Under the pieces are notes generated by a model. It was not told the origin of the DNA. It saw only the letters and a program-made list of their open reading frames with translations, and did no database searches. DNA of 64,000 bases from Acidimicrobiaceae bacterium. Its GTDB lineage: Bacteria; Actinomycetota; Acidimicrobiia; Acidimicrobiales; RAAP-2. Made by a program: the position numbers and the translations under genes. Numbering within the stretch: the first letter of the stretch is position 1; every line of letters begins with the position of its first letter. This document shows, piece by piece, positions 1 to 64,000 of the stretch. The stretch spans positions 1-64,000 of the forward strand of contig PMFA01000021.1 in the NCBI GenBank assembly GCA_003155915.1, written 5' to 3'.

Positions 1-2
1 CG

Positions 3-791
3 ACGACCACGGTGCCGACGACTTCAGCACCATCGTCGCTCGTCATACCTCTCTATGACACGAATAGTGCTGACTGGTCAAGTACGTGTTCGGCTCTCGG
101 TTCCTCTAACTCCTTCGTCGTCGCCGACATCGGCAACCCGGGCGGTCCCGGTACCTCCGCCAATACGAGTTGGTCAGCGAACTTCCTAGATTGCGATAGC
201 ACTCACGTCGGTGTCCTCGGCTACGTGGACTCTGGTTACTGTCAAGTCCCCCTCGCGACGGTGGAGAGTCAGATCAACAGTTGGTATGCGTGGTACGGCG
301 GCGATGGTATCGAGGGGATATTCGTCGACGAAGCGGCGAGCCCCTACTCTCCGTTGAAACAATCTGACTGTCTCTCGGGTACCACTTCGGCCGTGATCTA
401 TTACCAGACGATCTCGGCGTACGTCCACGCCGAAGGTGTCAATCAAACGGTGACGCTCAACTACGGCGCCAATCCAGTCAGTGGCTGGGCCCTCTCGAGC
501 GGCATCGCGGCGCAGAACGCGAACATCCTCGTGGTCTTCGAGGATCCCTACAGCGAATACGTCAACTACGCGAACTCTGGTCAACCATGGTCGCCATCTC
601 TTTGGGAGTCGTCGTACTCGGCGTCGCACTTCTCAATCCTCATTTACGACGCGACCAACGCCAACCTCCCGGGAGCGTTCTGTTCGTCGGTCTCTCAGCA
701 GAACGTCGGCTTCGCCTACGCCACACCCAGTAGCGGGTGGACGACGCCCGCGCCGAGTGGGTATCTCACGGGTGAACTTAACGGCTGTTGA
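3..791 (+). CDS. Spherulin-4-like secreted protein, 5' partial
   Basis: The frame is open from the left edge, so the N-terminus and any signal peptide lie outside the window. The first visible codons encode Thr/Ser/Pro residues, which looks like an exported-protein linker; the GTG at 12 is probably internal. Numbering from that GTG, the body starts with VIPLYD (residues 11-16) and carries DGIEGIFVDEA (98-108). These resemble the first strand and the acidic strand-end motif of the spherulation-specific family 4 (spherulin 4), proteins with a predicted TIM-barrel fold related to glycoside hydrolases. Several Cys residues could form disulfides outside the cell. The assignment rests on these motifs only, and the substrate is unknown. 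The gene converges on the broken repeat protein at 837-2887. Confidence 0.65.
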   Translation, partial: TTTVPTTSAPSSLVIPLYDTNSADWSSTCSALGSSNSFVVADIGNPGGPGTSANTSWSANFLDCDSTHVGVLGYVDSGYCQVPLATVESQINSWYAWYGGDGIEGIFVDEAASPYSPLKQSDCLSGTTSAVIYYQTISAYVHAEGVNQTVTLNYGANPVSGWALSSGIAAQNANILVVFEDPYSEYVNYANSGQPWSPSLWESSYSASHFSILIYDATNANLPGAFCSSVSQQNVGFAYATPSSGWTTPAPSGYLTGELNGC

Positions 792-836
792 CACCACACT
801 TAAAGTGGCGCACACGGGCGACTCAATAGTTGCGTC

Positions 837-2887
837 CTATTGCTTCGTCGTCACCACCGTCGCTGAATTCGCCCCAACCGTCGTGACGGTCTTGACGGTC
901 CCGTGGGTGTCGTCTTTGTTCGAGAGGTAACTCGCAACAGCCGTGGCTCGACTCTTCGCCAGATTCGCGTTGCCCTTGGCGTAGCCGGTAACCGTCACGG
1001 ACGCGCGCTCGACGAGCTTCTTCGACAATGCAGCTAATTCGCTCTTCGCGGCGGAACTGAGTGTGCTGCTGTTCACGCCGAAATCGACTGTTACGTGCCC
1101 GGGCGAGCGGGCAACACCATTTTGACTGACGCCACCCAGGTGGTCGGTAGATATGTGCCGTCTCCAGACTTGGTTGTCGTCACGACACAAACCCCTCGGT
1201 TGGTCGCTCGCAGCACATCACCGGTAACGACACATACCTCGCATGGACCGTCTTCGGCGCTGAACCTCAATTTTCCAGCGCCGGAACCGCCCGACGTCGT
1301 GAGCTTCAGTGGCACGCCCGCCACGCCATGTACAGAGGTCAAGCGAAACGGAGCTTGGGTGGCGAAGAGCGGCGCCATGATCGACGTGAAGGCTCGGAAC
1401 TCTTGGGTGCCCGTCGAGTACCAACCACCGGCGCCGCAACTGCTGTCCCAGCTGCACGAGATTGATGACATGAACGCGCCACCGGCCGTATTCAATGCGC
1501 CCGTGCCGGGAACTTCAATGGCGTCGCCCCAGATCCCTGCGGCTTCGTTGACGACGAAGGCCTGGCTATTGCCCGAACTGTCAAAATAGACACCACCAGC
1601 ACTGCAATTGTTGGGCGTTCCGCACGAGATCGCCAATGGGTTGGTACCTATCCCTTCGCTGAAGAGTGACGACGAGCCCGGAATCTCCATCACGTTGCCC
1701 CATGCTCCGTTCACTTCATTCGCGACAAATGCTTGACCGTTACCCAGGGCGTCGGCGTACTGACCGGCGCCGCCGCACTCTCCGTTCGATGGGCAGGAGA
1801 TCGAGTACAACACGGCGCCGCCAATGTTGATCGACGACGAGCCCGGAACCTCGATCGCGTCGCCCCACTTGCCATTGGTCTCATTCGCGACGAAGGCTTG
1901 GGCCGTAGTGGATCCGTCAGCGTAGACGCCGCCGGCGCCGCAATCGCCCGGCATGCTGCACGAAATGGAACTAGCCGCGGCGACCAGTCCAACATTCAAC
2001 GTCGCGAGTCCCGGAACCTCGATCGCGTCGCCCCACGAACCGAAGGTCTCGTCCACGACGAACGGGACGTGGGCGTCGCCCCCGGCGATCGCCGAATCCG
2101 GATAGAGTCCATTGCCCGCGGCGGCGCAATCGCCGGGAAAGCTGCACGACACCTGATCCAATGGCGTCCCGCCGGCCCCGAAGGTCGAGGAGATCGTGAT
2201 CTCATTCGCGTCGCCCCACGCGCCATTGGTGTCGCTGACGACGAAGCCCACACTGCTGCCATCCGAGACGACATCGTCACCGACGGCCGTGCAAAACCTC
2301 GTTGCCGTGCACGAAATCGATTCCGCGCCCAAGGCCGCCTTCGAACCAATCGCAGAAGGATCGATGACGGCGCCCCACGTAACACCGGTTCTGGTCACCA
2401 CGAAACCCTGGAAATCGCCAGAAGCGTCGGTGTAGTAGCCCGCGGCACCACAAAAAACGGCGGAGCCACACGACACCGACGACACCGACGCGTTGCCACC
2501 AGCATTCAGATGATTGACGCCTGGGACTTCAATGGCGCTGCCCCATGTACCGTCAGTTTCATTCACCACGAACGCCTGAGAATCTCCAGCTGCATCGGTG
2601 TAGTTGCCGCCGGCGCTGCAGTAGCCCGAGATACCGCACGAGATCGAATAGATGCCGGCGTTGTCGCCCGCATTCAGCGCCGTCGTCCCGGGCACCTCAA
2701 TTGCATTGCTCCACGAACTTGGCGCCGCTTCGTGTGCGGAAAGCGCCAGTGCTGGAGGAAGTGTTCGACCGATTGACGTCACTCCCGCCACCGCTGTTGA
2801 TGCATGGAAGTCGAGAACAGCGAAGCTCGTCACGCTCAACGTCTGCGGGTTATGACGCGCCTCGGTCTCAACCGTGAGGTGAGACAA
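837..2887 (-). pseudogene. Secreted eight-repeat protein with OmpA-like tail, split by a frameshift
   Basis: Two minus-strand frames together make one protein. The 5' frame (1091-2887, TTG start at 2887) has an Ala-rich, poorly formed export-like N-terminus and then eight repeats of about 53 residues. Each repeat starts near WGDAIEVPG and contains SC-x5-C followed by AGG and QAFVVNE, suggesting a beta-propeller-like fold. A conserved tail RLTSVHGVAGVPLKL runs to KMVLPARPGT and stops at 1091. The 3' frame continues at once as HVTVDFGVNSSTLSSAAKSEL and ends in an OmpA-like segment (VTVTGYAKGNANLAKSRA). Adding one base near 1098 would join them. The join lies in the G/C run before the premature TAA. 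Either the gene is inactivated, or this is a sequencing error; the rest of both frames looks well kept. Confidence 0.75.
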
Positions 2888-2983
2888 GCGAATACCAGGA
2901 GTGACCCACGGCGACTCGGCTTTCGAGTTTCCTTGGACCCACAGATAATTAGTGGGTCATCACTGACGTGCTATCAATTTCCA

Positions 2984-4069
2984 ATGGTTGAACTCACCGC
3001 CAGCGATCTTGAAGGCGTACTCTTGGCGGCGCAGTTGGTGGGCACCGCTCAGGACCCCAGTGAGTTCAGTCAGTTGGCTACCGAGCAGGTAGCGCGGCTC
3101 CTCCCGTCAGAAGTAGTCACCTTCAACGAGATCGATCCGGCGAACGGACAGTTGAACGTTCTCTCGATCCCTTCGTCATATCCTTATCCGCCCGGGGTCG
3201 AACAGGACCTCATCGCTTTGGCGGACCAACATCCGCTGATTCACTACCACGTCCATTCGAGTGACGGCTCCGCGAAGAAGATCAGTGACTTCTGGAGTCA
3301 GGCAGAGTTTCATGCCAGCGCGCTCTACGAATTGGTCTACCAGCCAATGGAGGTGGAGTATCAGATATCAATCACCCTGAGCACGCTTCACTCGAACGTC
3401 GTGGCGATCGTGGCCAACCGGAGCCACGTCGATTTCTCGGAACGGGATCGAACGGTCCTTAACACGCTGCGTCCGCACTTCGTGCAGGCGTGGTATTCCG
3501 CTCGAGATCATCATCGGCTCCGAACGCTCTTGAACAGCACGATCGGCGCCTTGGTTGAATCTGATGTTGGATTGATAGTCCTGTCTGATCCGCCCCAGGA
3601 ACTCACCGCCGGAGCGCTCGCGACGCTCTATCGAAACTTTGGTCCGCCGACCGCGTCGAGTCCATGGCCACTCCAAGTCGAGCAGTGGATGCTCGCCCAG
3701 CGATCTCGCTTCTCCAGCCCGGATGGTGTGAAGTTGCTCACGCCGTTGCGCGTCGAGAAGGGTGGTCGGCGCATGGCGCTTCGTTATCTCGAGGAACTGG
3801 GCGACAGTCCCGGTGCAGTGCTTTTACAAGAGCAAACGTCGCGCCCGACACCGCAAAGCCTGCAGTCACTCGGGTTGAGCGCTCGTGAAGCCGAAGTCAC
3901 GGCGCGCGCGATCAGCGGAGCCACCAACGTCTCGATCGGTGAAACGATGTACATTTCGCCGGCGACCGTCAAGAGGCACCTGGAGAACGTCTACGCCAAG
4001 CTGGGTGTCAAGGGCCGCGGCGAGCTCGCCGCTTTCGTGCACGACGTCCTCGATCGACAACTTCTTTGA
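2984..4069 (+). CDS. LuxR-family transcriptional regulator
   Basis: This is a 361-residue regulator with a C-terminal LuxR/NarL helix-turn-helix (about residues 298-355: LGLSAREAEV, then SPATVKRHLENVYAKLGV). The first 190 residues resemble a GAF-like sensor segment, with FNEIDPANGQ and a middle containing HPLIHYHVH. No ligand can be named. The open frame extends upstream to 2804, but that would overlap the divergent repeat gene, so I chose the ATG at 2984, which starts MVELTASDLEGVLLAAQ. Only about 100 bases separate it from the divergent gene at 2887, so the two may share a control region. The last 24 bases of the gene are repeated at 5161. Confidence 0.8.
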   Translation: MVELTASDLEGVLLAAQLVGTAQDPSEFSQLATEQVARLLPSEVVTFNEIDPANGQLNVLSIPSSYPYPPGVEQDLIALADQHPLIHYHVHSSDGSAKKISDFWSQAEFHASALYELVYQPMEVEYQISITLSTLHSNVVAIVANRSHVDFSERDRTVLNTLRPHFVQAWYSARDHHRLRTLLNSTIGALVESDVGLIVLSDPPQELTAGALATLYRNFGPPTASSPWPLQVEQWMLAQRSRFSSPDGVKLLTPLRVEKGGRRMALRYLEELGDSPGAVLLQEQTSRPTPQSLQSLGLSAREAEVTARAISGATNVSIGETMYISPATVKRHLENVYAKLGVKGRGELAAFVHDVLDRQLL

Positions 4070-4090
4070 GGCGCCGCGCGTCCCCACCGC
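4046..4090 (+). repeat. 3' end of luxR gene, copy 1 of direct repeat
   Basis: Bases 4046-4074 (VLDRQLL-stop plus five bases) match 5161-5189 in 28 of 29 positions, and the following ten-base block TCCCCACCGC at 4081-4090 recurs at 5198-5207. The copies are in direct orientation, about 1.1 kb apart, and flank the secreted-protein gene at 4201. Confidence 0.8.
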
Positions 4091-4200
4091 GCCCCCTCGT
4101 GCCAGAGTTCGCGGAGCGCAAATGGGCCAAACGGCGTATTGCGTGGCGCCGTCTCTGCGGGGAAGATTGGGCTCTTTGAAGACTAGGTAGCGGGTAGAAC

Positions 4201-4869
4201 ATGGCGAAAATCGTTCGGCGCAGTAACGAAGGCGGTCGCATCCAAAGAAGGGTTCGCGTCTTGTTCGGCCTTTCCTTGTCGTGCGGTGTCGCGTTGTCGC
4301 TCGGTGCAGTTGGGTTAATTGGCACAAGTTCGGCGTCGGCCACACCGGCTAAAACCAATCTCATTACGAACGGCAGCTTCGAATCGCCCACGGTGTGCCC
4401 AGCGCCGTTCACGACCTACTTCGCGCCTGCGAAATCGATTCGAGGATGGACCGTCGGCGGAGTGAGCGTCGATCTCATCTGCACAGCCTTTACCCCCGAG
4501 TCTGGTACGCAGTCAGTGGATCTCAACGGCTCACTACCTGATGGTAATCTTGGGAACGCTTCGGGATCGCTCTCGCAGAACGTGCGCACGACGCCGGGTC
4601 ACAAATACCTCCTGACGTGGTTCATGGCGGGGAATCCCTCGCAGGGATGCGGGCCAGTGACGAAAGTGCTCCACGTATTCTGGGGCGGCAAGATCAAGGA
4701 GAGTTTGACCTTCAATGTCTCGAATGACAGTGACACCTCGATGGGCTGGGTCGCAAGGCGGTTGGTGGTCGTGGCGACCGCTAGGACATCAGTGGTCAAG
4801 TTCGCCGACGCGACCGCGACTGGCGACTGTGGAGCAACCCTCGACAACGTTTCCTTGATCGCTAAATAG
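4201..4869 (+). CDS. Secreted DUF642/choice-of-anchor C-like protein
   Basis: This 222-residue protein begins with a basic region and a hydrophobic stretch ending SSASA, a likely signal peptide cleaved near residue 48. The mature part starts NLITNGSFESP and carries SIRGWTVGGVSVDLI, SVDLNGS and LSQNVRTTPGHKYLLTW. This series is typical of DUF642/choice-of-anchor C proteins, which have a galactose-binding-like beta-sandwich and probably bind cell-surface polysaccharide. It ends with a segment like GATLDNVSLI, also typical. Four Cys residues may pair. No strong ribosome-binding site precedes the ATG. The gene lies alone between the two copies of the luxR 3' end, so it may be inserted cargo. It has no enzymatic motif. 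Confidence 0.75.
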   Translation: MAKIVRRSNEGGRIQRRVRVLFGLSLSCGVALSLGAVGLIGTSSASATPAKTNLITNGSFESPTVCPAPFTTYFAPAKSIRGWTVGGVSVDLICTAFTPESGTQSVDLNGSLPDGNLGNASGSLSQNVRTTPGHKYLLTWFMAGNPSQGCGPVTKVLHVFWGGKIKESLTFNVSNDSDTSMGWVARRLVVVATARTSVVKFADATATGDCGATLDNVSLIAK

Positions 4870-5160
4870 GTCTTTTCGAAACTGCCGGGATCACGCGATA
4901 ACGCTGTGGTTCTAGCGACGAGTGGTTCCGCCAGCCGTCTTCGCAATCCCAACGTGGGGTCTGAAGGGCTTGAGCGTCCGAACGGAAGGCAACCGTCAAC
5001 CGTAGGTGAAGAACTGATTCCGAGGTCATTTCGCGGACAAAGTCGCCGAACCAAGTTCCCATGCTCAAGTATGCCGATCATCGGGTCATTTTCTTAAGCG
5101 ACACCGGTGGCGTCCTCACGGGCGCTCGCGTCCGTATCTTCTGGACTCAACTTGGACATC
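4870..5160. other. Non-coding stretch beside the second luxR 3' copy
   Basis: I see no convincing gene here. The short open frames on both strands have no recognisable domain and no good ribosome-binding site. The last bases, read in the frame of the following repeat, give NLDIVLDRQLL, so slight similarity to luxR may extend a few codons upstream of 5161. The rest shows no luxR helix-turn-helix remnant. Confidence 0.5.
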
Positions 5161-5207
5161 GTCCTTGATCGACAACTTCTTTGAGGCGCTGTGGGCGTCC
5201 CCACCGC
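5161..5207 (+). repeat. 3' end of luxR gene, copy 2 (orphan)
   Basis: This is a direct repeat of 4046-4090, including the LDRQLL-stop codons and bases past the stop. No luxR gene precedes it. It marks the right side of the segment carrying the DUF642-type gene. The 183 bases from here to ctaF at 5391 hold nothing I can identify. Confidence 0.8.
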
Positions 5208-5390
5208 CTCGCCCCAGCCAAAAGACAGCGGGCCCCTGGATCTCTCGTCGGCTCACTGTGGTCCGGCCATGTCGCTGAGTGACAGGGCGAGGAGTCTTCT
5301 GACGGAATTGAGAAACAGCCGGCGTGGCGGACTCGATCTAGCGTGACTCATGGTCCCCATTGAGAATCGACTGTAAATCTTGAAAACGTT

Positions 5391-5783
5391 TTAGACGTGG
5401 CCGCCGCGACGACCCTCGGCCGTAGCGCCGAGAAGCGCCCACGCCGCAAGTCCGAGACCGGGAACGAGGAACCAGATTCCGAACACCAGTGCGAGCACGA
5501 CGAAGAACGCGCCCATCCCGAGCGTGAACGGGAAGATCGATGAGCCGGGAAAGGAACCGACGACGCCGGCGCCTTCGCCCTGAGTGGCGTTCGGATCGTC
5601 CTCGGGACGAGCCTTCATTCGACGGCTCCACCAGTAGTAGTAACTACCGGGTACGAGGCAGAGCAACATGCCGGCGAACATCATCACGCCGCCCGCGTTT
5701 TCGTGACCCCAGTTCCAATAGACGACAGCCATGACACCGAAGAAGGCACCGAGGCCCAGAAGGAGCTTGGCTTCTACCCTCAT
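5391..5783 (-). CDS. ctaF: Cytochrome c oxidase subunit IV (actinobacterial type)
   Basis: This 130-residue membrane protein begins MRVEAKLLLGLGAFFGVMAVVYW. It has four hydrophobic segments in two pairs, the layout of the small fourth subunit that accompanies aa3 oxidase in actinobacteria. It starts at an ATG overlapping the ctaD stop by three bases (ATGA), so it is translated from the same mRNA. The longer open frame upstream to 5909 is ctaD read in another frame. The role is structural support of the oxidase in the cytoplasmic membrane. Identification rests on size, topology and position after ctaD. Confidence 0.85.
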   Translation of the reverse strand: MRVEAKLLLGLGAFFGVMAVVYWNWGHENAGGVMMFAGMLLCLVPGSYYYWWSRRMKARPEDDPNATQGEGAGVVGSFPGSSIFPFTLGMGAFFVVLALVFGIWFLVPGLGLAAWALLGATAEGRRGGHV

Positions 5784-7537
5784 GCGTCGTGATCTTGATC
5801 GTGTTCGAGGGCCCCGACGATGGCGTTCGCGAGCGGCGGTTCGTGGTGCGTGCCCGTACCACCAGTTCCGTGGGCCAACGACCGGTGCTCGGGGTGGTTG
5901 TAGTCCCACGTCGGACGTTCAGAGCGGATCTGGGGCAGTCGATAGAAGTTGTGGTGCGGCGGGGGCGACGTGGTGAACCACTCGAGGGTCTGGGCGTCCC
6001 ACGGGTTGTCGCCACACGGGTACTTCTTCCAGCTGTATCCGACGTTGACGACGAAGACGATCATCGAGATGCCGACGAGGATGGCGCCGAACGTACTCCA
6101 GTCGTTGAGCGTCTTCCACTGTGGACTGTGCGGGTACATCGCGATGCGACGCGGCATGCCGTCGAGTCCGAGGATGTACTGGGGGAACGTGAAGACCTGG
6201 GTGCCAATGAACAAGAACCAGAACTGGATACGGCCGAACTTCTCATTGAGCAGATACCCGGTGATCTTCGGACCCCAGAAGTACAGGCCGCCCATGCCGG
6301 CGAGCACCAGGGCCATGACGATCGAGTGGAAGTGCGCGACCACGAAGTAGGTGTCGTGGGTGAAGAAGTCCAGCGGGGGACTGGCCAGGTAGATGCCCGT
6401 GAGGCCGCCGATGAGGAACGTAAACAGGAAGCCGAGCGCCATCAACATGGCGGTGGAGAACCATAACTCTCCTCTCCACATCGTGCCGATCCAGTTGAAG
6501 ATCTTGATGCCCGTCGGCACTGCGATCATGAGACTCATGAACGAGAAGAAGGGGAGCAGCACCACACCGGTCGTGAACATGTGGTGCGCCCACACGCCTA
6601 AGGACAAAGCACCAATGGAGAGCGTGGCGAAGACCATGCTCTTGTAACCAAAGACGGGCTTCTTGGAGAAGACCGCGATGATCTCGGTCGCCATGCCGAA
6701 GAACGGCAGGGCGAGAATATAGACCTCCGGATGGCCCCAGAACCAGAAGATGTGTTGCCACAGCACCGGAACACCTCCTCCGGCAACTGAGAAGATATGT
6801 GTCCCGAAGTGTCGGTCGCAGTAGAGCATGATGAGCCCGGCGGTCAACACCGGGAAGGCCAGCAGGATCAGAATCGCGGTCACCAACATGTTCCAGGTGA
6901 AAATCGGCATGCGGAACATCGTCATGCCGGGTGCGCGTAAATAGAAGATCGTCGCGGTCAGATTGACGCCGGTGAAGATTGCCGAGAATCCCGTGAGCAA
7001 CAGTCCACCGATCCAGAGGTCGGCCCCGGCCCCCGGCGTGTTGATCGAGTTCGAGAGCGGTGCGTAGGCGACCCAGCCAAAGTTGGCGGCGCCGCCGGCG
7101 GTGAAGAAGCCCATCAGCATGGTGATCGAACCCATGAGGTACAGCCAGTAGGAGAGGGCGTTCAGTCGCGGGAAGGCCATGTCCGGCGCGCCGATCTGTA
7201 TCGGCACGATGATGTTGGCGAGTCCTCCGAATGCGAAGGGTCCGGCGAAGAGGTAGATCATCACCGAGCCGTGCATGGTGAACAGTTCGTTGTACTGGGC
7301 GAGCGAGACGAGCGTTCCGTTGGGCGAAGCCAATTGGGCGCGAATGATCTCGGCGAACAAGCCACCGATGATGAGCATGACGACCGAGGTGACGGTGTAG
7401 GAGAGTCCGATGACCTTGTGGTCGGTCGAGGTCATCCACTTCAGGATTCCGGTCGCACCGTGGTGCTCGTCGTGCCCCTCGTCGCCGTCGTGGTCCACAT
7501 CGATGATGGCCGGTGGCGGCGTAATGAGATCAACCAT
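5780..7537 (-). CDS. ctaD: Cytochrome c oxidase subunit I
   Basis: This is a 585-residue catalytic subunit of the aa3-type haem-copper oxidase, which reduces oxygen to water and pumps protons. A His-rich N-terminus precedes about twelve membrane helices. Visible signatures are FTMHGSVMIY (haem a ligand, H89), WFWGHPEVYI (CuB His cross-linked to Tyr), VWAHHMFTTG (the two other CuB His) and VVAHFHSIVM (haem ligands). GHPEVY marks a type A oxidase. The ATG overlaps the ctaC stop by one base (TAATG), and ctaF overlaps the 3' end, so the three form an operon. Subunit III (ctaE) is not in the window. Confidence 0.98.
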   Translation of the reverse strand: MVDLITPPPAIIDVDHDGDEGHDEHHGATGILKWMTSTDHKVIGLSYTVTSVVMLIIGGLFAEIIRAQLASPNGTLVSLAQYNELFTMHGSVMIYLFAGPFAFGGLANIIVPIQIGAPDMAFPRLNALSYWLYLMGSITMLMGFFTAGGAANFGWVAYAPLSNSINTPGAGADLWIGGLLLTGFSAIFTGVNLTATIFYLRAPGMTMFRMPIFTWNMLVTAILILLAFPVLTAGLIMLYCDRHFGTHIFSVAGGGVPVLWQHIFWFWGHPEVYILALPFFGMATEIIAVFSKKPVFGYKSMVFATLSIGALSLGVWAHHMFTTGVVLLPFFSFMSLMIAVPTGIKIFNWIGTMWRGELWFSTAMLMALGFLFTFLIGGLTGIYLASPPLDFFTHDTYFVVAHFHSIVMALVLAGMGGLYFWGPKITGYLLNEKFGRIQFWFLFIGTQVFTFPQYILGLDGMPRRIAMYPHSPQWKTLNDWSTFGAILVGISMIVFVVNVGYSWKKYPCGDNPWDAQTLEWFTTSPPPHHNFYRLPQIRSERPTWDYNHPEHRSLAHGTGGTGTHHEPPLANAIVGALEHDQDHDA

Positions 7538-8388
7538 TAGTTATCCCCGTGGCTCGAGGCCGGCTTGGTCGGAACCTGCGTGGCCGTCTGTTGACCCGTC
7601 GTCTTTTGAGCGGCGGCGAAGGCGACGGGGTTCGCCGTGCTCGCCAGCCACGCGGTGTACTGCGACTTCGAGACGACCTTCACGTTGAAGAACATAAGTG
7701 AATGGTAGAGACCGCAGAGCTGCGTGCACTGCCCGGAGAAGTTTCCGGTCTTGACCGCTTCGAGCGTGAACTGGTTGAGCACGCCCGGCAGGGCGTAGCG
7801 CGAGAAGTTGAAGGCCCTCACGTAGAAGCCGTGGATGACGTCCGTGGAGGTCAAGTTGATGTGAACGTTGGTGTTGACCGGGATGACCATCGTCGGGTCC
7901 TGGGTCGTCTGGCCGATGACGACCGTCTCGGTGTGGGGATAGGTGAACTTCCAGCCCCACTGGAACGCGTTCACGTCGACCGTGACGTTGGCCTTGGGAT
8001 TGGCCACTTCCTTGTTCTCGACGACGAGCGTGGCCGCGAAAAGACCGAAGACGACCAGGATCGGCACGACGGTGTAGATCACCTCGGCTGGCAGGTGATA
8101 CTGAGCCTGTCGCGGGATGTTGTCGCCCTTGCGCCGAAAGCGGAGGATCGCGTAGACGAAGAGGACCGTCACGAAGCCGCCGATGATGACCGCACCGATT
8201 GAGAATCCCTGCCAGAGGTGGAACACGGAACTGGATTCCGTCGTCGCACCCTTGTGGGCGCCGAAAGCGGGCACGGTGCATCCGGACAGGGCCAGTGCCC
8301 CGAGTGGGAGTGCAACGAAACGTCGCACGCGACGCCACCGTCGAGTGCGGTCTGTTACACCCTGTGGGGGCAGGGTAGGTGATTCCAC
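7537..8388 (-). CDS. ctaC: Cytochrome c oxidase subunit II
   Basis: This 283-residue subunit carries the CuA centre that accepts electrons from cytochrome c. The N-terminus has a lipoprotein-type signal (LALSGC, Cys37), followed by two membrane helices (about 63-83 and 102-122) and a cupredoxin domain. The CuA ligand set is visible as GQCTQLCGLYHSLM near residues 218-231, with FQWGWKF earlier in the domain. It is the first gene of ctaC-ctaD-ctaF. The chosen GTG lacks a clear Shine-Dalgarno sequence, and a second GTG ten codons later is possible. No C-terminal haem-binding CxxCH is present, so this is the plain form without a fused cytochrome. Confidence 0.95.
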   Translation of the reverse strand: MESPTLPPQGVTDRTRRWRRVRRFVALPLGALALSGCTVPAFGAHKGATTESSSVFHLWQGFSIGAVIIGGFVTVLFVYAILRFRRKGDNIPRQAQYHLPAEVIYTVVPILVVFGLFAATLVVENKEVANPKANVTVDVNAFQWGWKFTYPHTETVVIGQTTQDPTMVIPVNTNVHINLTSTDVIHGFYVRAFNFSRYALPGVLNQFTLEAVKTGNFSGQCTQLCGLYHSLMFFNVKVVSKSQYTAWLASTANPVAFAAAQKTTGQQTATQVPTKPASSHGDN

Positions 8389-8530
8389 GTCACGACACTA
8401 CTCAAAAAATCCGTCGCGACGAGTCGCCAACCGGGTGCAAGTCCGTTCGCAGAAAGGATTCACCAGGTTCAAATGAGGTACCCGGGATATCTGAGTCGCG
8501 GGCTCCCAGGAGTACGGCAACGACGAAGGA

Positions 8531-8749
8531 CTACTTGTCGGTATCGGGGGCCTTGGTCTCGGCCGTCGTCTCAGGCTTGTCGGCCGCGGCGTCGTTGTTC
8601 TTGGCTTCCTTCAGCCCCTTCTCAAACTCGGACTTGGCCGAACCGAGGTTCTTGGCCAGCTTCGGAATGGCGGAGCCCCCGAAGACGAGGACCGCGACAA
8701 CAATGACAACGATCAAGAGATCGGGCCCAAAAATTTCGCCTAAGAACAC
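8531..8749 (-). CDS. tatA: Twin-arginine translocase subunit TatA
   Basis: This small protein of 72 residues has one N-terminal membrane helix (LLIVVIVVAVLVFGG), an FGG hinge, an amphipathic helix (AIPKLAKNLGSAKSEFEKGL) and a charged, disordered tail. That is the TatA layout, a pore-forming component for export of folded proteins. I chose the GTG at 8749 because AGGAGAAGG lies just upstream; the longer open frame to 8821 adds a non-conserved N-terminus. tatB and tatC are not nearby. Folded cofactor proteins such as Rieske proteins are typical Tat substrates. Confidence 0.92.
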   Translation of the reverse strand: MFLGEIFGPDLLIVVIVVAVLVFGGSAIPKLAKNLGSAKSEFEKGLKEAKNNDAAADKPETTAETKAPDTDK

Positions 8750-8851
8750 TGCCTTCTCCTTTGACGTGCTTGATTCCAGAGTAGTGCGCCCCGCGCGGCT
8801 TCGCGAAGGCGCCCCTTTCAATTAGTGATCCGATTCGGCAAGACTGTGCGG

Positions 8852-9517
8852 ATGTCGAACCTGACCAGGAGCACTGTTCGTGATTCGCTCAGCGTCGCGA
8901 TCACGGTCGGCACCTACGGCGTGGCCTTCGGGGCGGCCAGTGTCGCGGCGGGCTTTACGGTGCTGCAGAGTTGCCTCTTTTCACTCCTCACCTTCACCGG
9001 CGCGAGCCAGTTCGCCGCCGTCGGGGTCGTCGCCTCCGGGGGAGCGGCCGCCAGCGCGATCGCGGCCGCCACCATGCTCGGCACCCGAAACGCCCTCTAC
9101 GGCATCCAGATGGCGCCACTACTCAACGTGAAGGGCGCACGCCGGGTGCTCGCGGCCCACGTCACGATCGATGAGTCGACGGGCGTCGCGCTCTCCCAGG
9201 CCCCACGGGGCGTCGCGGCGATGCGCGAGGGCTTCTGGATCACCGGTCTCGGGGTCTTCCTCTTCTGGAACATCTTCACGTTGGTCGGTGCGCTCGGCGC
9301 CAAGGCGCTCGGCAATCCGGCGACATGGGGACTCGACGCGGCGGTCCCGGCGGCGTTTCTGGGTTTGTTGTGGCCGCGCTTGCAGACGAATTTCCTGCGC
9401 GCCGTCGCGGTCACCTCCATGGCCTTCGCGATGCTCGTCACGCCGTGGTTAGCGGCCGGACTGCCGATCATCGCGACGACGGTCGTCGCCGTCGTGCTCG
9501 GATGGAGGGCCAGGTGA
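8852..9517 (+). CDS. azlC: AzlC-family branched-chain amino acid exporter subunit
   Basis: This 221-residue integral membrane protein has the AzlC pattern: SLSVAITVGTYGVAFGAASVAAG, FTGASQFAAVGVVASGG, MLGTRNALYG, and a conserved TIDESTGVAL after the middle. The larger subunit works with AzlD to export branched-chain amino acids or analogues. The frame can also begin at a GTG at 8825; I prefer the ATG at 8852 because the residues before it are not family-like. It runs divergently from tatA and overlaps azlD by four bases. Confidence 0.88.
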   Translation: MSNLTRSTVRDSLSVAITVGTYGVAFGAASVAAGFTVLQSCLFSLLTFTGASQFAAVGVVASGGAAASAIAAATMLGTRNALYGIQMAPLLNVKGARRVLAAHVTIDESTGVALSQAPRGVAAMREGFWITGLGVFLFWNIFTLVGALGAKALGNPATWGLDAAVPAAFLGLLWPRLQTNFLRAVAVTSMAFAMLVTPWLAAGLPIIATTVVAVVLGWRAR

Positions 9518-9828
9518 GCTCGCTGGCGATGTGGATCGTGCTCGGGTCCACGGGCGTGCTGTGCTTCTCCATCAAGCTGCTCGGTCACCTGGTCCCCGAA
9601 CCGTGGTTGGCGAACGCTCGACTCCAGCGGATCAACGCGCTGATTCCAATCTCCTTATTGAGCGCCCTCGTCGTCGCCCAGGGCGTTGTCGTGAAGACCC
9701 ACGTCGTCATCGACCACCGACTGGCCGGTCTCGGCGTCGCCCTCGCTGCACTCTTCGCCAAGGCGCCGTTCCCCGTCGTGGTGGTGGGCGCCGCCGTCAC
9801 TTCAGCGCTCGTCTATCACCTGCACTGA
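9514..9828 (+). CDS. azlD: AzlD-family small transporter subunit
   Basis: This 104-residue protein has three or four hydrophobic helices (MWIVLGSTGVLCFSIKLLG and LIPISLLSALVVAQGVVV), matching AzlD, the small partner of AzlC. The GTG at 9514 overlaps the azlC stop as GTGA, and a GGAGGG sequence sits a few bases upstream, inside azlC. A longer open frame upstream is azlC out of frame. It converges on the crotonase gene with a 19-base gap. Confidence 0.85.
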   Translation: MSSLAMWIVLGSTGVLCFSIKLLGHLVPEPWLANARLQRINALIPISLLSALVVAQGVVVKTHVVIDHRLAGLGVALAALFAKAPFPVVVVGAAVTSALVYHLH

Positions 9829-9847
9829 GCGACGAATGTCGGGTTGA

Positions 9848-10612
9848 CTATTTGCCTTGCCAGTTCGGCTCGCGCTTCTCGGCGAAGGCCACCGCGCCTT
9901 CGATCGCGTCGGCACTGCGAGCGATCGGCCCGAAGGCTTCGGTGTTGAGTTGCCAGCATTGTTCCTCAGAGAGCTCGCGTGAGCGCTTCATGACGTCCTT
10001 GGACGTGCGCACCGCCAGAGGAGCGTTCTTCGCGATGCGTTCGGCGAGCGCGATCGCTTCGTCGAGGACGCGGTCGCCGGGCACCACGCGGTTGACGAGC
10101 CCGAGTTCGTAGGCGCGTGTGGCGTCGATCGGATCGGCGGTGAGCGCCATCTCGTAGGCGACCGCGAGCGGCACGAGCTTAGGTAGGCGGATCAGTCCGC
10201 CGCCACCGGCGACGAGACCGCGCGACGCTTCGGGGATGCCGAACTTGGCGTGGTCGGCCGCGACCACCATGTCGCAACTGATCAGGATCTCGAAGCCACC
10301 GGCGAGCGCCGCGCCGTTCGCGGCGGCGATGAGGGGTTTGGGAAAGTCACGCTGAGTGATGCCCGCGAAGCCCTTGTCGGTGCTCGGGAACTCGCCCTTG
10401 GCGAAGGCCTTCAAGTCCATGCCCGCCGAGAAGGCCTTGTCGCCGGCTCCGGTCAAGACCACGACCCAGACGTCGTCGTCGCTCTCGCAGGCGTCGAGCG
10501 CGTCGCCGAGGGCGATGGCGGTCGCGCGGTTGATGGCGTTGCGCGCTTCGGGACGGTTGATGGTGAGAATCTCAACGTGTCCGCGTCGTTCGCGTAGTAC
10601 TTCGTCAGCCAT
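9848..10612 (-). CDS. Enoyl-CoA hydratase/isomerase family protein (crotonase)
   Basis: This 254-residue crotonase-fold protein acts on acyl-CoA substrates. It has LTINRPEARNAIN at residues 16-28, the oxyanion-hole segment AFSAGMDLKAF, and ANGAALAGGFEILISCDMVVAA followed by FGIPEASRGLVAGGGG. The Glu of IPEASRG sits at one of the two catalytic Glu positions of classical hydratases. The second position (G-G in the following loop) is not Glu, so hydration is uncertain and an isomerase, or another crotonase reaction, is possible. It is a single gene, divergent from the GH1-like gene at 10695. Confidence 0.9.
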   Translation of the reverse strand: MADEVLRERRGHVEILTINRPEARNAINRATAIALGDALDACESDDDVWVVVLTGAGDKAFSAGMDLKAFAKGEFPSTDKGFAGITQRDFPKPLIAAANGAALAGGFEILISCDMVVAADHAKFGIPEASRGLVAGGGGLIRLPKLVPLAVAYEMALTADPIDATRAYELGLVNRVVPGDRVLDEAIALAERIAKNAPLAVRTSKDVMKRSRELSEEQCWQLNTEAFGPIARSADAIEGAVAFAEKREPNWQGK

Positions 10613-10694
10613 GGTGCTCCTTTGATCGGCCCTGAGGGGTATCGAGTCGAACGATACCGGAGTTCGATCGGATCGGGCGTGCGAAACTGATCCG

Positions 10695-11498
10695 ATGGAG
10701 AGACGACCGCGGCGCTACGTCACCCTCGAGGGCTACGCCGTCGAAGGCGGTCTCGACGGACCGTACCAACCCTCCACCTGCTTTCGGCCCACCGTCGCGC
10801 TGGGTCGCCACGCCGGACCGGGCGACGCCGATGGACTGTGGCTTGACTACGAGCGCGTATTGGACCTCGTACCTGATCTGGGTTTTGATGGAGTTCGACT
10901 CAGTGTCGAATGGGCCCGGGTCGAGCCGTACCGTGGCGAAGTCGACGACGCGGCGCTCGAGCGTTACGCGGAGGTCGCGCGTCACGCGCAGTCTCGGGGA
11001 CTCGGTGTCACAGTGGTGGTGGTCGACAGGGCCTGGCCGGCGTGGCTCGGTCTTGAGGCTTGGCTACTGCCGTGGGTCGCGCCACTCGTCGTCGAACACG
11101 CGAGGCGCGTTGTCCAATCCATGGAAACTGCGAACGGTGTCGTGGTGTTCGCGAAGCCAGATTTGTTCGTGGATGGCTACATACATTCAACCGCACCACC
11201 ATGGCGACGCGGTGCGCAAGTGGACGCTGACTTTGCGCGCAAGCAGATTGATTCGATCACTGCAACGCTCCGAGATGATTATCTCGTCGGACCGAAGATC
11301 ATTGCTTCGACGAGCGAAGTCTCCGTGGGCTCGGACCTGTCGGAAGTCAGGGCCGCGCTTCAGCGAGACTGCGACGAGTTATATTTCCGTTCGCTCTTGC
11401 GAGGACACGGCCCCACCAAATGTGCCGGACTGCTGTTCAAGAGAGCTGGCAACTATGAGTTGTCGTCGTCCGAGGAATTACTCGACATTCTCCGCTGA
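10695..11498 (+). CDS. Truncated GH1-like protein lacking the catalytic acid/base
   Basis: This protein of 267 residues resembles the first half of a family 1 glycoside hydrolase: WLDYERVLDLVPDLGFDGVRLSVEWARVEPYRGEVDDAALERY is the usual second-strand region, seen here at about residues 49-91. The GH1 motif TFNEP, which holds the acid/base Glu, aligns with VFAKPD (152-156), so Glu is replaced by Lys154 and the preceding Asn is lost. The nucleophile half (ENG motif) is absent, because the protein is little more than half the normal 450 residues. It is therefore probably not a glycosidase, but it stays open without stops. The end overlaps dedA by 21 bases, tail to tail. Confidence 0.65.
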   Translation: MERRPRRYVTLEGYAVEGGLDGPYQPSTCFRPTVALGRHAGPGDADGLWLDYERVLDLVPDLGFDGVRLSVEWARVEPYRGEVDDAALERYAEVARHAQSRGLGVTVVVVDRAWPAWLGLEAWLLPWVAPLVVEHARRVVQSMETANGVVVFAKPDLFVDGYIHSTAPPWRRGAQVDADFARKQIDSITATLRDDYLVGPKIIASTSEVSVGSDLSEVRAALQRDCDELYFRSLLRGHGPTKCAGLLFKRAGNYELSSSEELLDILR

Positions 11499-12146
11499 GT
11501 CGCCCTCTGGGTACGAGGCGTCTTCGTTGGTCTCGCGACTCTTCTTCACGAAGTGGAAGATAATGAAGAAGAGGGCCATCGCGATCAGGACGCCCAGTCC
11601 CATCCAACTGGCGTAATTCTCAATCCGGGTGAGGGCCGTGCCCGCGAAATATCCGAGGAGCGTGAAGGTGACGCCCCAGATCAGGCCACCGAGGGCGTTG
11701 GCGATGAGGAAGCGCCGGTAGTTCATTCGACTCATGCCGGCGAGCCCCGGCATCACCGCGCGCAAGAACGCCGTGAATCGTCCGATGAAGACGTAGATCG
11801 GACCCCGTCGCCGGAGCCCTTCGAGCGCGCGATCCAACGCGCCGCGACGTCGTTTGAGTATCGGCAACTTCATCAACGATTCGCCGTAGCGGTTCCCAAT
11901 CGCGTAGCCCACGGAGTCACCGGTGATCGCGGCCACGACGACCAAGAGGCAGACGATAGCCACGTTGACGCGACCCTGGGAGGCGACGACGCCGGCCACG
12001 AGGACCGCGGTCTCGCCGGGCAAAATGAATCCGATGAAGAGGGCCGCCTCGCCGAAGACGAGCAGCGTCACGAGTGCGTAGACGAGGCCGCCGGGGAGTC
12101 GGTGTATCTCGCTCAGCAGATACGAGACGATGGAGGCGGCGAGCAC
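11478..12146 (-). CDS. DedA-family membrane protein
   Basis: This 222-residue protein has the DedA/SNARE-associated pattern: FGEAALFIGFILPGETAVLVAG (residues 31-52), GDSVGYAIGNRYG, and FIGRFTAFLRAVMPGLAGMSRMNYRRFLIANALGG. The conserved Arg pair in GRF-x4-R and the G-x4-NYR region are kept. Members are lipid scramblases or flippases, needed for undecaprenyl-phosphate recycling and membrane homeostasis. The C-terminal tail is charged. It is monocistronic and overlaps the GH1-like gene at the 3' end. Confidence 0.93.
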   Translation of the reverse strand: MLAASIVSYLLSEIHRLPGGLVYALVTLLVFGEAALFIGFILPGETAVLVAGVVASQGRVNVAIVCLLVVVAAITGDSVGYAIGNRYGESLMKLPILKRRRGALDRALEGLRRRGPIYVFIGRFTAFLRAVMPGLAGMSRMNYRRFLIANALGGLIWGVTFTLLGYFAGTALTRIENYASWMGLGVLIAMALFFIIFHFVKKSRETNEDASYPEGDSAENVE

Positions 12147-12229
12147 CTCACCATTCTCCTAGATAACAATTCGCTAAAGACTCAGTTCGCCAAGATAATC
12201 CCGTATTCGCCCTGTGCCACGATGGATGC

Positions 12230-13453
12230 ATGTCGAGAACGCCCACCCCGGCCGCTCGCCGCGCCCGTGGCGTCGAGCGTCGACTTCCGCTCGGTGCCCC
12301 GGTCCGGGCCTGGTCAATGGCCGAATGGGCGTTGTTGCCCCTTCGACTTTTCCTCGGTGCGACCTTCCTCTACGCCGGATTACAAAAACTGGCCAACCCG
12401 AACTTCTTTCGCGCGCAGAGTCCGATTTCGATCCAGGCCCAGCTCATCGCCGCCTCGCACACGAGTCCCCTCCACGCCCTGTTGATCCACCTGATAAGTC
12501 AGGCCACGCCGATCGGCATCATCATTTCGTTCTCCGAGGTCGCCATCGGCATCGGCGTGCTGGTCGGTCTGTGGACGCGTATCGCCGCTCTCGGCGGCGC
12601 GATCCTTTCCTTCAGTCTGTTCTTGACGATCAGCTTTCACGCCTCGCCGTACTTCACTGGCGCCGACATCGTCTTCTTCTTCGCGTGGCTCCCCTTCATT
12701 ATCACGGGAGGCGGCACGAAACTTTCGGCCGACGCGTGGATCGCCAATCGCGTCGCGAAGAATCAGGGCCTCGCCTCGCCCGAGTTGGTGGCGATCCCCT
12801 TCGCGAGCGTGCAAAATATCTGTGGCCACTACCGCGAGGGCGCGTGCGCCGCACGTAAGGGACTGGCTTGTGACAAAACCGTCTGCCCCGTGCTGCTCGG
12901 TGGGCGAGCGCCCCTGGTGTCGCGCGTCTCGATCGATTCGGTCGATCGGCGCGCAGTCGTCGTCGGGGGCACGGTCGCGGCGGGCGTGGGCGCGGCGGCG
13001 CTGATCTTCGGCGGTGCCGTGGCCGAGGCCGGCCGGATGATCGGGGGAGCGAAGTCCGTGAAGAACGCCACGACGCATCTCACGGTTCCGACGAATGGTT
13101 CATCCACGACGACCGGACCCGCGACGGGACCGACCACACCGACTCCGCAGGGCACGCTGCTCGGGAGCGCGGCCGACGTGCCGAAGGGACACGCCGCCGC
13201 GTTTACCATTCCCTCGTCGGGCGATCCGGGCATCGTGATTCACGCCGACGGCGCGTTCTTCGCCTATGACGCGGTCTGTCCGCACGCCGGTTGCACCGTC
13301 GGCTACTACGCCGCGAACGACCTCATCGTTTGTCCGTGCCACGGTTCGGAGTTCGCGGTGACGACCGGCGACGTCATCAACGGGCCGGCGCCGCACGGTC
13401 TCGCCAAGCTCAAGATCGTTGAAGGGTCGAACGGTAACCTCTACTTGCAATGA
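12230..13453 (+). CDS. DoxX-like membrane domain fused to a Rieske [2Fe-2S] domain
   Basis: This 407-residue fusion has three parts. Residues 33-160 form four helices of the DoxX/DoxD type (PLRLFLGATFLYAGLQKL, SEVAIGIGVLVGLWTRIAA), as in thiosulfate:quinone oxidoreductase subunits. Then comes a loop with four Cys (198, 206, 214, 219). RRAVVVGGTVAAGVGAAALIF at 240-260 looks like a Tat-type or membrane anchor, followed by a Thr/Pro linker. Residues 310-407 are a Rieske domain with CPH at 350-352 and CPCH at 368-371, giving the two Cys and two His ligands. It probably passes electrons to or from quinone on the outer face of the membrane. The stop overlaps the response-regulator start (ATGA). Confidence 0.85.
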   Translation: MSRTPTPAARRARGVERRLPLGAPVRAWSMAEWALLPLRLFLGATFLYAGLQKLANPNFFRAQSPISIQAQLIAASHTSPLHALLIHLISQATPIGIIISFSEVAIGIGVLVGLWTRIAALGGAILSFSLFLTISFHASPYFTGADIVFFFAWLPFIITGGGTKLSADAWIANRVAKNQGLASPELVAIPFASVQNICGHYREGACAARKGLACDKTVCPVLLGGRAPLVSRVSIDSVDRRAVVVGGTVAAGVGAAALIFGGAVAEAGRMIGGAKSVKNATTHLTVPTNGSSTTTGPATGPTTPTPQGTLLGSAADVPKGHAAAFTIPSSGDPGIVIHADGAFFAYDAVCPHAGCTVGYYAANDLIVCPCHGSEFAVTTGDVINGPAPHGLAKLKIVEGSNGNLYLQ

Positions 13454-14136
13454 GTGGGGACCGCCGACGTGTGCTGGTCATTGAGGACGATCACGCCCTC
13501 GCCAAAGCCGTGGCGAACCTGCTCCAAGACGCCGGTTTTGCCGTAGAGCAACGCCACGACGGCGAATCGGGCTTCGCCGAGGGTCTCGGTGGCGAGTACG
13601 ACGTCATCGTGCTGGACCTCATGTTGCCCAAGCGCAACGGCTTCAGCGTCTGTCAGGACCTGCGCGCCGCCGGCGTCGACACCCCGCTGTTGATGCTGAC
13701 GGCCAAAGACGGCGAGTGGGATGAGGTCGAGGGACTCGAGGTTGGCGCCGACGACTTCATGCACAAGCCCTTCGAGAACTCGATCCTGATTGCTCACCTC
13801 CACGCGTTGTTACGTCGACACGACCGTGGTCGCCCCCAACGATTGGTCGTCGGTCCGATCTCGCTCGATCCGCTACGCCGATCGGTCGTCGCCTACGGCC
13901 GCGACGTCACGTTGACCCCCCGAGAGTTCGCTCTGCTCGAATTCCTGATGGAGAGGATGAACGAGCCGCTGGCCAAGAGTGAGATCCTCCACGCCGTGTG
14001 GGGCAGCGGCTTCGACGGCGACCCCAACATCGTCGAGGTCTACATTGGCTACCTTCGCCGCAAGATTGACCTCGCTCCGTTCGAGTCGGTGATCCGCACC
14101 GTGCGGGGCATCGGTTACAGCATGCGCTCGGACTGA
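13450..14136 (+). CDS. OmpR/PhoB-family response regulator
   Basis: This 228-residue regulator has a receiver domain (residues 5-120) with the acidic pair EDD, the phospho-acceptor Asp in VLDLMLPKRNG near residue 56, and K in the loop LTAKDG/HKPF. A winged-helix DNA-binding domain follows (LTPREFALLEFLMERMN, then VEVYIGYLRRKID and IRTVRGIGYSM). It overlaps the DoxX-Rieske gene by four bases and the kinase by one, so the three are one transcription unit; the kinase probably controls this regulator. The shared operon hints at redox or respiratory sensing, but no target site is recognisable. Confidence 0.95.
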   Translation: MSGDRRRVLVIEDDHALAKAVANLLQDAGFAVEQRHDGESGFAEGLGGEYDVIVLDLMLPKRNGFSVCQDLRAAGVDTPLLMLTAKDGEWDEVEGLEVGADDFMHKPFENSILIAHLHALLRRHDRGRPQRLVVGPISLDPLRRSVVAYGRDVTLTPREFALLEFLMERMNEPLAKSEILHAVWGSGFDGDPNIVEVYIGYLRRKIDLAPFESVIRTVRGIGYSMRSD

Positions 14137-15530
14137 TGCCGCGACTTCACAAGTTCTCGATTCGAGCGCGCCTCACCTTCATCTTCGTCCTGGCCGTCGC
14201 GGCGATCCTCAGTGTCACCGGCGTGTCGCTCGTTCACCTCGTACGCCACTCCCTGGCCGGTGACGCCGACAACGAGATCCAGAGCCAGATGATCCGCACC
14301 CAGGAGATCTTCGCCAACGCGAAGTCGCCCGACACGTATCGCGTCGTCCTCGCCATGCACGGCGACGTCGTGATCCAGGTCACGAATCTCGCCGGGACGA
14401 AGGTGTGGGCGGCCAGTTCGGCCATTGCCAAGGCGCCGGTCCTCGCTCGCTCGGGCGCCGCCAGCCGCACCAGCGCCCGACTGTCGCTCAAAATGGTGAG
14501 AACGTCGCGCGACGAAGCCACGTTGTCCCAGATCAGCTCGGGTCAGATTGGGTCGATCGCGACCAAGCGCGGGCCCGGTCTGATCTTTGGCTTCATCTAC
14601 GGCAAAGACATCGATCACAGCGTGGACGTTCTAATGGCCAGCCTGGTGGTCTCGTTCCCGTTGCTGCTCTTGATGACCGGAGGCCTCATATGGATCGGGA
14701 TGGGACTGGCGCTCGCGCCGGTCGAGTCGATTCGCCGCCGCGTCGACGCCATCGCGGCCTCGGACCTCTCGCAACGAGTGCCCCCGTCGGGAGGGAACGA
14801 CGAAATCGCGCGCATGGCCCGCACGGTCAATGCCATGTTGGACCGACTCGAAGCGTCCTCGCAGTTCGAGCAGGAATTCGTCTCCAACGCGAGTCACGAA
14901 CTGCGAAGTCCGCTCACCACGCTGCTCGCGACGACCGAACGAGCCGCCAAGGATCCCGATCACGCCGATTGGAACGAAGTGGGTGAGGTCGTCATGCGCG
15001 AGGGCCGCCGACTCGAAACGTTGATCGACGACCTCGCGTGGCTCGCGCGACACGACGAGCACCGTGCCGAAATCCATAGTGTCGACGTCGACCTCGACGA
15101 CTTGCTACTCGTGGAGGGTCATCGCGTGCGCCTGCTGAGTGAATTGAGCGTGGACACGACGATGGTGCGTCCGACGCGCGTCACGGGCGACCCGGCGATG
15201 CTGAAACGAATGATCCGAAACGTCGTCGACAACGCGACGCGTTACGCCACCGAAGAGCTGCGATTCGATTCGCACTACGACGGTGATGAGGCGGTGGTCA
15301 TCGTGGCCGATGACGGCGACGGCATCGACGTCAGCCAGAGTGACCGATTCTTCGAGCGCTTCGTTCGTTCGGACCCGGCGCGCGCCCGTCACTCCGGTGG
15401 TACCGGTTTGGGACTCGCGATCGTCGCCGAGATTGTCGAGCGTCACGGCGGCTCGGCGCGCTTCGCCGCGACCGACGTGGGAACGAGGATCGAACTGCGT
15501 GTCCGGCGGCACCGGCGAAAGTCGTCCTGA
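14136..15530 (+). CDS. Membrane sensor histidine kinase
   Basis: This 464-residue kinase has a membrane helix at about 12-36, an extracytoplasmic sensor of about 130 residues, a second helix near 170-195, then HAMP (LAPVESIRRRVDAI to VNAMLDRLEASSQFEQEF). The HisKA box is SNASHELRSPL (phospho-His near 254), and the ATPase carries N (MIRNVVDNATRYA), G1 (ADDGDGID) and G2 (GGTGLGLAIV) boxes. The start overlaps the regulator stop (TGATG). It pairs with the upstream OmpR-type regulator. The sensor has no named domain. Confidence 0.95.
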   Translation: MPRLHKFSIRARLTFIFVLAVAAILSVTGVSLVHLVRHSLAGDADNEIQSQMIRTQEIFANAKSPDTYRVVLAMHGDVVIQVTNLAGTKVWAASSAIAKAPVLARSGAASRTSARLSLKMVRTSRDEATLSQISSGQIGSIATKRGPGLIFGFIYGKDIDHSVDVLMASLVVSFPLLLLMTGGLIWIGMGLALAPVESIRRRVDAIAASDLSQRVPPSGGNDEIARMARTVNAMLDRLEASSQFEQEFVSNASHELRSPLTTLLATTERAAKDPDHADWNEVGEVVMREGRRLETLIDDLAWLARHDEHRAEIHSVDVDLDDLLLVEGHRVRLLSELSVDTTMVRPTRVTGDPAMLKRMIRNVVDNATRYATEELRFDSHYDGDEAVVIVADDGDGIDVSQSDRFFERFVRSDPARARHSGGTGLGLAIVAEIVERHGGSARFAATDVGTRIELRVRRHRRKSS

Positions 15531-15562
15531 GGGTTGACGGCGCTCGGCGTAAAGTGCGCGAT

Positions 15563-16318
15563 ATGAACACTGTTGAACTCGCTGACCTCACCGCCGACCC
15601 GGTCCAAGTGCTGGGGGCGTCGTTCTATTTCGACGCCCTCACTCGAGCGCGGGGCAAAGAGAGTGGCCTTAATTCCTTCGAGTACTACGGGCTCGGTCGA
15701 GGCGGCACGCTGGGCAACGTCGACACAGACGTCGTCGTCGACGCCTTCACCTTCTTTCACCCCCGCGCCTTGGAACGAATGTGGACCCAGGCCAAAGAAA
15801 AGGCGGACCCGATCGCGGTCGCGGCCGACTACGTAGAAGCCGCTTACGAATTCGCCGATCGCACCTTCGGCGCCGTTGACCTCAAGGTGCTGCGTGATTT
15901 CGCCGCGGCGGCCCACAAGGTCGCCGCGTCAGTCGAGAGTGGGCACCACCAACTCGTCGACGGCTACAAGCAATACGACGTGCCGACGGATCCGGTGCAC
16001 GCCGCCTATTTGGGCTGCATCCTGATGCGCGAACTTCGCGGGTGCGTCCACATCGACGCGGTGAATGAAGTCGGATTGAGTGCGCTCGAGGCGTGCTATC
16101 TCCAGGACCCGGCCTTCTTCACCAATCACGGTTACCTCGAGGAAGAGACGCCCGACGTGACGCCCGAGAACGCCGCCAAGAAAGCACGGGCCGAAGAGTT
16201 GACGTCGGCGTGGATGGCCGAGTGTTTCAGCGTGCTGAGCGACGAAGAGTGCCAGCAATTGGCCGACGGGGCCATCGCGATGTTCGCGGCCCTGAAAGAG
16301 CCCGTTCCCATCGCTTAA
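15563..16318 (+). CDS. SCO6745-family protein
   Basis: This 251-residue protein belongs to a helical family frequent in actinobacteria and usually called SCO6745 or SalK-like. Typical features are a start near LGASFYFD, ESGLNSFEYYGLGRGG, FTFFHPRALERMW, and a central DLVHAAYLGC-like segment (DPVHAAYLGCILMRELRG). No catalytic motif is known to me for the family, and the function is not established. The GTG at 15554 is an alternative start; I prefer the ATG because residues MNTVELADLTADP fit better. It follows the histidine kinase by 32 bases and may be co-transcribed. Confidence 0.7.
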   Translation: MNTVELADLTADPVQVLGASFYFDALTRARGKESGLNSFEYYGLGRGGTLGNVDTDVVVDAFTFFHPRALERMWTQAKEKADPIAVAADYVEAAYEFADRTFGAVDLKVLRDFAAAAHKVAASVESGHHQLVDGYKQYDVPTDPVHAAYLGCILMRELRGCVHIDAVNEVGLSALEACYLQDPAFFTNHGYLEEETPDVTPENAAKKARAEELTSAWMAECFSVLSDEECQQLADGAIAMFAALKEPVPIA

Positions 16319-16360
16319 GCGTCAACGCTCGCTGGTTCGAGCGCGGCGAAATCCGACGAA

Positions 16361-16831
16361 TCAGTCGTAGTGCACGCCTTCGAGATCGAGCAGGTAACGC
16401 TTCACGTCGTCACCGCCGCCGTAGCCGCCGAGTCCATCGGAGGAGACCACTCGATGGCAGGGTACGACGATCGGCCACGGGTTGGCGTGATTCGCGTTCC
16501 CGACCGCGCGGTGCGCGCGTGGGCGATTCACCGCGTTCGCGACCTCGCCGTAGGTGCGGACCTGCCCGTAGGGGATCTTTCGCAGTGCTCCCCACACGTC
16601 GTGCTGGAAGTCCGTCGCCGGCGAGGCGGCGAGCTGCACCTTGAAAGTCCGTCGCGAGCCCGAAAAGTACTCCTTGAGTTGTTCCACCGCGTCGGCGACG
16701 GGCTTGGGCGGTTCACCCTTCGAAGCGGGCAGTTCGTCCTGGGGCAGATGTATGTGGATGACGCCTTCGTCGGAGCCGACGACGCTCCACACGCCGACGG
16801 GGGATTTCACGTTCGCCACGAAAGATTTCAT
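16361..16831 (-). CDS. ogt: Methylated-DNA-protein cysteine methyltransferase
   Basis: This 156-residue repair protein removes alkyl groups from O6-alkylguanine by transfer to its own Cys. The active-site motif IVVPCHRVV lies near residues 120-128. The preceding helix-turn-helix includes IPYGQVRTYGEVANAVNRP, with Arg finger candidates and the Asn of AVGNANHANP. The short N-terminal domain is degenerate, as is usual for Ogt-type enzymes. The gene is monocistronic and converges on the SCO6745-family gene. Confidence 0.97.
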   Translation of the reverse strand: MKSFVANVKSPVGVWSVVGSDEGVIHIHLPQDELPASKGEPPKPVADAVEQLKEYFSGSRRTFKVQLAASPATDFQHDVWGALRKIPYGQVRTYGEVANAVNRPRAHRAVGNANHANPWPIVVPCHRVVSSDGLGGYGGGDDVKRYLLDLEGVHYD

Positions 16832-16982
16832 GGCCCACTTCTACTCGAGAGATGTCACAACGACTCATGGTTTTCACTTCGGTCACAATTGGTCGCTCGA
16901 GGGAGTCGCCGGGATCGAAGAAAGGGTCCAATGACCCGGGTATTCATCGGGAGGGTTTTTCTCGGGCTGCTAGAAACTAAGT

Positions 16983-18131
16983 ATGAAAATTGCGCTATTC
17001 AAGGAGTCGCGCGCGGGCGAAACGCGGGTCGCCCTGACGCCCGACGCCGTGAAATCCCTCGTGGGCGACGGATGGGAAGTCCTGGTGCAGCGCGGGGCCG
17101 GAGAACTCGCGCACTTCAATGACGCGTCCTACGTCGCCGTGGGTGCGACGATTGCCGACGCCCCGACAGGTGAAGTCAACCTGCGCGTCAATCCTCCAAC
17201 GCTTCCCGAAGTCGCCCTACTCCCCGAAGGATCGACGCATCTCTCGTTCCTCTCGCCGCTCCTCGCTCAAGACGTCGTGAAGGCGCTGAATGATCGCCGG
17301 GTGACGATTCTCTCCTTCGACCTCCTGCCACGCATCTCGCGCGCCCAGTACATGGACGCCCTTTCGTCACAGGCCACGGTGTCGGGATATCGCGCCGCCT
17401 TGAAGGGCGCAACACACTTCGACCGGTTTTTCCCACTTCTCACTACCGCCGCGGGCACGATTCGACCAGCCAAGGTCCTGGTCATGGGCGTGGGCGTCGC
17501 CGGTCTTCAAGCGATCTCGACGGCGAAGCGACTCGGCGCCAAGGTGCGCGCCTACGACGTGCGCTCCGCCGCCAAGGAAGAGGCCGAATCGGCCGGCGCG
17601 GTCTTCGTGAAACTCGGCGTGACGGCCGACGCCGCCGGTGGTTACGCCCGTGAACTCACCGATGAAGAGCGCCTCGCGCAACAGGCCGCGCTGCTGAGCG
17701 AAGTCGCTAACTCCGACATCGTGATCACGACGGCTGCGGTGCCCGGGCGTAAGTCACCGATCCTCGTGACGACGGCGATGGTCGAAGCGATGGGCGAGGG
17801 TTCCCTCGTGATCGACATGGCCGCCGACGGTGGTGGCAACTGCGAGTTGACCAAGGTCGGCGAGGTCGTGGAACACCACGGCGTGCGCGTCGTGGGGATG
17901 TCGAACCCGCCGGCGGAGATGGGGGCAAGCGCGAGTTTCATGTTCGCGAACAACGTTTTGAAGTTGCTCGCGCTGTTCGGGGCGAAGGGGCAATTGGCGC
18001 CCGACTGGAACGACGAAGTCGTGATCGGCGTCACCGTCGCTCGTGACGGCGCGATCAATCACGCGCCGACGGCCGAGGCACTGGGCCTCGCGCACGTCGC
18101 GATCGTCCCCGAAGCGAAAGAGAGCGCCTGA
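16983..18131 (+). CDS. pntAA: NAD(P) transhydrogenase alpha subunit, NAD-binding part
   Basis: This 382-residue soluble domain I of proton-translocating transhydrogenase binds NAD(H). It starts MKIALFKESRAGETRVALTP, the alanine-dehydrogenase/PntA fold, and carries the dinucleotide fold VMGVGVAGLQAISTAKRLGAKVRAYDVR. RITILSFDLLPRISRAQYMD and the ending PDWNDEVV are also family-like. The alpha chain is divided here, with the membrane part encoded separately by the next gene, the three-subunit arrangement. Its stop shares one base with the next start. Confidence 0.97.
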   Translation: MKIALFKESRAGETRVALTPDAVKSLVGDGWEVLVQRGAGELAHFNDASYVAVGATIADAPTGEVNLRVNPPTLPEVALLPEGSTHLSFLSPLLAQDVVKALNDRRVTILSFDLLPRISRAQYMDALSSQATVSGYRAALKGATHFDRFFPLLTTAAGTIRPAKVLVMGVGVAGLQAISTAKRLGAKVRAYDVRSAAKEEAESAGAVFVKLGVTADAAGGYARELTDEERLAQQAALLSEVANSDIVITTAAVPGRKSPILVTTAMVEAMGEGSLVIDMAADGGGNCELTKVGEVVEHHGVRVVGMSNPPAEMGASASFMFANNVLKLLALFGAKGQLAPDWNDEVVIGVTVARDGAINHAPTAEALGLAHVAIVPEAKESA

Positions 18132-18454
18132 TGCACAATGTCTTGTTGCAGTACTTGACGGTCTTGATTCTCACCGCGTTCGTCGGAACCGAGATCATCG
18201 CCAAGGTGCCGAGCATCCTGCACACCCCGTTGATGAGCGGGTCGAACGCGATTCACGGCGTGATTCTGGTCGGTTCGATGCTGATCCTCGGGGGAGCGAC
18301 CACGAACCTCCAAGAGGTCCTCGGTTTCCTCGCGGTGATTCTCGCGACGCTGAACGTCGTGGGTGGATTCGTCGTCACTGACCGCATGCTCGAGATGTTC
18401 AAGCCTCGGGCCGCCAAGGTCAAAGAGACACCCAAGGACGAGGTGGCTCCGTGA
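18131..18454 (+). CDS. pntAB: NAD(P) transhydrogenase alpha subunit, membrane part
   Basis: This 107-residue protein has three or four membrane helices: LQYLTVLILTAFVGTEIIAKVP, GVILVGSMLILGGAT and VLGFLAVILATLNVVGGFVVTDRML. It forms part of the proton channel (domain II). It lies between pntAA (one-base overlap) and pntB (four-base overlap), as expected of the split form. The motif VPxxLHTPLMSGSNAIHG is characteristic. Confidence 0.96.
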   Translation: MHNVLLQYLTVLILTAFVGTEIIAKVPSILHTPLMSGSNAIHGVILVGSMLILGGATTNLQEVLGFLAVILATLNVVGGFVVTDRMLEMFKPRAAKVKETPKDEVAP

Positions 18455-19848
18455 GTCGTGGGACACTGATTGACCTGCTGTACCTGTTCTCGGCGACGAC
18501 GTTCATCGTCGCGCTCAAGGGACTCGGGAGCCCCAAGCACGCGCGGCGCGGCAACATGGTCGCCGCCTTCGGCATGCTGGTCGCGATCGTGGCGACCTTC
18601 TTCAACTACGTTGACGGACACGCGTTGCGTCACGTGTGGCTGATCCTGCTCGCCATGGCCATTGGCGTCATCGTCGCGGTGCCGACGGCGCGCTTCGTGA
18701 AGATGACGGCGATGCCCCAGTTGGTGGCGATCTTCAACGGCGTCGGTGGTGGCGCCGCGGCGCTCGTGTCGATCACCGAATTCATCCACATCAAATCGAC
18801 TCACCCGGCGACCTACGTCATCCTCGAGGTTCTGCTGGGCCTCCTCATCGGTACGGTCTCCTTCGCCGGATCGGCGGTCGCCTTCGCAAAACTCCAGGAA
18901 CTCATGACCGGGCGACCAGTGACCTACCCGGGCCAGCAACTGATCAACGGCGTCGTCGGCCTCGCGGCCCTGGCGCTCATCGTGACAATCCTCGTCACCG
19001 CGTCGACGAGCCTGCTCTGGATCCTCTTGGCGCTCGCGTTCGTTCTCGGCGTCATCTTCGTCCTGCCGATTGGCGGCGCGGACGTGCCGGTACTGATCTC
19101 ACTGCTCAACGCCTTTACCGGACTGGCGGTCGCGGCGTCGGGCTTCACGCTCGGTTCGAACCTGTTGATCGTCGCGGGTACGCTCGTCGGCGCCTCGGGC
19201 ATCTTGCTGACTCGCCTCATGAGTAAAGCGATGGGCCGAAGCCTCTCCAACGTTCTCTTCTCGGCCTTCGGTTCGGTCATCACCGCGAGTGGCGCGACGA
19301 CCCGTGACGACGGCCGAAGCGTGCGCTCGGGCAGTCCCGAGGACATCGCCATCATGCTCGGCTTCGCGTCGCGCGTCGTGATCATCCCCGGCTACGGCCT
19401 GGCCGTCGCCCAGGGCCAGCACGTGCTGCGCGAACTGGCCGAACTGCTGGAATCCAAGGGGATCGAAGTCTTCTACGCCATTCACCCGGTGGCCGGACGC
19501 ATGCCCGGCCACATGAACGTCTTGCTCGCCGAGGCGAACGTCCCCTACGAACAGCTCCTCGAGATGGACGAAGCGAACTCCGAACTCGCGACGGCCGACG
19601 TGGCGCTGGTCGTGGGCGCGAATGACACCGTAAACCCGGCCGCGGTCGATGACCCGAGCTCGCCGATCTACGGCATGCCGATCATCCACGCCGACTTGGC
19701 CGAGAACGTGGTCTTTCTGAAGCGTTCCATGCGACCGGGCTTCGCCGGCATCGAGAACGACCTGCTCTACAACCCCAAGACGACGCTCGTCTTCGGTGAC
19801 GCAAAGGACACGCTCACCAAGATGGTGGCGGCCGTCAAGGCCAACTAA
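18451..19848 (+). CDS. pntB: NAD(P) transhydrogenase beta subunit
   Basis: This 465-residue subunit has about eight N-terminal membrane helices (domain II) and a C-terminal NADP(H)-binding domain III of about 180 residues. The latter begins near VRSGSPEDIAIML and contains PGYGLAVAQGQ (the NADP-binding loop), HPVAGRMPGHMNVLLAEA and VALVVGANDTVNPAA. The complex couples hydride transfer between NADH and NADP+ to proton flow, supplying NADPH. The start overlaps pntAB; the end overlaps the convergent reductase by four bases. Confidence 0.97.
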   Translation: MSRGTLIDLLYLFSATTFIVALKGLGSPKHARRGNMVAAFGMLVAIVATFFNYVDGHALRHVWLILLAMAIGVIVAVPTARFVKMTAMPQLVAIFNGVGGGAAALVSITEFIHIKSTHPATYVILEVLLGLLIGTVSFAGSAVAFAKLQELMTGRPVTYPGQQLINGVVGLAALALIVTILVTASTSLLWILLALAFVLGVIFVLPIGGADVPVLISLLNAFTGLAVAASGFTLGSNLLIVAGTLVGASGILLTRLMSKAMGRSLSNVLFSAFGSVITASGATTRDDGRSVRSGSPEDIAIMLGFASRVVIIPGYGLAVAQGQHVLRELAELLESKGIEVFYAIHPVAGRMPGHMNVLLAEANVPYEQLLEMDEANSELATADVALVVGANDTVNPAAVDDPSSPIYGMPIIHADLAENVVFLKRSMRPGFAGIENDLLYNPKTTLVFGDAKDTLTKMVAAVKAN

Positions 19849-20765
19849 CTCGTCAGTTCGTTCAGTCGCGCGATTACGTCCGGGCTGAGCGTTCGCACCG
19901 CGTTCGCGTTGGCGCGCATCTGATCGGCGTTGGACGCCCCGGCGATGACGCTCGGGATGACTGCGTGGCTGAGCAACCACGAAAAGGCGAGCGAGAGGAT
20001 CGGCACGTCGATCGATTCGGCGTAATCGAGGAGCGCGGCAACCTTGGTCTGCAGTTCATCGCCCAACCAGTGCACGCTTCGTTCGGGCGTCATCTTGGCG
20101 AGTCGTGACTCTTGGGGAATGGGCTCACCGGGGCGCACTTTGCCGGTGAGGAGTCCGTTGGCCAACGGGTAGAACGGCAAGAAGCCGATCTCCAGGGCCG
20201 AGCACGCCGCGAGCACGCCGTCGCGTTCGGGTTCGCGTTCGAGGAGTGAGTACTGATTCTGCACCGAGACGAACGCCGGACCGTCGCCGGCCGCGGTCTT
20301 CGCTTCGTTCAATTGCGCGACGCTCAAGTTCGAGCATCCAATCTCTCGGACCTTGCCCGCGTCGACGAGTTCGCGAAGCGCGCCCAGCGTGTCGGCGATG
20401 GGCACCGTGTCGTCGGGGTAGTGCAACTGATAGAGGTCGAGGTGATCGGTGCCGAGACGCCGCAGCGAGTCCTCGCACGCGCTCTTCACGTACGTCGGGC
20501 TCGCCCCGAAGTGCGCGTCGTCGATCGGCATGCCGAACTTGCTCGCGATGATCGCCTCATCACGCCGGGCGCCGAGGGCGACGCCGAGCATCGCTTCGGA
20601 CTGGGTGGCGCCGTAGATGTCGGCGGTGTCGAAGAAGGTGACCCCGGCGTCCAGTGCGGCGAGCACGACGTTCGTCGTGCTCGCCTGGTCGAGGCGTGAA
20701 CCGAAGTTGTTGCACCCCACGCCGACGACCGATACCTGCAGTGATCCCAGGGCGCGCGTTTCCAT
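19845..20765 (-). CDS. Aldo/keto reductase
   Basis: This 306-residue NADPH-dependent reductase-like protein has all four catalytic residues: Asp and Tyr in FFDTADIYGATQSE, Lys in IIASKFGM, and His in LYQLHYPD. The TIM-barrel phosphate-binding end is seen as SVIAGASNADQMRANANAV. The ATG at 20765 was chosen over 20801 because GAGGAGGAG lies just upstream and the residues ETRALGSLQVSVVGVGCNNFG fit the family start. The substrate is unknown. It diverges from the ferredoxin gene. Confidence 0.93.
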   Translation of the reverse strand: METRALGSLQVSVVGVGCNNFGSRLDQASTTNVVLAALDAGVTFFDTADIYGATQSEAMLGVALGARRDEAIIASKFGMPIDDAHFGASPTYVKSACEDSLRRLGTDHLDLYQLHYPDDTVPIADTLGALRELVDAGKVREIGCSNLSVAQLNEAKTAAGDGPAFVSVQNQYSLLEREPERDGVLAACSALEIGFLPFYPLANGLLTGKVRPGEPIPQESRLAKMTPERSVHWLGDELQTKVAALLDYAESIDVPILSLAFSWLLSHAVIPSVIAGASNADQMRANANAVRTLSPDVIARLNELTS

Positions 20766-20862
20766 ATGTTCTCCTCCTCGAGTCGATTCGAGTGTACGCA
20801 TTCGATACTTCGTTCAACCGGTGAGAACTACGATGGAGGGCAGTCCGTCGCAAGGAGTTCCC

Positions 20863-21054
20863 ATGAAGGTCGTTGTTGATTACGATGCCTGCTCCAGCAA
20901 CGCCGTGTGCATGGGTATCGCGCCAGAGATATTCGAAGTCCGCGATGACGGCTTCATGTACGTGCTCAATGAGAATCCGGGCCCCGAGTTCGACGAGCGA
21001 CTGCGCGAAGCCGTGGCGAGTTGTCCCAACGGCGCCCTCTCCCTTGCGGAGTAA
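20863..21054 (+). CDS. Small [3Fe-4S]-type ferredoxin
   Basis: This ferredoxin of only 63 residues starts MKVVVDYDACSSNAVCMGIAP, with three ligand Cys at 10, 16 and 54 (SCPNGAL). The Cys normally at the second position of a [4Fe-4S] set is not present, so a [3Fe-4S] cluster is expected, as in ferredoxins that serve cytochromes P450. The ATG has AAGGAG about six bases upstream. It ends three bases before gltX, so it may share its mRNA. No P450 gene is in the window. Confidence 0.9.
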   Translation: MKVVVDYDACSSNAVCMGIAPEIFEVRDDGFMYVLNENPGPEFDERLREAVASCPNGALSLAE

Positions 21055-21057
21055 TCC

Positions 21058-22509
21058 GTGAGCGGCACGCGCGTCCGCATCGCACCGTCACCGACCGGTT
21101 TCATGCACGTCGGTACCGCGCGCACGGCGCTGTTCAATTGGCTCTTTTCACACCAGACGAACGGTGTGTTCATCTTGCGCATCGAGGACACCGACACCGA
21201 GCGCAACCGCGACGAGTGGCGCGAGGGCATCATCACGGGTCTGGTGTGGCTCGGGCTCGACTTTGACGAGGGTCCGTTCCTGCAAAGCGAATTACTGCCC
21301 GATCACGTCGCCTCGGCCGAGGCGCTCTACGCGAACGGCTATCTCTACGCGTGCGACTGCACGCGCGAACAGATCGACGAGCGCATCAAGGGTAACGACA
21401 AGCCCGGCTACGACGGCTTCTGTCGTGATCGCAACGTCACACGAACGGATGTGACCGCACTGCGCTTTCGGGTGCCCGATGAAGGCGTCACGGTCGTACA
21501 CGACGTGATTCGCGGTGATATCACGTTCACGCACGACAGTTACGAAGATTTCATCGTCGTGCGCTCCAACGGCGTCGTGCTCTATCCGTTGGCCAACGCC
21601 GTCGACGACCGCAGCATGACGATCACGCACATCATCCGCGGCGAGGATTTACTTCCCACCACGCCCAAACAGGTGATGATGTGGGAAGCGCTCAATCACT
21701 GTCCCGAAGTGGAGAGCGTGGCGCACCCGCAGTACGCCCACTTACCCATGCTCGTCAACGAGCAGCGCAAGAAGCTCTCGAAACGCAAGGACCCCGTCGC
21801 CGTCGAGTCCTACCGCGACCAGGGGTACTTGCCCGAAGCGTTCGTCAACTACCTCGCGCTCCTCGGCTGGAGTCCGCGTGGTGAAGAAGAGATCGTGCCG
21901 CGCGCGACACTGATCGAACAGTTCCGCTTGGAAGACGTGTCGCACTCGCCGGCCTTCTTCGACGTCAAGAAGCTGACGCACATGAACGGGGAGTACATCC
22001 GTGCGCTGTCGCTCGAGGAGTTCATCGAGGCGGCAACGCCGTGGGTAGCACCGTGGTCGAGCGAATGGCGACCCAGTGACCGCGAGGTGCCGTGGACGCG
22101 CGACCAATTCGATCCGGAACTCTTCAATCAGGTCGCTCACCTCGTGCAAGAGCGCGTGGCGACCTTGGGCGAGATTCCGGCGATGGTGAGTTTCTTCTTC
22201 CTCGATGAGGTTCCCTTTGACGACGCGGTCTTCGCCAAGACCATCGCGAACGACGACGCGGGAAGAGCACTGCTCGCGTTGGCGCTCGACGCCTTCGCCA
22301 CCGTCGAATGGAACACCGCCGCGTTACACGAGTCGACGCTGAAGTTGGGGGAATCGATCGGGCTGGCCCTGCGCAAGAGTCAGGCGCCGATTCGCTGTGC
22401 GATCACCGGAACATCGGTCGGACCGCCACTTTTTGAGTCGATGGAACTGTTAGGGCGTCAGGCGGTGTTGGAGCGTCTGCGAAGCGCGTTGGTTCGTGCC
22501 GCCGCGTGA
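21058..22509 (+). CDS. gltX: Glutamate-tRNA ligase
   Basis: This 483-residue class I synthetase activates glutamate and attaches it to tRNA. The HIGH-type motif is FMHVGTARTALFNWLF near residues 15-30, and the KMSKS-type loop is KKLSKRKDP near 241-249. The C-terminal anticodon-binding domain is complete. tRNA-Gln and tRNA-Glu lie within 800 bases downstream. In organisms without glutaminyl-tRNA synthetase this enzyme also charges tRNA-Gln, so a non-discriminating role is plausible but not shown by the sequence. Confidence 0.97.
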   Translation: MSGTRVRIAPSPTGFMHVGTARTALFNWLFSHQTNGVFILRIEDTDTERNRDEWREGIITGLVWLGLDFDEGPFLQSELLPDHVASAEALYANGYLYACDCTREQIDERIKGNDKPGYDGFCRDRNVTRTDVTALRFRVPDEGVTVVHDVIRGDITFTHDSYEDFIVVRSNGVVLYPLANAVDDRSMTITHIIRGEDLLPTTPKQVMMWEALNHCPEVESVAHPQYAHLPMLVNEQRKKLSKRKDPVAVESYRDQGYLPEAFVNYLALLGWSPRGEEEIVPRATLIEQFRLEDVSHSPAFFDVKKLTHMNGEYIRALSLEEFIEAATPWVAPWSSEWRPSDREVPWTRDQFDPELFNQVAHLVQERVATLGEIPAMVSFFFLDEVPFDDAVFAKTIANDDAGRALLALALDAFATVEWNTAALHESTLKLGESIGLALRKSQAPIRCAITGTSVGPPLFESMELLGRQAVLERLRSALVRAAA

Positions 22510-23123
22510 TCTTCGGTCCCATCAAACTGATCATTCGCATCATCACGCTGCTGATCTGTGTCGTGATCCTGTACTTCGCGATCACCTTCGTCCAAATATG
22601 GTTGACCGGACACGAACACTCCACGAAGCACGCTCAGGCAATCCTGGTCTTCGGCACGACTGAGGACAACGGGACGCCGTCACCGGAGCTCCAGGCGCGA
22701 CTCGATCAAGCCTTGGTCTTGTGGCACAAGGACCGCGCGCCGTGGATCGCCGTCACCGGTGGCAAGCGACCGGGCGACATTTACACCGAGGCCGGTGCGT
22801 CAGCGACATATTTGGAAGCGCACGGCGTGCCGGCGTCGAAGATCCTGGAGGGTTCCGGTACCGACACGTGGGAGAACGTTAAGACGGTACTGCCGAAGCT
22901 GAAGGCGCACGGCATCAAGACCGTCCTCACGGTGACCGATCCGTTTCACGAGGACCGCGCGATGGCGATCTCGTCCTCGCAGGGACTCACGCCGTATCCC
23001 TCACCGGTGCGCAACTCTCCGACGGTCAAGCATTCGCTGTGGAAGTACTACTTGAAAGAAACCTTCGAAGTGGGTATTGGTCGCATCATCGGCTTTGAAA
23101 CATTCCACTCCTGGTTCGACTGA
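22506..23123 (+). CDS. YdcF-like protein with DUF218 domain
   Basis: This 205-residue protein begins with one membrane helix (LIIRIITLLICVVILYFAIT) and has a DUF218 domain. Its signs are AILVFGTTEDNG, LQARLDQALVLWHKD, WIAVTGGKRPGD, TEAGASATYLEAHGVPASKILEG, and the late VTDPFHEDRAMAISSSQGL. Family members such as SanA and YdcF are envelope-linked and of uncertain biochemical role. The start overlaps gltX by four bases. Confidence 0.85.
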   Translation: MIFGPIKLIIRIITLLICVVILYFAITFVQIWLTGHEHSTKHAQAILVFGTTEDNGTPSPELQARLDQALVLWHKDRAPWIAVTGGKRPGDIYTEAGASATYLEAHGVPASKILEGSGTDTWENVKTVLPKLKAHGIKTVLTVTDPFHEDRAMAISSSQGLTPYPSPVRNSPTVKHSLWKYYLKETFEVGIGRIIGFETFHSWFD

Positions 23124-23184
23124 TCGCCGTGGTCATCGGTCGCTGGCGTATTCTTTGGCTTCTCGGGTAGGCTTTCCAAGCCCT

Positions 23185-23256
23185 TCGGGGGTGGTGTAAT
23201 TGGCAACACAACTGGTTCTGGTCCAGTTATTCAGGGTTCGAGTCCTTGCCCCCGAG
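23185..23256 (+). tRNA. tRNA-Gln (anticodon CTG)
   Basis: The acceptor stem pairs TCGGGGG (23185-23191) with CCCCCGA (23249-23255), with discriminator G. The D arm is GTGTAATTGGCAACAC. The anticodon stem ACTGG/CCAGT encloses loop TTCTGGT, giving anticodon CTG. The T arm CAGGG-TTCGAGT-CCTTG is complete. CCA is not encoded. It reads CAG codons. Confidence 0.95.
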
Positions 23257-23292
23257 CGAATGAGACGGAGTTTGTCGCTGCGTTTCCTTCAT

Positions 23293-23365
23293 GGTCCCAT
23301 CGTCTAGTGGCCTAGGACATCACCCTCTCAAGGTGGAGGCACGGGTTCGAATCCCGTTGGGACTG
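23293..23365 (+). tRNA. tRNA-Glu (anticodon CTC)
   Basis: The acceptor stem pairs GGTCCCA (23293-23299) with TGGGACT (23358-23364), one end being a G-T pair, with discriminator G. The anticodon loop CTCTCAA gives CTC, reading GAG. The T arm is ACGGG-TTCGAAT-CCCGT. CCA is not encoded. It lies 36 bases after tRNA-Gln, probably on one precursor. Confidence 0.95.
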
Positions 23366-23387
23366 CTTTTGGCCTTGCCCGCTTACG

Positions 23388-24281
23388 TCAGCCGGCGGTG
23401 GACTGTGACGTAGTGAGGAACGGAAGGACGTTGTTCGCCCACGTGAAGTACATCGGCGGCGGCGAACCGGCGGGCAGTTCGATCAGGCTCGTGAAGGCTC
23501 CGGTGCCGTTCACGATCGCGAAGCCGGTGCCCATCTCACACGTCGTGCAGTGCAGACCAACGCCGAAGTTATAGGTGCCGTCGTATCCGAGTAGTTGGTC
23601 GCGGTGGCCCCAACATCCCAGCGCGTCGGCAGACGTACACGCCAGGTTGGGCGTCGACGAGGAACTGCCGCCCCAACCGTCTTCGTACATCCAGACGTAG
23701 TCGGCTTCCAACGCGGAGTAACCCGTCGCAAACGTGCTCCCCATGCCACGAACCCCCCCGCTATCAAGACCCGCTCCAAACCCACGGGCGTATCCGGGGT
23801 CGGCCTCGTGCGCCGCGGCGAACTGCGCGGAAGCGTGGAGCTGGCGATTCAGCCCGAGGTACGGCGGCAGCCCACGGGCGGTGCGTTCGAGGTCCACGAT
23901 CACGAAGATCTGTTCTTGCGGCTTCAGTTGGAACCAGTTGGTCGGTAGGACGATCGCCGGCAGCTCTTCATCCGCGCGCGCCACGTTGAGGGCGCGCAAC
24001 AAAAACTGCGTGCAGGTTGGCGTGCCGCTGAACGACGGGAACACCGGTCGAAGATTTGAACGCGGGCCGACGAGGCGTACGCAAGGGTTCGTGCATGGTG
24101 TCGCGACCGAGGTGTCGTGACAGAGGCCGCTCGAAAGGAAGTTCGGCGAGGGAACGACGTTGGTGGCGGGATTGTCGGGAGGCAGGACGCCGGTCGCCCC
24201 GACAGGGGTCGCGACGGCACCGACCATGAAGAGGCCGGTGAGGAGTACTCCAAGTGCTCGAAGGATATTGAGTCGTCGCAA
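23388..24281 (-). CDS. Secreted CAP-domain-like protein
   Basis: This 297-residue protein has a clear signal peptide (basic MRRLNILR, hydrophobic run, VGATG). The mature part includes LLRALNVARADEELPAI, then LERTARGLPPYLGLNRQLHASAQFAAAHEADP, the pattern of the CAP/SCP fold (N-terminal helix of small secreted proteins). Later are YNFGVGLHCTT and FAIVNGTG. Six or more Cys may pair. The classical CAP His/Glu set is only partly recognisable. CAP proteins are secreted and of varied function. The gene is downstream of the amidase on the same strand, with a 236-base gap that shows nothing recognisable. Confidence 0.65.
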   Translation of the reverse strand: MRRLNILRALGVLLTGLFMVGAVATPVGATGVLPPDNPATNVVPSPNFLSSGLCHDTSVATPCTNPCVRLVGPRSNLRPVFPSFSGTPTCTQFLLRALNVARADEELPAIVLPTNWFQLKPQEQIFVIVDLERTARGLPPYLGLNRQLHASAQFAAAHEADPGYARGFGAGLDSGGVRGMGSTFATGYSALEADYVWMYEDGWGGSSSSTPNLACTSADALGCWGHRDQLLGYDGTYNFGVGLHCTTCEMGTGFAIVNGTGAFTSLIELPAGSPPPMYFTWANNVLPFLTTSQSTAG

Positions 24282-24517
24282 ATCTCTCTCCAGGTTGTTG
24301 AGTCGTGAGGGCCCTTCCGGTACTTTGAAGACGTGATCGTGCTCCGGTGAGTTTTACACGAATCCTCGACACAGATTTTGCCCTTGCAATACCGGGTCAA
24401 TTCTGGGCCATTTGGGTCAAATAAGGTCCACGTTCGGCCCAATTCATCAACTAATGGCAACCATCACTTGACGCTCTCGTGTTCAATGCAGCGATTTGAC
24501 ATCAATAACGGGTCCGC

Positions 24518-25945
24518 TCATGACGCCAGGACCGTGGCGAGCGATTCGTAGCCGGGCGCGCTGCGCGCCCACGGATACGCCGCTTCCACGAGATCGGCGA
24601 CGTCGAGCAGCAGGTAGTCGTCATAGTGCGCGGCCGTCACTTGAAGGCCAAACGGTAGCCCGGTGGGCAACATGCCGAAGGGGAACGTGAGTGCGGGGTG
24701 GCCCGTGACGTTTTGCACGGCGGTCGAATAGACCTCGGGGGGCAACCCGTGTACGTCAGTGTCAGCGCGCAAGCGCCCATCAGCGAGATAGCCAGCGCTC
24801 GCCAAGGTGGGCGTGAGCAACAGCCCGTCGTCACCCAAGAGTTCGTCCATGGTTCGCACGTAGCGGAATCGCCGCCGACGGGCGTTGAGATACTCCTCAG
24901 CCGTGACGTCGAGGCCGGCCGTAAGAAACTCCTGCGTGGAGACGTGGAACTCACCCATGTGCTCTTCGACCCACGCACGGCCGAGCGACGTCACGTGTTC
25001 GGCCGTGGTCACCGAGAACCAATCGAGGTCCGGGTCCCCGTCGACGAAGAAACCTTCTGGTTCACGCCACGTAATCGTCGCCTTCATGACGTCGGCGAAG
25101 GCGTCGACGGCCTCGTGAAACGTCGTTTCGACACCAGAGGGGAGAGGCCCGAATGGTGAGGTTCGCTCGGCGGCGAAGACTCGCAGGGGCCGACCGTCGA
25201 GACGAGCCATGTTGGCGAGAAAAGCGCGGGTGGGCGCGGTGGGGTCTCCGGCGATTGGACCGGCCATCACGTCCAAGAGGAGTCGCAGGTCGTCACTCGA
25301 GGTCGCGAACGGACCGTCGGTGGAGTAATCGATCCAGTCGTGGGCCGGCCAACGACCGATAAGCCCGTTGGTCGGCTTGAGACCGACCAGTCCACAAAAT
25401 GACGCCGGTATGCGGATCGAACCGCCCCCGTCGGTGGCGCTGGCGACGCCGACGAGGCCCGCGGCCACGGCGGCGGCCGAACCGCCGCTCGAACCGCCGG
25501 GTGAGAGATCAAGGTTCCAGGGATTACGGGTCACCCCGGTCAAGAGGTTGGCGGTGTAGCCCTCGATGGCGAATTCGGGCAGTGTCGACTTCCCTACGAT
25601 CACCGCACCGGCGTCGAGGAGACGCTGCGGGACGACGCCGTTCGACGTCGCTGGGGCCACGTCTCGCAGGGCCAACGAGCCCTTTCGCGTCGGGTGACCA
25701 CGCCAATCTTCGAGGTCTTTGATCAACGTCGGTATCCCGGCGAGGGGTCCTGTCGGACGTTTGCCGTGGTCGATTGCGGCGGCTGCTCCGAGCGCCTCGT
25801 CGAAGGTCGCTTCAGCGAGAACGTTCAAATCGGGATTGGCCGCTTCGAGTCGCTCGATCGAACTCGTCACCAGAGTGGACGCGCTGAGTCGGCCTTCTCG
25901 AACGGCGGCCGAGAGCACATGGAGCGGTCCGGGCGAGCGCGTCAC
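24518..25945 (-). CDS. Amidase signature enzyme
   Basis: This 475-residue Ser-cisSer-Lys amidase hydrolyses amide bonds. The Lys is in [11 protein letters not shown] (near residue 73), and the Gly/Ser-rich core [19 protein letters not shown] (from about 148) supplies both Ser, followed by [20 protein letters not shown]. The length and the C-terminal part differ from GatA, and no gatB or gatC is nearby, so I do not call it a tRNA amidotransferase subunit. The natural substrate is unknown. It lies 9 bases downstream of the rhodanese gene on the same strand. Confidence 0.93.
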
Positions 25946-25954
25946 GGCGAGCGC

Positions 25955-26290
25955 CTAGATGATCGTAGGTTCGTCGATGTCGCCCACGAGCGCTTCGCCC
26001 TCGGCGCTCCAGGCGAGCATCCCGCCTTCGAGGTTGACGGCGTCGTGACCCCGTTCGATGAGGAACTTCGCGGCCCGACCGGACCTCGCGCCCGAGCGAC
26101 AGACGCAGACGATCAGGCGATCACTCGGCATTTCCTCCAAGTGGTCGGGCACGTCATTGAGAGGAATGTGTGTGGCGTTCGAGGCCCGGCCCGACTCCCA
26201 TTCGTTGTCCTCGCGGACATCCAACAGGAATGCGCCGCCATCGAGGAGTTCGAGCACTTCGGCGACGTTGACATTGCGTGCTTCGGTCAT
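25955..26290 (-). CDS. Rhodanese-like single-domain protein
   Basis: This 111-residue protein is one rhodanese domain. It starts MTEARNVNVAEVLELLDGGAFLLDVRE and carries the active loop CVCRSGARSGRAAKFLIERG, where CRSGARS is the sulfur-carrying Cys loop; GGMLAWSAEG ends the domain. The ATG has AAGGA upstream. A much longer open frame (to 27229) is antisense to the divergent MBL gene. The gene shares a 60-base control region with the rhodanese-MBL gene. It is probably involved in sulfur transfer. Confidence 0.92.
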   Translation of the reverse strand: MTEARNVNVAEVLELLDGGAFLLDVREDNEWESGRASNATHIPLNDVPDHLEEMPSDRLIVCVCRSGARSGRAAKFLIERGHDAVNLEGGMLAWSAEGEALVGDIDEPTII

Positions 26291-26350
26291 GACCAGTCCT
26301 TCGTTACGGCTCGGTGCCAGTTCCAGCGAATCTACTCGTAGACTTTTCGC

Positions 26351-27451
26351 GTGGCTCGCGCGGATTTGATTTCCAGTATCTCCACCTACGAGCTCCTCCC
26401 ACTCCTCGACGCCGACGAATGCCCGTACATGCTCGACGTGCGCGAGATCGATGAGGTGGCCGACTGGCAGATTCCCGGTGTGCACAACATCCCGCTCGAC
26501 GCGCTCGAGAAACGACTCGAAGAAATCCCGCGCGATGAACATGTCGTCGTCATCTGCGCCATGGGCGCTCGGGCCCGACAAGGCGCCGAGATCCTCGCGC
26601 GCCACGACATCGCCAGTGACGTCCTCGAGGGCGGAATGGGCGCCTGGGCCTCGACGTACGACGCGGTCGAGGGAGAGTTCGGCGGCGCCACGGTGGTGCA
26701 ACTTCGACGACGGGGCAAGGGCTGTCTCTCCTACGTGATCGGCGCCGGCGACAACTGTGTCGTGATCGACCCCTCGATTGCGCTCGAGCAGTACATTTCG
26801 GTCGCCGCCAGGCACGGCTGGGCGATCACCCACGTCCTCGATACCCACTTGCACGCCGATCACCTCAGTGGCGCCCGCGCTTTGGTCACTGCGACCGGTG
26901 CTGAGTTGTGGCTGAACCCCTCGGACGACTTCAGGTTTGAGTTCACGCCGATCAGTGACGGCCGCAGTGTCTCGCTGGCACCCGGGGTGGAACTGACCGT
27001 CTCGGCGGTCAGCGTGCCGGGCCACACCGAGGGCTCCACGATGTACCAGCTGGGTCACTCGGCGGTCTTCACCGGCGACACCGTGTTCCTTGAGAGCGTC
27101 GGTCGACCGGACCTGGCCGACCAGGCCGAGGCCTTCGCGCACAGTCTGTACCGCAGTGTGCATGAACGCGTCTTGCCCCTCGATGGCGACATCATGGTGT
27201 TCCCCGCGCATTACGGCGCCGTCGTACAAGTGAAGGCGAACGAGTTCGTGGCGCGGCGACTCGGCGAACTTCGAGTCACGCTCCCGGCGTTCGCGCTCAA
27301 CGAGTCAGAGTTTGTGGCGTGGGCGATAGCCAACGTGAAGGATCGACCTCCGAACTACCAGCACATCGTGGCGATCAACGCCGGTCGTGAGAGCGTTGGT
27401 CAAGAGTCAGCGCAACTCGAACTCGGCCCGAATCGCTGCGCGGTGGCTTAG
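26351..27451 (+). CDS. Rhodanese domain fused to metallo-beta-lactamase hydrolase
   Basis: This 366-residue protein has an N-terminal rhodanese domain (residues 10-105; LDVREIDEVADWQIPGVHNIP, active loop CAMGARARQ) followed by a metallo-beta-lactamase fold. The metal motif is THLHADHLSG near residue 164-173, with further ligands in GHTEGSTMYQ and FTGDTVF. This resembles ETHE1/BlhR-type persulfide dioxygenases, which usually carry the rhodanese domain at the C-terminus, so the order here is reversed. The role is probably persulfide or thiol detoxification. The divergent neighbour is also a rhodanese. Confidence 0.9.
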   Translation: MARADLISSISTYELLPLLDADECPYMLDVREIDEVADWQIPGVHNIPLDALEKRLEEIPRDEHVVVICAMGARARQGAEILARHDIASDVLEGGMGAWASTYDAVEGEFGGATVVQLRRRGKGCLSYVIGAGDNCVVIDPSIALEQYISVAARHGWAITHVLDTHLHADHLSGARALVTATGAELWLNPSDDFRFEFTPISDGRSVSLAPGVELTVSAVSVPGHTEGSTMYQLGHSAVFTGDTVFLESVGRPDLADQAEAFAHSLYRSVHERVLPLDGDIMVFPAHYGAVVQVKANEFVARRLGELRVTLPAFALNESEFVAWAIANVKDRPPNYQHIVAINAGRESVGQESAQLELGPNRCAVA

Positions 27452-28208
27452 CTCCCTTTCGCTGAATTTCCTGATAATTCGGTAATTGTTTGAACCTTCC
27501 GGTTGATCTGCATCAGAACGGTTGTAGCCACCAAGGCACATATATATTGTCGCGATTTCCACCCCAGGTCGACTTCATTGCTGACTCAACCACTCGGGTC
27601 CTTCCACTGACTCTCAGACGTTGGATCGAACGCGTCGATTACCAGATTCAGATTCGCTCGCGTGACTCGGTTATCGAGCGGATCAATTGGAGTTCAGCAA
27701 CACGTTGTCATCAACTTGTCACATCGTGTGAGGTGAGTCAAAGTGTGCGACACATTGTGGTGCGAATGGCATGCGAAGTGGGTATTTGAAGAGTGAAATA
27801 TTGCCGACGAATCGTGCGCCACACAGAGTAAGTGAACACTTCGACTCACCAACTTCGGGACAAATAAGGGAGTTACGACTCTGTGACGTTTTTCAGGCGT
27901 TGGACTTTTCCACGTCACGCGCGCAACTTCGCTCTGTTTTTCCCGCTCCTAATCAGGTATTTCGACAAGTCTAAAGTAAGAGATCGCTTGAACTTTGCCT
28001 GATGAAGAATGCATTTCAGTATTCGCACCGAGCCTTTGGGGTTCTCTATACTGACTGCAGAGGAAGCGGCCGTGGATTGTCACGGGGCGTCCGCCTCATG
28101 TCATATTCTGCTGTGCCGCATTACCTCAAAATAATTAGGTCGATGGGAGTCGGCCCCTGTGAATGGAGTGAAGTGAAAACGAACGCCGCTACGAAGGAAG
28201 GATTCTTA
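27452..28208. other. 757-base region without a supported gene, leader of the large surface protein
   Basis: The region looks less G/C-rich than its neighbours and contains only short open frames on both strands, none with a recognisable product. The frame of the surface protein is open from 28002, but residues before 28209 are not signal-like. I do not see a known riboswitch. A long promoter and mRNA leader for the 28209 gene is the likely content. AT-rich stretches occur near 27537-27550 and 27779-27804. Confidence 0.5.
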
Positions 28209-31200
28209 ATGAATACTTTGCGACGGATATCTCGACCATTAGTGAAGACATTTGCTGTCGGCGCCGTCATGGTCGCCGCTGCTTTGCCAGCAATGGCCAT
28301 AACTGGTACTGCTAGCGCAGCCACCACCGCCCCGACAATTGTCTGCACGAACGCGACCACACTCGCTGGTCCGACGTGCTCGAATGGCTACGCCATCGTT
28401 GGCCAAGGATTCGCAGGCAATTTCGTTTTGGAAGGAACTGGTTTTGCTTTTGACCAGGCCATCGGCGGAGGGGTAACGCTCACCACGACAGCTCCTGGCG
28501 TCACCTTCACGAACGTGGCGGAGACGAGCGCGAGCGTGCTCACGGCAAACATCTCTACGACCTCCGCGACGACTCCCGGCTTCTACCCGGTCACCTTGAC
28601 CGACGACAATGGCACGGCAACATTCGCCGTAGGCCTTGGCGTCGACAATGGACCGCAAGTTACGACGGTTGCTGGTAACTCTGGCACCGTAGCTGGCGCG
28701 AACTCCACCGTCAGCGTGACCGGAACGTTCCTCAACAACTCGGTGGTCTCGATTGAGCCGGTCACCGGTTCGGTTGCACCGACGCTCGTTGCTGGTTCAA
28801 CGGTTCTGAGCAACTCGGGCACCACGCTCAAGTTCACGGTTGCCCAGGCGGCCGGTACGACGCCCGGTGCCTACACGGTCCTCATCACGTCGGCGTGGCC
28901 GACCGGCGCACTCGGCAATACGACAACTACCTACACCGTGAATGGCGCACCGACGGTCGTGTCAATCACCGGTATAACTCCCAACGAACTCGGTATTCCC
29001 CTCGTTAACCCATCGACGCAGACGGTCACTATTAGCGGCACTGGCTTTGAGCTGGGTGCAGTTTTGACCATCACGCCGGTCCCGGCGGACGCGGGCGTCA
29101 CCATTGCTGATCCCACCTTCGTGAACAGCACTACGATGACCGCCCAAATCACTGTCGCCACCACCCCTACGACACCCACTGAACTGACTGTGGCCGTCGT
29201 CAACCCCGACACGTCGAGCGTCTCGGGCGTTGGTTTGATTGGCATTGGCGAGGCTCCGACGAATCAGGCCGCTGGTCCGGCTGCTCCGGTCGCTCCCGCA
29301 CTTGGTGCAGTAACCGGATTCCTGGCTCCTGGAACGGCGTCGGTCATTCAAGTTAAGGGCACTACGACCTTTCCCATCACGACCGGTTCGACAGTTGGCG
29401 TGAAGCAGGCTGGCGTCACCAACGTGAGTGAGTCGCTCACGGGCACCGTGACCTCAGTCGACGCGACCAACACCGCTTCGATCCTGGTGAAGGTACCGCG
29501 CTACGCAACTTCGACCACGACTGCTGCGATTCTCGCAGCAGCAACCTCGTTCTCGGTCACGGACGCATCTGGCGTCACGAACGGTGCGACGACGGCGACA
29601 ATCATTGACGGCAAGTCGAGCGAGCAGGTCGCGGGCACCCTCACAGGTAACGCCTTTACGATTTCGACTGCGGGTGGCGCGAGGTTCGCCCACGCCGCTG
29701 GCGTGACAGTTGAGTTCCCGTTCCCGGCGTCGGTTGCTGGTGTTACGAATACGCTCTCGATTAACAACGGCACGAACACCGAGACATCGACGCCCGTGCT
29801 TATTGAAGAGGGCACTCCGACGAACCCGGTCACCCCGTACCCGTTCTACAACTACTCGGCGACGGGAACCGGTGCGAACTTGGCAACCCTCGACCCAGGT
29901 ACGTACTCGATCACCGCTTACCTGCCGGGCTTCGGCTTCACCACCGGCGCGGCCGTCAGTTTCCAGAGCTTCACGACCGCTGGCGTGGCTGACAACGACG
30001 GTGTCACTGGCACCATTGCAGTTGTCAACGGCAACACGGCCACACTGAACGTCACGGTTCCCAAGGTCCGCTCCGGCGACACCCTCGAACACTTGACAGT
30101 TGGAGCGGCTCCTGGCCAGAACGCCATCACGCTGAGTGGCACCACGAATTATTCGGTTGCTGGCAATCCGTTTATCGCTGTGGGCGACTCCTTGACGATT
30201 GAGCCGGACGCGTTCTACCTGACCCCTGAGACCGTGACCGTTACATCGGTCAACAATACGACGGGCGTCGTTGGTATCACCCCGGCACTCGCCGACAGCC
30301 ACACCGGTGGCGCGGCGGGCGTTGGCGCTGAAGTCGTCGACAACTCTGACCCGCAGTCGATCAACGACCGCGTTCAGGCGACGATTCTCAACGGTGCAGG
30401 CGGCGTCGAAGTCAACCCGACGTTCTTCAACTTCACCACGGGTGGCTCGATTTCCAGCACGCTGTTGGCAACCGCTCCGGCCACCGCTGGTAACCCCGGC
30501 GTTGCTCCGTTCGGCACCTTGAACGCCGTTGGCGCTGGCGCCAGTGGCGCGACGATCAACCTGACGCTCAGTCAGGCCACCGACGGCTCGGCTGCCGCTG
30601 ACTGGACTGGTTCCTCGACGAACCCGGCCGTCACCTTCGGTCCGATCACCACTGGAGGAGTTGCCTCGACGAACATCACGACGACGATCAGTGTGAAGGC
30701 CGGAACCCCGGCTACGGCGTCCGTACCGATCTCGTTCACCGATGGCCTTGAGACCTACGCGGGTACCATCGCAATCCTTGCTGGTCCGACGATCAGCGCG
30801 GTGACCTCTGTTGGCAACCTGACCGCAGGCTCCGCAGGATTCACGGTTGGTGTCACGGGCACGAACTTCGTGGTTGGTAGCGGAGCGATCGGCAGCACCG
30901 ACACGAACATGGTCTGTACGACGTCTGACCCGGCCGTTACTTGTAACACGGTCGTAGAGCCAACTGACTCGACCACCACCGCTACGGTTGAGATCCTGCC
31001 GGGCGCCACGATGTTGAATGGCACGGACACGATCACGTTGACCGATGCCGGCAGCTTCCCTGTCGGCGCGGGCGCAGCGAACATTCCGAACGATGGCGCC
31101 GCCACGCTCGCGGGAGCCTTCACGGTTTCCGGTCAGCCCACGGTGACGAGTGTCAGTCCGACGGTTGTACCCTTCGGCACTGACCCGACCATCACCGCGA

Positions 31201-32657
31201 CCGGCACCCTGTTCGCGACGAGCGGAACCGAGGTCTGCACGTATGTTGTGACGACGCCACTCGGTGTCTCCGCAGCTGCAGCTACTTGCGCGGCGACGCA
31301 GGTCTCCGCGACGTCAGCGACGATCACTGGCTACTCGACCACGATCGCGGCTGGCGACACCGTGGTGTTCACCTTTGGTATCGGCACTTCAGAAGCGAGC
31401 ACCCCGGCTGTCACCATTCAGTCCGACCCGGTCACGACGTACATTGTCACCAGTTCCGTCTTGAGCAACTTCTACAAGACGAACGTGGCTCCCGGCGCGA
31501 CGGATGAAAGCGTCGCAGTTGGTACGACGGCCGTGCCATTCCACATCGTTGGAACTGGCTTCTTGGCCGCAGCGACTGTGACACTGTCAACCGACCCGAC
31601 CGGTGGCACCGCTGGTACCGCCGCAGTGACCTCAGTCACGCCGAACGGCATCTTTGGAACGCTAACCATTCCTGCGACCGCCACGGTTGGTCTTGAGTCG
31701 GCAACGGTCACGAACGCCAATGGCGGCTCGACGACCTACACCGGTCTGTTCAACATCACTCCCGCTCCGGCAATCACGGCGCCGAGTGTTGCTACACCCA
31801 AGCCGATCCTTGATGGCACGGCGACCGTTGTCACAATCACTGGCTCTGGCTTCGTGAGTGGCGCTGTTGTCACTGGCGCGACCGCTGGCATTGACACCTT
31901 TGGAACCGCGGTTGTCTCGAACTCGGCCAACCCGGCTGACAAGTGCACCGGTTTCACGGCAACGCCGGGAACGCTGGACACCTGCAACACGATTACCGTT
32001 ACCGCTACGCCGGTCAGCTTCTCGGGCAGCACGCCGATCCTTGATGGCCTCGTAGTCACCAACCCACTGGGCGGCGGTTCCGTAACGGTTCAGAGTGACA
32101 TCACCATCAACCCGGTTCCGGCCGTGACGGGTACGTACTACGTGCCGACGTTCACGACCAACGCCGAGGTCACCGTCAACGGTTCTGGCTTCGAGTCAGG
32201 CATCACCGCCTCGAGCGCCAACCCGGACTACACGGTCTTGGCCGTCGCCTCAACCCCAACCACCGTTACGTTGCTCGTGACCACTGACTCGAACGCCACT
32301 TCTGGCACCTCGAGCACGATCACACTGACCAACCCCGACGGTGGCTCAGGTACCTTCCCGCTCAACGGTGGACCGAACCCCAACACGGTGACGCCCGCTC
32401 CGAAGGCAACCCACGTGAACGGCGTCGTGCACACCGGTAAGACCACCACGGTCACCATCTCCGGAACGCACTTCTACGGTCAGCCGAAGATCACTAGCAA
32501 CGCTAAGGGTACGACGGTTCACGTGGTGAAGGACAGCGGCAAGTTGCTGACCCTCAAGGTCGCGACGAAGTCCACGACACCGAAGGGTATTCACACATTC
32601 ATCATCCGCTTCGCGAATGGCGAGCAGACGAATGTGAAGTACAACGACGTGAAGTAA
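28209..32657 (+). CDS. Giant secreted surface protein with IPT/TIG-like repeats
   Basis: This is a 1482-residue exported protein. The ATG at 28209 follows GAAGGAAGGA and begins MNTLRRISRPLVKTFAVGAVMVAAALPAMA, a signal peptide probably cut near residue 37. The rest is Thr/Ser/Gly/Ala-rich with recurring beta-sandwich (IPT/TIG-like) segments. Their starts can be seen as PTVVSITGITPNELG, PTISAVTSVGNLTAG and PTVTSVSPTVVPFG, with IXGTGF-like turns (ISGTGFELG, VTGTNFVVG, ITGSGFVSG, VNGSGFESG). A Lys/His-rich end (YGQPKITSNAKGTTVHV and FANGEQTNVKYNDVK) may contact the cell surface. It has few Cys, no LPXTG and no membrane tail. It ends before a strong terminator. Probable role: surface layer or adhesion; I cannot name it. 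Confidence 0.8.
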   Translation: MNTLRRISRPLVKTFAVGAVMVAAALPAMAITGTASAATTAPTIVCTNATTLAGPTCSNGYAIVGQGFAGNFVLEGTGFAFDQAIGGGVTLTTTAPGVTFTNVAETSASVLTANISTTSATTPGFYPVTLTDDNGTATFAVGLGVDNGPQVTTVAGNSGTVAGANSTVSVTGTFLNNSVVSIEPVTGSVAPTLVAGSTVLSNSGTTLKFTVAQAAGTTPGAYTVLITSAWPTGALGNTTTTYTVNGAPTVVSITGITPNELGIPLVNPSTQTVTISGTGFELGAVLTITPVPADAGVTIADPTFVNSTTMTAQITVATTPTTPTELTVAVVNPDTSSVSGVGLIGIGEAPTNQAAGPAAPVAPALGAVTGFLAPGTASVIQVKGTTTFPITTGSTVGVKQAGVTNVSESLTGTVTSVDATNTASILVKVPRYATSTTTAAILAAATSFSVTDASGVTNGATTATIIDGKSSEQVAGTLTGNAFTISTAGGARFAHAAGVTVEFPFPASVAGVTNTLSINNGTNTETSTPVLIEEGTPTNPVTPYPFYNYSATGTGANLATLDPGTYSITAYLPGFGFTTGAAVSFQSFTTAGVADNDGVTGTIAVVNGNTATLNVTVPKVRSGDTLEHLTVGAAPGQNAITLSGTTNYSVAGNPFIAVGDSLTIEPDAFYLTPETVTVTSVNNTTGVVGITPALADSHTGGAAGVGAEVVDNSDPQSINDRVQATILNGAGGVEVNPTFFNFTTGGSISSTLLATAPATAGNPGVAPFGTLNAVGAGASGATINLTLSQATDGSAAADWTGSSTNPAVTFGPITTGGVASTNITTTISVKAGTPATASVPISFTDGLETYAGTIAILAGPTISAVTSVGNLTAGSAGFTVGVTGTNFVVGSGAIGSTDTNMVCTTSDPAVTCNTVVEPTDSTTTATVEILPGATMLNGTDTITLTDAGSFPVGAGAANIPNDGAATLAGAFTVSGQPTVTSVSPTVVPFGTDPTITATGTLFATSGTEVCTYVVTTPLGVSAAAATCAATQVSATSATITGYSTTIAAGDTVVFTFGIGTSEASTPAVTIQSDPVTTYIVTSSVLSNFYKTNVAPGATDESVAVGTTAVPFHIVGTGFLAAATVTLSTDPTGGTAGTAAVTSVTPNGIFGTLTIPATATVGLESATVTNANGGSTTYTGLFNITPAPAITAPSVATPKPILDGTATVVTITGSGFVSGAVVTGATAGIDTFGTAVVSNSANPADKCTGFTATPGTLDTCNTITVTATPVSFSGSTPILDGLVVTNPLGGGSVTVQSDITINPVPAVTGTYYVPTFTTNAEVTVNGSGFESGITASSANPDYTVLAVASTPTTVTLLVTTDSNATSGTSSTITLTNPDGGSGTFPLNGGPNPNTVTPAPKATHVNGVVHTGKTTTVTISGTHFYGQPKITSNAKGTTVHVVKDSGKLLTLKVATKSTTPKGIHTFIIRFANGEQTNVKYNDVK

Positions 32658-32681
32658 GTCGTTTCGGAAGTGAAATCTAGG

Positions 32682-32716
32682 GAGACCCCCTCCGAAAGGA
32701 GGGGGTCTCTTTATTT
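32682..32716 (+). terminator. Strong intrinsic terminator of the surface-protein gene
   Basis: A perfect 12-base stem, GAGACCCCCTCC (32682-32693) with GGAGGGGGTCTC (32698-32709), closes a GAAA tetraloop and is followed by TTTATTT. It lies 25 bases after the stop at 32657. Confidence 0.95.
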
Positions 32717-32772
32717 CTCGCGGCAGGTGTATTGAGTAAGTAGTGAAGCTGTGTTGGAAGGTCTGGGACCGG

Positions 32773-33864
32773 CTACTTGATTGACCAGGTCGAGCCGTCG
32801 GGCGTGTCCATGACTTCGATGCCCGACGCCACGAGGACGTCTCGGATCCGATCGGCGAGGGCGAAGTCCTTGTCGTCACGGGCACTGACCCGAAGCTCCA
32901 AGAGGCCTTTGACTAGATCCGATGGGTCGATCCGGTCGCTTGCGCCAGTGCTCGCCATCCTCGCCAGTCGCGCGATTGCCTCAATCGACTCCGGACCACC
33001 CTTTTCGGCCAATGAGACGAGCCCATCAATGTCGCTCTCCTCGGGTAGTGAGGAGCGAGTCGACGGGGCAACTTCGGGTTCAAAACTTTGGAGTTCACTC
33101 AGGGGAGTAGTCGTTCCGCTCTCGAAAGTGCGGGTCTCACCGTTGCGACGCCAGTACACCGCGCCCTTGCCCATGACCGTTAGGGACTTGTCCGCTAGGT
33201 CGATGATGCCAGCCGTGTGTTCATCGACCCCGAGGAGGCCGGTCTCGTCGGGAAGTTGACGCTCGAGTTGGACGAGACGATCTTCGCCTAGATAACAGAA
33301 GCGGGTGTCGTAGTTGCCGCCTTCGGCGTTGTCGTAGTGAGGGATGATGGCGCCTCGGATACCGGCCATGGACAAGACGTCCAGACCGTGCAGCCAGTGC
33401 GTGGCGGTGCCGACCTTGTAGATCTCATAGACCGGTACGGTGAGCGAACCGAGCGTGAGGGCCGCGGCCGACGCGAAGCAGAGCACGCCGCCGGCCCGCA
33501 GCGTTCCGCGAAGGTCCTCAGCCAAATCCAGGGGCGCCCACTGGTGCAGCGCGTAGCTCGGGGATCCCGGGCCGGCGAAGACGTAGTTTGCGGCGCGAAC
33601 GTCCTGGCGAAACGTTGCTCGTTCGACCTCGCTGGTCCCTTCGAACAGCGTGAAGTGCAGAGGAGTGATGGGTATTCGAAGCGACGTCGCGAAGTACTCC
33701 ACGATTTTCTCGGTCATCTGGGGCACGTTGGCCTGGAAACCGTAAGCCGTGTCGAGTGAGACCGCGCGCACGGGATCGAGTCGTTTGAGCAGTTGACGGT
33801 GCACCTTGGTCATACTGGGGGCCGTCTCGCCCGAACCAAGAAGTGCGAGGACGCCCAGGGTCAC
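32773..33864 (-). CDS. Type 1 glutamine amidotransferase/S51-like protein with CysS-like tail
   Basis: This 363-residue protein has two parts. Residues 1-235 resemble the peptidase S51/cyanophycinase class: LALLGSGETAP start, YGFQANVPQM, VFAGPGSPSYALHQW, and GGVLCFASAAALTLG at the place of the catalytic Ser elbow; the Ser within ASAAA replaces the usual GxSAG. A charged linker follows. The last 50 residues (LVKGLLELRVSARDDKDFALADRIRDVL) match the C-terminal anticodon-binding end of cysteinyl-tRNA synthetases, as can be seen against the cysS product at 40574. The role is unknown. It runs convergently with the surface protein, on the other side of its terminator. Confidence 0.8.
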   Translation of the reverse strand: MTLGVLALLGSGETAPSMTKVHRQLLKRLDPVRAVSLDTAYGFQANVPQMTEKIVEYFATSLRIPITPLHFTLFEGTSEVERATFRQDVRAANYVFAGPGSPSYALHQWAPLDLAEDLRGTLRAGGVLCFASAAALTLGSLTVPVYEIYKVGTATHWLHGLDVLSMAGIRGAIIPHYDNAEGGNYDTRFCYLGEDRLVQLERQLPDETGLLGVDEHTAGIIDLADKSLTVMGKGAVYWRRNGETRTFESGTTTPLSELQSFEPEVAPSTRSSLPEESDIDGLVSLAEKGGPESIEAIARLARMASTGASDRIDPSDLVKGLLELRVSARDDKDFALADRIRDVLVASGIEVMDTPDGSTWSIK

Positions 33865-33922
33865 GAATGCAGCGTACCGTCAAAAAAATGGTGACGTCAT
33901 CGGGACCGATGGCTAAATTGGG

Positions 33923-34378
33923 GTGGTGAGCGCGGTTTTCATTCAAGTCAAGAACCGGGCCCGTGGCAACGTCACGGCCCCGATGATCATCTGGGCGATT
34001 CTGATGGCGGTCGTGATCTTCATGGTCGAAGCGAGCCACGGAGCGCACCACGACGCGCTTTGGGTCGGTTTTGGCGCTACGGCGCTCTTCGGGGTCTACC
34101 TAGGTCTTCGTCGTCGAGTCGCCGCCTGCTTCGTCGCCCCCTTCGTCAGTTGGATGGTCGCCTGGGTACCCCTGTGGATTGCCGCGATGGTGCGAGACGG
34201 ATTCTTCAAAGGACTGGCCGTCGGCCTTTTCTGGGTGACGATCGGTTGGGTCATCATCGGCGGGCTCGAATTCGCCACGCTCTTCATCGTCGGATCGTTT
34301 ATACGGTTACTGCGGGGTTCGTCGGGATCTCGCGACCCGGGCGTCACTGTCTACGGTCCGGGCGGCGACGAGCGCTAG
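33923..34378 (+). CDS. Hypothetical four-helix membrane protein
   Basis: I do not recognise the family. The 151-residue protein has four hydrophobic segments: MIIWAILMAVVIFMVEA, LWVGFGATALFGVYLGL, FVAPFVSWMVAWVPLWIAAM and GLFWVTIGWVIIGGLEFATLFIVGSF. The end is short and polar. Two adjacent GTG codons (33923 and 33926) are possible starts. The gene lies 58 bases from the divergent S51-like gene. Confidence 0.65.
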   Translation: MVSAVFIQVKNRARGNVTAPMIIWAILMAVVIFMVEASHGAHHDALWVGFGATALFGVYLGLRRRVAACFVAPFVSWMVAWVPLWIAAMVRDGFFKGLAVGLFWVTIGWVIIGGLEFATLFIVGSFIRLLRGSSGSRDPGVTVYGPGGDER

Positions 34379-34388
34379 TTCATCGACC

Positions 34389-35294
34389 TCACGCCGTAAG
34401 GATCGAGCCCAGGCGACGCCATTCGTCGTACGGGGGAGCGTTGGTCTCGTCGCTGAGCACTTGAAGACAGACGTGGTCGGCACCGGCCGCTCGGTGTTCG
34501 TTGACCCGCTTCAACACGGCGCTCTCGTCACCGTGGACGACGAGAGCGTCACAGAGACGTTCAGAGCCGCCGCGCACGAAGTCTTCGTCACCGAACCCGA
34601 GCCGTCGCCAGCTGTTCTTGTAGTTGTCGAGACCGGTGTAGATACCCAGGTGCGCGTGCGCGCGATTCAAGTACTCTTCGCGGCTTTGACCGAGTACCAC
34701 GGCCTGTTCGACGCCGACGAACTTGTCGCCGAGCGCCGCGCGGGCTCGAGCGGTGTGTTCGGGTGTCACGAGATACGGATGAACGCCGTCGGCGAGCGTG
34801 GCCCCGACGTCGAGCATCTTCGGGCCGAGGGCGGCGATGACCCTCGCGTAGCGCAGCTCTCCTTCGGGCGCCAACATTGGGGCGGCGTCCATCGCCGTGA
34901 GGTACTCGCGCATCGCCGTGACCGGCGAGGCGTAGTCGTGACCGCGCAACCGCTCGACGAGCGGTCGGTGACTCACGCCGAGTCCGAGGACGAAGCGGTT
35001 CGAGTAGGCCGCGTTGAGGGTCTTGGCGGCGTTACTGGCGGCGACGGCGTCACGGGCCCAGATGTTGGCGATGCCGGTGGCGATGATCATCGAGGACGTG
35101 GAGCGCAACATCAATCCGGCACTGGTGAAGGCTTCGCGACCCCACGCTTCGGGCAACCACATCGCGGAATACCCGAGTGACTCGAGCTCGGCCGCGACGT
35201 CACCGCTTCGTTCGGCGGGCACCGTCTCGTGGCCGAAGGTCCACACGCCAACCGTGTCGCGCAGCGTTTCGAGCGAAGAGGGCCAAGTCGACAC
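34389..35294 (-). CDS. LLM-class F420-dependent oxidoreductase
   Basis: This 301-residue luciferase-like TIM-barrel protein resembles the actinobacterial F420-binding group (TIGR03620 type). Visible features are LESLGYSAMWLPEAWGREAF, IIATGIANIWARDAVAASNAA, RFVLGLGVSHRPLVE, and GADHVCLQVL near the end. Coenzyme F420 use is inferred from the family, since luciferase-like proteins can also use FMN. The GTG at 35294 is the only start that keeps the N-terminal strand. It diverges from the esterase gene by 56 bases. Confidence 0.9.
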   Translation of the reverse strand: MSTWPSSLETLRDTVGVWTFGHETVPAERSGDVAAELESLGYSAMWLPEAWGREAFTSAGLMLRSTSSMIIATGIANIWARDAVAASNAAKTLNAAYSNRFVLGLGVSHRPLVERLRGHDYASPVTAMREYLTAMDAAPMLAPEGELRYARVIAALGPKMLDVGATLADGVHPYLVTPEHTARARAALGDKFVGVEQAVVLGQSREEYLNRAHAHLGIYTGLDNYKNSWRRLGFGDEDFVRGGSERLCDALVVHGDESAVLKRVNEHRAAGADHVCLQVLSDETNAPPYDEWRRLGSILTA

Positions 35295-35350
35295 GGCGTC
35301 CAGCCTAGGTACTGCGACACGGCGCGACGTCGAACCGGCAGACTGGACGG

Positions 35351-36976
35351 ATGGCCTATTTCGTGGCGCTGGTGAGCGCGTTCCTCGTGCTGTCGGCGGC
35401 CACGGCGCTGCGCCCCGGGCGACGGGGTCTTTCGGCCATTCTGGCCTATCCGGTGGGCTGGGCGGCCGGTGAGCTTCCGGTCCAGGGCATCATCACTCAG
35501 CTGGCGCTGCTAGGGCTCTTGGCGTGGTGGGGCTGGCCGAACGCGTGGCTGGCTCTCCTTATCGATGTCCTGGCAACTGTCGCGGTCGTCGAGAACCTGG
35601 TGCTGGTCTTCATCGCCTTCTACTCACGGCGAATCGTTCGTCGCTCGATGGCGAGAGCGCCGGTTGCGCCGCTCAAGATCCCTCACGCGCGCGACGACGT
35701 CTTCGGCTCGTGGTGGCGCACGGCGATGCAGTTCCCGTTTCATCCGCGCGACATGCAACTGGTGAAGAACGTCGTCTACGGGCCGCTCGCGCGTCAACGA
35801 CTCGACGTTTGGCGCACGTCCACCACGCCGCTGCACGCGCCGGTCGTGCTCTACATCCACGGGGGATCGTGGACAATGGGCGACAAGCGCGAACAGGGGC
35901 GCCCGATGCTGCACGAATTCGTGCGTCGTGGCTGGATCGCCGTCGTGCCGAACTACCGTTTGGCCCCACGAAACCCGTGGCCCGCACAGGCCCGCGACGT
36001 CACACGAGCCCTCGGCTGGGTGAAGAAGAATGTCGCCAGCTACGGCGGCGACCCCGAGCGCGTGGTTATCTCGGGCGGTTCGGCCGGGGGGCAGTTGGCC
36101 GCACTGGCCGCGCTCAGCGCAAATGACCCGACGTGGCGGCCCGGGGACATGGCCGACGTCACCGATTGGTCGGTGCGAGGCGCCATGGCGTTCTACGGCG
36201 TGCTGGAGATGATCGGCGACGAGTCGCACTGGCGCGGACTCGGACGCGGACTGCGGATCTTGCTCGAACGGCGCATCGTGCAGGTCCCCTACGACGGCAA
36301 TGAGCCGCTCTATCGCGCGATGTCGCCCTATGACCGCATCGGCGTCGACGCCCCGCCGTTCTTCGTCGTCCAGGGACGCAACGATACGCTCGTCGACGTC
36401 CAAGTGGCGCGCGATTTCGTCGCGAAGTTCCGGGCCATCGCCAGCGCGCCGATGTACTACGTGGAGTTGCCGTTCACGCAACACGCCTTCGATATCTCAG
36501 CCAGTCCGCGAACGTCGGCGACCACGCGCGCCGCCGTCGCCTTCGCCGAATCGGTGGTGACGCGCCCGCGACTCACTGCGTCGCTCGTGAAGAGCTATCA
36601 GGTGCCGCCGACCGAGCTCGTCGTGAGGGTCTCGACCGGCGAGTGGGTGGGAGCGCGTGAGGCGGCGCGAGAACTCGGGCCGTTCACGGTGTTGACGTCG
36701 GACAATCCCTTCAGCAATGAGTTGGGCGCGGAGGCGAACGCCGAGCGTCGAAGCGTTCTGCTCGCTGACTTACAGCGCCGAGGCGTGCGCCTGCGTCACT
36801 CCATCGGTCGCGATCCGACGGGTACCTGGCCCGTCGAAGAGGGCTTCGCGCTGCTTGATCAGAGCGTTGAGTTCGCCCGGGACCTCGCCCGGGCGTGGGA
36901 CCAGTTCGCAATCTATGACGTGACTGAAGCCCACGTCCTCGTGCGTAGCGTCGACACCGGTGAGGTACTCAACTAA
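35351..36976 (+). CDS. Membrane alpha/beta hydrolase fused to a DUF3293 domain
   Basis: This 541-residue protein has three or four N-terminal helices (to about residue 95), then an esterase domain with the oxyanion loop YIHGGSWTMGD, nucleophile motif ISGGSAGGQLAALA, an Asp in RNDTLVD and a His in TQHAFDI. It is of the hormone-sensitive-lipase/alpha-beta-hydrolase-3 type. From residue about 415, TVLTSDNPFSNELGAEANAERRSVLLADL and GTWPVEEGFALL match DUF3293, a small domain normally encoded alone. The substrate is probably a small ester. The fusion partner's role is unknown. Confidence 0.88.
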   Translation: MAYFVALVSAFLVLSAATALRPGRRGLSAILAYPVGWAAGELPVQGIITQLALLGLLAWWGWPNAWLALLIDVLATVAVVENLVLVFIAFYSRRIVRRSMARAPVAPLKIPHARDDVFGSWWRTAMQFPFHPRDMQLVKNVVYGPLARQRLDVWRTSTTPLHAPVVLYIHGGSWTMGDKREQGRPMLHEFVRRGWIAVVPNYRLAPRNPWPAQARDVTRALGWVKKNVASYGGDPERVVISGGSAGGQLAALAALSANDPTWRPGDMADVTDWSVRGAMAFYGVLEMIGDESHWRGLGRGLRILLERRIVQVPYDGNEPLYRAMSPYDRIGVDAPPFFVVQGRNDTLVDVQVARDFVAKFRAIASAPMYYVELPFTQHAFDISASPRTSATTRAAVAFAESVVTRPRLTASLVKSYQVPPTELVVRVSTGEWVGAREAARELGPFTVLTSDNPFSNELGAEANAERRSVLLADLQRRGVRLRHSIGRDPTGTWPVEEGFALLDQSVEFARDLARAWDQFAIYDVTEAHVLVRSVDTGEVLN

Positions 36977-36995
36977 CCATTTCTGAGTACCTCAC
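36960..36995. terminator. Inverted repeat at the esterase stop codon, possible two-way terminator
   Basis: GTGAGGTACTCA (36960-36971) pairs with TGAGTACCTCAC (36984-36995), a perfect 12-base stem with a 12-base loop that includes the stop. It lies between two convergent genes. No T run follows on either strand, so termination is only likely by position. Confidence 0.4.
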
Positions 36996-37019
36996 GGTGA
37001 CGTTCAGTGAACGATCCGA

Positions 37020-37862
37020 TTATCCGGCGTTCACGACTTGGCGGACCGGTCCGGTGTGTCCGTGAAGGAGTCGTAGGGCGTTGGCCTTGGCGGCGGTCTT
37101 CGCGAGTGGTAGGGCGATCTTGAGAACTGCGGCCGCACAGTTCGTCGCTGACCAGTCGGGGCGCTGTGAGTACAACAGCACTTCGAGGATTCCCGTGCCG
37201 CGAGCCCGTGTGCTGCCTTCGATGGCTCCACAGAGTCCCTGGGCCGTGCGGAACGTCACCGCACCGTGCGCGCTGGCGGTGCCCACCTTGACCCATGGCT
37301 CTGACACGACTTCCTGGGGAACTCGGTAGCCGGTTCGATCTGGGAAGCCGCACCCGGCCGGTACGTAGGACACGGCCTGGGAGAAGTTGGCGTCACCAAG
37401 GAATACGGCCGCCTCGCCGTTCGAACGGTACTTACCGGCGGTGGTCTTGGTACAGGCACCGGAGGTGTTGCCATCGGCGAATCCGACCCACCCGAGCACG
37501 TTATTGACTGCCTTTTCGCCCTTGGGGGTGCCCTTCATCGTCACGTAGCCCCAGCCGAGGGTCTGGTGCGTGAAGCCCGAGAGTTGTGCGGAAGCCCAGA
37601 TCTTGGACGTGACGGCGCCAATGCCCTGGAGGGTGGCGGCGTTGGCGGGAGCCGGTCGCACCGTGATGATGCCACCGTCGAACACGATCTCACTGGTGAA
37701 TCGACCGGCGGCGCCGACCGTGGCGAGGGCCGGGTTGGTGACCGTACTCGCCGAGGAAGGCATGACTCCGACCAACTGGACACCGAGGACCGCGACGAGC
37801 ATTAATCCGATTGCTCCGAGTCGCACTCGACTTTGAACCACATTCCCCAGGGCATTTTTCAC
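37020..37862 (-). CDS. Hypothetical secreted protein
   Basis: This is a 280-residue protein with a signal peptide (basic MKNALGNVVQSRVR, hydrophobic run, ending SSAS). The mature part has no motif I recognise: four Cys, an Arg/Gly/Ala composition and a stretch SGFTHQTLGWGYVTMKGTPKGEK. The GTG start is preceded by GGAGG. The last 60 residues form an Ala-rich helix and then LLHGHTGPVRQVV. It is convergent with the esterase gene and is followed upstream by a short gap to valS. Confidence 0.7.
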   Translation of the reverse strand: MKNALGNVVQSRVRLGAIGLMLVAVLGVQLVGVMPSSASTVTNPALATVGAAGRFTSEIVFDGGIITVRPAPANAATLQGIGAVTSKIWASAQLSGFTHQTLGWGYVTMKGTPKGEKAVNNVLGWVGFADGNTSGACTKTTAGKYRSNGEAAVFLGDANFSQAVSYVPAGCGFPDRTGYRVPQEVVSEPWVKVGTASAHGAVTFRTAQGLCGAIEGSTRARGTGILEVLLYSQRPDWSATNCAAAVLKIALPLAKTAAKANALRLLHGHTGPVRQVVNAG

Positions 37863-37979
37863 AATTTCGCCTCCTGCGTTGAACTTATAGGTGCGCTGAC
37901 CGGGTCAATCACAACTATTGACAACAAAAGTGTCAGGACATGACACTGTTGAATTGCTGGGTTTTGACCGTCACGCGCG

Positions 37980-40553
37980 TTACGCGTCAGCGAGAATTAC
38001 TTCTACTAAAAGTTCAGTTTCTTCGCGCGCCATCAACGTCGCGACGCCGCCGGCCGCTTTGAGGTCCTCTTCGCACTTGGCGACGGCCGCGAGAAATTCA
38101 GCCGGCGCACGCACCACGACCGACTCGACTTCCGCACGCTGGGAGACCTTGGCCGAACTCTTCGCGCGACGGATCGCCTCGAGCACTTCGCACACCGGTC
38201 CGTAGGTCGAACCGGCCCCGATGACTTCGAGCATCGGCAGCTCCTTCAGCGTCGGCCACGACGACGCGTGGACCGAATGGACGTGCCACCAGTGCCAGAC
38301 CTCGTCGGTGACGAAGGGCATGATTGGAGCGAACAGTCGCTGTAAGACCGACAGCGTGATCGCGAGCGTGGCGCGCGCCGAGCGCGTCGCGGCGTCGTCC
38401 TTTTCGCCGTACGCTCTGATCTTCACCAATTCGACGTAGTCGTCACAGAACGACCAGAAGAAGCTCTCGGTGCGCTCGAGGGCACGGGCGTAGTCGTAGT
38501 TCTCGAAGTCATCAGTCGTCGCGGTGATCAACTTCGTCAACAGGGCGAGGAGGTCGAGGTCGATCGGTTCGGTGACTTCCGCGGGGCCGGGAATCTCGTC
38601 GTCGAGTCGTCCGAGCACGAACTTCGACGCGTTGAGGATCTTGATGCCCAGTCGCCGTCCGATCTTCAGTTGTCCCTCGTCAAAGGCGGTATCCGAGCCG
38701 GGGCGACCACCCGCGGCCCAGTAGCGCAGTGCGTCGGCGCCGTACTTCTCGACGAGCGGCATCGGCGTCACGGTGTTACCGATGGACTTGCTCATCTTCT
38801 TTCGGTCGGGATCGAGGATGAAGCCAGAGATCAGGGTGTCGCTGAAGGGCAGTGAGTTGAACTGGAAGTGACTGCGCACGATCGTGGCGAAGAGCCACGT
38901 GCGAATGATGTCGTGGGCCTGGGGGCGCAGGTCCATCGGGAAGACCCGTTGGAAGAGGTCCGTGCCCCAGCGTCCGGCGATCTGCGGGGACAGCGAACTG
39001 GTCGCCCACGTATCCATCACGTCGGGGTCGCCCACGAACCCACCGGGTTCACCTCGTTGATCCTCACGGTATCCCGAGGGGACGTCGCTCGAGGGATCGA
39101 CTGGCAATTTCTCGTCGTCTGCCGTGATCAGGTGGTCGAAGTTGATCTCGCCGTTGTCGTCCACGGGGTACCACGCGGGGAAGGGCACGCCGAAGAACCG
39201 TTGTCGCGAGATGTTCCAGTCGACGTTGAGTCCTTCGACCCACGAGCGGTAGCGGTGACGCATGTAGTCGGGGTGCCAGTGCAGTTCCTCGCCGCGGGCC
39301 AAGAGTTCGTCGCGGCGTTCGAGCGTGCGCACGAACCACTGGCGCGACGTCACGATCTCGAGCGGGCGCTCACCCTTCTCGTAGAACTTTACGGGGTGCG
39401 TGATCTCTCGGACCTCGCCGATCAGTGCCCCGGTCGAGCGCAGAGCGTCGACGATCGTCGCGCGGGCTTGGTTGACGGTCTTTCCCAGCACGTCGCGGTC
39501 GTAGAACTCTTGGGCCAGTTCGGCGTCGCGCACGGGCAAGCTCTCGTCGGCGAAGTCGGCCGCAAGGAATCGGCCGTCGCGTCCGATCAGTGCGCGGGTC
39601 GGGAGGTTCAATTCGCGCCACCACACCACGTCGGTCGTATCGCCGAACGTGCAGATCATCGCGATGCCGGTGCCTTTTTCCGGGTCGGCCAGTTCGTGGG
39701 CGAGGATCGGCACCTCGACGCCGAAGAGCGGCGTGACCACGAGCGATCCGAGCAGCGGCTGGTAGCGCTCGTCGTCCGGGTGCGCGACGAGCGCGACGCA
39801 ACTGGCGAGCATCTCCGGACGCGTCGTGTCGACGTCCACGGTGCCGGCGTTGTCGGCGCGGTCAAAGGCGATGCGGTGATACGCACCGGGGCGCTCGCGG
39901 TCTTCGAGTTCGGCTTGGGAGACGGCCGTTCGAAAATCGATGTCCCACAGCGTCGGCGCTTCGGCGGAGTAGACCTCTTCACGCGTCAACATCTGGAGGA
40001 ACGAGCGCTGGCTCACGGCCTGGGCCTCTTTGGAGATCGTCGAGTACTCGTAGCTCCAGTCCACGCTCACGCCGATAGAGCGCCACAGGTTCTTGAAGGC
40101 CTGTTCGTCGATGGCGGTGAGTTCGACGCACAGTTCGACAAAGTTCTTTCGCGAGATGGAGACCTTGTCCTTGCTGGGCTTCTCAGGGGGCCGGTACTTC
40201 GGGTCGTAGGGGAGTGAGGGGTCACAGCGCACGCCGTAGTAATTCTCGACGCGGCGCTCGGTCGGCAGACCGTTGTCGTCCCAGCCCATGGGGTAAAAGA
40301 CGTCCTTGCCGCGCATTCGCCAAAAGCGCGCGACGACGTCGGAGTGGGTGTAGCTGAAGACGTGTCCGATGTGCAGCGTCCCCGACACGGTGGGCGGCGG
40401 CGTGTCGATCGAGAAGACGTTCGCTCGAGTCGCTTCGGGATTGAAGCGGTAGATGTGCTCCTTCTCCCAACGCGTGATCCAGCGCTCTTCGAGCCCGTCG
40501 ACGCTGGGCTGGTCGGGCACTTGAAGGTGCGTGGGGGTGAGATCGTCTTCCAT
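37980..40553 (-). CDS. valS: Valine-tRNA ligase
   Basis: This is an 857-residue class I synthetase. The HIGH motif lies in VSGTLHIGHVFSYTHSD, followed by the actinobacterial form of the first domain (YPMGWDDNGLPTERRVEN). The KMSKS loop KKMSKSIGNTV is near residue 586. The editing domain (about 220-400) and the anticodon-binding helices are present. The end is about 25 residues after the anticodon domain, so the long C-terminal coiled coil of other ValRS is shortened. It is divergent from cysS by 20 bases; the two probably share a promoter region. Confidence 0.96.
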   Translation of the reverse strand: MEDDLTPTHLQVPDQPSVDGLEERWITRWEKEHIYRFNPEATRANVFSIDTPPPTVSGTLHIGHVFSYTHSDVVARFWRMRGKDVFYPMGWDDNGLPTERRVENYYGVRCDPSLPYDPKYRPPEKPSKDKVSISRKNFVELCVELTAIDEQAFKNLWRSIGVSVDWSYEYSTISKEAQAVSQRSFLQMLTREEVYSAEAPTLWDIDFRTAVSQAELEDRERPGAYHRIAFDRADNAGTVDVDTTRPEMLASCVALVAHPDDERYQPLLGSLVVTPLFGVEVPILAHELADPEKGTGIAMICTFGDTTDVVWWRELNLPTRALIGRDGRFLAADFADESLPVRDAELAQEFYDRDVLGKTVNQARATIVDALRSTGALIGEVREITHPVKFYEKGERPLEIVTSRQWFVRTLERRDELLARGEELHWHPDYMRHRYRSWVEGLNVDWNISRQRFFGVPFPAWYPVDDNGEINFDHLITADDEKLPVDPSSDVPSGYREDQRGEPGGFVGDPDVMDTWATSSLSPQIAGRWGTDLFQRVFPMDLRPQAHDIIRTWLFATIVRSHFQFNSLPFSDTLISGFILDPDRKKMSKSIGNTVTPMPLVEKYGADALRYWAAGGRPGSDTAFDEGQLKIGRRLGIKILNASKFVLGRLDDEIPGPAEVTEPIDLDLLALLTKLITATTDDFENYDYARALERTESFFWSFCDDYVELVKIRAYGEKDDAATRSARATLAITLSVLQRLFAPIMPFVTDEVWHWWHVHSVHASSWPTLKELPMLEVIGAGSTYGPVCEVLEAIRRAKSSAKVSQRAEVESVVVRAPAEFLAAVAKCEEDLKAAGGVATLMAREETELLVEVILADA

Positions 40554-40573
40554 GGTTGGCGTAGTTTAGAACA

Positions 40574-41965
40574 GTGCTTCGGCTCTACGACTCGGTGGAC
40601 GGCGAGGTCCGCGACTTCAACCTGCGTGACCCCGGTCACGTCTCGATGTACGTGTGCGGCCCGACCGTCGACAACCTGCCGCACCTCGGCCACGGCCGGT
40701 TCACCCTCGTCTGGGACATCGCACGACGCTGGTTCACGTTTCGGGGTTTGGACGTCAACTACGTGTCCAACATCACCGACATCGAAGACAAGATCATCGC
40801 GCGATCGTTACAAGAGGGCCGTTCGACCGCGGAAGTCGTCGCCACGTACGAGGGCCTGTGGTGGGAGGCGATGGACCAACTCGGCGTCGCGCGACCGGAC
40901 GAGGCGCCGCACGCCACGGACTGGGTCCCCCAGATGATCGAGCTGATCAGCGGTTTTCTCGAGAACGACATCGCCTACGTCATCAGTGATGGCGTCTATC
41001 TCGACGTCTCGCGCGTCCCCGACTACGGACTCTTGGCCGGCCAGCCACTCGACAGCCTTCGCGCCGGTGACCGCGTCGAAGCCGTCGGCGAAAAGCGTTC
41101 GCCACTCGATTTCGCGCTGTGGAAGAACGCCAAACCGGGGGAGCCGAGTTGGCCCGCGCCCTTCGGCGAAGGCCGACCCGGCTGGCACACCGAATGCGTC
41201 GTGATGTCCCTCGGACTCTTGGGCGACGACTTCGATCTCCACTGCGGCGGCCTGGACCTGAAGTTCCCGCATCACGAGAACGAACGGGCCCAGGCCGTGG
41301 CGGCGGGACGCGTCTTTTCGCGACATTGGAGCCATAACGGCTTGGTCATGGTGGGCGGGGAGAAGATGAGCAAGTCACTCGGGAACTTCACGTCGCTCAC
41401 GCACCTCGCCGAGACGTCGGATCCGAGGGCGTACCGGCTGCTCGTCCTCAGGTCTCACTACCGCTCGCCACTCGAAGTGACGACCGACACGATTGCCGAT
41501 GCCGAACGCGCCCTGGCTCGCTTGGACGCCTTCGCGCGACGATTCGAACTACCCGCCCTCGCCGGCGACACGCTCGAAGTGGCCTCACAGCACCGATTCG
41601 AGGGCGACGGCGAAGCACTTTATCTGGAAGTCGGTGCAGTACTCGATGATGATTTGAAGACCCCGCTCGCGGTCGCCTTGCTCTTTGACGCGCTCGCGAG
41701 CGCGAATTCGGCCGCCGATGGTGGGGATGGGTCGAGGGCCCAAGACCTCGCTGACGCGATCAACGCGCTCTTCGGAGCGTTGGGCCTGTCGCTGCACTCG
41801 AGGGGAGATGACGTCGATCCGATCAGTGCTGACCTGGTGACGAGGCGTGACGAGGCCCGGGTCGCGAAGGACTGGGCCGAGGCCGATCGACTTCGTAACG
41901 AATTGGTCACATTGGGCTGGGTGGTCGAGGACGCTTCGACGGGGACGCTCATTCGACGTCCCTAG
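40574..41965 (+). CDS. cysS: Cysteine-tRNA ligase
   Basis: This is a 463-residue class I synthetase. It has YVCGPTVDNLPHLGHGR (the HIGH region and the first zinc Cys), GWHTECVVMS, the zinc-binding CGGLDLKFPHHENERAQA and KMSKSLGN near residue 264. Its C-terminal helical domain ends in RDEARVAKDWAEADRLRNELVTLGW. The start is a GTG. The full synthetase length and C-terminal domain argue against MshC. Downstream is cspA. Confidence 0.95.
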   Translation: MLRLYDSVDGEVRDFNLRDPGHVSMYVCGPTVDNLPHLGHGRFTLVWDIARRWFTFRGLDVNYVSNITDIEDKIIARSLQEGRSTAEVVATYEGLWWEAMDQLGVARPDEAPHATDWVPQMIELISGFLENDIAYVISDGVYLDVSRVPDYGLLAGQPLDSLRAGDRVEAVGEKRSPLDFALWKNAKPGEPSWPAPFGEGRPGWHTECVVMSLGLLGDDFDLHCGGLDLKFPHHENERAQAVAAGRVFSRHWSHNGLVMVGGEKMSKSLGNFTSLTHLAETSDPRAYRLLVLRSHYRSPLEVTTDTIADAERALARLDAFARRFELPALAGDTLEVASQHRFEGDGEALYLEVGAVLDDDLKTPLAVALLFDALASANSAADGGDGSRAQDLADAINALFGALGLSLHSRGDDVDPISADLVTRRDEARVAKDWAEADRLRNELVTLGWVVEDASTGTLIRRP

Positions 41966-41971
41966 AAATAT

Positions 41972-42000
41972 TTGGAGGGCCAACGGTTCTCCAGTAGGCT
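41972..42000 (+). promoter_or_regulatory. Candidate promoter of the cold-shock gene
   Basis: TTGGAG (41972-41977) and TAGGCT (41995-42000) are separated by exactly 17 bases, so they fit a sigma70-type -35/-10 pair. Transcription from here would make a leader of about 70 bases before cspA. Confidence 0.4.
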
Positions 42001-42022
42001 TGGGAGTTGAGGTTGCCGTTGT

Positions 42023-42054
42023 GGTTCCCTCCGGAACCGGTGCAAATCGGTTCC
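42023..42054 (+). promoter_or_regulatory. Two mutually exclusive hairpins in the cspA leader
   Basis: GGTTCC (42023-42028) can pair with GGAACC (42033-42038) across CTCC. The same GGAACCG (42033-42039) can instead pair with CGGTTCC (42048-42054). Only one can form at a time. The Shine-Dalgarno sequence AAGGAGG lies at 42064-42070. Confidence 0.5.
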
Positions 42055-42076
42055 AAAAGAAACAAGGAGGCCCACA

Positions 42077-42277
42077 GTGGCTGTAGGAACCGTCAAGTGG
42101 TTCAACGACGAAAAGGGTTGGGGATTCATCGCTGTCGATGGCCAGCCCGACGTCTTTGTGCACTACTCGGAGATTCAAGGAGAAGGTCGTAAGACGCTCG
42201 TCGAAGGTCAGACCGTTGAGTTTGACATCGAGCCGGGCGATCGAGGACCACTCGCCAAGCGCGTCGTCTTGAACTAA
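42077..42277 (+). CDS. cspA: Cold-shock protein of the CspA family
   Basis: This 66-residue cold-shock domain binds single-stranded RNA and DNA. RNP1-like KGWGFIAV (residues 13-20) and RNP2-like VFVHYSEI (26-33) carry the aromatic binding residues. The GTG start has AAGGAGG six bases upstream. The leader may adopt alternative hairpins (42023-42054), and a strong terminator follows 19 bases after the stop. It acts as an RNA chaperone. Confidence 0.95.
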
Positions 42278-42296
42278 CCAAATCATCTAGTAGTGG

Positions 42297-42330
42297 ACAA
42301 CCGCCGCCTTCGGGCGGCGGTTGTTCTTTT
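42297..42330 (+). terminator. Intrinsic terminator of cspA
   Basis: ACAACCGCCGCC (42297-42308) pairs perfectly with GGCGGCGGTTGT (42313-42324) around a TTCG tetraloop, followed by TCTTTT. Confidence 0.95.
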
Positions 42331-42358
42331 GTACCGGTAACTCACGTAATGTACGAGT

Positions 42359-42374
42359 GTTACTCGCGGGTAAC
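42359..42374 (+). promoter_or_regulatory. Palindromic site upstream of the acyl-CoA dehydrogenase gene
   Basis: GTTACTCGCGGGTAAC is a 16-base palindrome with one mismatch, ending 25 bases before the ATG at 42400. TetR-family regulators of fatty-acid genes use sites of this kind, so it is a candidate operator. Confidence 0.4.
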
Positions 42375-42399
42375 CAGGTGACGATCTCGAAGGAAATTC

Positions 42400-43614
<1,215 letters not shown>

Positions 43615-43759
43615 TCCAAGCCGCAAGTTAACAGGCTTTTGGGTTTGACTGCCTACGGCACTGACAAGGTTGGTTGCCTGTACCGGGATGCTCCCTCCTC
43701 GTAGTTGGGTCTCTTCAATTTGGAAGCAAACCTTGACCAGGGAAGCTGTGCGACACACA
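43615..43759. other. Spacer between acd and the first orphan 3' copy
   Basis: No gene is supported here. ACAGGC (43631-43636) and GCCTGT (43676-43681) form a weak inverted repeat without a T run. Read in the frame of the following copy, the last bases give TREAVRHTN, which does not continue the dehydrogenase sequence. Confidence 0.5.
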
Positions 43760-43843
43760 AATATTTACACCATTTTTGAAGGAACTTCGGAAATACAGCG
43801 CCTGATCATTGCAAGGGCCATTTCGGGCGTGCACATCAGATAG
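43760..43843 (+). repeat. acd 3' end, orphan copy 1
   Basis: This encodes the same 25 C-terminal residues and stop as the dehydrogenase gene, with 15 synonymous codon differences and no amino-acid change. About 20 bases after the stop (TGAGAAG and neighbours) also resemble those after copy 2. No start, upstream domain or ribosome-binding site accompanies it. Confidence 0.9.
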
Positions 43844-43971
43844 TCCTGAGAAGCGACTCGGGTACTTTCCGTTTGCCGCGGACACGATCAATGACCGCCG
43901 GTTGCGACCGACGCGCAAAACGAATAATGGGCATCCGCGAACAAGTCGGCCGGCCGTAACGGCCTCGTTCT

Positions 43972-44157
43972 TCAGGAGCGTGAATCTTCGAACTTTCGAC
44001 TAATAATCGGACCGACAGAAAATCGACCGGCCACAACGCATGCAATGAAGAGGAGCCCCAGCCACGCGTGTCCGTTGAATGTGTATATGGCGGGCGGTAC
44101 GACGCCGAAAGCGAACAACAAGTTACGGCTTAGTAAAAATCCAAAATATTTGCTCAC
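43972..44157 (-). CDS. Small two-helix membrane protein under MarR-type control
   Basis: This 61-residue protein has two hydrophobic helices (LLFAFGVVPPAIYTF and HAWLGLLFIACVVAG) and a short charged end. I know no family for it. The GTG start has AGGAG six bases upstream. The promoter facing it is TTGACA (44221-44226) and TACGGT (44198-44203) with a 17-base spacer, read on the minus strand. Both palindromes described below overlap or follow this promoter, so the gene is probably the main target of the divergent MarR regulator. A role in efflux or in membrane response would be a guess. Confidence 0.65.
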   Translation of the reverse strand: MSKYFGFLLSRNLLFAFGVVPPAIYTFNGHAWLGLLFIACVVAGRFSVGPIISRKFEDSRS

Positions 44158-44170
44158 GTGCGTCTCCTGA

Positions 44171-44195
44171 TAATCGTTGACTTAGTCAACGATTA
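44171..44195. promoter_or_regulatory. MarR-type operator 1
   Basis: TAATCGTTGAC and GTCAACGATTA form a perfect 11-base inverted repeat around TTA. It lies downstream of the minus-strand promoter, between the divergent small membrane gene and the MarR gene. Its core TTGAC-N3-GTCAA is shared with the second site. Confidence 0.85.
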
Positions 44196-44209
44196 ATACC
44201 GTAATGTGT

Positions 44210-44230
44210 TTAGTTGACTTTGTCAACTAA
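44210..44230. promoter_or_regulatory. MarR-type operator 2
   Basis: TTAGTTGAC and GTCAACTAA form a perfect 9-base inverted repeat around TTT. The centre is 37 bases from that of operator 1. It overlaps the -35 region of both divergent promoters, including the TTGACA facing the small membrane gene. Confidence 0.85.
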
Positions 44231-44245
44231 CTGGTATGGTTTGGC

Positions 44246-44704
44246 GTGCCCCCGAATAAGCGCGACGTGAAGTTGATGGTTGCAGCTCTGTTCACGATGA
44301 ACGCCGGTCTCGAACGAGCGAGACGTCAGCGGAAGGGAGCCGCCACATTAAATCTGTTGCAAACCATCGCTAATCATGACGGAGCGCGGCCCTCCGACAT
44401 TGCCGGTCTTCAGGGAGTTCATCCCTCACTCGTCACCAGACAAATTCGAGAACTTGAAATTGCTGGTTATGTAGAGGTCAAGGCTGACCCAACGGATGGA
44501 CGATCGAATTTGGTCACGTTGACGGACAACGGAACTGTCGAACATCGTCGGTTGGAGAGTTTTGGCCTGAAGCGATTTTCGCTTTTTGTCCGCGATTGGG
44601 AGTCGGAGGATGTTCGGCGCCTGACAGAACTCTTGTGGAAACTTCAACAGTCAATGAGTGCTGTCTCGTCTCGTGAACAGCGGAGCCCCGGCGACGTGCC
44701 CTAG
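44246..44704 (+). CDS. MarR-family transcriptional regulator
   Basis: This 152-residue winged-helix regulator has the recognition segment NHDGARPSDIAGLQGVHPSLVTRQIRELEIAGYVEV and the wing ADPTDGRSNLVTLTDNG, the standard MarR pattern. The N- and C-terminal helices would form the dimer. A TATGGT -10 element ends five bases before the GTG, so the mRNA is probably leaderless. Two palindromes upstream are likely its own operators, giving autorepression and repression of the divergent membrane gene. The inducer is unknown. The gene sits in the segment between two acd 3' copies, with base composition visibly more A/T-rich than its neighbours. Confidence 0.88.
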   Translation: MPPNKRDVKLMVAALFTMNAGLERARRQRKGAATLNLLQTIANHDGARPSDIAGLQGVHPSLVTRQIRELEIAGYVEVKADPTDGRSNLVTLTDNGTVEHRRLESFGLKRFSLFVRDWESEDVRRLTELLWKLQQSMSAVSSREQRSPGDVP

Positions 44705-44823
44705 ACGATCAGGAGTGTCATCACGTCAGTGGGTAAAACTGCCGCCACCCGGTGCTCGACAACATGCTGTCCCTCATTTCCCAAAGATGCCCCGAAAACG
44801 TCGCTTTGTAGAGATGAGCACGG

Positions 44824-44835
44824 TACAATGCATTC
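44824..44835 (+). promoter_or_regulatory. -10 element for a leaderless antitoxin mRNA
   Basis: TACAAT (44824-44829) lies six bases before the ATG at 44836, so transcription is expected to begin at or near the start codon. No clear -35 is visible. Confidence 0.45.
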
Positions 44836-45078
44836 ATGTCAACTCCTGTCAGTCAAGCCCGTGTGTCTCAGCGAGGTCAAACCAGTCTTCCGGCAGAACT
44901 AAGGCATCGTTGGGGTATCGAGGACGGTGGCGAGATCGCCTTCGTTGACCTCGGCGACGCAGCATTAGTTCTGCCCGGAGGAATGGCTCGAGCCAAGGCT
45001 GAACTGAAAAGCGTCCTCACCGCGCGCTACAACGCTGGGTTAGCAGCAATCGGCGATCCCGACCTCGCCGATCAGTAG
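44836..45078 (+). CDS. AbrB/SpoVT-type antitoxin-like DNA-binding protein
   Basis: This protein of 80 residues starts with a swapped-hairpin AbrB/MazE domain: VSQRGQTSLPAELRHRWGIEDGGEIAFVDLGDAALVLPGG. Such domains serve as antitoxins of VapBC-type modules, with a C-terminal tail that binds the toxin. The tail here is Ala/Lys-rich. The stop shares one base with the following GTG (TAGTG), giving translational coupling. The position between two acd 3' copies fits a mobile-element stability module. Confidence 0.75.
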   Translation: MSTPVSQARVSQRGQTSLPAELRHRWGIEDGGEIAFVDLGDAALVLPGGMARAKAELKSVLTARYNAGLAAIGDPDLADQ

Positions 45079-45503
45079 TGAACGTCGTCCTCGACGACCG
45101 CCTCTTGATCGAGGAGCTTCTCGTTGGCAGTCGTAGACCGGGGGTGCAACTGCACACCACTGCCTACTGGTACTACCGCGCATGTCGGGCCGCTGTGCTT
45201 GGCGCCGGCGGGCATCTTTCTGGACCATTCCGCGAATTGGAGCCACAAGATCAGGAGCGCGCGATTAGCGCAATGCTTCAATTACCGAATGACATTGGCC
45301 TTCCTGACACACGACAACTCGTACCGCTCATGGTTGAGATTGCCGGGCGCCACCCTAAGTTGAACCTTCTCAACCTTGAGGCGGTGGCTGCGGCCCGCGC
45401 TCTGGCCGCCACGATCTGGTTGTCGCCAGAGGCAGCGAACGGAGTCTTGCCGCCTGTTCTCGATGGCGAACTTCTAGCGTGGGAAATCGTCACTCCGAAG
45501 TGA
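45078..45503 (+). CDS. Putative PIN-like toxin partner
   Basis: This 141-residue protein begins VVLDDRLLIEELLVG, like the first acidic strand of a PIN-type ribonuclease (D-D in place of the usual single Asp). Later it has NLLNLEAVAAARALAATIWLS, with an Ala-rich helix and an acidic residue at a position typical of PIN folds, and the end PVLDGELLAWEIV. Similar proteins occur downstream of AbrB-type genes in actinobacteria. The full acidic active site is not clearly recognised, so activity is uncertain. It is translationally coupled to the antitoxin-like gene. An interaction partner is the best guess; a toxic effect is inference. Confidence 0.55.
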   Translation: MNVVLDDRLLIEELLVGSRRPGVQLHTTAYWYYRACRAAVLGAGGHLSGPFRELEPQDQERAISAMLQLPNDIGLPDTRQLVPLMVEIAGRHPKLNLLNLEAVAAARALAATIWLSPEAANGVLPPVLDGELLAWEIVTPK

Positions 45504-45626
45504 TGCTGACCGCGACTCGCAATGGCGCTCGCGCGAGAGCCGTTAACGGGGACCGGGATCGGGCCAAATCGGTTCTAAAACTGGTCTTCCCATTCATTTG
45601 TGGGTCCATCTCTCTTCGAAAGGTGT

Positions 45627-45649
45627 CGCGACCAGTACGTATGGTCGCG
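45627..45649. repeat. 23-base near-palindrome before acd copy 2
   Basis: CGCGACCA (45627-45634) and TGGTCGCG (45642-45649) are an 8-base inverted repeat around GTACGTA, itself containing the palindrome TACGTA. It ends six bases before the second orphan acd 3' copy. Its shape resembles the crossover core of a site-specific recombinase. Confidence 0.5.
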
Positions 45650-45654
45650 CCTAT

Positions 45655-45738
45655 AGGAACTACACGATCTTCGAGGGAACCTCGGAGATACAGCGCCTGA
45701 TTATTGCTCGCGCCATCTCGGGCGTGCACATCAGGTAG
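45655..45738 (+). repeat. acd 3' end, orphan copy 2
   Basis: This encodes the 25 C-terminal dehydrogenase residues and stop (from TAC at 45661) with 12 synonymous codon differences to the gene and none changing the protein. Bases after the stop resemble those after copy 1. No coding region precedes it. Confidence 0.9.
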
Positions 45739-45783
45739 ATCCGAGAAGTAACTTGGTTGGCTTTCGCGTCCACCAACTACTGC

Positions 45784-46296
45784 TCACCAACCGTCAATGT
45801 TGGATTGCAGTTTCGTTGCCATCTGAGTGAGAAAAGAACGCACGGTTGAGGCGGCCACGTGGTGTAACAGGGCGCGGTCAACCTGGGCGCCGAATCGTCC
45901 CAACGCCGGCGTGTAGGTAGCGGCTAAGGAGATGCGACACAGGCCGGGACCAATAGGGGCGAGTTCCAAGTCACCCTCCAGCAGGGGGAAGAGAAACTGC
46001 CAATCGCTGGGTGTCCAAGTGAGAGATCGCGCCAAGGCGTAGCCTCTCTCGCGAGGTGGCCAGAGAGTGACGTTCACCTCACGGGTCACCTTTCCTGCGA
46101 CCCACGAAGGACCAATGCGCATTTGAAAGTTATCTCCGTGCTCGGTGGCGACGGTGGCGAGTGGCGCGAGCCACTGACCATCACCACTGAAGCGCGCGCG
46201 AAGGGTCTCAAACCGACTGGCTACGTCGACAAAGTCCTCGATGAAGCAAGGGGTGCGTTTTTTCGCGTCAGATTCCCCCACGTCACCTTGATCCAC
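45784..46296 (-). CDS. SRPBCC/START-like protein
   Basis: This 170-residue protein has a helix-grip type sequence. It runs FIEDFVDVASRFETLRARFSGDGQWLAP, then HGDNFQMRIGPSWVAGKVTREVNVTLWPPRERG and SLTWTPSDWQFLFPLLEGDLELAPIGPGLCRISLAATYTPALGRFGAQVDRALLHHVAASTVRSFL. This pattern recurs in actinobacterial SRPBCC family members. They bind hydrophobic ligands; no ligand is inferred. The GTG at 46296 has only a weak ribosome-binding site. It lies alone between the second and third acd 3' remnants. Confidence 0.65.
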   Translation of the reverse strand: MDQGDVGESDAKKRTPCFIEDFVDVASRFETLRARFSGDGQWLAPLATVATEHGDNFQMRIGPSWVAGKVTREVNVTLWPPRERGYALARSLTWTPSDWQFLFPLLEGDLELAPIGPGLCRISLAATYTPALGRFGAQVDRALLHHVAASTVRSFLTQMATKLQSNIDGW

Positions 46297-46546
46297 ACGT
46301 AAGTATCTGTCACGGCTAGGGCCACTTCGTAGGGTACAAAGGCTCTTTGTGCAAGAAGGTCACGTGGTCAGGAAAATTGCACGGACGGCTCACCTAACTC
46401 GGCCTCGAAGTTTGTAGCGAAAGGCCTGGCAATGACGTGGCTCGCCAATGCCCGTCGCGCCATCTCGGGTGCACGTTAGATGAACTGACGCGCAGCACCG
46501 AACGAATGACGTCGTCACACGCCATTCGTTCGGTGTTGTCCACGAT
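46297..46546. other. Gap with a short acd 3' remnant
   Basis: At 46453-46479, RRAISGAR-stop resembles the last codons of the dehydrogenase (RAISGVHIR-stop) with internal deletions. The common run TCGCGCCATCTCGGG is 15 bases. The flanking sequence does not match. No gene is supported in the rest of this region. Confidence 0.45.
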
Positions 46547-47338
46547 TCAGTTCGACGCGTCGATGGCCTGAGCGTCTCGCGACCCGGCGGATCGCCAGAT
46601 CCAAACCGCGAGGAGGGTCATCGATACTACGAAGAGCGCCATCATGGCAACGACGCGTACGGTCCCGGCGGACGGAGTCTGTTCGGCCAACTCAAAACCG
46701 ACGACGAAGAGGATCGTCAACCAGCGCGGCACCAGTCGGCTGCGCCACAGTGCTACGAACATGAGAACCGGTGCGAGGAACTCACTGAACACGTACACGT
46801 CGAGGAATGTCTTGCCCGTGCTGGAATTGAATGAGGTGGTGAGGAATCGCGCCGCCTGGAGATTCGTCAGGCGCGCCGTTGAGACGACAGCGAGGTTGAT
46901 GCCACCGAACATGTTTGCGACGACGCCGCAAAAGGCGCCCACCGCTCCCACTATCGCGGCGATGGTGGCGAGCGTCGAACCGCGACGTCGCACCAACGTG
47001 GCGATCGCGAAATACGAAGCGGCGAGCGCCGCCAGCGCGATTTCTGTGACCGAGCCGGAGAGATAGAGCTGGCTGGAGTGTTTGGCCGCGATGGGCAGTA
47101 CCTTGAGCGCAGTGGCGGTGGTCGTGATCAATTGATCCGTGCCCTTCGGATTCAGTAGCTCGGTACCCATATAGAGCAACGCCGTGATGGGCAACCAGAT
47201 CGCGAGCAGTCGTCGTCGGAGGCGTCCAGACCGGTCCAACGATTCCTCCGAGGATGCGGACGTGAGACGGTCACGATCCGTGGATGCCCCGTCGCCTTGG
47301 CGCGAATCGGATGGCGTTTTCTTGAATGTGAACTTCAC
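46547..47338 (-). CDS. DUF4386-like membrane protein
   Basis: This 263-residue protein has a polar N-terminus of about 45 residues and then six hydrophobic segments. WLPITALLYMGTELLNP, ANMFGGINLAVVST, and a DVYVFSEFLAPVLMFVALWRSRLVPRWL segment give the DUF4386 pattern. The GTG at 47338 follows AAGGAGAAACCA, so I reject the open frame to 47566. Its function is unknown. It is divergent from the histidine kinase gene at 47570, with 231 bases between. Confidence 0.75.
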   Translation of the reverse strand: MKFTFKKTPSDSRQGDGASTDRDRLTSASSEESLDRSGRLRRRLLAIWLPITALLYMGTELLNPKGTDQLITTTATALKVLPIAAKHSSQLYLSGSVTEIALAALAASYFAIATLVRRRGSTLATIAAIVGAVGAFCGVVANMFGGINLAVVSTARLTNLQAARFLTTSFNSSTGKTFLDVYVFSEFLAPVLMFVALWRSRLVPRWLTILFVVGFELAEQTPSAGTVRVVAMMALFVVSMTLLAVWIWRSAGSRDAQAIDASN

Positions 47339-47569
47339 TGGTTTCTCCTTCGTGAGTGGTGCATTGATTGTTCGATCAGTGGCCGTTGTGGCCCCCGATC
47401 CAGCATGGTGAAATGAAGTGCTCGCGTCATCGGCCAAGGGGATCGATTCGTGTCCTCCTGGCGACGGAAATATCGGACCAGTACGCGTGGCGTCCCTACG
47501 ACTTGCGACGTATGGAATCCAAGACCTACGGGTGAGGCGGAGGAGCGCTTCGATCAGTAACGTCAAGAA

Positions 47570-48793
47570 ATGGCGATACCCACCGAGACCGAGTTACCTC
47601 GCCCCACTTTGTTGCAACGGGTCACTCCACGTCAGTGGACACTTCTCGACGTCGCGCTCTCGGTTATTTTCTTCATGGGCGCACTAGCAATCATCACGGT
47701 CGATCGAGGCGCGAAAGGACCGGCGCACCATTTCGCGTGGCTCCTCGTAGCGCTCTGCGTGGCCTCCGGCCCCATCGCGCTTCGCCGTCGATACTCGATG
47801 CCGGTCCTGTTCACGGTCACGGTCGCGCTGACGGCGTCGACGATGCTCGGCCAGGGATTCGTTGGCGTGCCCTTCGTAGCACTGCCGCTCTACAGCGTCG
47901 TGGTTCACAACGACCGACGGACATCACTGATGACGCTCCTCGGCGTCGAAGTGCTGTTGCTCGGGGCGCTCGGCGTGGCCGCCCTCCAGGGACCAATCGG
48001 CGCAGGATCTTCATTCAGCATCATCGTGGCCGGCGCCACGTGGATCGTGGCTGACAGCGTGCGTGCCAGACGGGCTCACCACGCTGGTCTGGCGTACCAA
48101 GTGGAACAGCGTCGCCTCCAAGAGGCGGACAGGGCGCAGAACTCGCTCATCGAAGAGCGACTCCAGATCGCGCGCGAACTTCACGACATCATCGCCCACA
48201 GTCTCAGCGTCATCGCGGTGCAGTCCGCGGTGGGCGGTCACGTCCTCGAGAACCAGCCCGATGAGGCCAGAAAGTCCTTGGCCGCTATTGAAGCGACGAG
48301 TCGCTCGGCACTGGAAGAACTGCGTGGGTTGGTAGGAGTCTTGCGTCACGGTGACCTCGAAGAGCCCAGCCGCTCTCCGGCGCTGCGTATCGTCGATCTT
48401 GATCGACTCATCGATGATCTGCGAGCTTCGGGACTGATGATCACGTATCAGATTCACGGTCAGGTCGTGGAGGTGTCGCCCAGCATGGACCTCACGGTGT
48501 ACCGGATCGTCCAAGAGGCGCTCACGAATGTCCGCAAGCACTCGAAGGCAACGTCCGCCGTCGTCGACATCACGTTTGGCACTCGTGAACTGGAAATCGA
48601 CGTGGTCGATGACGGCGGCGAGTGCGTCCAAAGTGGCCTCGTGCGAAGCGACGAAGGCAATGGTTCGCATCACGGGATTATCGGCATGCGAGAGCGGGCC
48701 CGGGTTTTCAGAGGCTCACTGAGCGCCTCGTCGCTCGAGGGCGGCGGATTCGCAGTGAAGGCCGTGCTACCCCTCGTGGAAGTGGCACCGTGA
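47570..48793 (+). CDS. NarL-type sensor histidine kinase
   Basis: This 407-residue kinase has four or five N-terminal membrane helices (to about residue 165), a short coiled coil (QRRLQEADRAQNSLIEERL), a HisKA_3 box with RELHDIIAHSLSVIAVQ and an ATPase domain (RIVQEALTNVRKHSK, HHGIIGMRERARVFRG). The soluble sensory domain is absent, so the signal is likely read at the membrane. It overlaps the next gene as GTGA, giving a two-component operon. Confidence 0.95.
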   Translation: MAIPTETELPRPTLLQRVTPRQWTLLDVALSVIFFMGALAIITVDRGAKGPAHHFAWLLVALCVASGPIALRRRYSMPVLFTVTVALTASTMLGQGFVGVPFVALPLYSVVVHNDRRTSLMTLLGVEVLLLGALGVAALQGPIGAGSSFSIIVAGATWIVADSVRARRAHHAGLAYQVEQRRLQEADRAQNSLIEERLQIARELHDIIAHSLSVIAVQSAVGGHVLENQPDEARKSLAAIEATSRSALEELRGLVGVLRHGDLEEPSRSPALRIVDLDRLIDDLRASGLMITYQIHGQVVEVSPSMDLTVYRIVQEALTNVRKHSKATSAVVDITFGTRELEIDVVDDGGECVQSGLVRSDEGNGSHHGIIGMRERARVFRGSLSASSLEGGGFAVKAVLPLVEVAP

Positions 48794-49452
48794 CGATCAA
48801 GGTCGTGGTGGTGGACGATCAGGCGCTCGTGCGAGCTGGCTTTCGGGTTCTCATCGACTCCGACGATGACTTCGAAGTGTTAGGAGAAGCCTCCAACGGC
48901 GAAGAGGCGATCGATCTGGTGGAAGTCACGTCGCCGGACGTCGTGCTCATGGACATACGAATGCCGGTGATGGACGGGATTGAGGCAACGCGCCGGATTG
49001 TGAGCGGACTCCCTGGGGATGTCCCGCGCGTGTTGATCCTTACTACCTTTGACCTCGATGAGTACGTGTACGCCGCTCTGCGCGCCGGGGCGAGTGGTTT
49101 CTTGTTGAAGGACACCCCGCCCCACGAGATGCTGGCGGCGATCAGAGTCATTGCTGAGGGAAATGCGTTACTGTCGCCGAGCGTGACTCGAAGACTGATT
49201 TCAGATTTCGCCACGCATGAGGTCAAGGCGTCCGGCTCCACGAAAGAGATCGACAGCCTGACCGAACGCGAACGAGAAGTATTCACATTGGTATCGGAAG
49301 GGAAATCGAACCAAGAGCTCGCGAGCGCGCTCCATATGAGCACGGCGACCGCGAAGACTCACGTCAGCCACGTCTTGATGAAACTGAACGCTCGAGACCG
49401 CGCTCAATTGGTGGTGATCGCGTATGAGTCAGGATTCATCACACCTGGTTGA
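48790..49452 (+). CDS. NarL/LuxR-type response regulator
   Basis: This 220-residue regulator starts at a GTG overlapping the kinase stop. The receiver domain has VVVDDQALVRAGF, the acceptor Asp in PDVVLMDIRMPVMDGIEATR, and LTTFDLDEYVYAALRAGASGFLLKD. The helix-turn-helix is LTEREREVFTLVSEGKSNQELASALHMSTATAKTHVSHVLMKL. Its target is unknown; the DUF4386-like gene may be one, being divergent. Confidence 0.95.
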   Translation: MTIKVVVVDDQALVRAGFRVLIDSDDDFEVLGEASNGEEAIDLVEVTSPDVVLMDIRMPVMDGIEATRRIVSGLPGDVPRVLILTTFDLDEYVYAALRAGASGFLLKDTPPHEMLAAIRVIAEGNALLSPSVTRRLISDFATHEVKASGSTKEIDSLTEREREVFTLVSEGKSNQELASALHMSTATAKTHVSHVLMKLNARDRAQLVVIAYESGFITPG

Positions 49453-50008
49453 CGCCACGGCACGCCGACGTAGTCCGTTGAACATCGTCACGCTCTGCAC
49501 TGGTAACGTCGCGCGTTCCGTGATGCTCGGCTACATGTTGACGACGATCGCGGCCGCCACCCGTGAAGCGTGGCACGTGCGAACAGCTGGTACGCACGTG
49601 ACCGAAGGTTCCGCGATGAGTGGACGAACTCGCGACGCGCTGATGAAGATCGAAGAACTCGGGGAGCATCGATACGGCGCGCACCGCAGTCACCAACTGA
49701 GTGTCGCCGACGTCGAGTGGGCCGACGTGATCTTGGCCGCCGAAGCCGACAATGTGAATTTCGTCCGTCGCCAATTCCCGAACGATGCCAACAAGACCGT
49801 GCAACTCGCCCAGTTCGTGCGTTTCGCTTCGTTGGACGGAGACCTTGTCGCGAGGTTGCGTGGCGCAACGCAACACGAACCTTCGACGGAACTCAACGTC
49901 GCGGACCCGGCCGGTGGTGACCAGACAACCTATGACGACTGTGCGCGACAACTCTGGGAACTCGCTCAGGCCTTCGCGCTCATCGTCGGAGACGATCGAG
50001 TCAACTAA
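49424..50008 (+). CDS. Low-molecular-weight phosphatase/arsenate reductase-like protein
   Basis: This 194-residue protein contains LCTGNVARSVMLGYML, the C-x5-R-S phosphate loop of low-molecular-weight tyrosine phosphatases and thioredoxin-coupled arsenate reductases. The Asp near the end, NVADPAGGDQTTYDDC, is the usual general acid in the DP-type loop. The ATG overlaps the response-regulator gene by 29 bases. A start at a TTG near 49478 is possible and would remove the odd N-terminus. It is translationally coupled to the two-component pair, and dephosphorylation of a partner is plausible. Arsenic genes are not nearby. Confidence 0.85.
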   Translation: MSQDSSHLVDATARRRSPLNIVTLCTGNVARSVMLGYMLTTIAAATREAWHVRTAGTHVTEGSAMSGRTRDALMKIEELGEHRYGAHRSHQLSVADVEWADVILAAEADNVNFVRRQFPNDANKTVQLAQFVRFASLDGDLVARLRGATQHEPSTELNVADPAGGDQTTYDDCARQLWELAQAFALIVGDDRVN

Positions 50009-50616
50009 TCCTGGTGGACCGTGCGCAGTCCGCCCCACGCCAACGTCGCGCTTCGTTCGGCGAGTCGCTCGGCCGCACCGGCGGCCGGCGGCGGCCAGCC
50101 CTTCGACTCTTGTTGTTCCAACCAGACGATGGCCGCACCCTCGGCGATGCCCACGACGCCGCCAGCCAATTGACGTCGGTGCTCCTCGCTCATCGAGGGA
50201 TCGAAGAACGGAAACATGAAGGAGATGAGACCGAGTTCCAAGGCGCGCAATTCTTTGGCCGTGTCGCCTTCGTGCGAATGGATGAAGAGAATTCGAAAGG
50301 CGTCGGTTTCGCTCACGACCATTTCGAAGTAGACCCGAAAGGCCACTTCGATTTTCGCCCGCGGCGTCTCGGCGGTGTTCACCGCGATCTTGAGTGATGC
50401 CAGCAGTGTTTGGGCGAGTTGCGCCACGATCTCTCGGTAGAGGTCGGTCTTCGAGTCGAAGTACTGATAGAGGATCGGCTTGGTGAACCCGGCTTCGCGC
50501 GCGATGTCGTCCATCGTGGTCGACTGGAAACCCCGTTCCGCGAAGAGAGACTTGGCGACGCTCAACAACTGTTCGCGACGCTCGGCGTGTCGGGGTCGGT
50601 CGTCTTGGATCACCAT
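50005..50616 (-). CDS. TetR-family transcriptional regulator
   Basis: This 203-residue repressor-type protein has an N-terminal helix-turn-helix: AKSLFAERGFQSTTMDDIAREAGFTKPILYQYFDSKTDLYREI. The C-terminal helices form a ligand and dimer domain; the ligand is unknown. It overlaps the phosphatase gene tail to tail by four bases and lies 21 bases downstream of the glycosyltransferase on the same strand. Confidence 0.93.
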   Translation of the reverse strand: MVIQDDRPRHAERREQLLSVAKSLFAERGFQSTTMDDIAREAGFTKPILYQYFDSKTDLYREIVAQLAQTLLASLKIAVNTAETPRAKIEVAFRVYFEMVVSETDAFRILFIHSHEGDTAKELRALELGLISFMFPFFDPSMSEEHRRQLAGGVVGIAEGAAIVWLEQQESKGWPPPAAGAAERLAERSATLAWGGLRTVHQD

Positions 50617-50637
50617 AGGGCTAGAGGCTAGTTGGCG

Positions 50638-51663
50638 CTAGCGCACGTCCATTGAATCCAAAAGGTCACGCAGTCGCGTCGGAAGCGTCGCCACGTTGAA
50701 GTGCTCCAGGGCGATTGAAAGGTTGTGCGCGTAGAGTTCGTAGTCAGGAATCTCGAAGAACGACTTGATCGCGACGACGTCGCCGAGGTCGAAGAAGCGA
50801 AATCCATGGTCGCGGATCTCGCACGCCACGGGGTACGGATAGAGCGCGAGCGGGCGCCGGTGTGTCACCGATTCCAAGACCGGATTGCCGAAGCCCTCCC
50901 ACGTCGAGGGCATCACGACGAGGTCTGCGGCGGCGTACGCGTCGTGCACGTCGAAGCCTTCGGCCAGCCCGCGTCGCACTTCAATGTTCGTCGATCGAAG
51001 TAATCCCTCCAGCGTCTCTTCGTAGTCGTCCTCGGCCGGTCCGAGCAGCCAGAACACTGCGTCCAATGCTTCGCACAACGCGAGTGCGCCTTCGACGTTC
51101 TTGCGAGGAAGGGCGCGCGAGGGCATCACGACGAGCGTGCGCGCCTCAACGTTGAGTGCGAGTCGCGTCGAGTCGCGTCGGCCCCTCGGGGGCTCGCAGT
51201 CGAATGAGTTCATGATCGTCACGGCGTCAATGCCGCGCTCGAGGAGTTCTAGTCGAGACAGTTCGTTGATCGTGACGTGGTGCCAGTGCCGGCCCGTTCG
51301 CGGACCTTCCACGTGGGCGAGGTGCGGACGTTGCCACGGCAGGTCGTGGTGATGAAAGAGCGCGCGGCGTCCTTCCAATACGTGGTACAGGACGTCGCGC
51401 GCGTCGAGATTGAGCGGGAGTGAGGCGAGGTTCTCCACGATGACGAGATCGGCGTCGGCGAGTGCCGTTTCCAACGCTTGGATCGAGGTGGACGTCGTGG
51501 CGTTGATCGCTAATCCCGGTATCTGGACGTCGGCGATGCCCTCACCGGCGACCGTTCGAACACTGTGGCCGAGCGTCGCGAGGGCGCCAGTCCACTTGGC
51601 CGATTCGATGGCCACGCCATCGGTTCCCCCGAGTCGAAAGCTCACAATGACGATCCGGGCCAT
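50638..51663 (-). CDS. GT4-like glycosyltransferase
   Basis: This 341-residue GT-B fold enzyme has VVMPSRALPRKNVEGALALCEAL (the first C-terminal strand, donor site) and ADLVVMPSTWEGFGNPVLESVTHRRPLALYP, the E-x7-E motif of GT4. The N-terminal domain starts RIVIVSFRLGGTDGVAIE. Donor and acceptor are unknown. It stands divergent from the GMD-like gene, so both may serve cell-envelope or lipid glycan formation. Confidence 0.85.
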   Translation of the reverse strand: MARIVIVSFRLGGTDGVAIESAKWTGALATLGHSVRTVAGEGIADVQIPGLAINATTSTSIQALETALADADLVIVENLASLPLNLDARDVLYHVLEGRRALFHHHDLPWQRPHLAHVEGPRTGRHWHHVTINELSRLELLERGIDAVTIMNSFDCEPPRGRRDSTRLALNVEARTLVVMPSRALPRKNVEGALALCEALDAVFWLLGPAEDDYEETLEGLLRSTNIEVRRGLAEGFDVHDAYAAADLVVMPSTWEGFGNPVLESVTHRRPLALYPYPVACEIRDHGFRFFDLGDVVAIKSFFEIPDYELYAHNLSIALEHFNVATLPTRLRDLLDSMDVR

Positions 51664-51701
51664 CGCCCAAGGCTAGGCACGGCTTCGAGAGGAATATATG
51701 A

Positions 51702-52727
<1,026 letters not shown>

Positions 52728-52731
52728 TCCC

Positions 52732-53388
52732 GTGCCCACTCTCGAAGGATCATCGGTCCTGCTTCGCGGTGCCGTCTCGATGGCCAGCGATTTTCCATTG
52801 TTGAGTGGCGTGGACCTTGAACTGCAACCGTCTTCCCTTACGGTGCTCGTCGGCGCGAACGGCGCGGGCAAGACGAGCCTCTTGCGTCTCCTCGCCGGAT
52901 TGGTGGGACTCAGCGCCGGGGAGGGCTGGGTCCTCGGTTTGGACCTCGCGTCCGTCGATCGCCGACAAATACGCCGTCGCGTCGGTTGGCTTGGCCACGA
53001 GGGCTCCTTCTATGACGATCTCTCGGTGGCCGAGAACCTCACCTTCGCGGCCAAGGCGCTCGGGCGACCGACTGACGAACTGACGACCGTCTTGGATCGC
53101 GTCGAACTCACCGCGCGTCGCGACATCGCCGCCAAGCAACTCTCGGCCGGTCAACGGCGACGACTCGGGCTGGCCTGGCTGCTCCTGCGTCGTCCCGAAC
53201 TGTGGCTGCTCGACGAGCCCTACGCCTCACTGGATGACGAGGGCCGCACGTTCTTCGACGAACTGCTGGGCGACGTCGTCGAGCGCGGTGCCACGGTCCT
53301 CGTCAGTGCGCACGATCCACTGCGCAGCGCGCGGCTTCGCCCTCGCACGCTCGTGATGGCTGGCGGCCGGATCGTGAGCGAGTCGTGA
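52732..53388 (+). CDS. ccmA: Cytochrome c biogenesis ABC transporter ATP-binding subunit
   Basis: This 218-residue ATPase has Walker A GANGAGKTSLLRLL (residues 40-53), signature LSAGQRRRLGLAW, Walker B LWLLDEPYASLD and an H-loop SAHDP. Position before ccmB and ccmC gives the identity. It drives release of holo-CcmE with CcmB, CcmC and CcmD. Its GTG is four bases after gmd. It overlaps ccmB as GTGA. Confidence 0.93.
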   Translation: MPTLEGSSVLLRGAVSMASDFPLLSGVDLELQPSSLTVLVGANGAGKTSLLRLLAGLVGLSAGEGWVLGLDLASVDRRQIRRRVGWLGHEGSFYDDLSVAENLTFAAKALGRPTDELTTVLDRVELTARRDIAAKQLSAGQRRRLGLAWLLLRRPELWLLDEPYASLDDEGRTFFDELLGDVVERGATVLVSAHDPLRSARLRPRTLVMAGGRIVSES

Positions 53389-54044
53389 TTCGAATCGCGC
53401 TGCTGGTGGCGGGAAAGGACCTGCGCATCGAACGACGAAGTCGAGTGCTGCTCTGGCAGGTCGTCCCCTTCGGCGTGATGGCGCTCTTGTTGAGTGGCCT
53501 GGCGCTCGGACCCAGCCAGGCCGGACACTCATCGGCCGCGCCGGGACTGTTCTACCTGGTCATCGTGCTGGTGGCGCTGTTGATGATCAATCGCAGTCAC
53601 GCGATCGAGACGACGGCGGGAACTCGGGCGTCGGTGGCGACCCTCGGGCTCGACCCCGCGGGGGTCTTCCTGGGCAAGGCCGTGGCGCTCGCCATCGAGC
53701 TCTGGCTGACCGCGATCGTGCTGCTCGCGGGCAGCGTGGTGGTCCTCCATACGGCCCTTCACGGCACGCTGGAGGCGGTCCCCAGCATCCTCGTCACCCT
53801 CGGCGCCATCGCGGGCGCCGGGACGCTCTACGGGGCCCTTACGAGCGGCGGCAACGCCGCCGCGACGCTGCTCCCGGTCCTCAGCCTGCCGACCTTCGCG
53901 CCGCTCTTGATCGCCGGTGAACGCTCCTTCAATTCGGCCCTCCACGGAGGCGCCTTGTTGCAGTGGTGGGTCATCTCGGTCGTGGCCCTGGCCGTATACC
54001 TGGCCCTGGGGATTCTCCTTTACGGTGTTCTCGAGGAATCGTGA
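53385..54044 (+). CDS. ccmB: Cytochrome c biogenesis membrane subunit CcmB
   Basis: This 219-residue protein has six membrane helices, including [31 protein letters not shown] and [17 protein letters not shown]. KDLRxE and PxLxLP-like stretches are typical of CcmB. It forms the permease part with CcmA. Its stop shares a base with the ATG of ccmC. Confidence 0.9.
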
Positions 54045-54763
54045 TGAAACAACTCAGCCAACGACTACTAGGACCGGCGACGATCATCACCATGGCCCTC
54101 ACCATTTGGTTGGGCATCTGGATCACCCCTCGCGACAAGGTCCAGGGCAACCTCGCGCGCCTGCTCTACGTGCACCCGGCGATCGCCACGGTGGCGCTGT
54201 ACCTGTCCTTTGGCACCGCGACCATCGCGAGTGCGCTCTATCTGTGGCGGCGAACACGCTCGCTCGCCATGGACCGCGTCGCGCACTGCGCCATGGAAGT
54301 GAGCCTCGTCTTCATTATCCTCACGCTCATCACCGGGTCCATTTGGGGGCGACCGGCCTGGGGGGTGTGGTGGGCGTGGGACGCGCGACTCACGTCGACG
54401 GCGATCCTCGGCGTCCTCGCACTCGGGTACTTGGCACTTCGTCGGGCCAACGACGACGTCGAACTGCGCGCGCGTCGCAGTGCGGTCTTCGCGATCATCG
54501 CGGCGATCAACGTGCCGATCGACCACTTCTCGGTGCAGTGGTGGCACACGCTGCACCAGGGCGCGACGTTGCTCGGACCGAACCGTGAATTCAAGGTCCA
54601 CGGCAGCATGCTCTGGACGTTGCTACTCAGCTTCGTCGCCTTCTCACTCGCCTACGCGTGGTTGCTTCGTGCGCGCTACCGCCTCGAGGTGAAGCGCGAA
54701 CACACGAACACCGAGACCTTGGAGGTCGCGCTCGAGCGACGTCGCGCCGAAGGGGTCCACTAG
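54044..54763 (+). CDS. ccmC: Cytochrome c biogenesis protein CcmC
   Basis: This 239-residue protein has six helices and the WWD motif [22 protein letters not shown], with flanking His (VHPAIA, and [14 protein letters not shown]) that hold haem. It loads haem on CcmE. The ATG at 54044 forms TGATG with ccmB; an earlier open frame is out-of-phase ccmB. It overlaps ccmD by one base. Confidence 0.95.
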
Positions 54764-54855
54764 TGGACTACGTCACCGCCGGTTATTCCTTTGCCTTTGG
54801 GGGGCTGGCGCTCTACGCGCTGTCGATCTGGTGGCGAGGGCGAAGCCTTGACTGA
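54763..54855 (+). CDS. ccmD: Small haem-exporter protein CcmD
   Basis: A 30-residue reading frame, starting at a GTG that overlaps the ccmC stop (TAGTG), encodes DYVTAGYSFAFGGLALYALS then WWRGRSLD. One helix with an upstream Tyr and a short basic tail fits CcmD, which stabilises the CcmABC complex. Identification relies on position and form. It overlaps ccmE by eight bases. Confidence 0.8.
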   Translation: MDYVTAGYSFAFGGLALYALSIWWRGRSLD

Positions 54856-55327
54856 CACGAACCTCGACCTCACGCCGGTCGCGCCGCCCAGGTCCAAGAG
54901 CTCCAGTCGCCGACGCACGATCGGCGTGTTGGTGGTGCTCGCGCTCGCGATCCTGGCTCTGCTCAGCCAGGGCTTGCTGCACTCGCTCAACTACTTCGAC
55001 ACCGTCGACCAGGTCTTCGCCAGTCGCGCCAAGATCGGCACGACCACGATTCGTCTCGAGGGCGTCGTAAAGCCCCACACCATCACGCGTACCGCACGAG
55101 GCGCGTCGTTTTGGATCACCGGATCGGGCACTCACGAGGTCTACGTCATCAGTCGTGGGACACCGCCGCAACTGTTTCAATCCGACATCCCCGTCGTCGT
55201 CGAAGGACACTTCACGACCAGTCACTCGACGACGTTCGACGGCACACAGATTCTGGTGAAGCACACCGCGACGTACATCGCCCAGCACCCGAAGCGGGTA
55301 AAGGCGCCTAACGGCAGCGTGCGATGA
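54848..55327 (+). CDS. ccmE: Cytochrome c haem chaperone CcmE
   Basis: This 159-residue protein has a basic N-terminus, one membrane anchor (TIGVLVVLALAILALLSQGLL) and an OB-fold periplasmic domain. The covalent haem site is KHTATY (H then Tyr four residues later) near the end, the HxxxY form rather than the CxxxY form known in some bacteria. No ATG or GTG fits, so I take the TTG at 54848. It overlaps ccmF as ATGA. Confidence 0.9.
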   Translation: MTDTNLDLTPVAPPRSKSSSRRRTIGVLVVLALAILALLSQGLLHSLNYFDTVDQVFASRAKIGTTTIRLEGVVKPHTITRTARGASFWITGSGTHEVYVISRGTPPQLFQSDIPVVVEGHFTTSHSTTFDGTQILVKHTATYIAQHPKRVKAPNGSVR

Positions 55328-57288
55328 CGCTCACCTGGCTCGGGCGCGTCGCGCTCTACGTCGCGTTCCTCGCCACTCTCGGCGGCGTTCTCCACCAAGT
55401 GATCTCGCTTCGACGGAATCGACCGTCGAGGTCGCTTCGCTGGGCGTGGCTGTCACTCGCCGGGATCGCGGGGGCCGTCGCGGTCATGCAGTTCGCACTC
55501 ATCACGCACAACTTCTCGCTGGCGTACGTGTCGGAGAACAACGCGACCTTCACGCCGCTGCTCTATTCGATCACCGGGATGTGGTCGGCCCTCGAGGGAT
55601 CGTTGCTGCTCTGGTCGCTGCTGCTCTGCGCCATCATCGTGCTCGTCCTGCACTACTACCGACGACGCTCCGATGACCACGTGGTGTCGTGGGCCGCCGT
55701 CGTGCTCTTCGGCGTGAGTGCGTTCTTCTTGGGCCTGATGTGCGGTCCGGCCGATCCGTTCATTCACAACGGGGCCAAGGTGCTCCAGGGCGCCGGTCCG
55801 AACGCCTTGTTGCAGGACAACCCGCTCGTCGCCATCCATCCGCCGCTGCTCTACATGGGCTTCGTCGGATTCACGGTGCCGTTCGCCTTCGCCATCGCGA
55901 TGCTCATCACCGGTCGCGTCGATGACCGTTGGCCCTTAGAGCAGCGCCGCTGGACGGTCCTCGCCTGGGGCGTCTTGTCGGTCGGCATCGTGTTGGGCGC
56001 GTGGTGGAGCTACCAGGTGCTCGGCTGGGGCGGCTTCTGGGGCTGGGACCCGGTCGAGAACGCCGCGCTGCTGCCGTGGCTCACCGCGACGGCCTACATC
56101 CACTCGGTCATCGTGCAGGACCGGCGCGGACTCTTTCGGGTGTGGAACCTGTCCCTGGCGATCGCCACGTTCTCGCTGACGGTGCTGGGCACGTTCTTCA
56201 CGCGCTCGGGCGTGTTGCAGAGCGTGCACGCGTTCTCCTCGAGCACCCTCGGACCGCTCTTGATCGGTTTCTTCTTCGTCACGGTCGCGCTCGGCGTGGG
56301 ACTGCTCGCGTGGCGCGGCGATCGCCTCCGCTCGGCCGTGGGCGTCGACCATCCGCTCTCCAAAGAGGGACTGTTCATCGCCAACAACGTGCTCTTCGTC
56401 GGCTTCGCCGTGGTCGTGTTGCTCGGCACCGTCTTTCCGCTGCTCTACGAGGCCGTCAACGGTGGTCAGGTGACGGTCGGCACGCCGTACTTCGCCACGG
56501 TCGCGGTGCCGATGAGCATCGTGCTGCTCGTACTGATGTCGCTCGCGCCACTGGTCGGTTGGCGCACCCTGGACGCGGCGGTGCTGTGGTCGCGACTTCG
56601 CTTCAGCGCCTGGGCGTCGCTCTTCGTCGTCGTCGCGTTGATCTTGGCCGGCGTGCGACGACCGATGGTGCTGCTGGCGTACTTCTTGGCGACGGCGGCC
56701 GCGGGAGCGGCGCTGCGAACACTGCGCGGCACCTTCATCGCGGCGAAGCGTCGTCATCAGCGTTGGTACGACGCGCTTCGCGGACCGAGCGCCGGGGGAA
56801 TGGTCGTGCACCTCGGCGTCGTCGTGATGGCGCTCGCGATCGTGACCTCGACGTCGTACACGACGCGCAACGAAGTGACGCTGGCGACCGGACAGAGCAC
56901 CGTGGTCTCCGGTCAGTACGTCACGTTCCACGGATTTCGCACGGTGAGGGACTCGCTCGAGACCGCGACGCAGCTACGCGTCGACGTGAACCACCACGCG
57001 TTGTTGCCGGCCATCACGACCTACGAGGGGCGCAGCGCACAACCGGTCGGTACCCCGGCGATCGACTCCAGCCTGGCGCGCGACGTCTACGTGACCTTCG
57101 ACGCCGTCGGTGGCAACGGCGCGGCCTCGGGCGCCCAGGTCGAAGGAAACCTGCCGGCCGGATCGGTCGTCCTTGGCGTCACCGTCGAGCCCCTGCTCGC
57201 GTGGCTGTGGATCGGCGGCCTGTTGCTCGGGGTCGGCTCGGCGCTGTCGTTCGTGCGTCGACGCCAGGGTGAGGAGGTGGACGCGTGA
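55324..57288 (+). CDS. ccmF: Cytochrome c haem lyase subunit CcmF
   Basis: This 654-residue membrane protein has about fifteen helices and the WWD motif GGFWGWDPVENAALLPWL near residue 236-253. It also has PLLYMGFVGFTVPFAFA and a periplasmic region close to the C-terminus (about 505-615). It holds haem for ligation to apocytochrome with CcmH. It is the largest gene of the operon and overlaps ccmE and ccmG by four bases each. Confidence 0.95.
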   Translation: MTLTWLGRVALYVAFLATLGGVLHQVISLRRNRPSRSLRWAWLSLAGIAGAVAVMQFALITHNFSLAYVSENNATFTPLLYSITGMWSALEGSLLLWSLLLCAIIVLVLHYYRRRSDDHVVSWAAVVLFGVSAFFLGLMCGPADPFIHNGAKVLQGAGPNALLQDNPLVAIHPPLLYMGFVGFTVPFAFAIAMLITGRVDDRWPLEQRRWTVLAWGVLSVGIVLGAWWSYQVLGWGGFWGWDPVENAALLPWLTATAYIHSVIVQDRRGLFRVWNLSLAIATFSLTVLGTFFTRSGVLQSVHAFSSSTLGPLLIGFFFVTVALGVGLLAWRGDRLRSAVGVDHPLSKEGLFIANNVLFVGFAVVVLLGTVFPLLYEAVNGGQVTVGTPYFATVAVPMSIVLLVLMSLAPLVGWRTLDAAVLWSRLRFSAWASLFVVVALILAGVRRPMVLLAYFLATAAAGAALRTLRGTFIAAKRRHQRWYDALRGPSAGGMVVHLGVVVMALAIVTSTSYTTRNEVTLATGQSTVVSGQYVTFHGFRTVRDSLETATQLRVDVNHHALLPAITTYEGRSAQPVGTPAIDSSLARDVYVTFDAVGGNGAASGAQVEGNLPAGSVVLGVTVEPLLAWLWIGGLLLGVGSALSFVRRRQGEEVDA

Positions 57289-57812
57289 AGCGATCGGTGA
57301 CGATCATCTCGCTGTCGGTGCTCGCCGTCGTGATCGCTTTCTCCGCGTTACTGGCGACGCGTCACCCGGTGGACGCCACCGACGCGCCGAGTCCGCTGCT
57401 CGGCAAACTCGCGCCCGCGCTGAAGGGACATGAACTGGGCGGCGGCACCTTCTCGCTGAAGAGCGAACGAGGCAAGATTGTCGTCGTCAACTTCTGGGCG
57501 TCGTGGTGCGGGCCCTGTATCCAAGAGGCCCCGGAGCTCTCGACGTACGCGTGGCGCGTTCGCAACCAGGGCGTCGTCGTGGTCGGTGTCGTCTTCGACG
57601 ACACGGTCTCGTCGGCGACGAATTTCGCGGCGCACTACGGCTCGCTCTATCCCTCGATCATCGACCCCGGTGGCACCGTCGCCAACAGTTACGGGGTCGT
57701 CTCACCACCGACCACGTTCGTGATCAATCGCCAGGGTCGCGTCGCGGTGACACTTCTCGGCGCGACGACCGCGAAACAACTGGCGGCCGTCGTGGCGAGA
57801 GTCTCATCGTGA
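57285..57812 (+). CDS. ccmG: TlpA-like thioredoxin CcmG
   Basis: This 175-residue exported thioredoxin has a membrane anchor (residues 5-24), then NFWASWCGPCIQEAPELSTY with the CxxC active site, and VVSPPTTFVINRQGRV with the cis-Pro. It reduces disulfides of apocytochrome or CcmH. The GTG start overlaps ccmF as GTGA. The position between ccmF and ccmH supports the CcmG call. Confidence 0.93.
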   Translation: MKRSVTIISLSVLAVVIAFSALLATRHPVDATDAPSPLLGKLAPALKGHELGGGTFSLKSERGKIVVVNFWASWCGPCIQEAPELSTYAWRVRNQGVVVVGVVFDDTVSSATNFAAHYGSLYPSIIDPGGTVANSYGVVSPPTTFVINRQGRVAVTLLGATTAKQLAAVVARVSS

Positions 57813-58192
57813 AGATCGTGAAGTCGTTTTGGTTGTGGGGCCTCGCGTTACTCTGCGTCCTCGCCGTGGCGCTGCTCGAGGCGCCGAGCACGGCCTCGGC
57901 GCAAGGTCGCATCGCCCACCTCGAGACGCTCGTGAAGTGTCCGGCGTGCGACGACCTGTCGGTCGCCCAGAGCAACGCCACGTCGTCGATCGCCGTGCGC
58001 CACGACATCGCTCGTCGGGTGAAGGAGGGCCAGTCCGACAACCAGATCCTGACCTCGCTCGAAGCGACCTACGGCTCGTCGATCTTGCTCAGTCCTTCCA
58101 CGTCCGGGCTCGGTCTGTTGCTCTGGCTCGTGCCGCTCGCGGTGTTGTTGGCGCTCGCTGTTGCCGGCGTGCGCCTGGCGCGACGGCGATGA
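57809..58192 (+). CDS. ccmH: Cytochrome c maturation protein CcmH (CycL type)
   Basis: This 127-residue protein has a signal/anchor (SFWLWGLALLCVLAVALL), then ETLVKCPACDDLSVAQSNA with the redox CxxC, and VRHDIARRVKEGQSDNQILTSLEATYGSSILL. A second helix is at the end. It is the short CcmH form. It overlaps ccmG as GTGA and the next gene as ATGA. Confidence 0.93.
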   Translation: MKIVKSFWLWGLALLCVLAVALLEAPSTASAQGRIAHLETLVKCPACDDLSVAQSNATSSIAVRHDIARRVKEGQSDNQILTSLEATYGSSILLSPSTSGLGLLLWLVPLAVLLALAVAGVRLARRR

Positions 58193-58920
58193 ACCGCGAC
58201 GCCGCGCAGCTGCGCGACGAGATCCGACTACGCGAGGCGTCACTGCGCGACGCCTCGCGCGAGCGCGACGAGGGCGAACTCACGGCCGAACAGTTCGACG
58301 CAATCGAACGACGCGAGGGCTTCGCGCTGGAAGTGGCGCGCAACGAACTCGGTGCTCTTATGGTGAGCGTCGACGTAACCCCAGCCCGGCGCAGAATACG
58401 GCGCGCGCGCTGGCTCGTGGTGGCGGTGACCTGTTTCGCGCTGGTGCTGATCTACACGCTCTTCTCGTCGACGTCACCGCGCCAGGCCGGGAACTCCGGC
58501 GACGGCGGTATCGATCTCACGCGTGCTCAGACGATCGACCGACTGCTCACGCAGGCCGAAGTCGACGTCGCCAACAAGCAAGATGCCACGGCGCTCAGCG
58601 CCTACGCGCAGGTCCTCACTCTTGATCCGAAGAACGTGACGGCCCTCACCCAGAGTGGTTGGCTCGATTTCACGGCGGGCAGTGCCGCGAGCACGGTCTC
58701 GGTGGTCGAAGCTGGCATCAAGGACTTGGAGAAGGCGATCACCATCGCGCCACGACAGTCGGCTCCCCGGCTCTACTTCGCGATCGTCGCTGACTCGACA
58801 CCGGGCAATCAGCACGTCGCCAAGACCGAGTTCGAAGAGTTCTTGAAGTTGAAGCCCTCAGTGGGTCAATTGGCGATCGCTCGACCCTTCCTGAAGAAGT
58901 TAGGGATCAAGATTCCCTAG
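58189..58920 (+). CDS. ccmI: CcmI-like protein with tetratricopeptide repeats
   Basis: This 243-residue protein has a charged cytoplasmic N-terminus (RDEIRLREASLRDASRERDEGELTAEQFDAIERR), one helix (WLVVAVTCFALVLIYTLFS) and a periplasmic part with TPR-like helices (ATALSAYAQVLTLDPKNVTAL and FEEFLKLKPSVGQL). CcmI delivers apocytochrome to CcmH. It is the last gene of the operon. The similarity is in layout more than in motifs. Confidence 0.8.
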   Translation: MNRDAAQLRDEIRLREASLRDASRERDEGELTAEQFDAIERREGFALEVARNELGALMVSVDVTPARRRIRRARWLVVAVTCFALVLIYTLFSSTSPRQAGNSGDGGIDLTRAQTIDRLLTQAEVDVANKQDATALSAYAQVLTLDPKNVTALTQSGWLDFTAGSAASTVSVVEAGIKDLEKAITIAPRQSAPRLYFAIVADSTPGNQHVAKTEFEEFLKLKPSVGQLAIARPFLKKLGIKIP

Positions 58921-59129
58921 TGTGCTCGAGGATCCGGTTCCGGCGTGTTGTTGGCACACCGCAATCATGGGGGATTGCCGAGTGGGGCGCGGTCCCGGTG
59001 CTCTCGCAAGGTGACGCCGCGCGGTCCTCGACGGAACCTCGAGGCGGCACTCGTCCACAATTGACCAACGTTGTTCGTTGTGCGAACATTCACTGCTTGA
59101 CTCAAGTGGCGTCGGAGGGGTGGGGACTA

Positions 59130-59897
59130 GTGGAAGAAAGCAATCGGATGTTCGTGCAGTCGTTCGAACGCGGACTCGAGGTCATCCGTTCGTTCAACGA
59201 AGAGTGTCCTCGCCAATCGCTCAGCGAAGTCGCCCGACGAACCGGCTACAGCCGCGCCTCGTGCCGTCGTCTGCTCTTCACCCTGGAGACCCTCGGCTAC
59301 GTGGGCGTCGATGGTCGCGAGTTCTTCCTGCAGCCCCGAATACTCGATATCGGGTACTCGTTCCTCACGTCACTGCCGTTTCGCGACATCGTCGAGCCCT
59401 TCGTCCAGGACTTGAGTGACAAGGTTCGCGAGTCGGTCTCGGTCTCGGTGCTCGACGGATCGGACATCGTGTTCGTCAGTCGCGTCGCGGCGTCACGCAT
59501 CATGACGCTCTCGCTCTCGGTCGGGAGTCGCCTGCCCGCGTACTGCACGTCGACGGGGCGGGTGCTGTTGGCGGCGATGCCCGTCGCCGAGCAGCGACGA
59601 CAACTGGGGAGTCGACCACTGGTCGCGCTCACTAAGTTCACGCTCCATCGCGAAAGCGATATTTTGACCGAATTGGAGAAGGTCGCCAAGCGAGGCTGGG
59701 CGCTCAATGATCAGGAACTCGAGATCGGTCTGCGCGCGGTCGCCGCACCGATTCGCGATTCGACGGGCCGCACGGTGGCCGCGATCAACATCTCCACGCC
59801 CGTCGGACGAAAGAATCTGAAGGAGTTGCGTGAGGAATTGGTGCCGCAACTCCTCGCGACGACCCAGCGAGTGAATTCGATCCTCGCCAAGCGCTAG
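59130..59897 (+). CDS. IclR-family transcriptional regulator
   Basis: This 255-residue regulator has a helix-turn-helix (RQSLSEVARRTGYSRASCRRLLFTLETLGYV) and the IclR effector domain (SVSVLDGSDIVFVSRVAASRIMTLSLSVGSRLPAYCTSTGRVLLA and INDQELEIGLRAVAAPIRD). The class resembles PcaR/PcaU regulators of aromatic catabolism. I chose the GTG at 59130 for the GGAGGGG upstream; the open frame reaches back to 58920. The effector is unknown. Confidence 0.93.
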   Translation: MEESNRMFVQSFERGLEVIRSFNEECPRQSLSEVARRTGYSRASCRRLLFTLETLGYVGVDGREFFLQPRILDIGYSFLTSLPFRDIVEPFVQDLSDKVRESVSVSVLDGSDIVFVSRVAASRIMTLSLSVGSRLPAYCTSTGRVLLAAMPVAEQRRQLGSRPLVALTKFTLHRESDILTELEKVAKRGWALNDQELEIGLRAVAAPIRDSTGRTVAAINISTPVGRKNLKELREELVPQLLATTQRVNSILAKR

Positions 59898-59967
59898 GTC
59901 GAAATTTGGTGACGTCGATTCATCGCTACGATTCTCAAAGCACGATTCGGGCGCGAACAGGAGAGCC

Positions 59968-60618
59968 GTGGACGAACACTCGATGGATCATCCGTTCGTG
60001 GAGAACGACGAATCGATGGACGACGAGTCCGAAGAACGACAGAAAAGACGTCGATGGCCGGTGGTGGTGGTCTCGGTCGTCATCGTCATCGTCGCGATCG
60101 GCGTCGCGCTCTACGTCGCGGCGAGCCACTATCAACCGCTATCGCAGACCCTCTCCGGCGGATACGGTTCCCAAGTCCTGACGTCCAACGGAACACTCGC
60201 GACGAATCGCATCACGAGCGCGAGCAACGTCGTGTGGACCGAACCGAGCGGGTCATTCCGGGTCGAGGTGATCGTCACGCTCAATAACGTTCAGCGCTTC
60301 CCGGTCACGATCGACAAAGTCTCGGCGCCAGCGAACCCTTCGGGTACTTCCAACGTGCGCGCGTACTTCGATTCGACGCCGAAGCTGACGGGCGCCTACG
60401 GCTACAAAGGCGGACCCGCCTTCACGCCGACCACCCTCGCGAGCGAGGGTCAGCTCCAGCTCGTCGTCCACTGGACTCAAGAGTGCGTGCCAACGTCGGC
60501 GGCGAGTGGCGCGACGACCTACACGAATCTGCCCGTCGAGTACACGTTCATGAGTTTTCACCACACGGTGACGGTGCCCATCGACACATTGACCATTTCG
60601 CCGCGAGCAACCTGTTAG
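59968..60618 (+). CDS. Hypothetical membrane-anchored protein
   Basis: This 216-residue protein has an acidic, His-containing N-terminus, one helix (VVVVSVVIVIVAIGVALYVAA, residues 32-52) and an outside domain of beta-rich sequence. The latter has SFRVEVIVTLNNVQRFPVTIDKVSAP, as in many actinobacterial proteins with unknown function. Two Cys may pair. It is a single gene. Confidence 0.7.
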   Translation: MDEHSMDHPFVENDESMDDESEERQKRRRWPVVVVSVVIVIVAIGVALYVAASHYQPLSQTLSGGYGSQVLTSNGTLATNRITSASNVVWTEPSGSFRVEVIVTLNNVQRFPVTIDKVSAPANPSGTSNVRAYFDSTPKLTGAYGYKGGPAFTPTTLASEGQLQLVVHWTQECVPTSAASGATTYTNLPVEYTFMSFHHTVTVPIDTLTISPRATC

Positions 60619-60651
60619 TTCAACGCGGTTCGACGACCACCGGGATTAGCG

Positions 60652-61365
60652 TTAGGCCGTCACTCGACAGGCGTCGTCGCCGCGAGCGCGTGACGTGAGT
60701 GTCACGTTGCGACGTTCGGCCCCGAGACCGTCGAGCATGCCCGCGATGAGTCCGCGGTCGACGGCGCACAGCACCGGGTGGTGTTGGGCCGCTGCACCGA
60801 AGGGGCAGTTATCAGAAACGACGGACTGTTCGAGGTCGTGCTCTTCGGCGCGTGCAGCGAATCCGTGGGCCGTCAAGATCCCGGCGATGGACTCCATCGC
60901 GGCTTTGAGACTCGGGCTCGAATCACCCGATCCCACGGCCCCAGCCAGGGTTCGTCCGTATTCCACGCCGACGTCGTGGGACATCGACTCGGCCGCCTCG
61001 GGCCCGAGGCGCTCGAGGGCCATCTCCAGAAGGGCCACCAGCAGAGCGTCACGGCGCACGGATCCGTCCATGGCGAGACCGGCGTCAACGACGCGATAGC
61101 CCTTGGCCGGGCGCCCCACCGTGGTCTTGTGGACGTTGTCGAAGGTGACGTAGCCCGACTCGGTCAGTCGCTCGAGGTGATGACGGACCACGTTGGCGTG
61201 CACGTGGCAGTGCCGCGAGAGCTCGGTCGCGGTCGCACCCGGGTTCTCACGCAGGTAGAGATAGATCTTGCGGCGCGTATTGTCGCCGAAAGAGTGCGCC
61301 AAACTCGTGACGTTGGCCGTAAAGAGGGCCGGATCGAGATCGTTCTCGTTGATCGAAGTTGACAC
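60652..61365 (-). CDS. SufR-like Fe-S responsive transcriptional regulator
   Basis: This 237-residue regulator starts with a winged helix-turn-helix (RKIYLYLRENPGATATELSRHCHVHANVVRHHLERLTESGYV). The C-terminal domain has NCPFGAAAQHHPVLCAVDRGLIAGML and, near the end, RGDDACRV. The three Cys, with a conserved Asp and His near them, match the SufR family, whose cluster controls iron-sulfur assembly genes. It diverges from the mrp gene, the likely target. Confidence 0.85.
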   Translation of the reverse strand: MSTSINENDLDPALFTANVTSLAHSFGDNTRRKIYLYLRENPGATATELSRHCHVHANVVRHHLERLTESGYVTFDNVHKTTVGRPAKGYRVVDAGLAMDGSVRRDALLVALLEMALERLGPEAAESMSHDVGVEYGRTLAGAVGSGDSSPSLKAAMESIAGILTAHGFAARAEEHDLEQSVVSDNCPFGAAAQHHPVLCAVDRGLIAGMLDGLGAERRNVTLTSRARGDDACRVTA

Positions 61366-61433
61366 ATAGAAAGTCTAGGACCGCCTTGGTCTTTCGCGCC
61401 GGTAACCTCGGAAGGCCCTCTCAAAGGAATCCA

Positions 61434-62546
61434 GTGACACCGACCAGCCCACACGAAACTGAACTCAGCGCGATCGTTGAGCCGCAACTGGTTCGCACGT
61501 TGGGTGAATTGGGCTTTCTCGGCGACGTCGTTGAGAACGACGGCTCGATCCGGGTCGAACTCGTACTTCCCGTAAGTGCTTGGCCCAATTTGGCCCTACT
61601 CGAGACGTCCATCCACGAGATCGTCCCGGACGCCACCGTTGTGGTTCGTCCCATGGACGAAGAGGAGCTCCTCGGGCTTCGCAATTTCCTTCGCGGCGCG
61701 ATGGCCGGTGACCCGGGCCCGGGTGAACACGCGCACGGCGACGCTGCGCCCAAGTTCCTCGACAAGCTCTCCAAGACCCGAATTCTCGGTATCTCCTCCG
61801 GAAAGGGGGGTGTGGGCAAGTCCTCGGTGACGGTCAATCTCGCGATCGCCCTGGCCCAGAGTGGGCTCGACGTCGGCGTGCTCGACGCTGACGTCTACGG
61901 ATTCTCCTTGCCCAAGATGCTCGGCGCGGTAAACGATCCGATCGTGCTCGGCGATACGGTTATCCCGACCTTGGCGCACGGCGTGCGTTGCGTCTCGATG
62001 GGCTACTTCGTGCCGGACGAACAACCGGTCATCTGGCGCGGTCCGATGTTGCACAAGGCGATCCAACAGTTGGTCTCCGAGGCGTGGTGGGACGAGCCGG
62101 ACTTCTTGTTGATCGATATGCCTCCCGGCACCGGTGACGTCGCGCTGACGCTCTCAGAAGTGCTGCCGCGCATCGAGATGTACGTCGTGACGACGCCACA
62201 GGCGGCCGCGCAGCGCGTCGCGCAGCGTTCGGCGTACGCGGCACGAAAACTGAAGCTCAGCGTGCGCGGCGTCATCGAGAACATGAGTTGGTTCACCGGC
62301 GACGACGAGAAGCGCTACGAGATCTTCGGCGCCGGTGGTGGCGCGCGGCTCGCGCAAGAACTCGGCATCGCGCTCTTGGGACAGATTCCCCTCGACACCA
62401 AACTGCGCGAAGGCGGCGACGTGGGCGAGCCGATCGTCGTTTACGATCCCGAGAGCGATGTGTCGCTGGCGTTCAAGGCGCTGGCGGCCACGATCGTGAG
62501 TCAAGGTCCGGCGCGCGTCTACCGACAAGAACTGAAGCTTTCGTAG
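61434..62546 (+). CDS. mrp: Mrp/NBP35-family iron-sulfur carrier ATPase
   Basis: This 370-residue protein has an N-terminal FeS-assembly-like domain (DUF59; residues 10-95) and a P-loop ATPase (GISSGKGGVGKSSVTVNLAIALA near 120-141; DADVYGFSLP; LLIDMPPGTGDVALTLSE). The usual C-terminal CxxC that binds the cluster is absent; its place reads ENMSWFTGDDEKRYEIFG. It may still be a carrier, as some actinobacterial members look similar. The GTG at 61434 follows AAAGGAATCCA. It stands opposite the SufR-like gene. Confidence 0.9.
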   Translation: MTPTSPHETELSAIVEPQLVRTLGELGFLGDVVENDGSIRVELVLPVSAWPNLALLETSIHEIVPDATVVVRPMDEEELLGLRNFLRGAMAGDPGPGEHAHGDAAPKFLDKLSKTRILGISSGKGGVGKSSVTVNLAIALAQSGLDVGVLDADVYGFSLPKMLGAVNDPIVLGDTVIPTLAHGVRCVSMGYFVPDEQPVIWRGPMLHKAIQQLVSEAWWDEPDFLLIDMPPGTGDVALTLSEVLPRIEMYVVTTPQAAAQRVAQRSAYAARKLKLSVRGVIENMSWFTGDDEKRYEIFGAGGGARLAQELGIALLGQIPLDTKLREGGDVGEPIVVYDPESDVSLAFKALAATIVSQGPARVYRQELKLS

Positions 62547-62622
62547 TTCGAAACAGTTCGTTGGCCCGAGATTGCTGCCGATGCACTCGTCGATCGATGG
62601 TGGTCGTGTCGGTCAATCAATG

Positions 62623-62635
62623 TGAGAATTTCTCA
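62623..62635. promoter_or_regulatory. Palindrome between mrp and the permease gene
   Basis: TGAGAATTTCTCA is a 13-base palindrome in the 219-base gap before the permease. GTTCGTC (62639-62645) and GACGAAC (62673-62679) form another inverted repeat nearby. Either could be an operator. Nothing else in the gap is recognised. Confidence 0.3.
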
Positions 62636-62765
62636 AACGTTCGTCTCAATCGAACAGAAATCCTCCGTTCCGGACGAACCGAGAAAACGTCTAGACAATT
62701 TAGGTTTCATCTGATAATTTGCCGCTCACTGGGCAAACGCGCCCGGGCCATCGGGGGGATAGACA

Positions 62766-64000
62766 TGGATGAGACCGACACCGCGGACGTAGGTTCGGGT
62801 CAGAGCGACCAGAAGGACCTCGCCGCATTCGGCTACAAACAGGAACTGCACCGAACGCTGGGATTCTTCAGCTCATTCGCCGCAGCGTTCAGCTACATCT
62901 CACCGTCGACGGGAATCTTCACCCTCTTCGCGCTGGGACTCACGACCATCGGTGGCGTCTTCATCTGGAGTTGGCCGATCGTCGCCGCGGGCCAGATGTT
63001 GGTGGCCCTCAACTTCGCCGAGGTCTCGAGCCACTTCCCGGTGGCCGGTTCGGTCTTCCAATGGACCAAGTACTTGGCCGGGCGACCGTACGCGTGGTTC
63101 ACGGGTTGGATTTACCTCTTCGCCGGCGTCCTCACGGTGACGGCCGTCGTCGTGACGTTGCCGCTCACCATCTTGCCGATGTTGAACCTGATGGGTTGGA
63201 ACCTGGACGCTGCGGCGCTCCACGACCAAATCTGGGTTGCCGCCATCACGCTCGTCGTCATCACCGTGTTGAACATCTACAGCGTGAAGGTCGTCTCGGT
63301 GGTGAACAATACCGGCGTCTTTTTCGAGATTGTCGGCCTCGTGGTCTTCGCCGTCGTGATGCTGATCGTGCACCGTCACCAGCCGATCTCTGTTGTCACG
63401 AACACCGGAGGACTGCACCTCGGTTTCGGTTCGTTCTTTCTCGCGATGTTCATGAGCCTCTTCGTGATCTACGGGATGGATACCGCGTCCACGCTCGCCG
63501 AAGAGACCAAGGACCCGCGCCGCGCCGCGCCCAAGGCCGTCCTCTCGTCGGTCGGCGGGGCGTTCATCATCGGTGGCATCTTCCTCATCGCGATCTTGAT
63601 GGCGATTCCGAACCTCAAGACCGCCATCGCCAATGGCTGGGGACCGGCGCAGATCATCGAGGCCAACTTCTCTAAGCCCTACGCGATCATCTATCTCGCG
63701 GTGGTGTCGGCCGCCATCTTGGTGTGCTGTCTCAGCATCATGACCGCGACCATCCGACTGTGCTTCGGGATGTCGCGCGACAATCGCCTACCGAGATCTG
63801 CTGCCTTGTCACGGGTGCACCCCAAGTTGCACACCCCGATTCTTTCTTGCATCGTGGTCGCCATCCTGGCCGCGATTCCACTGTTGAAGTACACGGGTGC
63901 CGGCATCGTGGCGATCGCGGCGACGGCGATGATCTACCTCAGCTACTTCCTCGGGAACCTGGCGGTGTTCGGGGCTCGTCTCAAGGGATGGCCGAGGGAG
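62766..64000 (+). CDS. APC-superfamily amino acid permease, 3' partial
   Basis: The frame stays open to the right edge, so only about 411 residues are visible. An N-terminal acidic part precedes LHRTLGFFSSFAAAFSYISPSTGIFTLF, and helices follow in APC order (WSWPIVAAGQMLVALNFAEVSSHFPVAGSVFQWTKYLAG; FVIYGMDTASTLAEETKDPRRAAPKAV). The E-E-x-K-x-P-R loop is typical of these permeases. Ten helices are visible. Transport of an amino acid or amine is inferred; the substrate is unknown. The ATG at 62766 has no strong ribosome-binding site but starts a family-like protein. Confidence 0.9.

Follow-up and report, generated by a model that had tools for sequence, protein, structure and literature searches.

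The window, that is, the whole 64,000-nucleotide stretch of DNA analysed here, belongs to a 2.5-Mb genome of an Acidimicrobiaceae bacterium. Near its start, a luxR gene (2984-4069) is followed by a gene for a secreted DUF642-type protein (4201-4869) and then by ctaF on the opposite strand. The 3' end of luxR recurs between the latter two genes. The features of this region, compared mainly with the congener G067, the closest relative, are:

2984-4069, + strand: LuxR-family regulator of 361 aa with a C-terminal GerE HTH (Pfam GerE, E = 1.5e-13), the only complete copy
4038-4093, + strand: copy 1 of the repeat, luxR 3' end and flank after the stop (repeat comparison, BLAST self-comparison)
4121-4142, + strand: imperfect palindrome AATGGGCCAAACGGCGTATTGC, probable LuxR operator judging from its conservation
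4139-4167 (approximate), + strand: possible promoter TTGCGT-17 nt-GAAGAT, abutting the palindrome (read by eye in the alignment)
4201-4869, + strand: secreted DUF642/choice-of-anchor-C-like protein of 222 aa (Pfam, NCBIfam, comparison with G067)
4870-5152, no strand: spacer, 92.6% identical to G067
5153-5215, + strand: copy 2 of the repeat, stub of a second luxR 3' end, cut before its own operator (comparison with G067)
5216-5274, no strand: segment that in G067 follows operator, signal peptide, gene B and dehydrogenase (ACAD) tail; 84.7% identical to L057 3058-3115
5386-5391, no strand: right edge of an accessory island at the ctaF stop (end of homology to G067 and G034)

Positions 4046-4074 (GTCCTCGATCGACAACTTCTTTGAGGCGC) and 5161-5189 (GTCCTTGATCGACAACTTCTTTGAGGCGC) differ in a single base, exactly as the original prediction had described them, and sequence comparison confirmed that they share one orientation and that the luxR stop codon is part of each. 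The bases shared past the stop, which had also been pointed out, are TCCCCACCGC; they are found 3' of both copies, shifted by a 2-nt indel. In a BLAST self-comparison of the whole window, the repeat was joined to a 48-bp match (4045-4090 and 5160-5207; 89.6% identity, E = 6e-10) consisting of the last ~27 bp of luxR and its flank. The ungapped score is 27, compared to a mean of 8.1 and a maximum of 15 in 500 shuffles, and the repeat is kept at the same place in G067, where the copies are 1136 bp apart. Since the score is far above that of the shuffles and the repeat is conserved in a relative, the two luxR ends are homologous sequence and not a product of chance. No luxR remnant was found in the 283-bp spacer (4870-5152), which showed chance-level matches only, and it matched no fetched locus other than that of G067. 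Rfam searches of the window and of 3950-5400 returned nothing relevant. A hairpin after the luxR stop (-12 to -21 kcal/mol) was considered as a terminator and rejected, its z value being about -1.5 to -2.1 and a T run being absent.

The gene between the copies had been correctly recognised as DUF642-type. Its product matches Pfam DUF642 (PF04862; E = 7.6e-12, 45.7 bits versus a cut-off of 27) over residues 53 to 218, which places it beside the DUF642 and choice-of-anchor C (TIGR04362) secreted proteins. It differs from these in two respects: the TIGR04362 score (116 bits) is just below the NCBIfam cut-off of 120, and the signal peptide region is shared with an unrelated neighbouring gene of G067, the first ~48 codons being common to both. 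By inspection, the N-terminus is signal-peptide-like; no solved structure was found by sequence. Between the repeat copies, this is the sole plausible gene with a Pfam match, and no recombinase is encoded there. The DUF642 gene is present in only 2 of 99 congeners. A single luxR end had been expected in relatives without it, and one tail was indeed found at luxR in all four luxR-bearing congeners that have no intact DUF642 gene (G028, G109 contig C141, G027 and G035). This agreement is confounded, however, because the G109 gene keeps a DUF642-type start (PATANLVTNG after the signal peptide), and the G109 locus may once have held DUF642 and lost it since. The G109 gene in question (L058 2259-5708) encodes a secreted protein of 1149 aa with the signal peptide of the luxR unit, the DUF642-type start and then a gene-B-like part, and looks like a fusion made by deletion. 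At a second G109 luxR, the expected 5' part is replaced by genes for an ATPase and a DDE-type integrase (L085 613-3546, by inspection), which looks like a transposon insertion.

The start of luxR was chosen by alignment with five relatives. Its GerE HTH scores 50.6 bits (Pfam cut-off 23.5), and no relatives of luxR were found among viral contigs. Downstream of the stop lies the palindrome, with the consensus AATACGCCNNNNGGCGTATTGC, i.e. AATACGCC-N4-GGCGTATT, also written AATACGCC-N4-GGCGTATTGC. With up to two mismatches it occurs once in the genome of the window (4121-4142). It is located 3' of luxR in all eight genomes whose luxR (at least 49% identity) is readable at the 3' end. G027 and G015 match the consensus perfectly, and the palindrome is retained in G072 and G015 although luxR is only ~50% identical there. 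At two mismatches, five further genomes also matched, while a reversed control pattern matched two. A palindrome just upstream of the -35 element is the layout typical of LuxR-type regulation. The possible promoter abutting this one was not listed in a sigma-70 scan. Judging from sequence conservation, the palindrome is probably a LuxR operator, and the protein encoded by the complete luxR gene probably acts from there as activator of the neighbouring secreted gene. The HTH family and the placement of an 18-20-bp palindrome immediately before a possible -35 element are shared with known LuxR/GerE regulators; the N-terminal part of ~290 aa, for which no Pfam match was obtained, and a target formed by a changing set of secreted proteins are different. 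Genes following luxR or its operator in relatives encode Ig-like, DUF285 and CarboxypepD_reg proteins, all of the secreted or surface type. The luxR ends would travel with secreted genes because the conserved palindrome, the putative LuxR operator, sits between them.

In contig C22 of G067, a luxR cut by the contig start is followed by a ~79-bp conserved stretch with the operator, the DUF642 orthologue and a second luxR 3' end. After this second end, the 79-bp stretch is present again, followed by gene B, a partial ACAD 3' tail, a small gene and a gene matching window positions 45784-46296. Gene B encodes a secreted protein with the same signal-peptide codons as the DUF642 gene and a different mature part. 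The block repeated in G067 is 328 bp long and comprises the luxR 3' end, the palindrome and the signal-peptide codons; this longer form is known from the one relative, whose own luxR is incomplete as stated. The copy in the window is a shortened form of it: only the beginning of the second block is left, ~28 bp are missing inside the tail compared to the second luxR end of G067, and a stretch of ~1.5 kb is absent before homology with G067 resumes at 5216-5274. The junction between the spacer and the luxR tail is at the same point in both genomes. The first block of the window and the first block of G067 are 94.5% identical, the two blocks of G067 91.5%, and the first block of the window and the second of G067 88.7%, while all three are 82-83% identical to G109. 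The second block of the window is closer to the second of G067 (89%) than to the first of the window (81%), a comparison based on only 62-64 sites. From these identities, the duplication would therefore be older than the split between the window and G067, and it appears to be younger than the split from G109. Because the second tail of G067 starts another unit of luxR end, operator, signal peptide and secreted gene, it reads as a unit header rather than as a target site duplicated on either side of a single accessory gene.

The second luxR end in the window is thus best explained, with good though incomplete confidence, as the truncated head of a second unit composed of a luxR 3' end, a LuxR operator/promoter, signal-peptide codons and a secreted gene. 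The common ancestor of the window and G067 would have carried one complete luxR followed by two such units in a row, one with DUF642 and one with gene B. Either a partial tandem duplication would have produced them, or an allelic unit would have been imported by pairing at luxR, its other end being joined illegitimately. In either case, the second luxR would for the most part have been absent or lost, and its last ~60 bp and the operator kept, as gene B needs the operator. A redundant luxR can be deleted while the operator must stay, so that precisely the luxR 3' end would be left over. In the lineage of the window, a deletion of ~1.5 kb would then have removed everything from the second operator through gene B to the ACAD tail, and a further ~28 bp would have been lost inside the luxR tail, leaving the stub alone. 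The homologies, the longer block in G067, the missing segment and the conserved palindrome are observations, from which we infer how the units originated (duplication or import), in what order the events took place and that LuxR binds the palindrome. Loss in the window is also the more plausible direction, gain in G067 being less likely because the stub of the window already enters the intergenic sequence between luxR and operator.

Regarding the origin of the two units, the original prediction had named two complete luxR genes flanking the position in relatives as the sign of gene decay. No such genes, flanking or in tandem, were found in 99 congeners, which, like the lack of a luxR remnant in the spacer, is a point against a full second luxR at this place. 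Decay of luxR does occur, though: contig C1 of G067 carries a luxR from whose interior a large part is deleted, with the 3' end and operator still intact ahead of a DUF285 (BspA-like) gene. The data fit both origins, this deleted luxR being on the side of decay and the remnant-free spacer and the rarity of DUF642 on the side of import. Homology-facilitated illegitimate recombination is a described process (PMC3240628). Here, one side of an incoming luxR-operator-DUF642 fragment would have paired with the resident luxR, and its other side would have been joined by chance inside the luxR HTH. The tail, operator and gene B of the resident locus would have stayed behind. We regard this as possible but not probable; it does not compete with the truncated second unit, being one of the origins which that explanation allows. 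The junction in luxR, which is abrupt and not preceded by any luxR remnant, and the sporadic occurrence of DUF642 among congeners are as expected from such an event, while no donor was found and the DUF642-type start in G109 suggests that DUF642 is older at the locus.

The recurrence of a gene end around one accessory gene had been equated with the layout at the dehydrogenase locus of the same window, a parallel that did not survive comparison. At the dehydrogenase locus (42400-45738), an intact ACAD gene (42400-43614) is followed by two ACAD tails (43762 and 45661). About 27 ACAD tails across congeners start at the same codon, and most have a recognisable upstream island-side arm containing a GACCAG-like motif, some of these arms carrying an inverted repeat GCGACCAG...CTGGTCGC. 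The underlying scan comprised 29 rows classed as tails, two of which (L062 at 2223 and L070 at 3280) are chance matches; one copy (L029) is cut by a contig end and may be an intact gene. These features are strong evidence for the ACAD 3' end as a recurrent att-like insertion site. The luxR tails, in contrast, start at different points (the equivalent of window position 4015 in G067 C22 and ~3990 in G067 C1), and the sequences upstream of them are unrelated between copies and have no ACAD-type arm. A large serine recombinase (Resolvase, Recombinase and Zn ribbon; L062 16506-17936) adjoins the ACAD stop in a 16-kb island of G029 and is an unproven candidate for the integrase of this site. As a general ACAD integrase it was rejected, since no ACAD end was present within ~1.5 kb (less where the contig stopped earlier) of any of its 19 fetched homologues, and no large serine recombinase of this type was found in the genome of the window at E 1e-40. 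A literature search on serine integrases at acyl-CoA dehydrogenase genes and on Acidimicrobiaceae islands revealed no direct precedent. Among the cargo of the ACAD site in the window are a MarR gene and what may be a toxin-antitoxin-like pair. Inverted repeats (CGTTGACTTAGTCAACG and GTTGACTTTGTCAAC; 44165-44245) directly precede the MarR gene and are probably MarR operators. Elsewhere, an intergenic 47-bp palindrome at 85% identity (46493-46538) is possibly a terminator.

Site-specific integration of a mobile DUF642 unit at the luxR 3' end (attB), with copy 2 as the displaced end (attR), would account for a direct repeat including the stop, an intact gene, an accessory gene between the copies that few congeners possess, and it has a model in the real att-like tails at ACAD elsewhere in the genus. 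As with integrative elements that use a gene 3' end as attB, accessory DNA lies here between a gene end and a second copy of that end lacking the rest of the gene. The locus differs from them in that luxR has no fixed boundary, arm or recombinase, whereas the ACAD 3' end in the window has such features except for a proven integrase. Variable tail starts without a common arm, homology in G067 that extends for 328 bp through operator and signal peptide, and the lack of a recombinase between the copies make integration at luxR very unlikely. Moreover, since luxR directly follows an ACAD tail in both G028 and G109, the luxR units look like cargo of the ACAD hotspot and not like a target. What stands of the earlier reading is the homology of the copies and the single tails in four congeners; the insertion-type layout around one accessory gene does not.

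In G067 and in G034, another close relative, homology to the window ends at the ctaF stop (5386-5388), where the signal peptidase gene lepB is found instead. In the genome of the window, contig C4 ends with lepB and, after it, a gene for a secreted fibronectin-type-III protein that runs off the contig. The simplest reading is that an incompletely assembled accessory island of secreted-protein genes, holding the luxR/DUF642 repeat, sits between lepB and ctaF. Upstream of luxR, positions 1091-2887 encode a secreted-looking protein with internal repeats visible in the DNA (1502-2718) and no Pfam match. All genomes used are draft assemblies, and the named loci with luxR relatives are from environmental MAGs, mostly Acidimicrobiaceae with bog or palsa isolate names. 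Because the block of the window is close to a contig end and not at the ACAD site, its place in G067, a rearrangement or an assembly error at this position is possible. An assembly or binning artefact, in which the luxR/DUF642 piece was wrongly joined to ctaF, would agree with the window beginning at a contig end, with lepB adjoining ctaF in G067 and G034, and with the placement of the block in the ACAD hotspot of G067. We consider it quite unlikely: the double luxR tail is independently present in G067, other congeners vary at lepB-ctaF too, and the arrangement at the end of C4 is that predicted for an island interrupting lepB-ctaF.

The stray luxR end is most likely the result of ordinary genome reshuffling in a mosaic island of secreted-protein genes, which involves no special insertion mechanism. 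Repeated headers, sporadic genes, internal deletions and variable neighbours are also seen where tandem duplication and decay shape flexible genomic islands; different here is that the retained header has a putative operator and a signal peptide, so that separate mature parts share a regulatory front end. The luxR end as an insertion target is thereby removed as a false lead, and the luxR locus is distinguished from that of the dehydrogenase, at which recurrent site-specific insertion is strongly supported. For uncultivated Acidimicrobiaceae, a specific and testable pair of regulator and operator is predicted for secreted proteins. The repeated header might even be the front end of an active cassette, with headers recombining so that different secreted mature proteins are swapped or stacked behind one LuxR-controlled promoter. 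This is improbable on present evidence; if true, it would provide lineage-level variation of the set of cell-surface or secreted proteins.
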